Of a DNA stretch of 39,247 nucleotides, positions 1 to 39,247 are shown in pieces. Below the pieces are notes generated by a model that made no database searches, had not been told where the DNA came from, and was given only the letters and a program-made list of their open reading frames with translations. The DNA is from Clostridia bacterium. GTDB taxonomy: Bacteria > Bacillota > Clostridia > Christensenellales > CAG-138. The translations under genes and the position numbers were made by a program. Numbering within the stretch: the stretch's first letter is position 1; the number at the start of each line of letters is the position of its first letter. The DNA lies in contig JAFWJN010000010.1 of the NCBI GenBank assembly GCA_017514685.1, forward strand, positions 1-39,247, given 5' to 3'.

Positions 1-56
1 CAATTTCCGGCAACGGATCCTGATGACAAACCGTACAGCCTGACCCTGAGACGCAG

Positions 57-86
57 TGAACCCACTGCCCTCGGGCAGTGGGTTCA
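57..86. repeat. 14-nt perfect inverted repeat (hairpin)
   Basis: Two 14-nt arms (57-70 and 73-86) are exact reverse complements around TC, so the RNA or single-stranded DNA would fold into a long GC-rich stem with a CUCG-type tetraloop. It lies about 100 bp beyond the stop of the minus-strand ligase-like gene. Neither side carries a clear run of T, so it is not a textbook intrinsic terminator. It could be an insertion-sequence end or a repeated extragenic hairpin. The sequence shows only the hairpin; the role is unknown. Confidence 0.6.
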
Positions 87-187
87 GAATTACTCTTTGA
101 CTGTTTCTACAAGCTCAACCCCAACTATTGACATTGAGCCGATATTCTGCCGTATGATAATTACGGCTGGATTAGGGGAGACAGGAC

Positions 188-1384
188 TCAGTTCGTGTAA
201 TTATCGAAATAGCCCTGCACCAGAACGACAGGCGTTCCTTTGTCACCAGAACCGGAGGTCAGATCGCACAGAGAACCGATCAGGTCGGTGAGCTGGCGGG
301 GAGTGGTTCCTTCGGATGCCATCTTGCCGAACAGATCATGATCTTTCTTGCGGATGCTCTCGGAAATGGCTTCCTTCAGTGCATCGCCGGAGAGTTCTTT
401 GTAATCATTGTCCGCAAGATATTTGAGCTTGAGCTCGTTGGGCGTTCCAATCAGACCGCTGGTGTAGGCGGGAGAAACGACCGGGTCGGCGAGCTCCCAG
501 ATTTTGCCCTGGGGATCTTTGAAAGCACCGTCACCGTAGATCATGACTTCCACGTTTTTCCCGGTTTCTTCCTTGATGCGGCGCTGAATTTCGGACACAA
601 CAGGCATCGGGTTGCGGGGGAACAGTTTTACGGTATCTTCGGTGGATTTATTGGAGCCCAAGAGACCGCTGGTCTCGTTATATCCGCTGCCGTGAACAGG
701 AGCGGAAAGGATATCGTCCAGTCCGAAGACGAGGCGGGCGCCTGCTGCTTTTAAGATGCGCTTGGTGCGTGCGCGGGTATGAATGTCGCAGGTCAGAACA
801 GCGTCTGTATAGGAGAGGATCGCGCGGGGATTGTTCGCAAAGATGATTTCCGCTTCCGCACCGCTCTCACGGATCAGATTGCCGTAGTACTCGACATAGT
901 CCACATTGGTGAACGGATGACGGTTGACACCGAAGTACTGACGGTACTGTTCGAGAGTCAAAACATCCGAATAGGGATTGACGCCTGCTTCATCCAGCTT
1001 GTCCAGACTGACCAGTTCGTTACCGACTTCGTCGGACGGATAGCTGAGCATTAGGACGATCTTCTTGGCGCCTTTTGCGATACCGCGGAGGCAAATCGCA
1101 AAACGGTTTCTGGAAAGAATCGGGAAGATAACGCCGACCGTTCCTCCGCCGAGTTTCTTTCTGACATCAGCAGCAATATCGTCAACAGTCGCATAATTGC
1201 CCTGTGCACGGGCAACCACGGATTCGGTTACTGCGATAACGTCACGGTCACGAAGGGCGAAACCATCGCTCTTCGCCGCAGCGAGTACGCTCTCGACAAC
1301 GATCTCAGGAAGATTATCACCCTGACGGATAATGGGGCAGCGAATGCCGCGGGAAACGGTACCGACACGTCTTGTAGCTTCCAT
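188..1384 (-). CDS. Coenzyme F420-0:L-glutamate ligase-like protein
   Basis: The product is 398 aa. The ATG at 1384 was chosen because AAAGGAG lies 9 nt upstream; the longer open frame reaching 1534 runs into the promoter. The N-terminal half (RVGTVSRGIRCPII, then RDRDVIAVTESVVARAQG) resembles the CofE/F420_ligase fold, which in archaea and actinobacteria adds glutamate to F420-0 using GTP. The protein is clearly longer than CofE itself (about 250 aa) and matches the long version widespread in Bacillota that do not make F420. No other F420 gene is in the window, so the true substrate is unknown; an amide or gamma-glutamyl ligase reaction is only a guess from the family. It is a single-gene transcript with its own promoter. 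No signal peptide or membrane segment is seen, so it should be cytoplasmic. Confidence 0.8.
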   Translation of the reverse strand: MEATRRVGTVSRGIRCPIIRQGDNLPEIVVESVLAAAKSDGFALRDRDVIAVTESVVARAQGNYATVDDIAADVRKKLGGGTVGVIFPILSRNRFAICLRGIAKGAKKIVLMLSYPSDEVGNELVSLDKLDEAGVNPYSDVLTLEQYRQYFGVNRHPFTNVDYVEYYGNLIRESGAEAEIIFANNPRAILSYTDAVLTCDIHTRARTKRILKAAGARLVFGLDDILSAPVHGSGYNETSGLLGSNKSTEDTVKLFPRNPMPVVSEIQRRIKEETGKNVEVMIYGDGAFKDPQGKIWELADPVVSPAYTSGLIGTPNELKLKYLADNDYKELSGDALKEAISESIRKKDHDLFGKMASEGTTPRQLTDLIGSLCDLTSGSGDKGTPVVLVQGYFDNYTN

Positions 1385-1462
1385 GTTTATAGTCTCCTTT
1401 ATAACAATACTTTGACAGGCGGCCGGATTTACCGGTCCGCGCGGGTTTTCAATGACAGTATT

Positions 1463-1491
1463 ATTATAGTTTTTTTTGGAGCATGGTACAA
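1463..1491 (-). promoter_or_regulatory. Promoter of the F420 ligase-like gene
   Basis: On the minus strand a perfect TATAAT (plus-strand 1463-1468) follows TTGTAC (1486-1491) with a 17-nt spacer. The leader to the ATG would be about 70 nt. The -35 box is only a half match; the call rests on the -10 box and the spacing. Confidence 0.55.
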
Positions 1492-1690
1492 GTAAAAACT
1501 GGATATAGAGAAGTCCCATAGGTGCGTAAAACACCGGGAATCAGACCTAAAATGCGCGCTTGCATAGAAGGTATATGAAATAGGAATAACATGCGCTTGG
1601 ATTCGAAAGACCGGTATTAGCAGGTCAATAATTTTTGTAGAGAAACACAAGAAAAAAAGAGATTTCGTTATAGCGTTTTTTTAGGCGGTA

Positions 1691-1724
1691 TGATATGATT
1701 ATTAAAAATCGGCATGCATGCCGA
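1691..1724 (+). promoter_or_regulatory. Extended -10 promoter with 16-bp palindrome at the start site
   Basis: TGA-TATGAT (1691-1699) is an extended -10 element without a good -35 box. Transcription should begin near 1706. Immediately after, at 1709-1724, lies the perfect palindrome TCGGCATGCATGCCGA. A palindrome over the start of transcription is a typical place for a repressor operator. The ATG of the first gene follows at 1750 with AGAGGAG before it. The binding protein is unknown. Confidence 0.5.
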
Positions 1725-1749
1725 CCACTTTGAAATAGAGGAGAACGCT

Positions 1750-2241
1750 ATGGAAACCAAAACGTACAAAAAAGGCGACATTATTTTCAGACAAGGTGAT
1801 CCCGGCGATTGTCTGTATGATATTCACTGGGGAACCGTCGGAGTGTATGCAAATTACGGAATGCCGGATGAGAAACTTCTTGCAGAACTGGAAGGAGACG
1901 ACTTCTTCGGAGAGATGGGCCTTCTGGAAAAAGAACCCCGCTCCGCAACCGTAGTTGTACTGGAGAAGAATACCCAGATCGCTAAAGTTACGGAAGAAGA
2001 TTTTATGAGCTTTTTTGCGGAAAGACCGGAAAAAGCACTGAAAATCATGATTCAGCTGAGCGAACGGCTGCGGAAGACAACCAAGGATTATCTGGAAGCG
2101 TGCCGCGTAGTTTATGAGTCGGTGGAAGCGGAGAAGAACGGAGAAGAGAAGAGCTCCTGGCTGAAGGAGACGATCGACGAAATCTGCGCCGTCTATAAGG
2201 ATTATAACTTCTACTTCCATGACTGGGATCGGTTCATGTGA
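1750..2241 (+). CDS. Stand-alone cyclic nucleotide-binding protein (first copy)
   Basis: The product is 163 aa and consists of one CNB domain (about residues 1-115) with a helical tail. The phosphate-binding cassette is intact: FGEMGLLEKEPRSAT has the Glu that contacts the ribose and the Arg that contacts the cyclic phosphate. Unlike CRP/FNR regulators it has no C-terminal helix-turn-helix, so it should act through protein contacts, not DNA. Its start is the ATG at 1750, with AGAGGAG 6-7 nt upstream. It is the first gene of the operon and is followed after 40 bp by a second CNB gene of the same build, so the pair looks like a tandem duplication. A class III cyclase is encoded later in the same operon and is the obvious source of the ligand. 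Whether cAMP or cGMP binds cannot be read from the sequence. Confidence 0.88.
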   Translation: METKTYKKGDIIFRQGDPGDCLYDIHWGTVGVYANYGMPDEKLLAELEGDDFFGEMGLLEKEPRSATVVVLEKNTQIAKVTEEDFMSFFAERPEKALKIMIQLSERLRKTTKDYLEACRVVYESVEAEKNGEEKSSWLKETIDEICAVYKDYNFYFHDWDRFM

Positions 2242-2281
2242 GAAACCATGGGAAGACGACAGATTGACAGGAGGATCTATT

Positions 2282-2752
2282 ATGAAAGAATTGGTTTTTC
2301 AGAAAAATGATGTGATTTTCAAACAGGGACAGTTCCAGTCCACGATGTTCGATATCGGCAAGGGATGCATCGGCATTTATGCGAACTACGGCGAAGCAGA
2401 TGAAAAACAGCTCGCGGTGTTCGGTCCGGAGCAGGTTTTTGGAGAAATGGGAATGATTGAAGCCCTTCCGCGTTCTGCGACAGCGGTTGCTTTGGAAGAT
2501 GAAACGGTTGTGTATGAAATCGATGGGGAAGAGTTTTCATCCTACTTCAGAGATAAGCCGGCGAAAGTGTTCCTGATCATGAAGCAGCTCAGCCAGAGAA
2601 TTCGTGAGACGAACCGAAATTATCTGGATGCGTGCCGTACCATTTATGAGGCTCGGGAAGCGGCAGAAAAGAATGAGAACAAGAGCCCGTGGATTCAAGA
2701 ACATCTGAAATTCTTCTATGAGGTCTATCGTAATTTCGGTCGTATCAAATAA
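2282..2752 (+). CDS. Stand-alone cyclic nucleotide-binding protein (second copy)
   Basis: The product is 156 aa, a single CNB domain plus a helical tail, with the cassette FGEMGMIEALPRSAT intact (Glu and Arg present). It shares with the preceding protein the motifs GxxGIYANYGxxDEK, FGEMG, PRSAT and a tail ending in an aromatic-rich helix, so the two are paralogues from a local duplication. The ATG at 2282 is preceded by ACAGGAGG; an upstream in-frame ATG at 2219 overlaps the first gene and lacks a ribosome site. No DNA-binding domain is present. Two receptors with slightly different cassettes could differ in affinity or ligand, or bind each other. It lies 40 bp before the PP2C phosphatase gene, suggesting that it controls that protein. 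Confidence 0.88.
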   Translation: MKELVFQKNDVIFKQGQFQSTMFDIGKGCIGIYANYGEADEKQLAVFGPEQVFGEMGMIEALPRSATAVALEDETVVYEIDGEEFSSYFRDKPAKVFLIMKQLSQRIRETNRNYLDACRTIYEAREAAEKNENKSPWIQEHLKFFYEVYRNFGRIK

Positions 2753-2792
2753 TTACTGTCGGAATCATCAATGCAAGTGAGGAGGGAACGTC

Positions 2793-4961
2793 TTGCCGGA
2801 GAAAAGATATAATGAAATGACGGAAGACGAGAAGAGACGCTATTCTCTGAAAAGACGTGTTCTTCGGGCAACAGTCCAAACTTCCGTGATTCTTGCCGTG
2901 ATTGCATTGCTGATCGGGTCGGCTTTGTATACTTCTCAGGCTGTCAGCAAAAAGATTTCAGAAGCGTTCAATCTATCCAGAAACGCAGCGTCGATATTGC
3001 CAAAATTGGAAGATATCGGTCCGTACGTGGAGGAAGTCATGTCGGTTTACCGATCACTTCCTGAAAAAGAACGGATGAAGACGGGAACCGCTGAATACCG
3101 GGAGCATTTTAAGAGCCTTTCCGAAAGCGGAATCTATCAGGTTACAGTCAGTCTGCTGGATGATTTTCTGGATGCGAGTGAGGTGTATGATATCTATCTT
3201 GCTGCATATGATCCCGAAACAAATGCAATCGTGTACCTGGCTGATCCGGATGAACAGAGCCCGATCATGCCGGGAGAATGGGAATACACCTCTTCTCGGG
3301 GAATTGCTAAATTCATGGGATGGAACGGTGAAGGAATGCTGTATGACATCGACCGGACCGAGAAATACGGCTGGCTTTGTACTAGTGGAGTTCCTGTTTA
3401 TGAGTCCCGGAATGTGAAAGCATTTATTCTGTCAGACGTAACCTTGATGGATGCCGCAAGAAGTATTGTTTCCTTCATTCTTCAGCTGACTCTTGGAGTG
3501 GCTGCGGCAACGGTTCTGATTGCAGTGAGTGCGGCGAAACATCTGGATAAGACCCTCGTGAAGCCGGTAGACTCTATTTCGGAAGCGGCAATGCGCTACA
3601 TAGAGGATAAAAAGACCGGCAAAGAAGTTCCGAATCATTTTGAGTCGCTGAATATCCGAACAGGGGACGAGATCGAAAGACTTGCGCTTGTGATGACGGA
3701 TATGGAGAAAGAACTCTCTTATCATGAGAAAGAATTGACAGCGGTCACAGCGGAAAAAGAAAAGATCGGCGCAGAATTGAATATTGCCGGGCAGATTCAG
3801 GAGGGAATGCTTCCCGGAATCTTTCCTCCTTTCCCGGAACGTCCGGAGTTTGATATTTTCGCACTGATGCATCCTGCAAAAGAGGTCGGCGGCGATTTCT
3901 ACGATTTTTTCCTGATCGATGACGATCATCTGGCACTGGTAATCGCTGATGTATCCGGAAAAGGGGTTCCGGCGGCACTCTTCATGATGGTGTCAGAAAT
4001 TCTGATCAAGAATTATGCATCAATGCCGAAAGCTACCCCTGCGGGAATACTGGCAAAAGTCAATCACGCAATCTGCAGCAACAACAAAGCGGAAATGTTC
4101 GTTACCGTGTGGCTCGGGATTCTGGAGATTTCCACCGGACATCTCAAAGCTGCAAATGCCGGACACGAATATCCGGCAATCCGCCGGAAGGGCGGCAATT
4201 TCGAACTGTATAAAGATCCGCATAGCTTCGTGATCGGCGGGATGGACGGCCTGCGCTACAAAGAATATGAACTGGAACTGGCTCCCGAAGACTGTCTGTT
4301 CGTATATACGGACGGAGTGACCGAAGCATCCGATCCGGAACTGAAGATGTTTGGAACCGCACGGATGCTTGAAACACTCAACATTGAGCCGAATGTACAT
4401 CCCGAGAGACTGCTGAACCGGGTCAAGGACGCGATTCAAACATTCTGTGGCAGTGAACCGCAGTTCGACGATATCACTATGATGGCTCTTCGCTACTGCG
4501 GAAAAGAAACCAAGAAACTGACGGTCAAGGCTAAAACAAAATATCTGGACCGTGTACTATCCTTCATCGACAGGGAACTCGAAGAGGCAGGGTGCTCCGT
4601 TAAAACCAAGATGCAGATTGATGTTGCAGTGGAAGAACTGTTCGTCAATATTGCAAAGTATGCGTATGCGCCTGAAACCGGAAACGCAGTTATCGGAATT
4701 CGGATTGAAGAGGATCCTCTTGTCGCTGAGATTACATTCTCAGACAGCGGTATTCCATATAATCCGCTGGAGAGGGAAGACCCCGATATTACTCTTTCCG
4801 CTGAAGAAAGGGAAATTGGCGGGCTTGGAATCTTGATCGTGAAAAAGAGCATGGATGATATCAGTTATCATTACCGGAACGGGCAAAATATCGTAACCAT
4901 TCGTAAAACCCTACAGCAGAAGGAGATAAAAAATGCTGAAGATCAATCAGACAAGGAATGA
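2793..4961 (+). CDS. Membrane PP2C (SpoIIE/RsbU-type) phosphatase fused to an RsbW-like kinase domain
   Basis: The product is 722 aa. The chosen start is TTG at 2793, since TGAGGAGGG stands 6 nt before it; the next ATG is 8 codons inside. Order of parts: membrane helix (about 27-50), extracytoplasmic sensor region (50-222), second helix (about 224-248), HAMP-like segment and coiled coil (250-345), PP2C phosphatase (345-570) with the metal-site motifs GGDFYDFF and VIADVSGKGVPAALFM and a late DDITMM, then a HATPase_c domain (about 585-705) with N box EELFVNIAKYAY, DSGIPYNP and GGLGILIVKK. Known RsbU-type phosphatases dephosphorylate RsbV-type STAS proteins, while RsbW-type kinases phosphorylate them, so the two opposite activities sit in one chain. 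Its stop overlaps the STAS gene, the likely substrate, by 29 nt. The external domain could sense a small molecule; its ligand is unknown. Confidence 0.88.
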   Translation: MPEKRYNEMTEDEKRRYSLKRRVLRATVQTSVILAVIALLIGSALYTSQAVSKKISEAFNLSRNAASILPKLEDIGPYVEEVMSVYRSLPEKERMKTGTAEYREHFKSLSESGIYQVTVSLLDDFLDASEVYDIYLAAYDPETNAIVYLADPDEQSPIMPGEWEYTSSRGIAKFMGWNGEGMLYDIDRTEKYGWLCTSGVPVYESRNVKAFILSDVTLMDAARSIVSFILQLTLGVAAATVLIAVSAAKHLDKTLVKPVDSISEAAMRYIEDKKTGKEVPNHFESLNIRTGDEIERLALVMTDMEKELSYHEKELTAVTAEKEKIGAELNIAGQIQEGMLPGIFPPFPERPEFDIFALMHPAKEVGGDFYDFFLIDDDHLALVIADVSGKGVPAALFMMVSEILIKNYASMPKATPAGILAKVNHAICSNNKAEMFVTVWLGILEISTGHLKAANAGHEYPAIRRKGGNFELYKDPHSFVIGGMDGLRYKEYELELAPEDCLFVYTDGVTEASDPELKMFGTARMLETLNIEPNVHPERLLNRVKDAIQTFCGSEPQFDDITMMALRYCGKETKKLTVKAKTKYLDRVLSFIDRELEEAGCSVKTKMQIDVAVEELFVNIAKYAYAPETGNAVIGIRIEEDPLVAEITFSDSGIPYNPLEREDPDITLSAEEREIGGLGILIVKKSMDDISYHYRNGQNIVTIRKTLQQKEIKNAEDQSDKE

Positions 4962-5232
4962 AAAGAATGTAACTGTTGAACTGGAAGGCAGACTGGACAC
5001 CAATACCGCACCGGAACTGGAAGCAGCCTTTGGTGAAATCCTGGAGGGTGTTGAGTCACTGGTGCTGGACTTTGAGAAACTGGAATATGTTTCTTCAGCA
5101 GGATTGAGAGTGCTGCTCTCAGCTCAGAAGACCATGACGAAGCAGGGGGAAATGAAACTGGTGCATGTGAATGAAACGATCGGCGAGATTTTTGAAGTAA
5201 CCGGATTCTGCGACATTCTCACAATCGAATAA
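4933..5232 (+). CDS. STAS-domain anti-anti-sigma-type protein (RsbV-like)
   Basis: The product is 99 aa and is one STAS domain. The motif YVSSAGLRVLL (residues 52-62) carries the phospho-acceptor position, predicted Ser55 by comparison with the DS(S/T)G site of RsbV and SpoIIAA; the usual Asp before it is Ser here, a common variant. The gene begins inside the end of the phosphatase/kinase gene (29-nt overlap, with CAGAAGGAG upstream of the ATG), so the two are almost certainly translationally coupled partners. In known systems the unphosphorylated STAS protein releases a target from an RsbW-type kinase. No sigma factor is nearby, so the final target is not identified. A terminator-like hairpin follows the gene. 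Confidence 0.9.
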   Translation: MLKINQTRNEKNVTVELEGRLDTNTAPELEAAFGEILEGVESLVLDFEKLEYVSSAGLRVLLSAQKTMTKQGEMKLVHVNETIGEIFEVTGFCDILTIE

Positions 5233-5245
5233 CAGCCCCTTTTTG

Positions 5246-5283
5246 CAATTCCGGAACCGGAAGGCCGGAATTGTTTCTTTTCT
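5246..5283 (+). terminator. Hairpin with T-rich tail after the STAS gene
   Basis: CAATTCCGG (5246-5254) pairs perfectly with CCGGAATTG (5265-5273), followed by TTTCTTTTCT. It looks like an intrinsic terminator, perhaps partial because the T run is interrupted. It would lower expression of the downstream oxidoreductase-to-lipoprotein genes relative to the switch genes, or mark the operon boundary. Confidence 0.65.
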
Positions 5284-5300
5284 GCAGCCGGAGGAAATGA

Positions 5301-5879
5301 ATGAAAAAAATCCTTTGGATTGATGCATGTGTCAGAAAAGAGTCCAGAACCAGAAAATTGGCAGAGCATATCCTCTCCAAACTGGACGGAACGGTGACCA
5401 GAGTCGATCTTGACAAAGAGCAGATTCCGCCACTGACGGGAAAAATGTTAACATATCGCAGCAGGAAAGCAGAGAAACAGGATTTTTCGGATCCTGTTTT
5501 CCGCTATGCCGTGCAGTTTAAGGATGCGGATGAGATTCTGATTTCCGCGCCTTACTGGGATTTATCATTTCCTGCATCGCTGAAATCATATATAGAAGCA
5601 ATCAACATTGTGGGGCTGACCTTCCGCTATACAGAGGAAAATCAACCGGTGAGCATGATCAAGGCAAAACGTCTGATCTATGTGACGACAGCAGGAGGCA
5701 GGATCCTATCAGAGGAACCCGGATTCGGTTATATCCGGCTTGTTATGAACAGCTTTTACGGAATTGAAGAATTCCTGTGTTTCAAGTCGGAAAACCTGGA
5801 TCTGATCGGTGCTGATCCGGAAAGCATTCTGAAGAAGAGCAGGGAAGAAATTGACAGAACTTTTTTGGAGGAACAATAA
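5301..5879 (+). CDS. NAD(P)H-dependent FMN oxidoreductase (flavodoxin-like fold)
   Basis: The product is 192 aa. The N-terminal beta strand and phosphate loop (KKILWIDACVRKESRTRKLA) and the central APYWDLSFPASLKSYIEAI segment match the Flavodoxin_2/AzoR group of FMN-dependent NAD(P)H:quinone or azo reductases. Such enzymes are soluble dimers that pass two electrons from NAD(P)H to quinones, azo dyes or flavins. The ATG is preceded by GCCGGAGG. The stop is followed with no gap by the ATG of the MBL hydrolase, so the two are co-translated. A redox enzyme inside a signalling operon may be a regulated output or a detoxification function; nothing here settles its substrate. Confidence 0.8.
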   Translation: MKKILWIDACVRKESRTRKLAEHILSKLDGTVTRVDLDKEQIPPLTGKMLTYRSRKAEKQDFSDPVFRYAVQFKDADEILISAPYWDLSFPASLKSYIEAINIVGLTFRYTEENQPVSMIKAKRLIYVTTAGGRILSEEPGFGYIRLVMNSFYGIEEFLCFKSENLDLIGADPESILKKSREEIDRTFLEEQ

Positions 5880-6671
5880 ATGAATCGATTCAGCCTGACA
5901 GTTCTCGGAACCCGCGGCTCTGTGACGGTCAGTGGAAAAGAATATGAAAGGTTCGGCGGAATGACCTCCTGTTATCTGGTCAGAGCAGGAGATCAGGTCC
6001 TCTTTTTAGACGCAGGAGCGGGGATTATCCATGCTCCGGAAATGGAAGAAAGCGAGCCTGCCATTCTGATTTCTCATTTGCACCTGGATCATCTGGTCGG
6101 TCTTGGAATGTATCCGAGATTGTCAAAGAAGGGAAGATGTACGAAAATATATCTGCCTGCGAAGGATGACGACAACGCGCTTGCGGAACTGGACAGTCTG
6201 TATTCTCCTCCTTACTGGCCATGCAGTTTGACCGATTACAGCGGAACGCTGGAAGTTCACGCGCTGAATCTTCCCATGAAGATCGGTGAGGTTACGGTTG
6301 AGGGAATGAAAGGTAATCATCCGGGCGGTTCCATCGTCATGAAATTGTCTTATGAAGGAAAAAGCATCGTTTATGCAACCGACTATGAGTATGAGAGGAT
6401 TTCTTTCGAAAGACTGAAAGAGTTTGCCAAAGACTGCGATCTCCTTTTGTACGATGCGCAGTATACGGAAGAGGAGTATGAAAGAAAGAAGGGCTTTGGA
6501 CATTCTACCGCAGAGAAAGGAATTGAGCTGATGAACTCCTGCGGAGCGAAAAGGATGCTTCTGGTTCATCATGATCCTCAAAGTAAGGACGGAGAACTGG
6601 ACCGGAGAGAACTTTTGCTTCCGGTTCCGAATGTTCATTATGCCAGAGAGAATGAGGAGATCCTGTTGTGA
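5880..6671 (+). CDS. Metallo-beta-lactamase-fold hydrolase (possible cyclic phosphodiesterase)
   Basis: The product is 263 aa. It starts with a TRGSVTVSG strand and carries the zinc motif HLHLDHLVGLG (HxHxDH), a later NHPGGS histidine, YATDYEYE (the bridging Asp) and a C-terminal VHHDP histidine, so the two-zinc site appears complete. The build resembles the COG1235/PhnP-like group, which includes cyclic phosphate phosphodiesterases. Its gene overlaps the nucleotide cyclase gene by 4 nt (GTGA), so both proteins should be made in a fixed ratio. That suggests the hydrolase may break down the cyclase product, an inference that the motifs permit but do not prove. The ATG directly follows the oxidoreductase stop and has GGAGGAAC in front. 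Confidence 0.78.
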   Translation: MNRFSLTVLGTRGSVTVSGKEYERFGGMTSCYLVRAGDQVLFLDAGAGIIHAPEMEESEPAILISHLHLDHLVGLGMYPRLSKKGRCTKIYLPAKDDDNALAELDSLYSPPYWPCSLTDYSGTLEVHALNLPMKIGEVTVEGMKGNHPGGSIVMKLSYEGKSIVYATDYEYERISFERLKEFAKDCDLLLYDAQYTEEEYERKKGFGHSTAEKGIELMNSCGAKRMLLVHHDPQSKDGELDRRELLLPVPNVHYARENEEILL

Positions 6672-7447
6672 GCGACAAGAAGATACAATCAATTGAAGAG
6701 GCGGAGAAAGAGATCAGCAGACTTCAAAATGCGATCCGGCATAGGGATGAGTTCATTCGGAAAACATTCGGGCGGTATCTGACAGACGAAGTGGTGGAGG
6801 AAATACTGGATTCCAAGGATGGCCTGAAAATCGGAGGAGAGCGGCGCGAAGTTTCGATACTGTTTACCGACTTGCGGCATTCTACCGAGATTTCGGAGCA
6901 GATGGATCCGGAAGACTTTATCCGAATGCTGAATCATTATCTGAGTGAAATGATAGAAATCATCAATGCCTGGCAGGGTAACATTCTGGAATTTGTCGGA
7001 GATGCGATTGTTGTGGTTTTCGGAGCGCCAAAGGTAAATGATGAATCCGCAAGAGATGCTGTTGCCTGTGCCGTTGCCATGCAGCGGAGAATGGAAGCAG
7101 TCAATGCATGGAACAGAGAACATGGTTTTCGGGAACTTGCCCAGGGAATCGGGATTCATAAGGGCGCTGCGATATTGGGAAATATCGGTTCTCAGACCCG
7201 GATGAAGTATGATATGATCGGGCGGAATGTCAATCTGACTTCCCGAATCGAAGGATATACGGAAGGCGGTCAGATCCTTGTTTCGGATGAAGCGCTGGAA
7301 GCTGCGGGATCGCTTGTGCACACAGATCCGGATGGAGATCTGAAAGTTAAACCAAAGGGAATCAAGGAAGAAATTACGATTCACAGTGTCATCGGTTTCG
7401 GGAAAAGTCGTATTCCGGGACATGAAACTGATAATTCAGAACGCTAA
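6668..7447 (+). CDS. Class III adenylate/guanylate cyclase
   Basis: The product is 259 aa, started by GTG at 6668 with GAGGAG upstream. A short N-terminal coiled helix (1-50) precedes one class III cyclase domain (about 55-240). Both metal-binding Asp residues are visible: FTD68 and GD112. The transition-state Asn189 and Arg193 are in NVNLTSRIEG. Asp182 (YDMIG) fits the adenine-selecting position, but the partner lysine position (four before Asp112) is Glu108, as in guanylate cyclases. The choice between ATP and GTP is therefore uncertain. No membrane segment or sensor domain is fused, so control must come from other proteins. Class III domains work as dimers. Its likely receptors are the two CNB proteins at the start of the operon. 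Confidence 0.9.
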   Translation: MSDKKIQSIEEAEKEISRLQNAIRHRDEFIRKTFGRYLTDEVVEEILDSKDGLKIGGERREVSILFTDLRHSTEISEQMDPEDFIRMLNHYLSEMIEIINAWQGNILEFVGDAIVVVFGAPKVNDESARDAVACAVAMQRRMEAVNAWNREHGFRELAQGIGIHKGAAILGNIGSQTRMKYDMIGRNVNLTSRIEGYTEGGQILVSDEALEAAGSLVHTDPDGDLKVKPKGIKEEITIHSVIGFGKSRIPGHETDNSER

Positions 7448-7477
7448 AAGTACCCGGAAGATACAGAGGAATGGCAG

Positions 7478-8623
7478 ATGAAAAAGCTGAGTGAATTGCT
7501 TGAGAAGAGATGGTTTGCAAATCTGGTCGCTTTGAGCGGAGCGGTTGCGGTATATCTGCTGCTGCTTCATTTCAGTTCGGTTACCGGATGGCTGAAATCG
7601 GTATGGAAGTTTTTGAACCCGATCGTGATAGGTCTGATTCTGGCATATTTGATCGATCCGATTGTGGTTTTTATCGAGAAAAGAATTTTCGGTAAAATGA
7701 AGCGCGATGGACTTCGCAGAACCCTTGCCGTTCTGCTGGGAACGTTTTTCACCTTGTGCGTAATCGGGTTTCTATCATTTCTGATTATTCCGTCCATCGT
7801 TGCGACTGTCCGGGAAATTGTCGGCAGGTCAGATGAACTGATCGGACAGGCGCATGTGCTATTGGAGAGAATCAATTCATCTGAACTGGGCATCAGCCTC
7901 AGCTGGGATGATGTGACGGGAATCATAGAGCAGAGGTTTGGCGAGTTCTTCAATCTGCTGACCGGTAACCTGAACAGCATTGTTTCAAGGCTGACGGATG
8001 TCGGCAGCATTACGATCAATGTCCTGATCGGTATCATTCTGGCAATGTACTTTCTGCTTGGAAAGAAAAGACTTCTGGGCGGAGTGGAAAAACTTCGGAG
8101 AGCGCTCCTTCCGCCGGATAAATATGAGGAGCACACGGATTTCTGGAGAAGAAGCAATGACATTCTCATCCGTTATATCGGCTGCAATCTGCTGGATGCT
8201 TTGATTATCGGTGCTGCAAATGCGATTCTGATGCTGATTTTCAAAATGCCATATGTCGTATTTATTTCTGTGATCATGACCATCACAAACCTTCTTCCAA
8301 CATTTGGACCGATTATCGGAGCCGGAATCGGAGCTCTGTTCCTGCTGATCCAGAATCCTATTCTGGCTTTGATCTTCCTGATCTTTACAGTGGTGCTTCA
8401 GTTTGCGGATGCCTACTTAATCAAACCGAAACTGTTCAGCACGAATCTGGGCATCCCTGCGGTCTGGACTTTGATCGGTACGATCCTCGGAGGAAAGATG
8501 TTCGGTATCCCGGGAGTGTTCCTGGCAATTCCGGTTGTAGCGATTTTGACGATCATTTACAAGGAACATTTTCTGCCATGGCTTGCGTCAAGACATTCAG
8601 ATAAAATTGAAATCATTCACTGA
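7478..8623 (+). CDS. AI-2E (YdbO/PerM-type) family transporter
   Basis: The product is 381 aa with about seven to eight membrane helices and the hallmark NLLPTFGPIIGAGIGALFLL stretch near residue 270. The long soluble section between helices 3 and 4 (about residues 115-185) is typical. The family exports or takes up small molecules: some members move the quorum signal AI-2 and others act as Na+/H+ antiporters, so the substrate cannot be named. The ATG has ACAGAGGAA in front and lies 30 bp after the cyclase stop, so it belongs to the same operon. A membrane exporter here could carry a signal linked to the circuit, but this is only a neighbourhood argument. Confidence 0.85.
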   Translation: MKKLSELLEKRWFANLVALSGAVAVYLLLLHFSSVTGWLKSVWKFLNPIVIGLILAYLIDPIVVFIEKRIFGKMKRDGLRRTLAVLLGTFFTLCVIGFLSFLIIPSIVATVREIVGRSDELIGQAHVLLERINSSELGISLSWDDVTGIIEQRFGEFFNLLTGNLNSIVSRLTDVGSITINVLIGIILAMYFLLGKKRLLGGVEKLRRALLPPDKYEEHTDFWRRSNDILIRYIGCNLLDALIIGAANAILMLIFKMPYVVFISVIMTITNLLPTFGPIIGAGIGALFLLIQNPILALIFLIFTVVLQFADAYLIKPKLFSTNLGIPAVWTLIGTILGGKMFGIPGVFLAIPVVAILTIIYKEHFLPWLASRHSDKIEIIH

Positions 8624-8646
8624 ATGAATATCGTGTAAGGTAAAAG

Positions 8647-10149
8647 ATGATGAAAAAGATAATTGTTGTTTTACTGGCTGCAATGCTGCTGATCGGATGC
8701 GTACAGGCACAGTCAAGAGCATCAGCGCTGATTGAAAAATCAGAAGAATGCAAGATGATCGGGAAAACATTTGCAGAGGTTGAAGACAGATATGGACCAT
8801 TGCTGTCGGTTTATATTGAAGCAGATGGAGCCCCGCTGTTTCTGCTTGAGAAAACCGCAATCGGATTCTATTTCGGAAACTTGGCGATTCCGGCAACCTG
8901 GCACTCGTATGCAGCATCCGGGATGATTCCGGCAACGGTCGTGATCCGCGATGTGCCGGCTGCAGAGATCTGTACAGGTGTATCGGGCAGGCTGAAAGAT
9001 TACGGCGTTCAGGATGTCGGTGAGATATCGGAGAATCTTCACATGCTGGAACCGGAATACTCCGACAGACTCGGAAAGGATGTTTATACGCTTTATCTGA
9101 CAGAGCAGGATCTCATTCTGTCGGCACTTTGTGAAAAAGACCAGGGAATTATCACCAAAGAAACCGTTGTTCGGATTCAGAAAGGAACAACACCGGGCCA
9201 CACAGTAGCCCCGGAAGATCTCCCCACACCCACACCATTGATCCCTATACCGACGCCTGACTATGAGACACCTTACCAGACGGCGAAGACTTACATGGAA
9301 AAGGGACAGTATGTGGAAGCCCTGGCCATTTTCAAGGAATTGAACGGATACGGGGACAGCGAAGCACTCATTTTGCGCTGTCAAAATGAAATCGTCTATC
9401 AGAACGCGATGGAACAGTATAAGGGCAGGCATTACAAAGAAGCAGAAATTCTCTTCAAATCACTGGGAAACTTCCGTGATGCGGAGATCTATATGCTTCG
9501 CGCGCGAATTCTCCCTTCCAAGAAAGGCGACAGAATCATCTTCGGTAGGTTTGAACAGGATGATAAGACATCCTCTCCGGAAGATATTGAATGGATCGTT
9601 CTGGCTAGATCCGGAAACAAGCGAATGCTGATCAGCAGGTATATCCTTACAACGCTTCCGTTCGATAAGAACCATAAGGTCGCGGATGACCGCGAGAATA
9701 TAGCGGAAGCGGGGCGTGTGCCTGCGCCATGGGAAAAGAGTTCCCTGCGCAAATGGTTGAACGGCACATTCTATACTACCGCGTTCGACAAAGTGGAACA
9801 ATCCGTGATCCAGACCACACGCATTACCAACGAAGGAAATAACGGATTTAATATCAAAGGCGGTGCCGCAACGAAGGATAAGATTTTCCTGCTGTCGATT
9901 TCCGAAGCGACCAAGTATTTTACCAAAGACGCGAACCGGAAAACAAGCAAGACAAACTATGCGAAAAATATCTATTCTCTGGGGAAGCGTTATAACTGGT
10001 GGTGGCTCCGTTCTCCGGGCATGCACTATGACTTTGCAGCAATCGTTATGAGCGGTGGCGGTTATACGGAAGGTTCCGGAGAATGGCAGGGTCGCGGCGC
10101 AAACAATCCAGGCGGTGTACGGCCTGTGATGTGGATCGATCTTTCCTGA
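8647..10149 (+). CDS. Lipoprotein with TPR-like repeats and DUF6273 domain
   Basis: The product is 500 aa. A signal peptide ends in the lipobox LLIGC with Cys18 as the lipidation site, so the protein should be anchored outside the membrane. Residues about 20-180 are unassigned. A Thr/Pro-rich linker (about 180-205) is followed by two TPR-like helical repeats (AKTYMEKGQYVEALAIFKELNGYGDSEA and a second copy, about 212-285), then a DUF6273 domain (about 290-500) with RIIFGRF, SSLRKWLNGTFYTTAF, WWLRSPG and a closing GVRPVMWIDL. DUF6273 resembles lectin-like sulfatase-modifying/FGE folds and is common on the surface of Bacillota; its function is unknown. It follows the AI-2E gene by 23 bp and closes the operon. 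Confidence 0.82.
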   Translation: MMKKIIVVLLAAMLLIGCVQAQSRASALIEKSEECKMIGKTFAEVEDRYGPLLSVYIEADGAPLFLLEKTAIGFYFGNLAIPATWHSYAASGMIPATVVIRDVPAAEICTGVSGRLKDYGVQDVGEISENLHMLEPEYSDRLGKDVYTLYLTEQDLILSALCEKDQGIITKETVVRIQKGTTPGHTVAPEDLPTPTPLIPIPTPDYETPYQTAKTYMEKGQYVEALAIFKELNGYGDSEALILRCQNEIVYQNAMEQYKGRHYKEAEILFKSLGNFRDAEIYMLRARILPSKKGDRIIFGRFEQDDKTSSPEDIEWIVLARSGNKRMLISRYILTTLPFDKNHKVADDRENIAEAGRVPAPWEKSSLRKWLNGTFYTTAFDKVEQSVIQTTRITNEGNNGFNIKGGAATKDKIFLLSISEATKYFTKDANRKTSKTNYAKNIYSLGKRYNWWWLRSPGMHYDFAAIVMSGGGYTEGSGEWQGRGANNPGGVRPVMWIDLS

Positions 10150-10168
10150 ACGAATTTGACAAAATGAT

Positions 10169-10196
10169 AGCCCGGTGATTGCCGGGCTTTTGATTT
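10169..10196 (+). terminator. Intrinsic terminator at the end of the signalling operon
   Basis: AGCCCGG (10169-10175) pairs with CCGGGCT (10182-10188) across a 6-nt loop, followed by TTTTGATTT overlapping the stem end. It lies 20 bp after the lipoprotein stop and before the convergent regulator gene. Confidence 0.8.
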
Positions 10197-10214
10197 GAAA
10201 TGGAAAGAATGTCG

Positions 10215-10925
10215 CTAGTCCTGCTTTCGATATTCTCTCGGTAACTGTCCTGTCAGGTCTTTGAACGCTTGGGTGAACTTGCTTTGGTTCTGATAGCCGG
10301 CTTCAAGGGATATTTCTTCAATGGAAAGACTGGAATGGAGGAGAAGATCCTTTGCGTGACTGATCCTACGTGCTTTCATATATGCTGCAAGCGGCTGTCC
10401 GTAAACGGTCTTAAATGTGTTTTTTAAAGTCGTCTGGTTGATGTGAAACCGCTCGGACAGGTCTTCAATGGTATAACGCTCGCTCAGATGATCCATCAGA
10501 AAATCATGAATACTCTGAATAGTTTGAATGTTGGTATCATATTTATCAGACTCAATCGGCACCTCATCCGAAGGACAGGAGAGTTCCGCAATCTCTTCGA
10601 TCATTTCATGAAGGGCTTTGGTGCGGGCTGTTTCGGCTGCGGTATAGTAAACTTCTTTTCCTTCGCGTCTGCTTACAACAAAGCCTCCGGTTTTCAGAAG
10701 TTTCAGATGATGGGAGACGGCGGAACTGCTCATATCCATCAGCGCAGACAGATTGATAACGCACTCCTCGCAATGACACAGAATCCAGAAGAGCTGGACT
10801 CTTTTTCCGTCGCTCAGCATTTGGAATACGTTCCCTATATTTTCAAACACCCTGGCAGAAGGCATCCAGTCCTGGAGCTGCCCGGGCGTATGACCATGAT
10901 CATGCGGTAAAAAGACTTTTCCCAT
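10215..10925 (-). CDS. Fused ArsR/SmtB metal sensor and AraC-type regulator
   Basis: The product is 236 aa. The ATG at 10925 is preferred over the one at 10934 because AGGAG sits 9 nt upstream of the former and touches the latter. The first half is an ArsR/SmtB winged helix: a His-rich N terminus (His8, His10, His12), a cysteine cluster CHCEEC (Cys50, Cys52, Cys55) at the place of the ELCVC metal site, and the recognition helix SSSAVSHHLKLLKTGGF. Residues about 137-236 form a complete AraC DNA-binding domain with two helix-turn-helix motifs (YTIEDLSERFHINQTTLKNTF and LSIEEISLEAGYQNQSKF). It is transcribed away from the HMA and P-type ATPase genes, so it most likely represses or activates them in response to Zn, Cd or Pb. 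A fusion of a classical repressor with an activator-type domain is unusual. Confidence 0.9.
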   Translation of the reverse strand: MGKVFLPHDHGHTPGQLQDWMPSARVFENIGNVFQMLSDGKRVQLFWILCHCEECVINLSALMDMSSSAVSHHLKLLKTGGFVVSRREGKEVYYTAAETARTKALHEMIEEIAELSCPSDEVPIESDKYDTNIQTIQSIHDFLMDHLSERYTIEDLSERFHINQTTLKNTFKTVYGQPLAAYMKARRISHAKDLLLHSSLSIEEISLEAGYQNQSKFTQAFKDLTGQLPREYRKQD

Positions 10926-10950
10926 AAAACTCATCTCCTGTTCGAAAGAT

Positions 10951-10979
10951 ATTATAACCTTACTGTTTCAATCGGGCAA
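10951..10979 (-). promoter_or_regulatory. Promoter of the ArsR-AraC regulator
   Basis: On the minus strand TTGCCC (plus-strand 10974-10979) and a perfect TATAAT (10951-10956) are separated by exactly 17 nt. The leader is short, about 20 nt to the ATG. Confidence 0.65.
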
Positions 10980-11045
10980 GCATTCGGAGAAATAATCCAA
11001 AAAGAAATGAAAATATACCAATAAGCAATGATTTATCCCATGGAA

Positions 11046-11073
11046 TTGACACAAACAGGGAGTCTGATATAAT
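11046..11073 (+). promoter_or_regulatory. Strong promoter of the metal-export genes
   Basis: TTGACA (11046-11051) and TATAAT (11068-11073) are both perfect and 16 nt apart. An imperfect inverted repeat, GTCT-GAT-ATAAT (from 11062) with ATTATAGAC (11100-11108), spans the -10 box and start site and could be the operator for the divergent ArsR-AraC protein. With such a strong promoter tight repression is expected; this last point is inference. Confidence 0.8.
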
Positions 11074-11127
11074 GAAATCAACGATTAAAAGGTTATTGAA
11101 TTATAGACTAAAAGGGAGAAATAAGAA

Positions 11128-11346
11128 ATGAAAAAGACATATCGGATCGAAGTGGACTGCGCAAACTGCGCAAACCTGATGGAAGCAACAACGCAAAAGA
11201 TTGAAGGAGTGAAGACCGCGGTTGTCAATTTCATGACCCAGAAGATGATTGTGGAGTTCGAAGAAGGACATGAAGCGGAGAAGGTCATGCAGAATGTTCT
11301 GAAAGCATGCAAAAAGGTAGAACCTGACTGCGAAATCTATCTGTAA
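11128..11346 (+). CDS. Free HMA-domain metallochaperone
   Basis: The product is 72 aa and is a single heavy-metal-associated domain of ferredoxin-like fold. The metal motif is DCANCAN with Cys11 and Cys14, preceded by the usual beta strand KKTYRIEV. The Asp before the CxxC is typical of Zn/Cd/Pb transporters, not copper chaperones, though this is only a family trend. The ATG is preceded by AAGGGAG. The following P-type ATPase lacks an N-terminal HMA domain, so this small protein probably supplies it in trans. A terminator-like hairpin stands between the two genes, which would give more chaperone than pump. Confidence 0.9.
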   Translation: MKKTYRIEVDCANCANLMEATTQKIEGVKTAVVNFMTQKMIVEFEEGHEAEKVMQNVLKACKKVEPDCEIYL

Positions 11347-11362
11347 ACGAAGAAAAGACGGG

Positions 11363-11409
11363 TCAGCATCCCATGGAAGCACACGAGGCGTGTAGGGATG
11401 CTGATTTTT
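11363..11409 (+). terminator. Hairpin terminator/attenuator between HMA and ATPase genes
   Basis: TCAGCATCCC (11363-11372) and GGGATGCTGA (11395-11404) form a perfect 10-bp stem followed by TTTTT. The loop can fold further. The next gene has no visible promoter of its own, so the element probably lets only part of the transcripts read on. Confidence 0.75.
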
Positions 11410-11442
11410 GTAAGGATGGGGAAGCCCTGAAAGAAGGCGAGT

Positions 11443-13458
11443 ATGCAGAACATAATTGTGGAAATCCTGCTGGGAATAGTCGTCGTCATGGCGGTCTTGA
11501 TTCTGACGGTCATCGGCAGAAAAAACGGCGGGATGACAAAAAAACAGAAGAAGATGATGATCAGGATTCTGATCGCCTCCGCTGCGCTTTTAGGATTGCA
11601 GTTTCTGCCGGCAGAGCTGTTTGATACGTTTGACCGGATTCTTTTCAAAAGCGCGGGAAGAATCATCCGCCTGATTCTCTATCTCGCGGTGTATGCAGTG
11701 ATCGGATATGACATCCTGATCAAAGCATGGAAAGGAATCAAAAATCTCAGACCGTTTGACGAATGTTTCCTGATGACGGTGGCAACGCTAGGTGCGCTGG
11801 CAATAGCGGTATATGAAAACGGAGATTATGTCGAATCGATCGCGGTTATGCTGTTCTATCAGATCGGAGAATGGTTCCAGGGATATGCAGTCGGAAAGAG
11901 CCGCCGGAATATAAGCAGTCTGATGGATATCCGCCCGGATTATGCGAACGTGGAACAGGATGGGGCTCTTGTTCAGGTCGATCCCGATGAAGTCGCAATC
12001 GGAAGCATCATCATTGTGCAGCCGGGGGAGAAGATTCCGATCGACGGAATCATTGAAGAAGGCAGTTCTTCCTTGAATACAAGTGCCCTGACCGGTGAAA
12101 GCATACCCAAAGAAGCAACCGTTGGAGATGAAGTAATCAGCGGATGCATTTCCATGACCGGTGTGCTGAAGATCCGGACGACAAAGGAATTCGGAGAATC
12201 AACAGTATCGAAGATTCTGGATCTTGTCGAAAACGCGAGTTCCCGTAAATCAAAATCAGAGGATTTTATTTCCAGATTTGCGAGAATTTATACTCCTGCG
12301 GTTTGCTTTTCCGCACTTGCGCTTGCGCTGATACCGCCTCTTGTCAGGATTCTCTTTTTGGGAACCGACGCTCAATGGGGCGTCTGGATCTATCGGGCTC
12401 TGACATTCCTGGTCATCAGCTGCCCTTGCGCGCTTGTAATCAGCATCCCGCTGAGTTTCTTCGCAGGGATCGGCGGAGCAAGTCAGGAAGGTGTTCTGGT
12501 AAAGGGTTCCAATTATCTGGAAGACCTTTCCAAAACAAAAGTCATTGTTTTCGACAAGACAGGTACACTGACGCAGGGCGTGTTTGAGGTTTCCGATATT
12601 CACCACAATGAACTGGAGAGGGAGAGAATTATCGAATACGCGGCACTCGCGGAAAGCGCTTCCTCCCATCCGATCAGCAAGAGCCTGCAAAGAGCGTACG
12701 GGAAAGAAATCGACCGGAGCCGGGTTATCAATATTAAGGAGATCAGCGGAAATGGCGTGACAGCATCGATTGACGGGCATCAGGTTGCGGTCGGAAATGA
12801 TAAGCTCATGAGAAGTCTGGATATCTTCTATCGGGACTGCCATATGACCGGAACGATCATTCATATGGCAATTGACGGTGAATACGCAGGGCATATCGTG
12901 ATTTCCGATATTGTGAAACCGACTTCTCTGCAAGCTGTCAAAGAACTCAAGAGAAACGGAATCGAAAAGACTGTCATGCTTACCGGAGACGGGAAGAAAG
13001 TAGCGGATGTTATAGCACAGCAGCTGGGAATTGATGAGGTTTACAGCGGACTGCTGCCGGCCGATAAGGTGGAAAAGGTGGAAGCACTGCTTGAAAGCAA
13101 AGGCTCGTCCGGAAAACTGGCGTTCGTCGGCGATGGCATCAATGATGCTCCGGTTCTGTCCAGAGCGGATATCGGCATTGCGATGGGAGCGCTGGGATCG
13201 GATGCAGCCATTGAAGCGGCGGATGTAGTATTGATGGATGACGATCCCAAGAAGATCGTCAAAGCGATCAAGATCTCCCGGAAATGCCTTGGAATCGTGT
13301 ATCAGAACATTGTATTCGCCTTGCTGATCAAGTTCATCTGCCTGGTATTGGGAGCATTTGGCATTGCGAATATGTACCTTGCGATCTTCGCAGACGTCGG
13401 AGTGATGGTTCTTGCGGTCCTGAACGCGATGCGCTGCCTTTTCGTTAAAAATCTGTAA
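11443..13458 (+). CDS. Heavy-metal P1B-type ATPase (Zn/Cd/Pb exporter)
   Basis: The product is 671 aa. All P1B landmarks are present: actuator-domain TGES, CPC metal site in the sixth core helix (Cys327-Pro-Cys329), phosphorylation site DKTGTLT (Asp371), the SSHPIS nucleotide-domain motif, GDGINDAP hinge, and eight or so membrane helices. It would use ATP to pump Zn2+, Cd2+ or Pb2+ out of the cell. The N terminus holds an extra hydrophobic helix and a basic loop (GRKNGGMTKKQKK) in place of the usual HMA domain, which is encoded by the separate small gene upstream. Its ribosome site is modest (GAAGGCGAG). Divergent metal-sensor gene and strong promoter indicate metal-induced expression. The precise metal cannot be read from sequence. 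Confidence 0.92.
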   Translation: MQNIIVEILLGIVVVMAVLILTVIGRKNGGMTKKQKKMMIRILIASAALLGLQFLPAELFDTFDRILFKSAGRIIRLILYLAVYAVIGYDILIKAWKGIKNLRPFDECFLMTVATLGALAIAVYENGDYVESIAVMLFYQIGEWFQGYAVGKSRRNISSLMDIRPDYANVEQDGALVQVDPDEVAIGSIIIVQPGEKIPIDGIIEEGSSSLNTSALTGESIPKEATVGDEVISGCISMTGVLKIRTTKEFGESTVSKILDLVENASSRKSKSEDFISRFARIYTPAVCFSALALALIPPLVRILFLGTDAQWGVWIYRALTFLVISCPCALVISIPLSFFAGIGGASQEGVLVKGSNYLEDLSKTKVIVFDKTGTLTQGVFEVSDIHHNELERERIIEYAALAESASSHPISKSLQRAYGKEIDRSRVINIKEISGNGVTASIDGHQVAVGNDKLMRSLDIFYRDCHMTGTIIHMAIDGEYAGHIVISDIVKPTSLQAVKELKRNGIEKTVMLTGDGKKVADVIAQQLGIDEVYSGLLPADKVEKVEALLESKGSSGKLAFVGDGINDAPVLSRADIGIAMGALGSDAAIEAADVVLMDDDPKKIVKAIKISRKCLGIVYQNIVFALLIKFICLVLGAFGIANMYLAIFADVGVMVLAVLNAMRCLFVKNL

Positions 13459-13482
13459 GAATACGGTTGTCTGGATAAGATA

Positions 13483-13524
13483 AGGCGGGATACGAAAGAG
13501 AACAATTCGTAATCCTGCCTTTTT
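13483..13524 (+). terminator. Intrinsic terminator after the metal ATPase
   Basis: AGGCGGGAT (13483-13491) pairs with ATCCTGCCT (13512-13520) with one G-U pair, the stem continues with ACGA/TCGT, and TTTT follows. Confidence 0.8.
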
Positions 13525-13527
13525 CTG

Positions 13528-13556
13528 TTGATGGAAAAGGCCTTTTTCGGTATAAT
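13528..13556 (+). promoter_or_regulatory. Promoter of the lrgAB-like pair
   Basis: TTGATG (13528-13533) and a perfect TATAAT (13551-13556) are 17 nt apart. The spacer contains the 12-bp palindrome AAAAGGCCTTTT (13535-13546), a possible operator. Transcription should start near 13563, which excludes the ATG at 13528 as a gene start. Confidence 0.75.
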
Positions 13557-13620
13557 ATGTTTTATACAGGAAGAAAAGCAGCATACGCTTGATTTGTTAT
13601 TCCTGCCAGGGGGATGTAAT

Positions 13621-13977
13621 TTGAAATATTTAGGACAGTTCTGTATCATAGCATTATTTTCCTTTATTGGAGAAGTCTTGCATGCGTTAATACCGTTTCC
13701 TATTCCGGCGGCGATCTATGGGCTCGTTCTTTTAACGGTCGCGCTTTTGCTGAAATGGATTCGGCCGGATCAGATCCGGGAGACCAGTGATTTTCTGGTA
13801 CAGCTTCTGCCGCTTCTGTTTGTTGCGCCGTTGGTCGGAATCGTAAACAGCGCTCCGCTGATTCTTGAAAATCTGGTACCGATCATCATTGCAGTAGTGG
13901 CAGGAACCGCTGTGACGTTTGCGGTATCCGGGGGAATTGTTCAACTGCTTCTTCACAGAAAGGGGGGGCAGGCATGA
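13621..13977 (+). CDS. lrgA: CidA/LrgA family membrane protein
   Basis: The product is 118 aa with four predicted membrane helices and the family signature PFPIPAAIYGLVLL. The start is taken as TTG at 13621: a GGGGGATG ribosome site lies just before it, the hydrophobic first helix begins immediately, and upstream in-frame ATGs fall inside the promoter. CidA/LrgA proteins are holin-like and affect murein hydrolase activity, lysis and, in some bacteria, export of overflow metabolites such as pyruvate. The gene overlaps the LrgB partner by 4 nt (ATGA), the usual arrangement. CidA and LrgA cannot be told apart here; the symbol is used in the broad sense. Confidence 0.82.
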   Translation: MKYLGQFCIIALFSFIGEVLHALIPFPIPAAIYGLVLLTVALLLKWIRPDQIRETSDFLVQLLPLLFVAPLVGIVNSAPLILENLVPIIIAVVAGTAVTFAVSGGIVQLLLHRKGGQA

Positions 13978-14675
13978 ACGCAATCGGAGCATTTTTGTCA
14001 TCCGCTCGTTACTGGCCGGTTCTTCTGACCTTGGCAGCGTATCTCTTTGCAGTATGGCTTCAGAGAAAAACAAAACTTACAATTCTGAATCCGATTCTGA
14101 TTTCTGCTCTGATCATTATTCCGGTGCTGCTGCTGACAGGAACATCCCTGGATGCATACACAAAAGGAGCGGAGCCGCTGTCCTATCTGCTGACTCCTGC
14201 TACGATCTGTCTGGGACTTTCGCTGTATGAACAGATACAGAGACTGAAAAACGATCTTCCGGCGATACTGATCGGCGTTGTAGCGGGAACCGTAACAAGT
14301 ATCGCAACAGTATTGGTAATATGCGCTTTGTTTGGTGTCGGAAAGACCGTAACGATTTCAATGCTGCCCAAAAGTGTGACAACTGCAATCGGAATTGCTT
14401 TGTCGGAACAGGGGGGCGGGATCGTTGCGCTGACCGCGGCGGTGATTGTCATAACCGGATTGTTCGGTAACCTTGCAGGAGGTCTTCTTTCCAAACTGCT
14501 TCATATTCAGGATCCGGTTGCGCGCGGCGTTGCTTACGGAACAGCGTCCCATGTCATTGGAACATCGCGCGCGGTTACGGAGGGAGCATTGACCGGAGCA
14601 GTCGGCAGTTTGTCTCTGGCTGTCGCAGGGCTTCTGACGGCAGTTTTGTTCCCGATCGTGACATCATGGCTTTGA
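13974..14675 (+). CDS. lrgB: CidB/LrgB family membrane protein
   Basis: The product is 233 aa with about seven membrane helices. The motifs LPKSVTTAIGIALSEQGGG and ARGVAYGTASHVIGTSRA are characteristic of LrgB/YohK proteins (about 230 aa, so full length). It acts with its small LrgA-type partner, encoded directly upstream with a 4-nt overlap, in control of autolysis or in uptake/export of pyruvate or glycolate in various species. GGGGGGCAGGC stands before the ATG. The two-gene operon ends at a bidirectional terminator shared with the convergent GH116 gene. Confidence 0.92.
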   Translation: MNAIGAFLSSARYWPVLLTLAAYLFAVWLQRKTKLTILNPILISALIIIPVLLLTGTSLDAYTKGAEPLSYLLTPATICLGLSLYEQIQRLKNDLPAILIGVVAGTVTSIATVLVICALFGVGKTVTISMLPKSVTTAIGIALSEQGGGIVALTAAVIVITGLFGNLAGGLLSKLLHIQDPVARGVAYGTASHVIGTSRAVTEGALTGAVGSLSLAVAGLLTAVLFPIVTSWL

Positions 14676-14743
14676 GTGATCAGTACATATTTGCCTAATT
14701 GGTAAAGACTCACATAACGACAATCGATTTCTTCCCCAAAAAT

Positions 14744-14781
14744 AATCTGCCGGTTATTGACCGGCAGATTTGCAGTTTTGG
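14744..14781. terminator. Bidirectional terminator between lrgB and GH116 genes
   Basis: AATCTGCCGGT (14744-14754) pairs perfectly with ACCGGCAGATT (14760-14770) over a 5-nt loop. On the minus strand ATTTTTGGGG follows the stem; on the plus strand TTGCAGTTTT follows. It fits termination of both convergent transcripts. Confidence 0.8.
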
Positions 14782-14810
14782 GCTGGAAACAAGTGCTTTT
14801 CAGAAAAGTC

Positions 14811-17423
14811 TCATAAAGACTTTCCGGACAGAGACAGTTTCTGCCCTTTCTTGAGAATGACCGGCTCAAACCGGACAGCCAATTCTTCCGGAGTTTCAAG
14901 AAGGGTAAACGGAAGAGGTTTGCCTCCGCAGAAGAGAGACAGAGCGGAAGAATGATTCCGGAGCAGAAGTCTGCGCACCGTAAGCGTACCGCAGCACACC
15001 GTCAGTTCCCGGGAATCAGAAGTGCCTGACAGAATTCCGTATCCTGAAGATGCAAACCACGGTATATGGAACGATTCGCCGGATGCGGGACCGAAACGGA
15101 GCGTTTGCGCCGGAGCATCATAGGAAAAGCCGGATAACGCATTCAGAAGAGCAAAACTTGACAGCGGACGGTAATAGAAGTCACCGCATTCGGCATGATT
15201 CCATACCAGCCCGAGTCGTTCATACCGTTCCTGTACAGTTTTCACAAGTTGCAGTCCGCGTTCATAAGAACCGGTCATCAGAAGATACGCGGCGAACCAA
15301 TACTCGATGCCGGACCAGTTCGCTTCGCCCTGACAGTTGCGGAAGGTATACAGCGTGGTCTTTCCCTGCGGCAAACACCCGGCATTGATCAATCCGCGTT
15401 CTGGCGAAAAGTTGGCATGCCAGATCGTATCAAGAGCTTTATTTATAATCTGATCATCGAAGATTCCGCCAAGCCCGATCAGACGGCAGAAGCACTCACC
15501 GTCCAGCTGATCGGTCATACAGCATTCGTCTTTCTGTTCACCATCATTCCATAAATCAAAGCAGGAGCCGTTCCACAGCAACTGAAGAATAGAATCCGTT
15601 CCGCGCTGCAGAAGCATTCTCCATTTTCGGGCAAGTTCCGTTTCTCCAAGATCGTCTGCAAGCCGGGCAGCAGCTTTCAATGAAGCAAGCCACAGGATGG
15701 AAACATAAGCAGGAGTTCCGGAAAATTTCCAGGCATCATAGGTATTGCGGCCGGTTTCGGTATCGGGCAGTCCGTCCCCGTTAAGGTCAAGGGACTCGGT
15801 GCGGTTCATGGCTGCACAGACAGCAGGGAAGAGCTCCCGAAGCTGAGGCAGATCACCTGTCGCCAGCCAGTCGCGGCAGACGAGCAGCACAAACTGCGGA
15901 TTCATATCGACCCGTTCAAAGCCCTCATCAACGGCAGAAAAATCCGGAGAAAAGAAATGAGGGACAGCGCCATCTGAACGCATCCTGGAGGCAGTCATGC
16001 GCATCTGCCTTTGCTGAAGGCGCGGGAACAGGGCGCAGATTCCGAAAGTCCCGTGATAAGCGATATCTGTGGTATGAAGTCCGCAGGAACCAAGTCCTTC
16101 CCATATGCCGAAATCACCGTTCTTTGCCCACCAGCTGCTCTTGACAAGCGTGGACAGATGAATCGATACGGCGTCAGAAAAGACTTCCGGAAAACCGGTA
16201 TCATACAGGACGTCACAGAAATCATGCACCTTCAGAAGAATCTGTTGACGGTGCTGCCATAGATAGAAAGTCACTTCGGATGCGTCAGAGAAGTCGGCGG
16301 CATACCGGTGCCCGACAAAGGCACCGGAAGAGGAATACAGCGAAGGAAAATACCAAGAGAGAAGGAAAGGAACTTCTACCGTTGCCCCGGGGCTGAGCGT
16401 TTCGTGTACGCAGAGCGCGCTGTCGCCCCATTGACCATCATCCGACTCCCGGAGATTTTTCAAGAGATAGCGAAGCACTTCACGCAGAAAACCGGAATCC
16501 AGCATTTGCTCCTTTGCACCGGATTTCAGACGGTCTGTAATACTTGCAGCAGATGCGTACTCCGTGAAAGCATCAAAAAGACTGCACACTTCTTCATCCG
16601 ACAGTGCATCCGGATTGACAGAAAGAAGAGCGGAATCGATGCGTGAGGAGTGGGCGATATCCGGAAGACGACCGGCGCGATACAGATCGAACAGATAGGA
16701 TTCTTCGGAAACACCGAGTGGTCCGTGAGCAACATATTCATCCATGTAACGCCGGTATTCGCCGGAGAGAAATGAAATGTCGCTTCCTGCTGCGGAAAGG
16801 ACGATGCTTCCGCGGTCGGGAGCATCCGGCGCCTCCGGCGAACTCTCAGAAAGGATACCGGTAAATGATCCATCCTTCAGCACACGACACCGGCGATCTC
16901 CGGTCTCTGCAGAGACGATAGTTTTCAATTTGCCGGCGAGTGAAACCGAAACGGTTTTTTCAGAACGGTTATGAATCGAAAAGGTCAGAAAGATCCCCGG
17001 CATGCCCGCGGTGTTCTCTTCGTATGGTGTAAACGGCGCAGCAGCTTCCAGAGAAATCTCCACAGGAAGGGAGTCATCCCGATAACTTACTTTGGCGACA
17101 GGGAAAGAGCCCTTGAATTCGATGAATGAAACCGGCTTCAGGAAGGAATACATCCGAAAATTATTGTCACCAGTGCCAAAGCCGAGCCTGCGGAGCAAGA
17201 TTTTATCTTCCTCTTCTGTACGAAGACAAAAAGAAAGGCTGCCGGTAAGATTCTCACCGTCGTCTGCATCCGGCTTTTTTCGACAGTCCTGGCGGAATCG
17301 CAGAGGATTGGCAATCTGCCAGGAATGAAATTCTCCGTCAGGACGCAATTCAATACTTCCGGTACCGAGTCCGCCAAGAGGAACACCGCTGCAAATAGGC
17401 GGGCGTGTCATAAAAACAGTCAT
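14811..17423 (-). CDS. Glycoside hydrolase family 116 (GBA2-like beta-glucosidase/xylosidase)
   Basis: The product is 870 aa. The N-terminal beta-sandwich begins with GVPLGGLGTGSIELRPDG, the hallmark of GBA2-like GH116 enzymes, and the C-terminal (alpha/alpha)6 barrel contains WEGLG with Glu442 as the predicted nucleophile and NTYDAW with Asp563 as the predicted acid/base. The family removes beta-glucose, beta-xylose or beta-GlcNAc with retention; mammalian GBA2 splits glucosylceramide. No signal peptide is seen, so the enzyme should act on imported oligosaccharides in the cytoplasm. The ATG has TAGGAGG 7 nt upstream. It is transcribed away from the ABC importer operon, from a strong promoter in the shared 533-bp gap, and is probably co-regulated with it. 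The exact sugar is not predictable. Confidence 0.88.
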   Translation of the reverse strand: MTVFMTRPPICSGVPLGGLGTGSIELRPDGEFHSWQIANPLRFRQDCRKKPDADDGENLTGSLSFCLRTEEEDKILLRRLGFGTGDNNFRMYSFLKPVSFIEFKGSFPVAKVSYRDDSLPVEISLEAAAPFTPYEENTAGMPGIFLTFSIHNRSEKTVSVSLAGKLKTIVSAETGDRRCRVLKDGSFTGILSESSPEAPDAPDRGSIVLSAAGSDISFLSGEYRRYMDEYVAHGPLGVSEESYLFDLYRAGRLPDIAHSSRIDSALLSVNPDALSDEEVCSLFDAFTEYASAASITDRLKSGAKEQMLDSGFLREVLRYLLKNLRESDDGQWGDSALCVHETLSPGATVEVPFLLSWYFPSLYSSSGAFVGHRYAADFSDASEVTFYLWQHRQQILLKVHDFCDVLYDTGFPEVFSDAVSIHLSTLVKSSWWAKNGDFGIWEGLGSCGLHTTDIAYHGTFGICALFPRLQQRQMRMTASRMRSDGAVPHFFSPDFSAVDEGFERVDMNPQFVLLVCRDWLATGDLPQLRELFPAVCAAMNRTESLDLNGDGLPDTETGRNTYDAWKFSGTPAYVSILWLASLKAAARLADDLGETELARKWRMLLQRGTDSILQLLWNGSCFDLWNDGEQKDECCMTDQLDGECFCRLIGLGGIFDDQIINKALDTIWHANFSPERGLINAGCLPQGKTTLYTFRNCQGEANWSGIEYWFAAYLLMTGSYERGLQLVKTVQERYERLGLVWNHAECGDFYYRPLSSFALLNALSGFSYDAPAQTLRFGPASGESFHIPWFASSGYGILSGTSDSRELTVCCGTLTVRRLLLRNHSSALSLFCGGKPLPFTLLETPEELAVRFEPVILKKGQKLSLSGKSL

Positions 17424-17469
17424 AAAAAGCCTCCTAAGTCATGGTACAGCAATAGGAATTGTGTGCATC

Positions 17470-17498
17470 AGTATATCGGGATGCTCGTCTTATGTCCA
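17470..17498 (-). promoter_or_regulatory. Promoter of the GH116 gene
   Basis: On the minus strand TGGACA (plus-strand 17493-17498) and TATACT (17470-17475), each one mismatch from consensus, are separated by 17 nt. Confidence 0.75.
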
Positions 17499-17661
17499 TA
17501 GACTTTTCCAGGGAAAATTCGGTAAAAAGGATCTGGTAAGCTATTTAAACGTAAGAATGAGCAAAACATTGGAATGGATATGAATGTCTTGGACAAAAAA
17601 ACCTGTTGAATAGATTCAAAAGTACAAATTTATATTTTTCTGTCTGTTCTTTTGCTGAAAA

Positions 17662-17696
17662 ATATGTAAAAATAGAACAAAGGATATGTAAAAATA
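17662..17696. repeat. 13-bp direct repeat at 22-bp spacing (candidate AraC-type operator)
   Basis: ATATGTAAAAATA occurs at 17662-17674 and again at 17684-17696, start to start 22 bp, or two helical turns. AraC-family activators typically bind two direct half-sites about 21 bp apart. The AraC-type gene at 24423-25334 in the downstream operon is the natural candidate. The region is AT-rich, so chance similarity must be allowed for. Confidence 0.5.
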
Positions 17697-17956
17697 AAAT
17701 GAAAATATTTTGCGGATGAGAAGTCAGACAGTGAAAAATAAGCGCTATGACAGTTTTTAAATGCTTTTCCGCGACAAATGCAGAAAAAGCATATGAAAAA
17801 CTCGATTTTTCGCAAATTACATCTGTTTTTTTTTACATAATTAATTCCTGAAAATCCATGTTTTCCGTTTTTTTTATCCTGTAAGATACATTTGTACGAC
17901 AAGTTGGAAGGTGTTTTCTGACAATTTGATCGGAGCATTTTTACAGGAGGATTGAC

Positions 17957-20092
17957 ATGAAAAAACGTATTGCAGCTATGCTGCTGGCACTTGTTATGAT
18001 CGCAGGTGTATTTGCAGGATGCGCAGGTCAGCCAACAGCTACCACGCCGACAACGCCGGCATCCAATTCCGGAACGGCAAACTCTGGAAATACTGACACA
18101 ACAAAACCCGCCGATAACGGCAATCAGCAGGCGGCTCCCGCAGAGGAAGCGATTGAGAAAGAAGCACCGATGCTGGCTGCTCAGGTCAAAGACGGAAAAC
18201 TGCCCCCTCTGGAAGAACGTATCCCGACGGCAGAGGATGTCTATGTGGAAGCTAAGTACAGCCCGGAAGAAACACCGTCCTACGGCGGAGTCGTTCGTAC
18301 CTATAACAACGGTATGTGGTACTGGGGACCGTTCTGCGAGGAACCGCTGTTCCGTCTTCTGGACGATGGTACTGTAGAAGCGAACGTTGCAAAGGGATAT
18401 GACCTGTCTGATGACGGCCTTGTCTACACGATTCATCTTCGTGAAGGCATGAAATGGTCAGACGGCACTCCGTTCACCGCAACGGACTGCGTCTACTATT
18501 ACAACTATGTTCTCGTCACCGATGTAGACAACGAGACCGGAAAGATCACAAAGTCCAATGCAGGCCGTAACTATGGCTGGTACAAGACGACGGATGAAAA
18601 CGGCATTCTGCGTCCCGCTCAGGTTCGCTACGTTGATGATCTGACGTTCACGATCACACTGTACAGCCCGAAACCCACTTTGCTGCAGGCGATCTGCATC
18701 GACAACAAGTGGATGTTCTGCCCGAAAGAGTGGTACAAAGACATCATGGTGAATGATGCATCTGCACCTCACTGGTCCGGAGAAACCGATCTGAAACTGA
18801 TCGGCGGCGAAGGACTCCCAACCATCACGGAAGAAGAAGCTCTCGCAAACGCGCTCAAGAAGAGCGAACTGTATAACTTTGAAAACTTCTCCAAACTCGG
18901 CGATCAGCTTGGCTACCGCTACTGGCAGTATGCAGGCCGCCCGACCCTGCGTCCGTGGAACATCGTCAACGCATTGACAGATCAGACTCTCGTCTTTGAA
19001 CGCAACCCATACTACTGGAAAGTTGACAAGGACGGCCGTCAGCTCCCGTACATCGATACCGTAGAATTTGTAGGTATGGATCAGAACCTGTGGGCACAGG
19101 AAGAAATCGCAGGAAATATCGACGTAGCGCGCTTTGACGCAGGCGACTTCCCGATCTACAAGGCAAGCGAAGCAGTCGGCAACTACACTGTTTACACAGA
19201 AATCTCTCCGAGCTGGTCTTCCGTCGGTCTTGAACTGAACCAGTCTTATAAAGATCTGCAGTACCGCGCACTGTTCCAGAACATCGACTTCCGTCATGCT
19301 CTGTCGATCGCAGCAGATCGCAACGAAATCAATGAGATCATCGGAAACGGCATGATGACTCCTGCACAGTTCGCAGCACCCGAAGGCACCGGCGACTATA
19401 TCGCAGGCGCACCGCAGAAGTGGGTTGAATACGATGTTGCCGCAGCGAACAAACTGCTGGACGGCATTGAAGGCATCAGCAAAGAACTGAACGCCGACGG
19501 CTTCCGTACCTTCGTAGGCGGAGAGCATGATGGCCAGGCAATCACCATTGAGCTTGAAACCCGTGCAAATGCACCGTCCGATGCACAGCTTGTTGCTCTG
19601 CTCGCCAAATATTACAAGGCACTCGGACTTCAGATTGTTGAATCCAACAACACCGACAACAACGCCCGTAATGAGCGTTACTATGCAGGCGATATCTTCA
19701 TGGGCGCTGTCAACTCCAGCTCCGGTTCATTCAACGTCATGCTCCGTCCTGACGCAGTTGCTGCAAACCGTAACAACAGCGCATTCGTCGGTAAGTACGG
19801 TCTCGAGCATCAGGATGCTCTGACTCCGGAACCCGGAACAGGACTTGCGGAACTGATCGACGCGACCAAAGCATTGGTCTCCGCAAACAAACTGGAAGAG
19901 TTGCAGGCAGCTTCCAAGCGCATTGCTCAGGCACACTATGACAACACTTGGGTCATCGGTTTCTGCGTAAGTGACAGAACCTATGATGCAGTGAACAATC
20001 GTGTTCATAACTTCCGTTCGGGCTTTGTCAACTGTGACGAACTCCGCTTCCTCGGCTATACGAAGCCGTACACTTGGTTCATTCAGGACTAA
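17957..20092 (+). CDS. ABC importer substrate-binding lipoprotein (SBP_bac_5 / OppA-like)
   Basis: The product is 711 aa. The signal peptide ends in the lipobox FAGC (Cys22), followed by a Thr/Ser/Asn/Pro linker (25-60). The body is a family 5 extracellular binding protein: YDLSDDGLVYTIHLREGMKWSDGTPF near residue 140, and the DFRHALSIAADRNEI motif near 450. It is longer than classical OppA (about 540 aa), as in the OppA-like proteins that bind oligosaccharides in Thermotoga. Neighbouring glycosidases point the same way: the ligand is probably an oligosaccharide and not a peptide. ACAGGAGG precedes the ATG. Codon choice looks more biased than in neighbours, fitting high expression. A very stable hairpin follows the gene. 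Confidence 0.9.
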   Translation: MKKRIAAMLLALVMIAGVFAGCAGQPTATTPTTPASNSGTANSGNTDTTKPADNGNQQAAPAEEAIEKEAPMLAAQVKDGKLPPLEERIPTAEDVYVEAKYSPEETPSYGGVVRTYNNGMWYWGPFCEEPLFRLLDDGTVEANVAKGYDLSDDGLVYTIHLREGMKWSDGTPFTATDCVYYYNYVLVTDVDNETGKITKSNAGRNYGWYKTTDENGILRPAQVRYVDDLTFTITLYSPKPTLLQAICIDNKWMFCPKEWYKDIMVNDASAPHWSGETDLKLIGGEGLPTITEEEALANALKKSELYNFENFSKLGDQLGYRYWQYAGRPTLRPWNIVNALTDQTLVFERNPYYWKVDKDGRQLPYIDTVEFVGMDQNLWAQEEIAGNIDVARFDAGDFPIYKASEAVGNYTVYTEISPSWSSVGLELNQSYKDLQYRALFQNIDFRHALSIAADRNEINEIIGNGMMTPAQFAAPEGTGDYIAGAPQKWVEYDVAAANKLLDGIEGISKELNADGFRTFVGGEHDGQAITIELETRANAPSDAQLVALLAKYYKALGLQIVESNNTDNNARNERYYAGDIFMGAVNSSSGSFNVMLRPDAVAANRNNSAFVGKYGLEHQDALTPEPGTGLAELIDATKALVSANKLEELQAASKRIAQAHYDNTWVIGFCVSDRTYDAVNNRVHNFRSGFVNCDELRFLGYTKPYTWFIQD

Positions 20093-20112
20093 TCCGGATT
20101 AACCTCCTTATT

Positions 20113-20149
20113 AAGATCAGCCAGCAGTTTTATGCTGCTGGCTGATCTT
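20113..20149 (+). promoter_or_regulatory. 15-bp intercistronic hairpin after the binding-protein gene
   Basis: Arms 20113-20127 and 20135-20149 are perfect 15-nt complements with a 7-nt loop. GTAAAAG follows, so no T run exists and termination by the usual mechanism is unlikely. It more likely protects the 3' end of the binding-protein mRNA from exonucleases, giving an excess of binding protein over permeases, as known for other importer operons. Confidence 0.75.
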
Positions 20150-20208
20150 GTAAAAGACCTAGGATGAAGCTCCGTGCTTCGTCTCCGCATAAGGAAAAGA
20201 GGTGCTTT

Positions 20209-21207
20209 ATGGTAAAGTTTATCGTGAGAAAGCTGCTGATCATGGCCTTAACGGTTTTTCTGATCTCCCTGGCAGTCTTTTTCATCATCACACTCCCACC
20301 GGGAGATTTTCTCACCAACTATATAGGAAGACTTCTTGCTGCCGGTGAACAGGTGAATCCAGCCGAAATTGAAGCGCTGCGTGCAGCGTATGCGCTCGAT
20401 CAGCCGTTTTTCGTTCAGTTCTGGCGCTGGTTCAGCAATATCATCCTTCGCGGTGATTTCGGTTATTCGTTCTCATTGTCGATGCCGGTCACTTCGGTTA
20501 TTAAAGCTTATATCGTTCCGACAATGGCACTTTCCATTGTCACCATGCTCTTTACCTATCTGGTCTCGATACCGGTCGGTATCTACAGCGCTGTGCATCA
20601 GTATTCATTCGGTGATTATGCTTTTACCACAATCTGTTTTTTAGGTCAGGCAGTTCCGAATTTCCTGATGGCGATTTTGCTGATGTTCCTTGCGTTCAAG
20701 TTAACAGGTGATACGATGCTGGGCTTGTTCTCACCGAAATTCCAGAACGCGCCGTGGTCGTGGGAGAGAGTGCTGGATCTTTTGAAACACTGCATCATTC
20801 CGGTTCTGGTAATCGGACTCAATAATACCTGCGGCTTGATTCGTACGATGCGAAGCCAGATGCTCGATGAGCTGAACAAGAACTATGTTATGACAGGACG
20901 TGCAAAGGGCATGAAAGCGCGTGCGATCCGCTATAAGTATTGTGTTCGCGCAGCGGTCAATCCGATTGCGTCTTCCATCGGTTGGTCACTGGTCAGTATC
21001 TTTACAGGAACGACGATCACCGCTATCGTTCTGAATCTGCCTTCGATGGGCACGGTCATGTACAATGCGCTGATCAATCAGGATATGTTCCTGGCCGGAA
21101 GCTGGCTGTTCCTGATGGCGATTGCAACGGTTATCGGCACATTTATTTCCGACGTGCTGCTTGCATGGCTCGATCCGCGTGCACGCAAGGAATACCTGAA
21201 AGGCTAA
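20209..21207 (+). CDS. ABC importer permease (OppB/DppB type)
   Basis: The product is 332 aa. The ATG at 20209 has AAAGAGGTG in front; the upstream in-frame ATG at 20164 lies next to the hairpin and has no ribosome site. It has six membrane helices: an N-terminal one (VRKLLIMALTVFLISLAVFFII), a periplasmic segment, and a BPD_transp_1 domain with the cytoplasmic EAA-like loop GRAKGMKARAIRYKYCVRAAVNPI that docks to the ATPase. It forms the membrane channel with the next gene's product. The presumed cargo is an oligosaccharide, given the surrounding glycosidases. Confidence 0.92.
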   Translation: MVKFIVRKLLIMALTVFLISLAVFFIITLPPGDFLTNYIGRLLAAGEQVNPAEIEALRAAYALDQPFFVQFWRWFSNIILRGDFGYSFSLSMPVTSVIKAYIVPTMALSIVTMLFTYLVSIPVGIYSAVHQYSFGDYAFTTICFLGQAVPNFLMAILLMFLAFKLTGDTMLGLFSPKFQNAPWSWERVLDLLKHCIIPVLVIGLNNTCGLIRTMRSQMLDELNKNYVMTGRAKGMKARAIRYKYCVRAAVNPIASSIGWSLVSIFTGTTITAIVLNLPSMGTVMYNALINQDMFLAGSWLFLMAIATVIGTFISDVLLAWLDPRARKEYLKG

Positions 21208-21220
21208 GGAGGGGAGTAAA

Positions 21221-22363
21221 ATGGAAATGAAAGATAAGACGAAAAAAACTCCCGTCCGTAAGAGCCAGGAGAAAAAAAGCGATAAGTATTACTATGCTTC
21301 ACAATGGCAGCTGATGGGACGTAAGTTCCGTAAGCATAAGCTGGCGATGATAAGCGCGTTTGTCCTGATGATCTTCTATCTGATAGCGATCCTCGGCAAT
21401 TTCATCGCACCGCAGGGAACCGAGCAATATGACGGTAAGTACGTCAACTGCGCACCGACACCGGTACATCTGTTCCATGAAGGGAAATTTGTGGGACCGT
21501 TCGTCTATGGCCTGAAAATGGAGCGCGATCCGGTCACCTATATGGCACATTTTGCGGAGGATACGGAAAAAATCTGCCGCCTGCGCTTCTTTACAGAGGG
21601 TGACGAGGGCGGTGAATACAAATGGTTCGGCCTGATTCCGTCCAATATTCATTTGTTCAAAGCGGAAGACGGAAAGGTGTTCCTGTTCGGCACGGATAAC
21701 ATGGGAAGAGACCTGTTCTCCCGAGTGGTGTTAGGCGCTCAGATCTCTCTGTTTATTCCGGTTGCCGGCATGCTGATGACGCTGGTACTTGGTCTGGCAA
21801 TCGGTTCACTGGCTGGATATTTCGGCGGATGGGTGGATACCGTGATCCAGCGTATCATTGAGGTGGTCCGCTCGTTCCCGCAGGTCCCGCTGTGGATGGC
21901 GCTGTCAGCCGCTATTCCAAAGACGATGAAGCCGGCACAGGTGTTCATGCTGATGACAGTTATCCTGTCGCTTGTTTCCTGGCCCGGACTTGCCCGCGTT
22001 GTGCGTTCGAAGTTTATTTCCGTCAAGAAGGAAGACTTCATTATGGCGGCCAGGATTTCAGGCGCGCCGGCGGATAAACTGATCACCCGCCATATGATCC
22101 CGAGCTTTTTGAGCTATATCATCGTTGATATGACCATGGCGATCCCGGGACTGATCATCGGTGAAACAACACTGAGCTTCCTGGGACTCGGTCTCCGGTC
22201 ACCTGCTACCAGCTGGGGCGTTTTGCTGCAGGAGACCAACAAACTGGAAACGATCATGTTCTATAACTGGAAACTGATCCCGATGATCTTCGTGTTCCTC
22301 AGCGTATTGGCGTTCAACTTTATGGGTGATGGCTTGCGCGACGCGGCGGATCCATATAAGTAA
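21221..22363 (+). CDS. ABC importer permease (OppC/DppC type) with enlarged external loop
   Basis: The product is 380 aa, longer than the usual 290-310 aa. A basic N-terminal tail (KDKTKKTPVRKSQEKKS) precedes the first helix (about 40-65). An external insertion of roughly 100 residues (65-165) then comes before the conserved FGTDNMGRDLFSRVVLGAQISL and five more helices. The EAA loop is AARISGAPADKLITRHMIP, and the FLGLGLRSPATSWGVLL ending is typical. The large loop likely touches the long binding protein. GGAGGGGAG precedes the ATG and the gap to the first permease is 13 bp. Confidence 0.92.
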   Translation: MEMKDKTKKTPVRKSQEKKSDKYYYASQWQLMGRKFRKHKLAMISAFVLMIFYLIAILGNFIAPQGTEQYDGKYVNCAPTPVHLFHEGKFVGPFVYGLKMERDPVTYMAHFAEDTEKICRLRFFTEGDEGGEYKWFGLIPSNIHLFKAEDGKVFLFGTDNMGRDLFSRVVLGAQISLFIPVAGMLMTLVLGLAIGSLAGYFGGWVDTVIQRIIEVVRSFPQVPLWMALSAAIPKTMKPAQVFMLMTVILSLVSWPGLARVVRSKFISVKKEDFIMAARISGAPADKLITRHMIPSFLSYIIVDMTMAIPGLIIGETTLSFLGLGLRSPATSWGVLLQETNKLETIMFYNWKLIPMIFVFLSVLAFNFMGDGLRDAADPYK

Positions 22364-22377
22364 GGAGGTGCGGAGCA

Positions 22378-23436
22378 ATGAAACATAACAGGAAAGACCA
22401 TGCTCAGGACGGTTATCAGATTGCACCGGAGCATATCCTGGAGGTAAAGGACCTGAACGTTCATATCAATGTGGACGATTATGATCTTCACGCGGTGCGC
22501 GGCGTTAATTTCTCCCTCAAGAATGGCGAAACTCTAGGCCTGGTCGGTGAGTCCGGCTGCGGCAAGAGCGTTACCAGCAAAGAAGTTCTCGGCATCAATC
22601 CAAGCAACTGTAAGGGCAGCGGACAGATTCTGTACCGGACCAAATCAGGAAAGGTGTTGAATCTGCTGGAACTGAATCAGGACGGAGCGGTATACCGCGC
22701 AATCCGGGGCTCTGAGATATCGATGATTTTCCAGGAGCCTATGACGGCTTTCTCTCCGCTTTATACGATCGGCAATCAGCTTGCGGAGATCATCCTCCTG
22801 CATGATCCGAAAGCAACGAAAGCATCCGCAAGGGAAAGAGTGCTGGAAATGCTGAAAAAGGTCGGTATCGCCAATCCGGAAAAGCGCATCGACCAGTATC
22901 CGCATGAGTTTTCAGGCGGTATGCTGCAGAGAGCGCTGATCGCGATGATGCTGTGCTGCAATCCGGATATTCTGATTGCGGATGAACCGACGACCGCTCT
23001 GGACGTAACGATTCAGGCACAGATCCTTGAATTGATGCGGAGCCTTCAGAAAGAATTCGGGATGTCGATTCTTTTTATCACGCATGACCTTGGTACAGTC
23101 GCCAATATGTGCGATAATGTAGCTGTCATGTATCTCGGTGAGATCGTTGAGTATGGAACCGTACATCAGATCTTCCATAATCCTCAGCATCCCTATACGA
23201 AAGGACTTCTTCGCTCTCTGCCGAAAATGAACGAGAGCCGGGAGGAAAAACTCTATATCATCAACGGTATCGTACCGCTGCCGGTAGATCTTCCACCGTG
23301 CTGTGGCTTCTATGACCGCTGTGAGTATTGCATCGAGGGCGTATGCCCCAACAGGACGATTCCGGAATTCACAGTCGAACCGGGGCACATGGTGCGCTGT
23401 ATGCTGATGGAACAGGGGGAAAAGCAGCATGGATAA
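22378..23436 (+). CDS. ABC importer ATPase (OppD/DppD type)
   Basis: The product is 352 aa. Visible motifs: Walker A GESGCGKS (near residue 58), Q loop FQEPM, signature FSGGMLQRALIA, Walker B ILIADEPTTALD and switch His ITHDL. The C-terminal oligopeptide/dipeptide extension carries a Cys cluster (CCGFYDRCEYCIEGVC), as in relatives where it has been linked to an iron-sulfur cluster. It pairs with the OppF-type ATPase to drive uptake. AAGGAGG precedes the ATG at 22378; the stop overlaps the next gene by 8 nt. Confidence 0.93.
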   Translation: MKHNRKDHAQDGYQIAPEHILEVKDLNVHINVDDYDLHAVRGVNFSLKNGETLGLVGESGCGKSVTSKEVLGINPSNCKGSGQILYRTKSGKVLNLLELNQDGAVYRAIRGSEISMIFQEPMTAFSPLYTIGNQLAEIILLHDPKATKASARERVLEMLKKVGIANPEKRIDQYPHEFSGGMLQRALIAMMLCCNPDILIADEPTTALDVTIQAQILELMRSLQKEFGMSILFITHDLGTVANMCDNVAVMYLGEIVEYGTVHQIFHNPQHPYTKGLLRSLPKMNESREEKLYIINGIVPLPVDLPPCCGFYDRCEYCIEGVCPNRTIPEFTVEPGHMVRCMLMEQGEKQHG

Positions 23437-24403
23437 TGTGTTACTTGAAATCAAACATCTGTCCAAAGTTTACGAGGGCAAGGGTGTCAACGTCAAGGCG
23501 CTCAGCGATGTATCCCTAACGGTGGAACGCGGGGAAACGATCGGTATCGTCGGCGAGTCCGGCTGCGGAAAAACCACGCTCGGGCGCTGCGTCGTGCGTG
23601 GAATCGACGCAACGAGCGGCGAAGTGCTATTCCATACAGACGAGGGAGTTATCGACTTTCTGAAGATCAAGGGCGCTCAGATGAAAAAGTACCGCAAGGA
23701 TATTCAGATGATCTTCCAGGATCCGTACGCCAGCCTTGACCCGCGTATGACGGTATTCGATATCATCAGCGAACCTCTGCGCTATAACACCAATCTTTCC
23801 AACCGGGAGATTGAGCTGGCTGTTGAAAAAATCGCTGAGCAGGTCGGACTCAACAAAGCTTATCTGAGAAGATATCCGCACGCGTTTTCCGGCGGACAGC
23901 GCCAGAGAATCGGTATTGCGCGGTCTCTGATCCTGCAGCCGAAACTGATCGTCTGTGATGAAGCGGTTTCCGCACTGGATGTTTCGATACAGGCGCAGAT
24001 CATCAACCTTCTGGAAGACCTGCAGAAAGAATACAATCTGACTTATCTGTTCATATCCCATGCGCTCAGCGTTGTACGGCACATTTCGGATCGGGTCATG
24101 GTTATGTATCTGGGACGGGTGGTGGAGTTCGGCAAAACGGAAGAACTGTTTGCAGAGCCGAGACATCCTTACACCAAGGCGCTGTTGTCAGCTGTACCGC
24201 AGCCGGATCCGGACATTCTGGTAGACCGCATCATTCTGGAAGGCGAGGTTCCAAACCCTGCCAATCCGCCGTCGGGATGCCATTTTCATCCCCGGTGCGC
24301 ATATGCAACCGAGCGGTGCAGTAAAGAAGCACCGCCCCTGGAGGAACAAGACGGACGTCTTGTCGCATGCTGGAACTGTGAAGCATGCAGAAATAAGGAG
24401 TAA
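23429..24403 (+). CDS. ABC importer ATPase (OppF/DppF type)
   Basis: The product is 324 aa with Walker A GESGCGKTT, Q loop FQDPYASLDPR, signature FSGGQRQRIGIARSL, Walker B LIVCDEAVSALD and switch His ISHAL. The tail again has spaced cysteines (GCHFHPRCAYATERCSKEAP, then ACWNCEAC). It is the second ATPase subunit of the importer. The ATG sits inside the end of the OppD-type gene (8-nt overlap), ensuring equal synthesis. The AraC regulator gene follows after 19 bp. Confidence 0.93.
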   Translation: MDNVLLEIKHLSKVYEGKGVNVKALSDVSLTVERGETIGIVGESGCGKTTLGRCVVRGIDATSGEVLFHTDEGVIDFLKIKGAQMKKYRKDIQMIFQDPYASLDPRMTVFDIISEPLRYNTNLSNREIELAVEKIAEQVGLNKAYLRRYPHAFSGGQRQRIGIARSLILQPKLIVCDEAVSALDVSIQAQIINLLEDLQKEYNLTYLFISHALSVVRHISDRVMVMYLGRVVEFGKTEELFAEPRHPYTKALLSAVPQPDPDILVDRIILEGEVPNPANPPSGCHFHPRCAYATERCSKEAPPLEEQDGRLVACWNCEACRNKE

Positions 24404-24422
24404 TTAGTATCGGAGGTACCCC

Positions 24423-25334
24423 GTGGAGAGGAACATCAGCATTCATATCAGTGACAGATCGCATTACAACCTTACACTGAATGTCTATAATTGCGGTAAC
24501 CAGGATCTGGATCTGGAACGGCAGGAACGGCCGGATCATTACATTCTCTACTTTGTCAATGAAGGGCGCGGATCGATTACCGTCCGTCACGCAACATTCA
24601 AAGTTGAAGCAGGGCAGGGATTTGTCGTGTTTCCGGGAGTGGAGACCAAGATCCAGTCGCATTATAAGGATACAATGAATGTGACATGGGTAGCCTTTTC
24701 GGGGTACCTGGTCGATCGGTATCTGAGCCGTGCAAGTCTGTCTGTGTATGAGCCTGTTTATTTTGACAACGCCAAGAAGGAAGCCCGGACCATGTTCGAT
24801 CAGCTGATGAAGGCTTCTCAGGGGTTTCCGAATCGGTACTGCAAGATCATGGCGCAGTTGTACAGCATTATAGGTTTTCTGATCGACAATGCCGATCTTG
24901 AGAAACATGTGGAAACACTGACACCGGAATTTTATCTGGTAAGAGCGTTGGATTTTATCGATGTGAATTATCATGAGGATATTACGATCGATGAGATCGC
25001 GCAGAATGCAGGTACTTCCCGGAAAACGCTGTCTGCAACATTCTCCAGTCTGACGGGGTTTTCTCCAAAGGATTATTTGATCTATTACAGAATCAGTAAG
25101 GCAGTCGATCTTTTGCGCGATCCGAACATGTCCATAGAAATGATCGCTGCGTCCGTGGGCTATAACGACCAGTTCTATTTTTCCAAACAGTTCAAAAAGA
25201 ATACCGGTATGACGCCGTCTGTATGCAGGCGTCGCCAGGCAACGGATCAAAACTGGCGCTTTGAGTCGCCGATTGATCATGTACGGCAACAGTATCGTTC
25301 ATCGTTCAGACCGGAAATGCCTCCGGAGTTTTGA
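24423..25334 (+). CDS. AraC-family transcriptional regulator
   Basis: The product is 303 aa, started by GTG at 24423 with CGGAGG 7 nt upstream. The first half is a cupin-like AraC ligand-binding domain (YILYFVNEGRGSITV, then a GQGFVVFPG turn, residues about 35-90). Residues about 200-295 hold two helix-turn-helix motifs (ITIDEIAQNAGTSRKTLSATF and MSIEMIAASVGYNDQFYFSKQF). It sits between the importer and the GH38 gene and should sense a sugar from the imported glycan and activate the locus. The 13-bp direct repeat in the control region at 17662-17696 is its candidate site. Confidence 0.92.
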   Translation: MERNISIHISDRSHYNLTLNVYNCGNQDLDLERQERPDHYILYFVNEGRGSITVRHATFKVEAGQGFVVFPGVETKIQSHYKDTMNVTWVAFSGYLVDRYLSRASLSVYEPVYFDNAKKEARTMFDQLMKASQGFPNRYCKIMAQLYSIIGFLIDNADLEKHVETLTPEFYLVRALDFIDVNYHEDITIDEIAQNAGTSRKTLSATFSSLTGFSPKDYLIYYRISKAVDLLRDPNMSIEMIAASVGYNDQFYFSKQFKKNTGMTPSVCRRRQATDQNWRFESPIDHVRQQYRSSFRPEMPPEF

Positions 25335-25346
25335 GAAGGAGAATGT

Positions 25347-28013
25347 ATGAAAACAGTCGTGCATATTATTCCGCACGCGCACTGGGACAGGGAATGGTAT
25401 CTGCCTCTTGAGCAGCACAGAGCCCGGCTGCTCCGGCAGCTGGATAACGTACTGGATTTGCTCTCCCAAAGCCCGGATTATACATACCATCTTGACGGGC
25501 AGATGATTGCCGTGGAAGATTATCTGAAGTTTCGTTCTGAAAGGAGAGAGCAGATATGCCGGTTCTGCGAAGAAGGACGCCTTCATCTTGGTCCCTGGTA
25601 TGTTCTGCAGGATGAGTATCTGACCTCGGGAGAGGCAAATGTCAGAAATCTGCAGCTCGGAACAAAAATGGCAGAGCAATTCGGACCGGTCTGCCGGATC
25701 GGATATCTGCCGGATGCGTTCGGCAATGTAAGCCAGATGCCTCAGTTGTTCCGGCAGGCAGGATTCGCGGCAGCGGCGTTCGGGCGGGGAGTGACCATGT
25801 CCGATACCGGCTCCGATCCGGTGGCGCACAGACTCAGCCACAGTGAATTCGATTGGGAGAGTCCGGACGGAAGCCGCATTTTTTCGGTATTCTTTTCCGG
25901 GTGGTACAATAACGCACAGGAGATTCCGGCGGATCCCGCTGAAGCAAAACCTTATTGGGATGCGCGCCTTAACCGGGCAAGGGCCTATGCTGCGACAGAG
26001 CATCTTCTGTTTATGAACGGTAGCGATCATCAGCCGGTACAGAAAGATCTGAACGCTGCGCTGGAAACCGCGAGGGCTCTTTATCCTGAGATTGAATTCC
26101 GCTGTTCAGACTTTGAACAGTTTGTATCCTGCGTAAAGGAAAGCATGGCGGACACACCGGAGTCGGTGTCAGGCGAATTATGTGGACAGGAGAGCGCAGG
26201 CGATAACACGCTTTGCAATACCGCTTCCTCCAGAATGCCGATCAAGGTGATGAACCGCAAGACGGAATCCATGCTTGCGCTCGTGGCGGAGCCGATGCTG
26301 GCGATGGCGATGTCAAGCGGGCACCGATTCGATGCGGATTTGCTGAACGAAGCGTGGAGACTGCTGATTGAGAATCATCCGCATGACAGCATCTGCGGCT
26401 GCGGAATCGATGCGGTACACAGCGAAACAGTCTATCGGTATGAGAAGAGCCTGCAGCTGAGCAGACTCCTGATCGATCAGGCCGCGAAGGATCTGACATC
26501 ACACATGCCGGTTCCTGACGGAACAAAGGCAGCGTTTGCTGTGTTCAATCCGTCTGCATGGGACCGGAAGAATACGGTCTCCGTAACAGTCGGCGTCGAC
26601 CGCATTTATGGAACAAGGGATGCGTATGCAGCACTGGCCGATGTTCCTTCAGAAGAATATGTTCTGACAGACCGGGAAGGAAACGAAATTCCTGCCTTGA
26701 TAGAGGACCTTGGCGTCCGGTTCGGTTTTGAATTGCCAAAGGACCGTTTTCGGAAACCGTATTTTGAGAGACAGTACCGGATCACCTTTGCCGCTGAAGT
26801 TCCATCTACGGGATATGCGGTATATGCGCTGAAACCCGGAAAGCAGGAACCGCAGAACGACCTTTCCGATGGTAATAACCGGATGGAGAATCCGTTCGTT
26901 TCTGTTCAGATCCGCTCAAACGGTACATTTGATCTGACAGACCGTCGGACCGGCAAGATCTATATAGGACTCGGTTTGTATGAAGATGTCGGTGACGTCG
27001 GAGACGAATATATCTTCCGGGAAACTATCGACGGCAGAATCACTAGTGACCATGCGGAAGCCTCAGTCGAATGCATCGAGCGGACGGCTTTCCGTACCGC
27101 GTTCCGCATCCGGATCGTTATGAATTTGCCAAAATCAGCAGGTCCGGAGCTTGCCGCATCACAGCAGAGCATGGAACCGAGGCTGATGCGGAGGATACCG
27201 CGAAGCACGGAGACGATAGGCGTACCGATCGAAACAACGCTGTCCCTGGAAAAAGACAGTCCGCTGCTTCGGCTCGATATCAGAATCGACAACCGGGCTT
27301 CGGATCATCGCATCAGAATGCTGTTTCCGACTGATCTTGCCGGGAATGTACATCTTGCCGATTCCGTTTTTGATGTACTTGAGCGGACGGATGTTCCGGG
27401 ACCGAACTGGACAAATCCGAGCAGATGCCAGAGAATGCAGTATTTTGTCGCTGCACAGGATGGCACGGACGGACTCGCTGTGCTGAACCGCGGCGCTTAT
27501 GAGTATGAGGTGCTGCCAAAGCGCAGACAGATGGCTGTTACGCTTCTGCGATGTGTCGGAGAAATGGGCGACTGGGGAGTGTTTTTAACACCGGGTGCAC
27601 AGTGCCTCGGAACATCGGAGATTACGCTTGGAGTGCTTCCATACACGGGAGATTCCTTCCGCATGGGAGGCTGCAGAGAAGCGATTCAGTTCCAGACTGA
27701 TTTGTTCGGACAGCAGATCTGTTCATGCGAAAAATCAGATACACCGCTGCAAAGCGTTGTAAGCAGCGACGGAGCGGTAGCTGTCACGGCATGCAAGCCC
27801 GCCGAGAATGGAAACGGATGGATCATCCGCGGCTGCAATGTGACTGGGAACAGGACAGACTGGACGCTTCATATTCCGGCAGACTGCCATATCTATGCGA
27901 GCAATATCACAGAGATGAAAGGCGAATGCCTCTCAGTGGATGAGAGCGGAACGGTTGTCATTCCAATGAACCGGAAAGAAATCAAAACTGTAAGAATTGA
28001 GATTGCGAGATGA
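25347..28013 (+). CDS. Glycoside hydrolase family 38 alpha-mannosidase
   Basis: The product is 888 aa. GH38 landmarks: PHAHWDREWYLP at the N terminus with His12 and Asp14 as zinc ligands, GPWYVLQDEYLTSGEANVRN at 82-101, YLPDAFGN with Asp123 as predicted nucleophile and metal ligand, and ENHPHDSICGCG near residue 345 with the last zinc histidine. The C-terminal half holds the beta-sandwich domains of the family. Bacterial members of this type are cytoplasmic, Zn-dependent exo-alpha-mannosidases, some acting on mannosylglycerate or on N-glycan-type mannosides. No signal peptide is present. AAGGAG precedes the ATG, 12 bp after the AraC stop, and the stop overlaps the HAD gene by 4 nt. Confidence 0.92.
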   Translation: MKTVVHIIPHAHWDREWYLPLEQHRARLLRQLDNVLDLLSQSPDYTYHLDGQMIAVEDYLKFRSERREQICRFCEEGRLHLGPWYVLQDEYLTSGEANVRNLQLGTKMAEQFGPVCRIGYLPDAFGNVSQMPQLFRQAGFAAAAFGRGVTMSDTGSDPVAHRLSHSEFDWESPDGSRIFSVFFSGWYNNAQEIPADPAEAKPYWDARLNRARAYAATEHLLFMNGSDHQPVQKDLNAALETARALYPEIEFRCSDFEQFVSCVKESMADTPESVSGELCGQESAGDNTLCNTASSRMPIKVMNRKTESMLALVAEPMLAMAMSSGHRFDADLLNEAWRLLIENHPHDSICGCGIDAVHSETVYRYEKSLQLSRLLIDQAAKDLTSHMPVPDGTKAAFAVFNPSAWDRKNTVSVTVGVDRIYGTRDAYAALADVPSEEYVLTDREGNEIPALIEDLGVRFGFELPKDRFRKPYFERQYRITFAAEVPSTGYAVYALKPGKQEPQNDLSDGNNRMENPFVSVQIRSNGTFDLTDRRTGKIYIGLGLYEDVGDVGDEYIFRETIDGRITSDHAEASVECIERTAFRTAFRIRIVMNLPKSAGPELAASQQSMEPRLMRRIPRSTETIGVPIETTLSLEKDSPLLRLDIRIDNRASDHRIRMLFPTDLAGNVHLADSVFDVLERTDVPGPNWTNPSRCQRMQYFVAAQDGTDGLAVLNRGAYEYEVLPKRRQMAVTLLRCVGEMGDWGVFLTPGAQCLGTSEITLGVLPYTGDSFRMGGCREAIQFQTDLFGQQICSCEKSDTPLQSVVSSDGAVAVTACKPAENGNGWIIRGCNVTGNRTDWTLHIPADCHIYASNITEMKGECLSVDESGTVVIPMNRKEIKTVRIEIAR

Positions 28014-28558
28014 AAAAGAAGCTGATCATATTCACCGATATAGGTGACACCATAATTGATGAGGGAACCGAGGTCCGAAAAAAACCGTTCGGTGTCGTCT
28101 ATCAGGCCGACTGCATTCCCGGCGCAAAAGAAACTTTACTTTCGCTTTATGAACAGGGTTATACGCTTGTGCTCCTGGCCGACGGTCTGGAGCAGTCTTT
28201 CCGTAACACGATGCGCGAAAACGGTCTCGATCACGTGTTTTCCGAGTGGGTTATCTCAGAGCAGCTGGGAGTTGAAAAACCGAACGCATTGATGTTTGAA
28301 ACTGCCATGCAGAGACTAGGCTTGACCAACGAGGATAAGCCGCGGGTACTGATGGTGGGCAACAACCTGAAAAGGGATATGGTCGGAGCGAATCGTTTCG
28401 GTATTCGGTCCGTTCATATGGATTGGTCAGACCGTTATCCCAGTAGAGCTTCCGTGCCTGAGGAAAAACCGACCTATTCGGTGCATGAGCCACTGGAACT
28501 TCTGCCACTCGTCGAGCGGCTCGAACGTCAGTTGGAGAATGAAAAAATCGACGCATGA
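28010..28558 (+). CDS. HAD-superfamily hydrolase
   Basis: The product is 182 aa. Motif I is FTDIGDTI, with the nucleophile Asp but Gly at the usual second-Asp position (Asp comes one residue later), a variant seen in several HAD groups. Motif III Lys is in GVEKPNALMFE and the motif IV region is MVGNNLKRDMVGA, where the acidic residue is replaced by Asn-Asn and a later Asp remains. The gene overlaps GH38 by 4 nt (ATGA), so it is co-translated. A sugar-phosphate phosphatase role would fit the glycan locus but is inferred. A REP-like or promoter region follows. Confidence 0.8.
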   Translation: MKKKLIIFTDIGDTIIDEGTEVRKKPFGVVYQADCIPGAKETLLSLYEQGYTLVLLADGLEQSFRNTMRENGLDHVFSEWVISEQLGVEKPNALMFETAMQRLGLTNEDKPRVLMVGNNLKRDMVGANRFGIRSVHMDWSDRYPSRASVPEEKPTYSVHEPLELLPLVERLERQLENEKIDA

Positions 28559-28572
28559 AACAGATCTGCTCA

Positions 28573-28690
28573 TTGACTGAATTCACTCCGAATTTATTTT
28601 GATAAAATACTCTGTGATTACCGTAGGATTATGTTGCGCGGAGGTCACAGGTGATTGACGCGCCGCCCGGGGAATGGAGGCGCTTTTTTT
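28573..28690 (+). promoter_or_regulatory. Leader with weak promoter and early terminator before the PhnP-like gene
   Basis: TAAAAT (28603-28608) preceded by TTCACT (28582-28587; 15-nt spacer) is a weak promoter candidate. Further on, GCGCC (28660-28664) pairs with GGCGC (28679-28683), with an inner CC/GG, and is followed directly by seven T (28684-28690). This looks like an intrinsic terminator 39 nt before the next ATG. It may end the upstream operon or act as an attenuator in the leader. No known riboswitch was recognised. Confidence 0.5.
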
Positions 28691-28728
28691 CCGAAAACAT
28701 ATTGCTGAAAAATGCAGAGGAGATGAAT

Positions 28729-29553
28729 ATGAAGATTACGTATTACGGTACCGCGGCAGGTGAAGCATGGCCCGGGGTGTTCTGCGCATGCAACCTGTGC
28801 AGAGAAGCACGCAGATTGGGCGGGAAAAATATTCGGACACGTTCCCAGGCACTGATTGATGACGATCTTCTGCTCGACCTTCCTCCGGATAATTATCTCC
28901 ATACACTGTACTATGGACTGGATTTTCAAAAAGTCAAAGCATTGTTTGTCACGCATAGTCATTCAGACCATTGCTACCCGGCGGACCTTGAATTGCTCCG
29001 TGAGCCTTATACACATACCTACCCGGGACAGATGCAGGTTTTCGGCAATGATGCGGTAGAGAAAAAGATTCTGGATGCCTGCCATGGCCTGGGAGGGGAG
29101 AAGGAGCGGTTTCTGTTCCATCGGATCATGCCGAACGAGACGGTCAATATCGGCAGCTATACAGTCACAGCGCTGCGTGCAACACATGCAAAAGAGGAGA
29201 CGTGCCTTTTTTACCGGATTGAAAAGTTTGGAAAATCTGTGCTTTATGCACATGATACAGGCGCTCTGACAGAAGAGAATCTCGCGACGCTTCATTGCTT
29301 TTCGGGACCGCTTCAGCTTGTCAGCCTTGATTGCACGCAGCAGAGTAAGCGGGATGGCAAGTACCATATGGGTCTGCTTGATGCGGCAGAACAGAAGGAA
29401 GTTTTGCTCAGGGAAGGTCTGGCGGATTATAACACGATTTTTGTTGTGAATCATTTTTCTCATAACGGAGGCTGGCTGCATGAGGAGATTACCGAGCGTG
29501 CTGCAGCTTATGATATGATTACGTCCTATGACGGAATGGAGATTTCATTTTGA
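28729..29553 (+). CDS. PhnP-like metallo-beta-lactamase-fold hydrolase
   Basis: The product is 274 aa. The ATG at 28729 has AGAGGAG 7 nt upstream; an in-frame ATG 6 nt earlier is too close to it, and the longer frame from 28651 crosses the terminator hairpin. The N-terminal Cys cluster FCACNLCREARR resembles the structural zinc site of PhnP-type enzymes. The catalytic motif is HSHSDH, with later THAKEE, YAHDTG and NHFSHNGG residues completing a dinuclear metal site. PhnP splits cyclic ribose phosphates. In a sugar locus such a protein may open cyclic phosphates or act on another phosphodiester; its substrate is unknown. It is followed after 11 bp by the GH36 gene. Confidence 0.82.
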   Translation: MKITYYGTAAGEAWPGVFCACNLCREARRLGGKNIRTRSQALIDDDLLLDLPPDNYLHTLYYGLDFQKVKALFVTHSHSDHCYPADLELLREPYTHTYPGQMQVFGNDAVEKKILDACHGLGGEKERFLFHRIMPNETVNIGSYTVTALRATHAKEETCLFYRIEKFGKSVLYAHDTGALTEENLATLHCFSGPLQLVSLDCTQQSKRDGKYHMGLLDAAEQKEVLLREGLADYNTIFVVNHFSHNGGWLHEEITERAAAYDMITSYDGMEISF

Positions 29554-29564
29554 GGGGGAACAGA

Positions 29565-31766
29565 ATGGGCATTTGCTTTGATGAAAAAGAAAAGATCTTT
29601 TGCCTGGATACTCCGCATTCGAGCTATCGGATCGGAATTACCGATGAAGAAGGTTTCATTACGCATCTTTACTATGGACGGCGTGTCCCGGACAGCAATG
29701 TAAAGCAACTCCTTTGGAGAGGATTTGAACATCCTGCGGTCTATGGAAAAACCGGTGATCAGCTTCAGTATGTCACCAGAATACCACTTGAGTATCCGAC
29801 AGGAGGACTCGGGGATTTCCGTATGCCGTGTCTTGCAATCGAGACGGAAAGCGGAAGCCGAACATCCCAGCTGTATTATCGGACGCATCGCATCTGTTCC
29901 GGAAAGCCGAAACTTTGCGGACTTCCGGCGACCTTCGGCACGGAACAGGACTGCTCCACACTTGAAATTGAGTGTGTTGATACATCCTTGCAGCTGACAG
30001 TGATCCTGAGCTATTCGGTTTTTGAAGGACTGGATGCCATCGCGAGAAGTGTGCGGATCGAGAATAACGGCACGCAGCGGATCCGGTTGACATCTGCGTT
30101 ATCGGCATGCCTTGATATGCCGAATAAAAACTCTGATCTTTTGACTCTGCATGGAAGCTGGGCGTATGAGCGGATGCAGTGCCGCCGCCCGCTTACATGG
30201 GGAAAACAGGGAATCGGTTCCAGATACGGCGTTTCTTCCCATGAGGAGAATCCGTTCATAGCGCTTATGGATCATACCGCGACCCAGACGCAAGGAGAGG
30301 TTTATGCGATGAATTTCGTATATTCAGGCAACTTCCTTGCGGAAGCAGAGATGAGCCAGCAGGAGCAGCTCCGCCTTGTCATGGGTATTCATCCTGATGG
30401 ATTTTGCTGGACACTTGATTCCTGCGAAGTATTCCAGACTCCGGAAACGATACTCGTTTATTCCTGCAGCGGCCTTTCCGGCATGACGCATACGTTCCAC
30501 GATCTGTATCGGAAGCATCTGATCCGGGGAGCTTTTAAGGACCGTCCGCGGCCGTCGCTGATCAACAACTGGGAAGCAACCTATTTCGATTTTGATACGG
30601 AAAAGCTGCTCTCAATTGCGAAGACTGCGGCAAAATCCGGAATTGAACTGTTTGTCCTGGATGACGGATGGTTCGGAAAGAGGGACGACGATACTACGTC
30701 GCTGGGCGACTGGACAGTCAATGAAACAAAACTGCCCGGCGGTCTCAAACGGCTTTCTGATGAGATTCATGCGCTCGGAATGAAGTTCGGTATCTGGCTT
30801 GAGCCGGAGATGGTATCTCCAGATTCCGATCTTTACAGGGCGCATCCGGATTATGCACTTCAGAATCCGGAACGGGAACCGATATTGAGCCGGACCCAGT
30901 TGGTGCTCGATCTTTCCCGCAAGGATGTGAGAGAGTGCGTCTATGCCATGATCCATGCGGTACTGTCTTCGGCGAAGATCGAATATGTAAAATGGGATAT
31001 GAACCGGCCGCTTGCGAATGTACAGAGCGCTGCGCTGCCTTCGGACCGGCAGGGAGAGGTTTATCACCGATATATGCTCGGTGTATATGAACTGCAGGAG
31101 AGGATGCTGACGGATTTCCCGGATCTTCTGCTGGAAAACTGCAGCAGCGGCGGCAGACGGTTTGATCCGGGGATGCTGTACTACAGCCCTCAGATCTGGA
31201 CATCGGACAACACGGAAGCCATTGACCGTCTGAAGATCCAGGAAGGTACGGCACTTGTTTATCCGCTCTCGTCCATGGGCGCGCATGTTGCCGCATGCCC
31301 GAGCCATACCAACAGCCGCGTCACCCCGTTTGCCACGCGCGGACTGGTCAGTCTTTGCGGCTGCTTCGGGTATGAACTTGATTTAACGAAATTGACCGAC
31401 GCTGAGATTGGTGAAATTCCGGGACAGTTGGAAGCTTATCATACTTACGGTGATATATTCCGTACAGGCGACTACTATCGTCTGGCATCGTTCAGTGAGA
31501 ACGGAGAATACGATGTTCTTTCGGCAGTGTCGAAGAATAAGCGTACTGCGGTGATAGTATATGTACAGGTGCTTTCACAGCAGAAGCGGGCGGTACCGGT
31601 CATCTATCCGCAAGGATTGGATGAAACAACTATGTATCGCTGTACAGAGAGCGGCGAAATTCTTTCCGGAGCGGGATGGATGTATGCCGGTATTCCCCTC
31701 CCTGTAATGAAAGGCGACTATTTAGGAAAACTGATTGTATTGGAAGCAATGGAGGATCAAAAATGA
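29565..31766 (+). CDS. Glycoside hydrolase family 36 alpha-galactosidase
   Basis: The product is 733 aa, the normal size for tetrameric GH36 alpha-galactosidases. The ATG at 29565 has GAGGGGGAA before it; a TTG 15 nt upstream is in frame but overlaps that site. Domains: N-terminal beta-sandwich (about 1-330), a TIM barrel (about 330-640) and a C-terminal sheet. Motifs: NNWEATYFDF, LDDGWFG, KWDMNR with Asp478 as predicted nucleophile, CSSGGRRFDPGML and TSDNTEAIDR with Asp548 as predicted acid/base. The enzyme releases terminal alpha-galactose, as from raffinose, melibiose or galactomannan side chains. There is no signal peptide, so it works on imported sugars. Its stop overlaps the GH2 start by 4 nt. 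Confidence 0.94.
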   Translation: MGICFDEKEKIFCLDTPHSSYRIGITDEEGFITHLYYGRRVPDSNVKQLLWRGFEHPAVYGKTGDQLQYVTRIPLEYPTGGLGDFRMPCLAIETESGSRTSQLYYRTHRICSGKPKLCGLPATFGTEQDCSTLEIECVDTSLQLTVILSYSVFEGLDAIARSVRIENNGTQRIRLTSALSACLDMPNKNSDLLTLHGSWAYERMQCRRPLTWGKQGIGSRYGVSSHEENPFIALMDHTATQTQGEVYAMNFVYSGNFLAEAEMSQQEQLRLVMGIHPDGFCWTLDSCEVFQTPETILVYSCSGLSGMTHTFHDLYRKHLIRGAFKDRPRPSLINNWEATYFDFDTEKLLSIAKTAAKSGIELFVLDDGWFGKRDDDTTSLGDWTVNETKLPGGLKRLSDEIHALGMKFGIWLEPEMVSPDSDLYRAHPDYALQNPEREPILSRTQLVLDLSRKDVRECVYAMIHAVLSSAKIEYVKWDMNRPLANVQSAALPSDRQGEVYHRYMLGVYELQERMLTDFPDLLLENCSSGGRRFDPGMLYYSPQIWTSDNTEAIDRLKIQEGTALVYPLSSMGAHVAACPSHTNSRVTPFATRGLVSLCGCFGYELDLTKLTDAEIGEIPGQLEAYHTYGDIFRTGDYYRLASFSENGEYDVLSAVSKNKRTAVIVYVQVLSQQKRAVPVIYPQGLDETTMYRCTESGEILSGAGWMYAGIPLPVMKGDYLGKLIVLEAMEDQK

Positions 31767-33490
31767 CTAAAATTCCAAGACCTGAGTATCCGCGTCCGCA
31801 GTTTGTGCGGGACACATGGCAAAATCTGAACGGCGAATGGCAGTTTTCGTTCGATGAACCTTCTTTTGATCAGAGGATTACGGTTCCGTTCGTGTTTCAA
31901 TCCAAGCTGTCCGGTATCTGCAACATGGAAAGGCATGATGTTGTATGGTATCGGAAAGCTGTTACGATCCCAGAGGACTGGGAAGGGCAGAAAGTTCTGC
32001 TCCATTTCGGCGCGGTCGATTACCGGGCAAAAATCTGGATCAACGGAACCTTTATCGGCTCCCATACGGGCGGCCATGTCAGTTTCTCCTTCGACATAAC
32101 CGAAGCACTGCAGGAAGGTGAAAACACTATCACGGTCTGCGCAGAGGATGATCTGATGGATATGACAACTCCGCGCGGCAAGCAGTACTGGGGAAAAGCG
32201 AAGAGTATTTTCTATACGCCTTCGACTGGTATCTGGCAGACTGTCTGGCTGGAAGCAGTCGCGCCGAAGTATATCCGCAAAGTTGATATTACTCCGGATC
32301 TGGACCGCAGAACAGCAACCTTTGACTATGTGCTGTCGGATGAATCCCTTGCGTTTGAAGTCGAAGTCGCATTCAAAGGAAAGACGATTGCCTGCGAACG
32401 TACATTGGCGATGCGCAAAGAAGGAAGGATCATAGTCCCGCTGGATAAGCAGCTGCTAGGAGAAGATAACTTCAATACGGTGAGCGCGTGGAGTCCGAAA
32501 CATCCGAATCTGTTTGATGTAACCTACCGTTTGAGTGACGGAGAAACGGTCTGCGATACCGTGAAGAGTTATTTCGGTCTTCGAAAAATCTCAGTCGAAA
32601 ACGGCATCGTGCTTCTGAACAACTATCCGCTGTATCAGAAACTGCTGCTGGATCAGGGTTACTGGCCTGATTCGCTGCTGACCGCGCCGGATGACGAGGC
32701 GTTCGTCAGGGACATCGAACTCTGCAAAGCGATGGGCTTCAACGGCGTCAGAAAACATCAGAAGGTAGAGGACCCGCGTTTCCTTTATTATGCGGATAAA
32801 ATGGGGCTTCTTGTCTGGAGTGAAATGGCAAACGCGTTCGAGTACACGACCGACTATATCCGCCGTTTCACCTCGGAATGGATGGAATCCATCGAGCGGG
32901 ATTATAACCATCCCTGCATTATTGCCTGGACTCCATTGAATGAGTCATGGGGCGTTGAGAACATCAGCAGTGATTCGAGACAGGCCCATCACGCGACGGC
33001 ACTGGTTGAACTGACCAAATCGCTTGACCCGACACGGCTTGTCATGTCCAATGACGGATGGGAGCAGACGACTCCGGACATTCTCGGAATCCATGATTAT
33101 CAGCCGAAAAAAGAGATCCTGTCGAAGCGATATGCTTCTCTTGAATCCACGCTGCAGTATCGGTCCGCAGGCCGCGCTCTGTTTGCAACGGGGTATTCCT
33201 ATGCCGGGCAGCCGATCATGAATACGGAAAGCGGCGGTATTTTCTATAATGTGGAAGACACCTCGGGCTGGGGATATACGAATGCCGAGAATTTGAATCA
33301 CTTCTATAAACTGTATTATGAAGTCATTTCGGCGTTCCTGGAATCACCGGTTCTGCAGGGCTTCTGCTACACGCAGCTGACTGACGTTATGCAGGAACAG
33401 AATGGCCTTTTGACATATGCGCATAATCCGAAATTTGATGTGGAAATCATCAAGGCCATCAATGAAGGCCGCTATACTCCTGCGAAATAA
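31763..33490 (+). CDS. Glycoside hydrolase family 2, short form
   Basis: The product is 575 aa; the ATG at 31763 overlaps the GH36 stop (ATGA) and has TGGAGG upstream. A jelly-roll domain (WYRKAVTIP, HFGAVDYRAKIWING) is followed by an immunoglobulin-like domain and a TIM barrel (about 290-570). The acid/base Glu394 is in LNESWG and the nucleophile Glu489 in NTESGG, both typical of GH2. Motifs such as PRGKQYW occur in a short GH2 group often annotated as beta-galactosidase or beta-glucuronidase. The sugar is not certain; beta-galactose fits with GalT nearby. The protein lacks the C-terminal small domain of LacZ and has no signal peptide. Confidence 0.9.
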   Translation: MTKIPRPEYPRPQFVRDTWQNLNGEWQFSFDEPSFDQRITVPFVFQSKLSGICNMERHDVVWYRKAVTIPEDWEGQKVLLHFGAVDYRAKIWINGTFIGSHTGGHVSFSFDITEALQEGENTITVCAEDDLMDMTTPRGKQYWGKAKSIFYTPSTGIWQTVWLEAVAPKYIRKVDITPDLDRRTATFDYVLSDESLAFEVEVAFKGKTIACERTLAMRKEGRIIVPLDKQLLGEDNFNTVSAWSPKHPNLFDVTYRLSDGETVCDTVKSYFGLRKISVENGIVLLNNYPLYQKLLLDQGYWPDSLLTAPDDEAFVRDIELCKAMGFNGVRKHQKVEDPRFLYYADKMGLLVWSEMANAFEYTTDYIRRFTSEWMESIERDYNHPCIIAWTPLNESWGVENISSDSRQAHHATALVELTKSLDPTRLVMSNDGWEQTTPDILGIHDYQPKKEILSKRYASLESTLQYRSAGRALFATGYSYAGQPIMNTESGGIFYNVEDTSGWGYTNAENLNHFYKLYYEVISAFLESPVLQGFCYTQLTDVMQEQNGLLTYAHNPKFDVEIIKAINEGRYTPAK

Positions 33491-33524
33491 TGATTGTCAC
33501 AGAATAAGATAGTTTAATTTATCT

Positions 33525-33561
33525 GAGGATGGACTAAGTGCTTTTGCACGGCTCCGTCCTC
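33525..33561 (+). terminator. Hairpin after the GH2 gene (possible terminator)
   Basis: GAGGATGGA (33525-33533) pairs with TCCGTCCTC (33553-33561) with one G-U pair, and the loop holds GTGC-TTTT-GCAC. TATTGATTTCT follows, a poor T tract, so termination may be partial. Confidence 0.5.
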
Positions 33562-33741
33562 TATTGATTTCTGGGCTGCAAATGACGTGGAATACGGATC
33601 GAAAAAGACACAGAGCTAGCAAAGGTTCTCAAAGAATGCCATGGATTAACTATCAATCATTATTTTGCCAAATAGAAGAGATAATTCACGTGAAACCGCA
33701 AATAATATAAATTGGGAACACTTTTTTTTCATCATGTTTTC

Positions 33742-33750
33742 TGATATACT
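33742..33750 (+). promoter_or_regulatory. Extended -10 promoter of the beta-galactosidase gene
   Basis: TGA-TATACT (33742-33750) is an extended -10 element; the -35 region is only T-rich. The TTCACGTGAA palindrome lies about 50 bp upstream and may be an operator. Confidence 0.55.
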
Positions 33751-33808
33751 GTACTGAGACAATCGCACATGATTAAGAATCAAGGGATATTGAAAGCGGG
33801 AGGAGATT

Positions 33809-36736
33809 ATGCTTTATCAGCTGAACACAACAAATTACTGTGATTTTGCGGTCTATGAGCAGAACAAAATGCCGGGCCGCAGTTACTTTATTCCTTATCC
33901 GACAAAGGAACAGGCTGATACTGTTTCACTCAAGGAAAAACGTTATCAGTCTGAAAAAGTCATTTGCCTGAATGGGGAATGGGATTTCAAGTTTTATCAG
34001 AAACCCGCTGAGCTGCCGACCGGTTTCGATACCGATAAAGTAAAATTCGACAAGCTTGACGTTCCGTCCTGCTGGCAGTTCAGAGGCTACGCCGATCCGT
34101 TCTACGTCAATATCCGCTATCAGTTTCCTTTTAAACCTCCGGTGATTCCAACGACCGACAAGGTGGGGACCGTTTTCACCTGGATGGGATGCGACCAGGC
34201 GATTTCTCTGCGCTGGCGCAAACCTGTGGATGAATACAATTTCGTCGGCGTTTATCGCAAGAAAATCACTGTGGAGCATCCTGAAAAAAAGCATATTCTG
34301 TCATTCCTTGGTGTTGCGAGCTGTCTGGACCTGTATCTGAACGGGTCATACATCGGTTATTCCGAAGGGGCGCATAATACAGCAGAATTTGATCTGTCGG
34401 GTAAAGTGTATAAAGGCGAGAATGAGATCCTGTGTGTCGTACACCGCTGGTGCACCGGTACCTATCTTGAGGATCAGGATATGTTCCGCAACAACGGTAT
34501 CTTCCGGGATGTATTGCTGCGCGTAAGTGATGCCTCCGATTTGTGGGACATCGACGCTGTAACAAAAAAGACCGGTGAAACGTATGAGCTGACATTGACT
34601 GCAACCGCTTTTGCGGATACCGATGTAACATTTACATTCGGTGAGCAGAAAGTCACCGTACCGACTGAGAACCGGATCGCAAAGTATACATTTGAAAACC
34701 TTGCTGTTTCGGAGTGGAGTGCTGAAGCACCGACCTTGTATGATGTCTATTTTGAAACACCGACCAGCTGTGTCAAGGAACGCATCGGCTTTAAGACGGT
34801 TGAAATCAAAGGAGACGTCTTTCTGGTTAACGGCAAAAAGATCAAGTTCAAAGGCGTCAATCATCACGATACAAGCTGTACAAACGGTTATACGATGACT
34901 CCGGATGAGATCGAGCGGGATGTGAAGATCTGCAAGGAATTCAACATTGATACGATCCGCACCTCGCATTATCCGCCCGATCCTCTGCTCTTGGAGGTAG
35001 CGGATGAAATCGGCGTATATATCGTCGATGAGAACGACATCGAAACACATGGTACCTGGTCCCATCAGATTCCGCCGACATACAATACGATCTCTCATGA
35101 TCCGAAATGGCTGCCGCGTTATATGGACCGCATTAAACGTCTGTATCAGCGTGATAAGATACGTTCCAATACGTCAATCGTGCTTTGGTCGCTCGGCAAT
35201 GAGGCGGGAGGCTACAGCAATACCGACGCGATGGCGGATTATCTTCATGAGCATTCATCCATCCCCGTGCACTATGAGAGCGCGGTGCACTGCAAGCGCA
35301 TCGCATATGATGTGGGCAGCGAGATGTATCCCTCCGTCCAGATGGTTCATGATGTCGGAGAACATCGCCGCAAACAGAAGGAACTGAACGACCGTCCGTA
35401 TTTCCTGTGTGAATATGCACACGCGATGGGCGTCGGTCCGGGCAATACCGAAGCGTATTGGGAGCAGATCTATCAATATGACAACCTGATTGGCGGCTGC
35501 GTCTGGGAGATGGTCGATCATGCGATTCTGCATGAAGACGGTTCCTACACCTATGGCGGTGATCACGGAGAGTGGGAACATGATAAGAACTTCTGCGTGG
35601 ATGGAATGTTCTATCCTGACCGCACTCCGTCTGTCGGAGCGAAGATCATCCGGTTTATTTACCGACCGGTTCGTGTAGCTGCTTCGGACGAAGGAAGGGT
35701 GAACATTTTCAATACCACCGCATTTTCAAACGGAACACGCTATCAGCTGACGTTCCGCTGGAACGATGGGTCAACGTATGAATTGAAGCCTGATGTGGAG
35801 CCTCTGTCGAAAAAAGACTTTGAGATCCCGTTCGGGAAGGAAGTGGACGGCAACCGCTCCGTAATCGTGACAACCGTCGACACTGTCACCGGAAAAACTG
35901 TCAGTGACGAACAGCTTGTTCTGTCCGTGTCATTGCCGGAGGTTACAGCGGCAAAACCGCTTCCTGAAACATTCCGCGTTTCCGAAGGCCGGGTGATTTG
36001 TACACTTCCGAATGGCAAAATGCTGACGACTGCAGATCAGGGAACGCTGTTATACCGGGCAGCGACCGATAATGATACGAATATGTTCTTCGCAAACACG
36101 ATGAAGCCGTTTGCGGCGCAGACCGAGCGAGTGCTCTCTTGCGAAGATATTCCGAACGGCGTCCGTGTTGTAACTGAAATCAGAAACAAAAAACAGACCT
36201 TTACCGTTACCGATACCTATGAAGGAACGGACGATGGCGTTTTAGTGACAAGCACACTGCACTGCGTAAAAGGAAAGGGGATCGTTCCCCGCTTTGGAAA
36301 AGCATTCCGGCTCGACGAGAGTTTTGATGATGTCTGCTATACCGGCCGCAAAGGGGAAACCTATTGCGATATGCGCGATCAATTCACGATTGGCAATGTT
36401 TGCTGCAAAGTCGAGGATATGACGGAACCGAATATCAAGCCGCAGGAGAGCGGCAACCGTATGGATTGCACGACAGCATCCTTCACGGACGGGGAAGCAA
36501 CGGTGACCTTTGATGCGGTGGACAAACCTTACGAGCTTGGTGTAAAGCCTTACTCGGACAAGGAACTGTTCACGATGAAGCATCGCACGGATGAGAAACG
36601 CACCGGTACGTATATTACGGTACAGGCATTCCAGCAGGGAATCGGCACAGGCGCATGCGGCCCGGCAATCATGCCTGAGTTTCAATATTCCGCAGAGAAA
36701 GATTATACATTGCGATTTGTGATTCGCTGCAAATAA
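33809..36736 (+). CDS. lacZ: Beta-galactosidase (GH2, LacZ type)
   Basis: The product is 975 aa, full length for LacZ-type enzymes. Order: jelly roll (about 40-200, with LNGEWDFKFY and CWQFRGYADPFY), immunoglobulin-like domains, TIM barrel (about 320-620), and the C-terminal Bgal_small domain (about 700-975). Catalytic residues are Glu465 (LGNEAGG, acid/base) and Glu535 (LCEYAHAMG, nucleophile); GVNHHDT is also conserved. It cleaves beta-galactosides such as lactose and galactosylated glycans to galactose. No signal peptide is seen. GGGAGGAG precedes the ATG, and the GalT gene follows after 18 bp, so the galactose made here is passed to the Leloir pathway. Confidence 0.95.
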   Translation: MLYQLNTTNYCDFAVYEQNKMPGRSYFIPYPTKEQADTVSLKEKRYQSEKVICLNGEWDFKFYQKPAELPTGFDTDKVKFDKLDVPSCWQFRGYADPFYVNIRYQFPFKPPVIPTTDKVGTVFTWMGCDQAISLRWRKPVDEYNFVGVYRKKITVEHPEKKHILSFLGVASCLDLYLNGSYIGYSEGAHNTAEFDLSGKVYKGENEILCVVHRWCTGTYLEDQDMFRNNGIFRDVLLRVSDASDLWDIDAVTKKTGETYELTLTATAFADTDVTFTFGEQKVTVPTENRIAKYTFENLAVSEWSAEAPTLYDVYFETPTSCVKERIGFKTVEIKGDVFLVNGKKIKFKGVNHHDTSCTNGYTMTPDEIERDVKICKEFNIDTIRTSHYPPDPLLLEVADEIGVYIVDENDIETHGTWSHQIPPTYNTISHDPKWLPRYMDRIKRLYQRDKIRSNTSIVLWSLGNEAGGYSNTDAMADYLHEHSSIPVHYESAVHCKRIAYDVGSEMYPSVQMVHDVGEHRRKQKELNDRPYFLCEYAHAMGVGPGNTEAYWEQIYQYDNLIGGCVWEMVDHAILHEDGSYTYGGDHGEWEHDKNFCVDGMFYPDRTPSVGAKIIRFIYRPVRVAASDEGRVNIFNTTAFSNGTRYQLTFRWNDGSTYELKPDVEPLSKKDFEIPFGKEVDGNRSVIVTTVDTVTGKTVSDEQLVLSVSLPEVTAAKPLPETFRVSEGRVICTLPNGKMLTTADQGTLLYRAATDNDTNMFFANTMKPFAAQTERVLSCEDIPNGVRVVTEIRNKKQTFTVTDTYEGTDDGVLVTSTLHCVKGKGIVPRFGKAFRLDESFDDVCYTGRKGETYCDMRDQFTIGNVCCKVEDMTEPNIKPQESGNRMDCTTASFTDGEATVTFDAVDKPYELGVKPYSDKELFTMKHRTDEKRTGTYITVQAFQQGIGTGACGPAIMPEFQYSAEKDYTLRFVIRCK

Positions 36737-36754
36737 CAATAAGAGGGTAAAAAA

Positions 36755-38224
36755 ATGAATGCGATTCAACATTTAATCGACTATGCTGTTTCTAAGGAAT
36801 TGATTGACGACTGTGAACGTGTCTGGGCAATCAACGCAGTACTGGAGACTTTGAAATGTGATGAACTGCCCAATGTGGAAGTGGAGGCAAACGCGTCGCT
36901 TTCGGAGACACTGGATGCGTTGACCCTCGATGCATATAAGCGCGGTGTCATAGCGGAGAACTCTGTCGTTTACCGTGATTTGCTGGACACTGCGGTTATG
37001 GGAAGGATAACTCCACGTCCCAAACAGGTACAGAATACCTTTGCAGCCCTGTACGAAGAGTCACCTCAGGAAGCTACGGACTGGTATTACAGATTCAGCT
37101 GCGATACAAACTATATCCGGCGTGACAGAATTGCAAAGGATGTACGCTGGAAAGCCGAGACGGAATACGGGGAACTCGATATCACAATCAATCTGTCGAA
37201 GCCGGAAAAGGATCCCAAGGCTATCGCTGCGGCGAAGTTTTTACCGGCGTCAAGTTATCCGAGGTGCCAGCTCTGCGTTGAAAATGAAGGATATGCGGGG
37301 AGACTGAATCATCCTGCACGTCAGAATCACCGTGTTGTGCCGATCACGATCAACGGCAGCCCGTGGTTTTTACAGTACAGTCCGTACGTATACTACAATG
37401 AACATTGTATCTGCTTCAACCGGGAGCATACACCAATGAAAATCGATCGCTCCTGCTTCGCAAAACTGCTCGATTTTGTCGGACAGTTCCCGCATTATTT
37501 TGTCGGATCCAACGCAGATCTTCCGATCGTCGGCGGGTCGATTCTTGCTCACGATCATTTCCAGGGCGGACACTATACGTTCGCAATGGAAAAGGCTCCG
37601 ATCGAAACCGAACTTGTGTTTCCGGGCTTTGAAGATGTGAATGCGGGAATTGTCAAGTGGCCGATGAGTGTCATACGCATTACGGCCAAAGATCCTGAGC
37701 GGCTGATCGACCTTGCGGACAAGATCCTTGCAGCGTGGCGCCAATATACGGACGAATCAGCCGTGATCTACGCTGAAACCGATGGCGTTCCGCACAATAC
37801 AATTACGCCGATCGCAAGGCGGCGCGGGGAAGCATTTGAACTCGATCTGGTTCTTCGCAACAACCTTACGACGGAGGAGCATCCGCTGGGGCTTTATCAT
37901 CCGCATGCTGAACTGCATCATATCAAGAAGGAAAACATCGGGCTGATCGAAGTTATGGGATTAGCAGTGCTTCCTGCACGGCTAAAGACAGAATTGTCTG
38001 AGGTTGCCGAAACACTTGGAAAAGGCGAGCAGGTGGATGGTATTCATGCCGCCTGGGCGAATGCTTTGAAGAAACAATATGAATTTACTCTTGAAAACGC
38101 TTTATCCATTGTCAAACTAGAGACAGGAAAGGTATTTGCAAAGGTACTTGAGCATGCAGGTGTCTATAAGCGTACTCCGGAAGGAAAAGAAGCTTTCCTG
38201 CGATTTGCCGAAAGCGTTCGGTGA
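36755..38224 (+). CDS. galT: Galactose-1-phosphate uridylyltransferase (firmicute type)
   Basis: The product is 489 aa, the size of the class II GalT found in Bacillota. The sequence PRCQLCVENEGYAGR and the catalytic HDHFQGGHY (HxHxQ) are visible, as are NHRVVPITING and SVIYAE motifs. It swaps the uridylyl group between UDP-glucose and galactose-1-phosphate, yielding UDP-galactose and glucose-1-phosphate. It is co-transcribed with the LacZ-type gene 18 bp upstream, with AAGAGGG before the ATG. Galactokinase and UDP-galactose epimerase are not in the window. A strong bidirectional terminator follows. Confidence 0.95.
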   Translation: MNAIQHLIDYAVSKELIDDCERVWAINAVLETLKCDELPNVEVEANASLSETLDALTLDAYKRGVIAENSVVYRDLLDTAVMGRITPRPKQVQNTFAALYEESPQEATDWYYRFSCDTNYIRRDRIAKDVRWKAETEYGELDITINLSKPEKDPKAIAAAKFLPASSYPRCQLCVENEGYAGRLNHPARQNHRVVPITINGSPWFLQYSPYVYYNEHCICFNREHTPMKIDRSCFAKLLDFVGQFPHYFVGSNADLPIVGGSILAHDHFQGGHYTFAMEKAPIETELVFPGFEDVNAGIVKWPMSVIRITAKDPERLIDLADKILAAWRQYTDESAVIYAETDGVPHNTITPIARRRGEAFELDLVLRNNLTTEEHPLGLYHPHAELHHIKKENIGLIEVMGLAVLPARLKTELSEVAETLGKGEQVDGIHAAWANALKKQYEFTLENALSIVKLETGKVFAKVLEHAGVYKRTPEGKEAFLRFAESVR

Positions 38225-38259
38225 CGGATTATGACCCTTTAAGAAACAAAATAAATGTT

Positions 38260-38298
38260 AAAACAGCACTTTGCTCCGTGCGGGAAAAGTGCTGTTTT
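38260..38298. terminator. Bidirectional terminator between galT and the hemolysin III gene
   Basis: AAAACAGCACTTT (38260-38272) and AAAGTGCTGTTTT (38286-38298) form a perfect 13-bp stem ending in T runs on both strands. It serves both convergent transcripts. Confidence 0.88.
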
Positions 38299-38345
38299 GA
38301 TATAGTTGAGAAATAATGGGGGAGTAGCTGATCGGCAACTTGACT

Positions 38346-39017
38346 TTACAGCAGATAAAAGAGAATTGCCACTGCTTGCAGAATACTGCCAAGAACAACG
38401 AACAAATGAAAGATTGAGTGAAACCAACGTGTTTTACTGCCGATTCCGTACAGGATCGCGCCAACGGTATAGGCGATACCGCCTGCCAGCAGCCAGTAGA
38501 AACCGGCTCGCGTCATGGCCTCGATTGTCTGTGGCACAGCAACAATGATAAGCCAGCCCATACCAATATAGCAGATCATTGAAAGAACCCGATATTTTCG
38601 CAGATCAATTGCGGTTAGTGTTACGGTGAGGGCTAACAGTCCCCATTCCAGACCAAAGCAAATCCAGGCTAGGATCGGATACAGAGGACGAATTCCCACC
38701 AGGAGAATCGGTGTATAGGTGCCAGCGATCAGCGCATAGATCGTACAGTGATCCAATACTTGCATAATCTTTTTCCCGCGCCCCGGCCGGAGCCCATGGT
38801 AAACGCTGCTCATGGTGTATAGCCAGATCATAGTTGCACCGTAAATGGACACGCTGACGATGCCCCATACGTTATGTTTTTTTGCCGAAAACAGGATGCC
38901 GAGAATGAGCACGGCAATTCCGAACGCTCCGCCGACAATGTGGCTGACCATATTCATGATTTCTTCTCCGCGTGTATAATCCGGAAGCTTCCGGTCCTTG
39001 ATCGGCGTTCGTTTCAT
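38346..39017 (-). CDS. Hemolysin III / PAQR family membrane protein
   Basis: The product is 223 aa with seven predicted membrane helices. The conserved metal-site motifs of the family are seen: MSSVYHGL (Ser and His), LDHCTIYALIAGTYTP (Asp) and FHSIFHLFVV (His-x3-His). Relatives include YqfA and B. cereus hemolysin III; eukaryotic PAQR members are receptors with hydrolase activity. The bacterial role is unclear, with links to membrane lipid balance. The ATG has GCAGGTGA upstream. It is a single-gene transcript, ending at the terminator shared with galT. Confidence 0.92.
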   Translation of the reverse strand: MKRTPIKDRKLPDYTRGEEIMNMVSHIVGGAFGIAVLILGILFSAKKHNVWGIVSVSIYGATMIWLYTMSSVYHGLRPGRGKKIMQVLDHCTIYALIAGTYTPILLVGIRPLYPILAWICFGLEWGLLALTVTLTAIDLRKYRVLSMICYIGMGWLIIVAVPQTIEAMTRAGFYWLLAGGIAYTVGAILYGIGSKTRWFHSIFHLFVVLGSILQAVAILFYLL

Positions 39018-39042
39018 TCTGCGTCACCTGCCTTTTCCATGC

Positions 39043-39071
39043 AGTATAGCACAGAATCGAAAAAACGGGAA
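39043..39071 (-). promoter_or_regulatory. Promoter of the hemolysin III gene
   Basis: On the minus strand TGC-TATACT is an extended -10 element (TATACT at plus-strand 39043-39048), with TTCCCG (39066-39071) 17 nt upstream as a poor -35 box. Confidence 0.6.
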
Positions 39072-39106
39072 GACGCGAACCGGAAATGGTTTTATCAACG
39101 TTTCGT

Positions 39107-39177
39107 TTGACGTTCTCCCACCACTTTAGAAGATGGGGGATTCCTGCTTCATAGATCACTGCTTCCATAGGGAAGTC
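39107..39177 (-). mobile_element. Right end of an IS200/IS605-type element (with possible omega-RNA 3' part)
   Basis: Reading the minus strand, the stop of the TnpB-like gene is followed by about 35 nt and then by GAATCCCCCATC...GGTGGGAG, an imperfect hairpin with G-U pairs (39117-39139), ending near GTCAAA. This arrangement (TnpB stop, short spacer, subterminal hairpin) is typical of IS200/IS605 right ends, where the guide RNA of TnpB is encoded. The exact border cannot be fixed from one copy. Confidence 0.5.
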
Positions 39178-39247
39178 TTACACGGTCTCCACAGGCGTTT
39201 CCGTTCGGGCTCGCCCGGCCCTACGTTTCCTATGGTCTCTCAGGAAC
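39178..39247 (-). CDS. TnpB-like transposon nuclease, C-terminal end only
   Basis: The minus strand enters from the right edge in a frame coding 22 residues and TAA at 39178-39180. The tail reads RAGRARTETPVETV, much like the ends of TnpB (OrfB) proteins of IS605 elements in Bacillota (GRARxExTPVET). The rest of the gene, including the RuvC nuclease domain, lies outside the window. Known TnpB proteins are RNA-guided nucleases that favour element retention. The identification rests on a short tail plus the hairpin beyond it, so it is tentative. Confidence 0.55.
   Translation of the reverse strand, partial: FLRDHRKRRAGRARTETPVETV

Follow-up and report, generated by a model that had tools for sequence, protein, structure and literature searches.

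A Clostridia operon that may place a class III nucleotide cyclase under the control of a partner switch

Partner switching is best known for the control of sigma factors and was later found on diguanylate cyclases. To our knowledge, the cyclases known to be controlled by STAS proteins are diguanylate cyclases. SiaC-SiaD, BgrV-BgrR and HsbA-HsbD are given as precedents in a part of PMC8457831, in which the partner protein SiaC is also described as binding the stalk of the cyclase SiaD. The operon reported here is similar to SiaABCD of Pseudomonas aeruginosa in that a membrane PP2C phosphatase, a serine kinase, a STAS-like partner and a second-messenger cyclase are encoded together. It differs from SiaABCD in that its cyclase belongs to class III (PF00211, mononucleotide) instead of the GGDEF type, a single fusion protein combines phosphatase and kinase, the operon also includes MBL and CNB genes, and the STAS protein is of the PF01740 family. 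According to the same part of PMC8457831, SiaC is assigned to DUF1987. The operon also contains, by domain, the same three activities as RsbU-RsbV-RsbW of Bacillus, but it shows no sigma factor, carries the phosphatase and the kinase on one protein, and has a repeated link to a cyclase. STAS control of a class III cyclase would thus represent a new variant. Searches of an open-access library revealed no published description of such a circuit; the available part of the STAS review PMC8256260 contains no word beginning with 'cyclase', and nothing relevant was found in the available part of PMC9237108.

The operon is located on contig JAFWJN010000010.1 of the Clostridia bacterium assembly GCA_017514685.1, which is 82.6% complete. 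The window is the whole stretch of 39,247 nucleotides that was analysed. The features are listed in Table 1. All six proteins named in a first-pass annotation of this DNA are found at 1750-7447 on the plus strand by ORF reading and Pfam profiles, with small gaps or overlaps between genes as it had stated, but the oxidoreductase gene at 5301-5879 had been overlooked. The best NCBIfam match of this oxidoreductase is FMN-dependent NADH-azoreductase, below the cut-off. The same annotation described the CNB proteins as free of a DNA-binding domain and the surroundings as free of a sigma factor; neither CNB protein matches an HTH even at E values up to 5, and the ORFs of the window, by reading, fit the second statement. 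CNB1, CNB2 and the fusion gene follow one another immediately, with 40 bases between neighbours, the start of the STAS gene overlaps the end of the fusion gene by 29 bases, and the MBL and cyclase genes overlap by 4 bases. The cyclase gene is followed by the AI-2E-family permease gene after a 30-base gap and then by the DUF6273 gene after a 23-base gap. Among terminator-like sites, which are consensus matches only, those listed between 1750 and 7447 are all intragenic and the best one is at 10169-10188, suggesting that the transcript may extend to about 10.15-10.19 kb. An Rfam scan of the window gives no match.

Table 1. Genes of the operon and of its possible downstream extension
Feature	Coordinates	Strand	Evidence
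CNB1, stand-alone cyclic-nucleotide-binding protein, 163 aa	1750..2241	+	PF00027, 75.8 bits from the 1750 start
CNB2, second stand-alone CNB protein, 156 aa	2282..2752	+	PF00027, 63.8 bits
Fusion of membrane sensor, SpoIIE-type PP2C phosphatase and RsbW-like serine kinase, TTG start	2793..4961	+	PF07228, 162.5 bits; PF13581 (HATPase_c_2), 73.3 bits
STAS partner protein, SSAG motif	4933..5232	+	PF01740, 57.3 bits
Flavodoxin-fold NAD(P)H/FMN oxidoreductase	5301..5879	+	PF02525, 83.7 bits
MBL-fold hydrolase, HLHLDH motif, probable cyclic-mononucleotide phosphodiesterase	5880..6671	+	PF12706, 56.9 bits
Class III nucleotide cyclase, GTG start	6668..7447	+	PF00211, 97.9 bits
AI-2E-family permease, possibly on the same transcript	7478..8623	+	PF01594, 159.6 bits
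Putative lipoprotein (by reading), DUF6273, possibly the last gene of the transcript	8647..10149	+	PF19789, 101.8 bits

The operon may encode a complete local cyclic-mononucleotide circuit in which the cyclase is driven by the partner switch, a reading to which we give about an even chance. An extracytoplasmic signal would be sensed by the membrane part of the fusion protein, and the fusion protein would set the phosphorylated share of the STAS protein. The unphosphorylated (or phosphorylated) STAS protein would switch the class III cyclase, which lacks a sensor of its own, by binding to it, probably on the N-terminal stalk. The MBL hydrolase, translationally coupled to the cyclase, would destroy the product and keep the signal short and local, and the two CNB proteins would read the nucleotide as a pair and pass the signal to a further target. 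With the switch as the probable input of the cyclase, the MBL protein as its phosphodiesterase and the CNB pair as the reader, the direction of control proposed in the first-pass annotation would be reversed. If this reading is right, partner switching also drives classical signalling of the cAMP/cGMP type, and the operon is a compact module, open to testing, in which input, synthesis, breakdown and readout of the signal are all encoded on a single transcript. The reading also predicts the signal for the orphan CNB pairs and the GAF-ABC transporters encoded beside the same cyclase in other species.

The fusion protein is the strongest SpoIIE match in the assembly, with 165.9 bits as compared to 31.3 bits for the next. 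Its N-terminus contains membrane segments by reading, and its residues 1-326 match no known sensor domain of Pfam. Its best NCBIfam match is SiaA, with a score of 67.3 bits, far under the cut-off of 700, and its kinase part matches RsbW models with 36.0 and 31.4 bits, below the cut-off. The STAS protein is the sole STAS match in the assembly. A second HATPase_c_2 gene (C39) was considered as a partner of the STAS protein and rejected, its neighbours being read as hydrogenase-type genes and not as sigma factors. Fusion-type proteins are common, occurring in 51 of the 297 genomes of the order, and no cyclase relative is detected in the 14 stretches fetched around such proteins (L052-L065), suggesting that such switches serve other targets too. 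A relative of the fusion protein is present in 25 of the 26 genomes with a close cyclase, a count confounded by lineage.

These 26 cyclase relatives, including the close ones G061 and G329, were collected by a contig scan that is not exhaustive because it is based on two short peptide patterns. They belong to Clostridia or related groups, and many are described in their sequence records as originating from the guts of ruminants. Judged by length and gene content, the contig of L134 is that of L073, and the contig of L148 is that of L046. The complete operon order is seen in this assembly only and is not found among the 26 relatives. Restriction of the gene order to one genome was named in the first-pass annotation as a result that would speak against its proposal, but the two halves of the order recur elsewhere. 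The PP2C, HATPase and STAS genes are located directly upstream of the MBL-cyclase pair on the same strand in three of the 26 relatives (L138, L139 and L146, the first two closely related), and this arrangement indicates that the switch belongs with the operon, as had been supposed. In L142, a STAS gene lies 37 bases downstream of the cyclase gene, 0.7 kb before the contig end. According to a rough model based on 3 modules and genomes of 2200 genes, the chance of the switch adjacency is about 7e-6 for 3/27, or 6e-4 if L138 and L139 are counted once. The phosphatases of the window and of these three loci are rejected as one clade by the AU test (p=0.000323, 4 rows versus 31, with the group set by neighbourhood though the tree had been seen first). 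Thus, switches of two phosphatase lineages are attached to the MBL-cyclase pair, which means either two or more recruitments of a switch to this cyclase or an exchange of the switch in situ.

It is possible, but doubtful, that the operon of this species instead places two unrelated, functionally unlinked modules behind a shared promoter, one being the circuit of CNB, MBL and cyclase and the other a partner switch that acts on a separate target. The restriction of the full order to one assembly and the occurrence of both modules apart from each other are consistent with this possibility. So is the neighbourhood in the genus: a neighbouring CofE-like gene is common to six genus relatives, and the operon's genes are absent beside it there, suggesting that the region was recently assembled, was acquired, or was lost by the relatives. 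However, the attachment of a switch of a different phosphatase lineage to the MBL-cyclase pair in three other loci, the low probability of chance adjacency under the rough model, and the lack of another STAS match in the assembly argue against it.

The MBL gene is located directly upstream of the cyclase gene in 18 of the 26 relatives, and the ORF caller gives the 4-base overlap seen in the window in 14 of these 18 loci. The MBL-cyclase pairing is thus conserved. The MBL protein shares with MBL-fold phosphodiesterases (YhfI; Rv1339-type atypical class II) the HxHxDH metal site, the size and the PF12706 family, but its score against the phosphodiesterase model NF041851 is 62.8 bits, far below the curated cut-off of 400, and its activity is predicted. 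The protein is probably the phosphodiesterase for the cyclase product. A role outside cyclic-nucleotide turnover, as an RNase Z-like enzyme or another kind of hydrolase, with the cyclase product being removed elsewhere, is unlikely. RNase Z models score the protein about equally to the phosphodiesterase model (64.0 versus 62.8 bits) and rank first in five of the six other MBL proteins scored. In contrast, the phosphodiesterase model ranks first for the MBL protein of L146, with full-length coverage and 69.0 bits, and the MBL and cyclase genes are translationally coupled in most relatives, which also argues against an unrelated hydrolase. The HLHLDH motif is invariant in the three aligned MBL proteins. 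The nearest solved proteins of the MBL profile are YhfI (6kns, the best) and 1zkp, both ahead of RNase Z, and YhfI is reported in a part of PMC9117128 to cleave cAMP and cGMP, which it prefers over cCMP and cUMP.

The CNB proteins are similar to CRP/FNR regulators and PKA-type regulatory subunits in the CNB fold and the phosphate-binding Arg, and tandem CNB domains also occur as a single chain in some relatives (L048, L049). They are different in that they are two separate short proteins with neither an HTH nor a kinase. Identity as CRP-like regulators was rejected because of the missing HTH. Neither protein contains another domain besides PF00027 at E<=5 or, by reading, a membrane segment. 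CNB2 is 42% identical to CNB1, which contains the phosphate-binding motif GEM...PRSAT. A pair of stand-alone CNB genes is located beside the cyclase in 11 of the 26 relatives, and the CNB family is detected somewhere in 24 of the 26 genomes at E<=1e-15 (G768 with a fragment only). Within the order, 7 of 297 genomes contain the family, and within the class, 28 of 391 do, with queries and thresholds that differ among these counts. In the order sample, strong CNB matches and strong cyclase matches fall in the same five of the 297 genomes at thresholds (CNB 1e-20, cyclase 1e-50) picked after the lists were seen; three of these five carry a distant cyclase type of greater length. At looser thresholds, five genomes are shared of seven with CNB and eight with cyclase (p=6e-8). 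The CNB family is thus tied to the cyclase genome-wide, in agreement with the earlier view that the two belong together.

That view had gone further, proposing that the CNB proteins sense the cyclase product and in response determine how strongly phosphatase and kinase each act on the STAS protein, which would drive an unseen target. This proposal does not hold up well and is now quite unlikely. The position of the CNB genes next to the fusion gene, the co-occurrence of the CNB family with the cyclase, and looser CNB-switch neighbourhoods in L122 and L113 favour it. However, a CNB pair adjoining the switch is seen in the window only: no switch is found near the cyclase in the 11 CNB-linked relatives within the stretches seen (just 5.6 kb for L136 and L137), no CNB gene is found near the cyclase in the three switch-linked relatives within the stretches seen, and the L146 genome (G767) gives no CNB family match at E<=1e-15. 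The cyclase is the element common to CNB-linked and switch-linked loci, and the simplest reading is therefore that the cyclase is the target of the switch. The GAF-ABC ATPase and FtsX permease genes located downstream of the cyclase in six of the 26 loci point in the same direction. None of these six loci shows a CNB pair (p=0.017 for the exclusion, with the window counted and one of the six, L143, starting at the edge of a contig). Either output is found together with the switch, CNB in the window and GAF-ABC in L138 and L139, suggesting that the switch is placed upstream of the outputs. Seven of the 26 relatives, including L143, show no phosphatase, STAS, CNB pair or MBL gene in the stretch seen.

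The cyclase consists of a short N-terminal stalk, an FGRY transducer element and a catalytic domain. The second metal Asp and the catalytic Asn and Arg are present in 32 of 32 aligned cyclases, and the printed N-terminal strings all end in the first Asp. By reading, the close cyclases show a stalk only, whereas the distant L049 cyclase carries a PAS domain, suggesting that the close cyclases need an outside regulator, for which the STAS protein is the candidate. The closest solved relative is the Synechocystis guanylate cyclase Cya2 (2w01, 6fht), which shares the FGRY element and the Glu at E488 with the window cyclase. The window cyclase differs from Cya2 in that it has Asp, not Gly, at the second base position and lacks CHASE2 and a membrane part. 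The residue at the E488 position varies among 27 family cyclases (E 10, D 14, S 2, A 1), and the adenylate-type Lys is present in none of the 27. Replacement of E488 of Cya2 by Lys is reported to give adenylate cyclase activity (in a part of PMC5995499). Of the guanine-specifying residues of Cya2-type enzymes, Glu at E488 and Gly at the second position, the window cyclase has the first and carries Asp in place of the second. Its product is predicted to be a cyclic mononucleotide, the base being conjectural.

The CNB pair, which would bind this product, differs at the position that reads the base. CNB1 matches CRP (1i6x), with its residues 7-112 paired with 24-129 of the CRP chain, and in a C-helix alignment the base-reading position is Thr in CNB1 and Asn in CNB2. 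Among loci L128-L171 with exactly two CNB genes (L172-L178 are not included, and the L165 second gene, which is longer than 230 aa, and loci with single or fused CNB genes were dropped), the first CNB keeps Thr or Ser at the site equivalent to the adenine-reading residue of CRP in 29 of 29 aligned pairs. The second CNB has Asn or Asp there in 11 of 12 cyclase-linked pairs and in one of 15 unlinked pairs, and has a gap in L166. The unlinked pairs are not independent because several apparently come from sister species (e.g. L159/L161, L160/L163), and of the 15, two (L155, L157) adjoin a longer cyclase and two (L169, L171) an MBL gene. These residues and the absence of the cyclase Lys suggest that the pair could weigh cAMP against cGMP, or against a different cyclic nucleotide, produced under the control of the switch. 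The combined proposal, in which a partner switch controls a class III cyclase for the first time and a two-chain receptor has halves that read different bases, is speculative and rather improbable as a whole.

A class III cyclase and CNB proteins are also shared with Pycsar, and the cyclase matches PycC (71.8 bits) and the CNB proteins match the CNB part of PycTIR (46.5 and 37.2 bits) in PADLOC, but a Pycsar-like phage defence, in which a pyrimidine cyclic nucleotide is made on infection and the CNB proteins are the effectors, is very improbable and was set aside, because no TIR, other added Pfam domain or effector domain is found on either CNB protein, the MBL and switch genes are extra, and the Cya2 entries are far ahead of 7r65, which we take to be PycC, as solved relatives of the cyclase. 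In Pycsar, as described in a part of PMC11224242, the receptor contains a TIR domain or a transmembrane region.

Some looser arrangements are seen at other loci. Double-CNB proteins of another family (L108-L116) have no recurrent neighbour recognised beyond the cyclase in L108, and a STAS gene lies 7 kb from the double-CNB gene of L113. In L130, a phosphatase gene is located about 5 kb off on the opposite strand and is not counted as linked. The L122 locus encodes a phosphatase relative on the same strand as a distant CNB protein (45 bits), 3.7 kb away from it.

The operon contains seven genes on one strand, which are separated by 40, 40, -29, 68, 0 and -4 bases. The six genes named in the first-pass annotation are all present, but the gene for a flavodoxin-fold oxidoreductase was overlooked. 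The positions of the genes are summarized in the table. The oxidoreductase gene is absent from the position between the STAS and metallo-beta-lactamase-type hydrolase (MBL) genes in the stretches of the relatives, of which L132 has one 5 kb off on the opposite strand, and its product may be either a redox input or a passenger. The genes for a permease and then a DUF6273 protein follow the cyclase gene on its 3' side with gaps of 30 and 23 bases. In the 2.37 Mb assembly, which is 82.6% complete and in which the window is the complete contig C9 of 39,247 bases, the operon STAS is the sole STAS match, and the SpoIIE match of the fusion protein (165.9 bits) is the strongest by far, the next one being 31.3 bits.

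Features of the window and transporter-kinase genes of three related loci
Feature	Position	Strand	Remark
Seven-gene operon	1750-7447	+	genes in the order below
CNB1		+	cyclic-nucleotide-binding protein
CNB2		+	cyclic-nucleotide-binding protein
Membrane SpoIIE/HATPase fusion	2793-4961	+	phosphatase and kinase
STAS	4933-5232	+	
Flavodoxin-fold oxidoreductase	5301-5879	+	between STAS and MBL
MBL hydrolase	5880-6671	+	
Class III cyclase	6668-7447	+	
Terminator-like hairpin	10169-10188		top-ranked
ArsR-type HTH fused to AraC-type HTH	10215-10934	-	one protein of 239 aa
P-type ATPase	11443-13458		near the ArsR/AraC fusion gene
Glycoside-use region	14811-38224		3' of the operon; from Pfam and reading
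MATE-HATPase_c_2 gene of L138	L138:4976-6751		
MATE-HATPase_c_2 gene of L139	L139:5000-6775		
MATE-HATPase_c_2 gene of L146	L146:3276-5030		

A DNA-binding domain is not detected in CNB1 or CNB2 by a domain search at E values of up to 5, and the GEM...PRSAT phosphate-binding motif is retained in both proteins. GGDFYD, DVSGKG, TDGVTE and DDIT, as well as GGLGI, are legible in the sequence of the fusion protein, and SSAG in that of the operon STAS; we take these to be the defining motifs of the phosphatase, the kinase and STAS. The phospho-acceptor of the operon STAS is presumably a Ser of SSAG, by analogy with SpoIIAA.

The genome-contig collection was scanned with the cyclase alignment, and the neighbourhoods of the 26 loci encoding relatives of the cyclase were inspected over stretches 5.1-20.8 kb long. 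These neighbourhoods show a core with swappable parts. The MBL gene is located immediately 5' of the cyclase gene at 18 of the 26 loci, and the cyclase gene occurs without it at L136, L143 (contig edge), L144, L145, L147, L149, L150 and L151. A CNB pair adjoins the cyclase gene at 11 loci (L129, L132, L133, L134, L135, L136, L137, L141, L148, L152 and L153). Of these, L135 comes from Sarcina sp. DSM 11001, a culture-collection strain that has the MBL gene there as well. The genes for PP2C, kinase and STAS, which constitute the switch, are located immediately 5' of the MBL gene on the same strand at three loci (L138, L139 and L146), and at L142 a STAS gene lies 37 bases 3' of the cyclase gene, 0.7 kb short of the contig end. 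The genes for a GAF-domain ABC ATPase and an FtsX permease are located immediately 3' of the cyclase gene at six loci (L130, L131, L138, L139, L140 and L143). The GAF domain fused to the ABC ATPase may represent an alternative nucleotide reader. The MBL and cyclase genes are accompanied by neither a CNB pair nor an adjacent switch at L128, L130, L131 and L140, of which L130 has a phosphatase gene about 5 kb distant on the other strand. Among the 27 loci including the window, the CNB pair and the switch occur together only in the window, and the CNB pair (12 loci) and the GAF-ABC gene (six loci) never share a locus (p=0.017), although the sequence upstream of L143 lies beyond the contig edge and outside the view of this count. 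The FtsX permease is about 1000 aa long, and a secreted-looking protein with no Pfam match is encoded 3' of the cyclase gene at the six GAF-ABC loci and also at L146.

The switch is co-located with the MBL and cyclase genes both beside the CNB pair in the window and beside the GAF-ABC transporter at L138 and L139, and CNB pairs adjoin the cyclase gene at loci lacking the switch. Because the switch occurs with either likely reader and the CNB-cyclase combination occurs without it, the simplest reading is that the cyclase is a hub, for which the switch serves as an input and the CNB proteins or the GAF protein serve as an output. The first-pass annotation was half right, in that it linked a partner switch with a putative cyclic nucleotide circuit, but it placed the switch downstream of the CNB proteins; the comparative evidence suggests instead that it acts before the cyclase. 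From reading of their sequences, the close cyclases appear to be made up of a short stalk, an FGRY-like transducer element and a catalytic domain, and to lack a sensor; the distant cyclase relative of L049 has a PAS domain. In the SiaC-SiaD pair, the partner protein binds to the stalk of a diguanylate cyclase, and two further STAS proteins, BgrV and HsbA, control diguanylate cyclases (PMC8457831). In Campylobacterota, a PP2C/STAS pathway over c-di-GMP enzymes is proposed from gene clusters (PMC9239204), and a diguanylate cyclase under stressosome control is mentioned in PMC4976288. A class III cyclase in such a partner-controlled role was not among the results listed by searches of an open-access library.

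At L138, L139 and L146, the gene immediately 5' of the phosphatase gene encodes a MATE-type transporter fused at its C-terminus to a HATPase_c_2 (serine kinase-like) domain. This domain scores 31.3 bits at L138 and a weak 15.8 bits, below the cut-off, at L146. The transporter-kinase fusion might serve the switch as a sensor.

In the tree of 35 phosphatase domains, the window phosphatase groups with that of L052 within a group of 21, and the L138, L139 and L146 phosphatases belong to a separate supported group of nine. A single clade of these three and the window phosphatase is rejected by the AU test (p=0.000323), for which the constraint group was set by neighbourhood, yet the tree was viewed beforehand. 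Because this clade is rejected, either the MBL-cyclase unit acquired phosphatases of two lineages or the phosphatase was replaced in place. The position of the switch beside the MBL and cyclase genes is kept under either history. The window cyclase is not grouped with those of L138, L139 and L146 in the cyclase tree either, in which many forks are open.

The top solved relatives of the window cyclase are two Cya2 entries. A Glu of the window cyclase aligns with Glu of 2w01 and Lys of 6fht at the site of E488, and replacement of E488 of Cya2 by Lys confers adenylate cyclase activity (PMC5995499). The second base-contact residue is Gly in Cya2, but Asp in the window cyclase. The first base position is occupied by Glu in 10, Asp in 14, Ser in two, Ala in one and Lys in none of the 27 family members. 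We lean towards GTP as a putative substrate, but do not claim it.

When CNB1 is compared with CRP (1i6x), residues 7-112 pair with chain residues 24-129, such that Thr111 falls on residue 128, a placement derived from the end points of the match. At the position of CRP Ser128, which reads adenine, PycTIR has an Asn that reads uracil and XC_0249 has a Glu that reads guanine (PMC11224242). This position is Thr or Ser in all 29 first CNB proteins of the pairs. In the second CNB proteins, it is Asn or Asp in 11 of 12 cyclase-linked pairs versus one of 15 lettered unlinked pairs (p=1e-5, with pairs taken as independent and no kinship correction). The second receptor may read a different base, because Asn or Asp is found there in the cyclase-linked pairs. 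However, the L138 genome and others have the same kind of cyclase, yet carry Thr-type unlinked pairs (L158-L160), and the cyclase-linked pair of L141 has Thr at the base position of its second protein. These cases count against a strict match between cyclase and base. One and the same secreted-looking protein of about 580-600 aa is encoded 0.8-1.8 kb 3' of unlinked stand-alone CNB pairs at no fewer than five loci of several species (among them L156, L160, L163 and L170), possibly as an output or through shared synteny.

The window MBL contains the HLHLDH motif and matches the cyclic nucleotide phosphodiesterase model with 62.8 bits and the RNase Z model with 64.0 bits, both far below the cut-off. 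The first-ranked model of the six MBL relatives scanned is phosphodiesterase in one (L146) and RNase Z in five. Among solved structures, 6kns (YhfI) and 1zkp are nearest to a three-sequence MBL profile, and RNase Z ranks behind them. YhfI is reported to prefer cAMP/cGMP (PMC9117128), and both cAMP and cGMP are hydrolysed by a related group to which Rv1339 belongs (PMC9293780). The MBL is most likely a phosphodiesterase, because its gene is coupled to that of the cyclase.

The CNB family is found anywhere in the genome in 24 of the 26 close-cyclase genomes at E<=1e-15, being missing in G749 and G767 and represented only by a fragment in G768. The base rates are 7/297 genomes of the window's order (single-protein query, E<=1e-8) and 28/391 genomes of its class (alignment query, E<=1e-18). 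Five genomes of the order sample have the CNB family at E<=1e-20, and these are the same five that have the cyclase at E<=1e-50, with a Fisher value of 5e-11, for which the thresholds were chosen after the matches had been viewed; looser thresholds give 6e-8. The cyclase is of a longer, distant type in three of these five genomes (G010, G254 and G284). Relatives of the fusion protein occur in 25 of the 26 cyclase genomes (all except G758) versus 51/297 in the order; this excess is suggestive, but lineage and genome size confound it. All these statistics take genomes as independent with no kinship correction.

The cyclase family is rare. Seven of the 103 genomes of the window's family have a match and three have a close one, no match is found in other genomes of the genus, and the window's own genome is the only one of the 391 class genomes with a match at E<=1e-60. 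Six genomes of the genus share a flanking CofE-like gene with the window, four of them at 80% DNA identity and two at 66-67%, and neither the operon genes nor the two genes after them are found beside it in the stretches of those six genomes. Either this lineage gained or assembled the operon, or the neighbours lost it. The GC content of the operon is 47.0% versus 49.5% for the window after 7478, a gap that is not striking. The glycoside-use region, which encodes a family 116 glycosidase and an AraC regulator (by Pfam), and a peptide-type ABC transporter and more glycosidases (by reading), looks unrelated to the operon.
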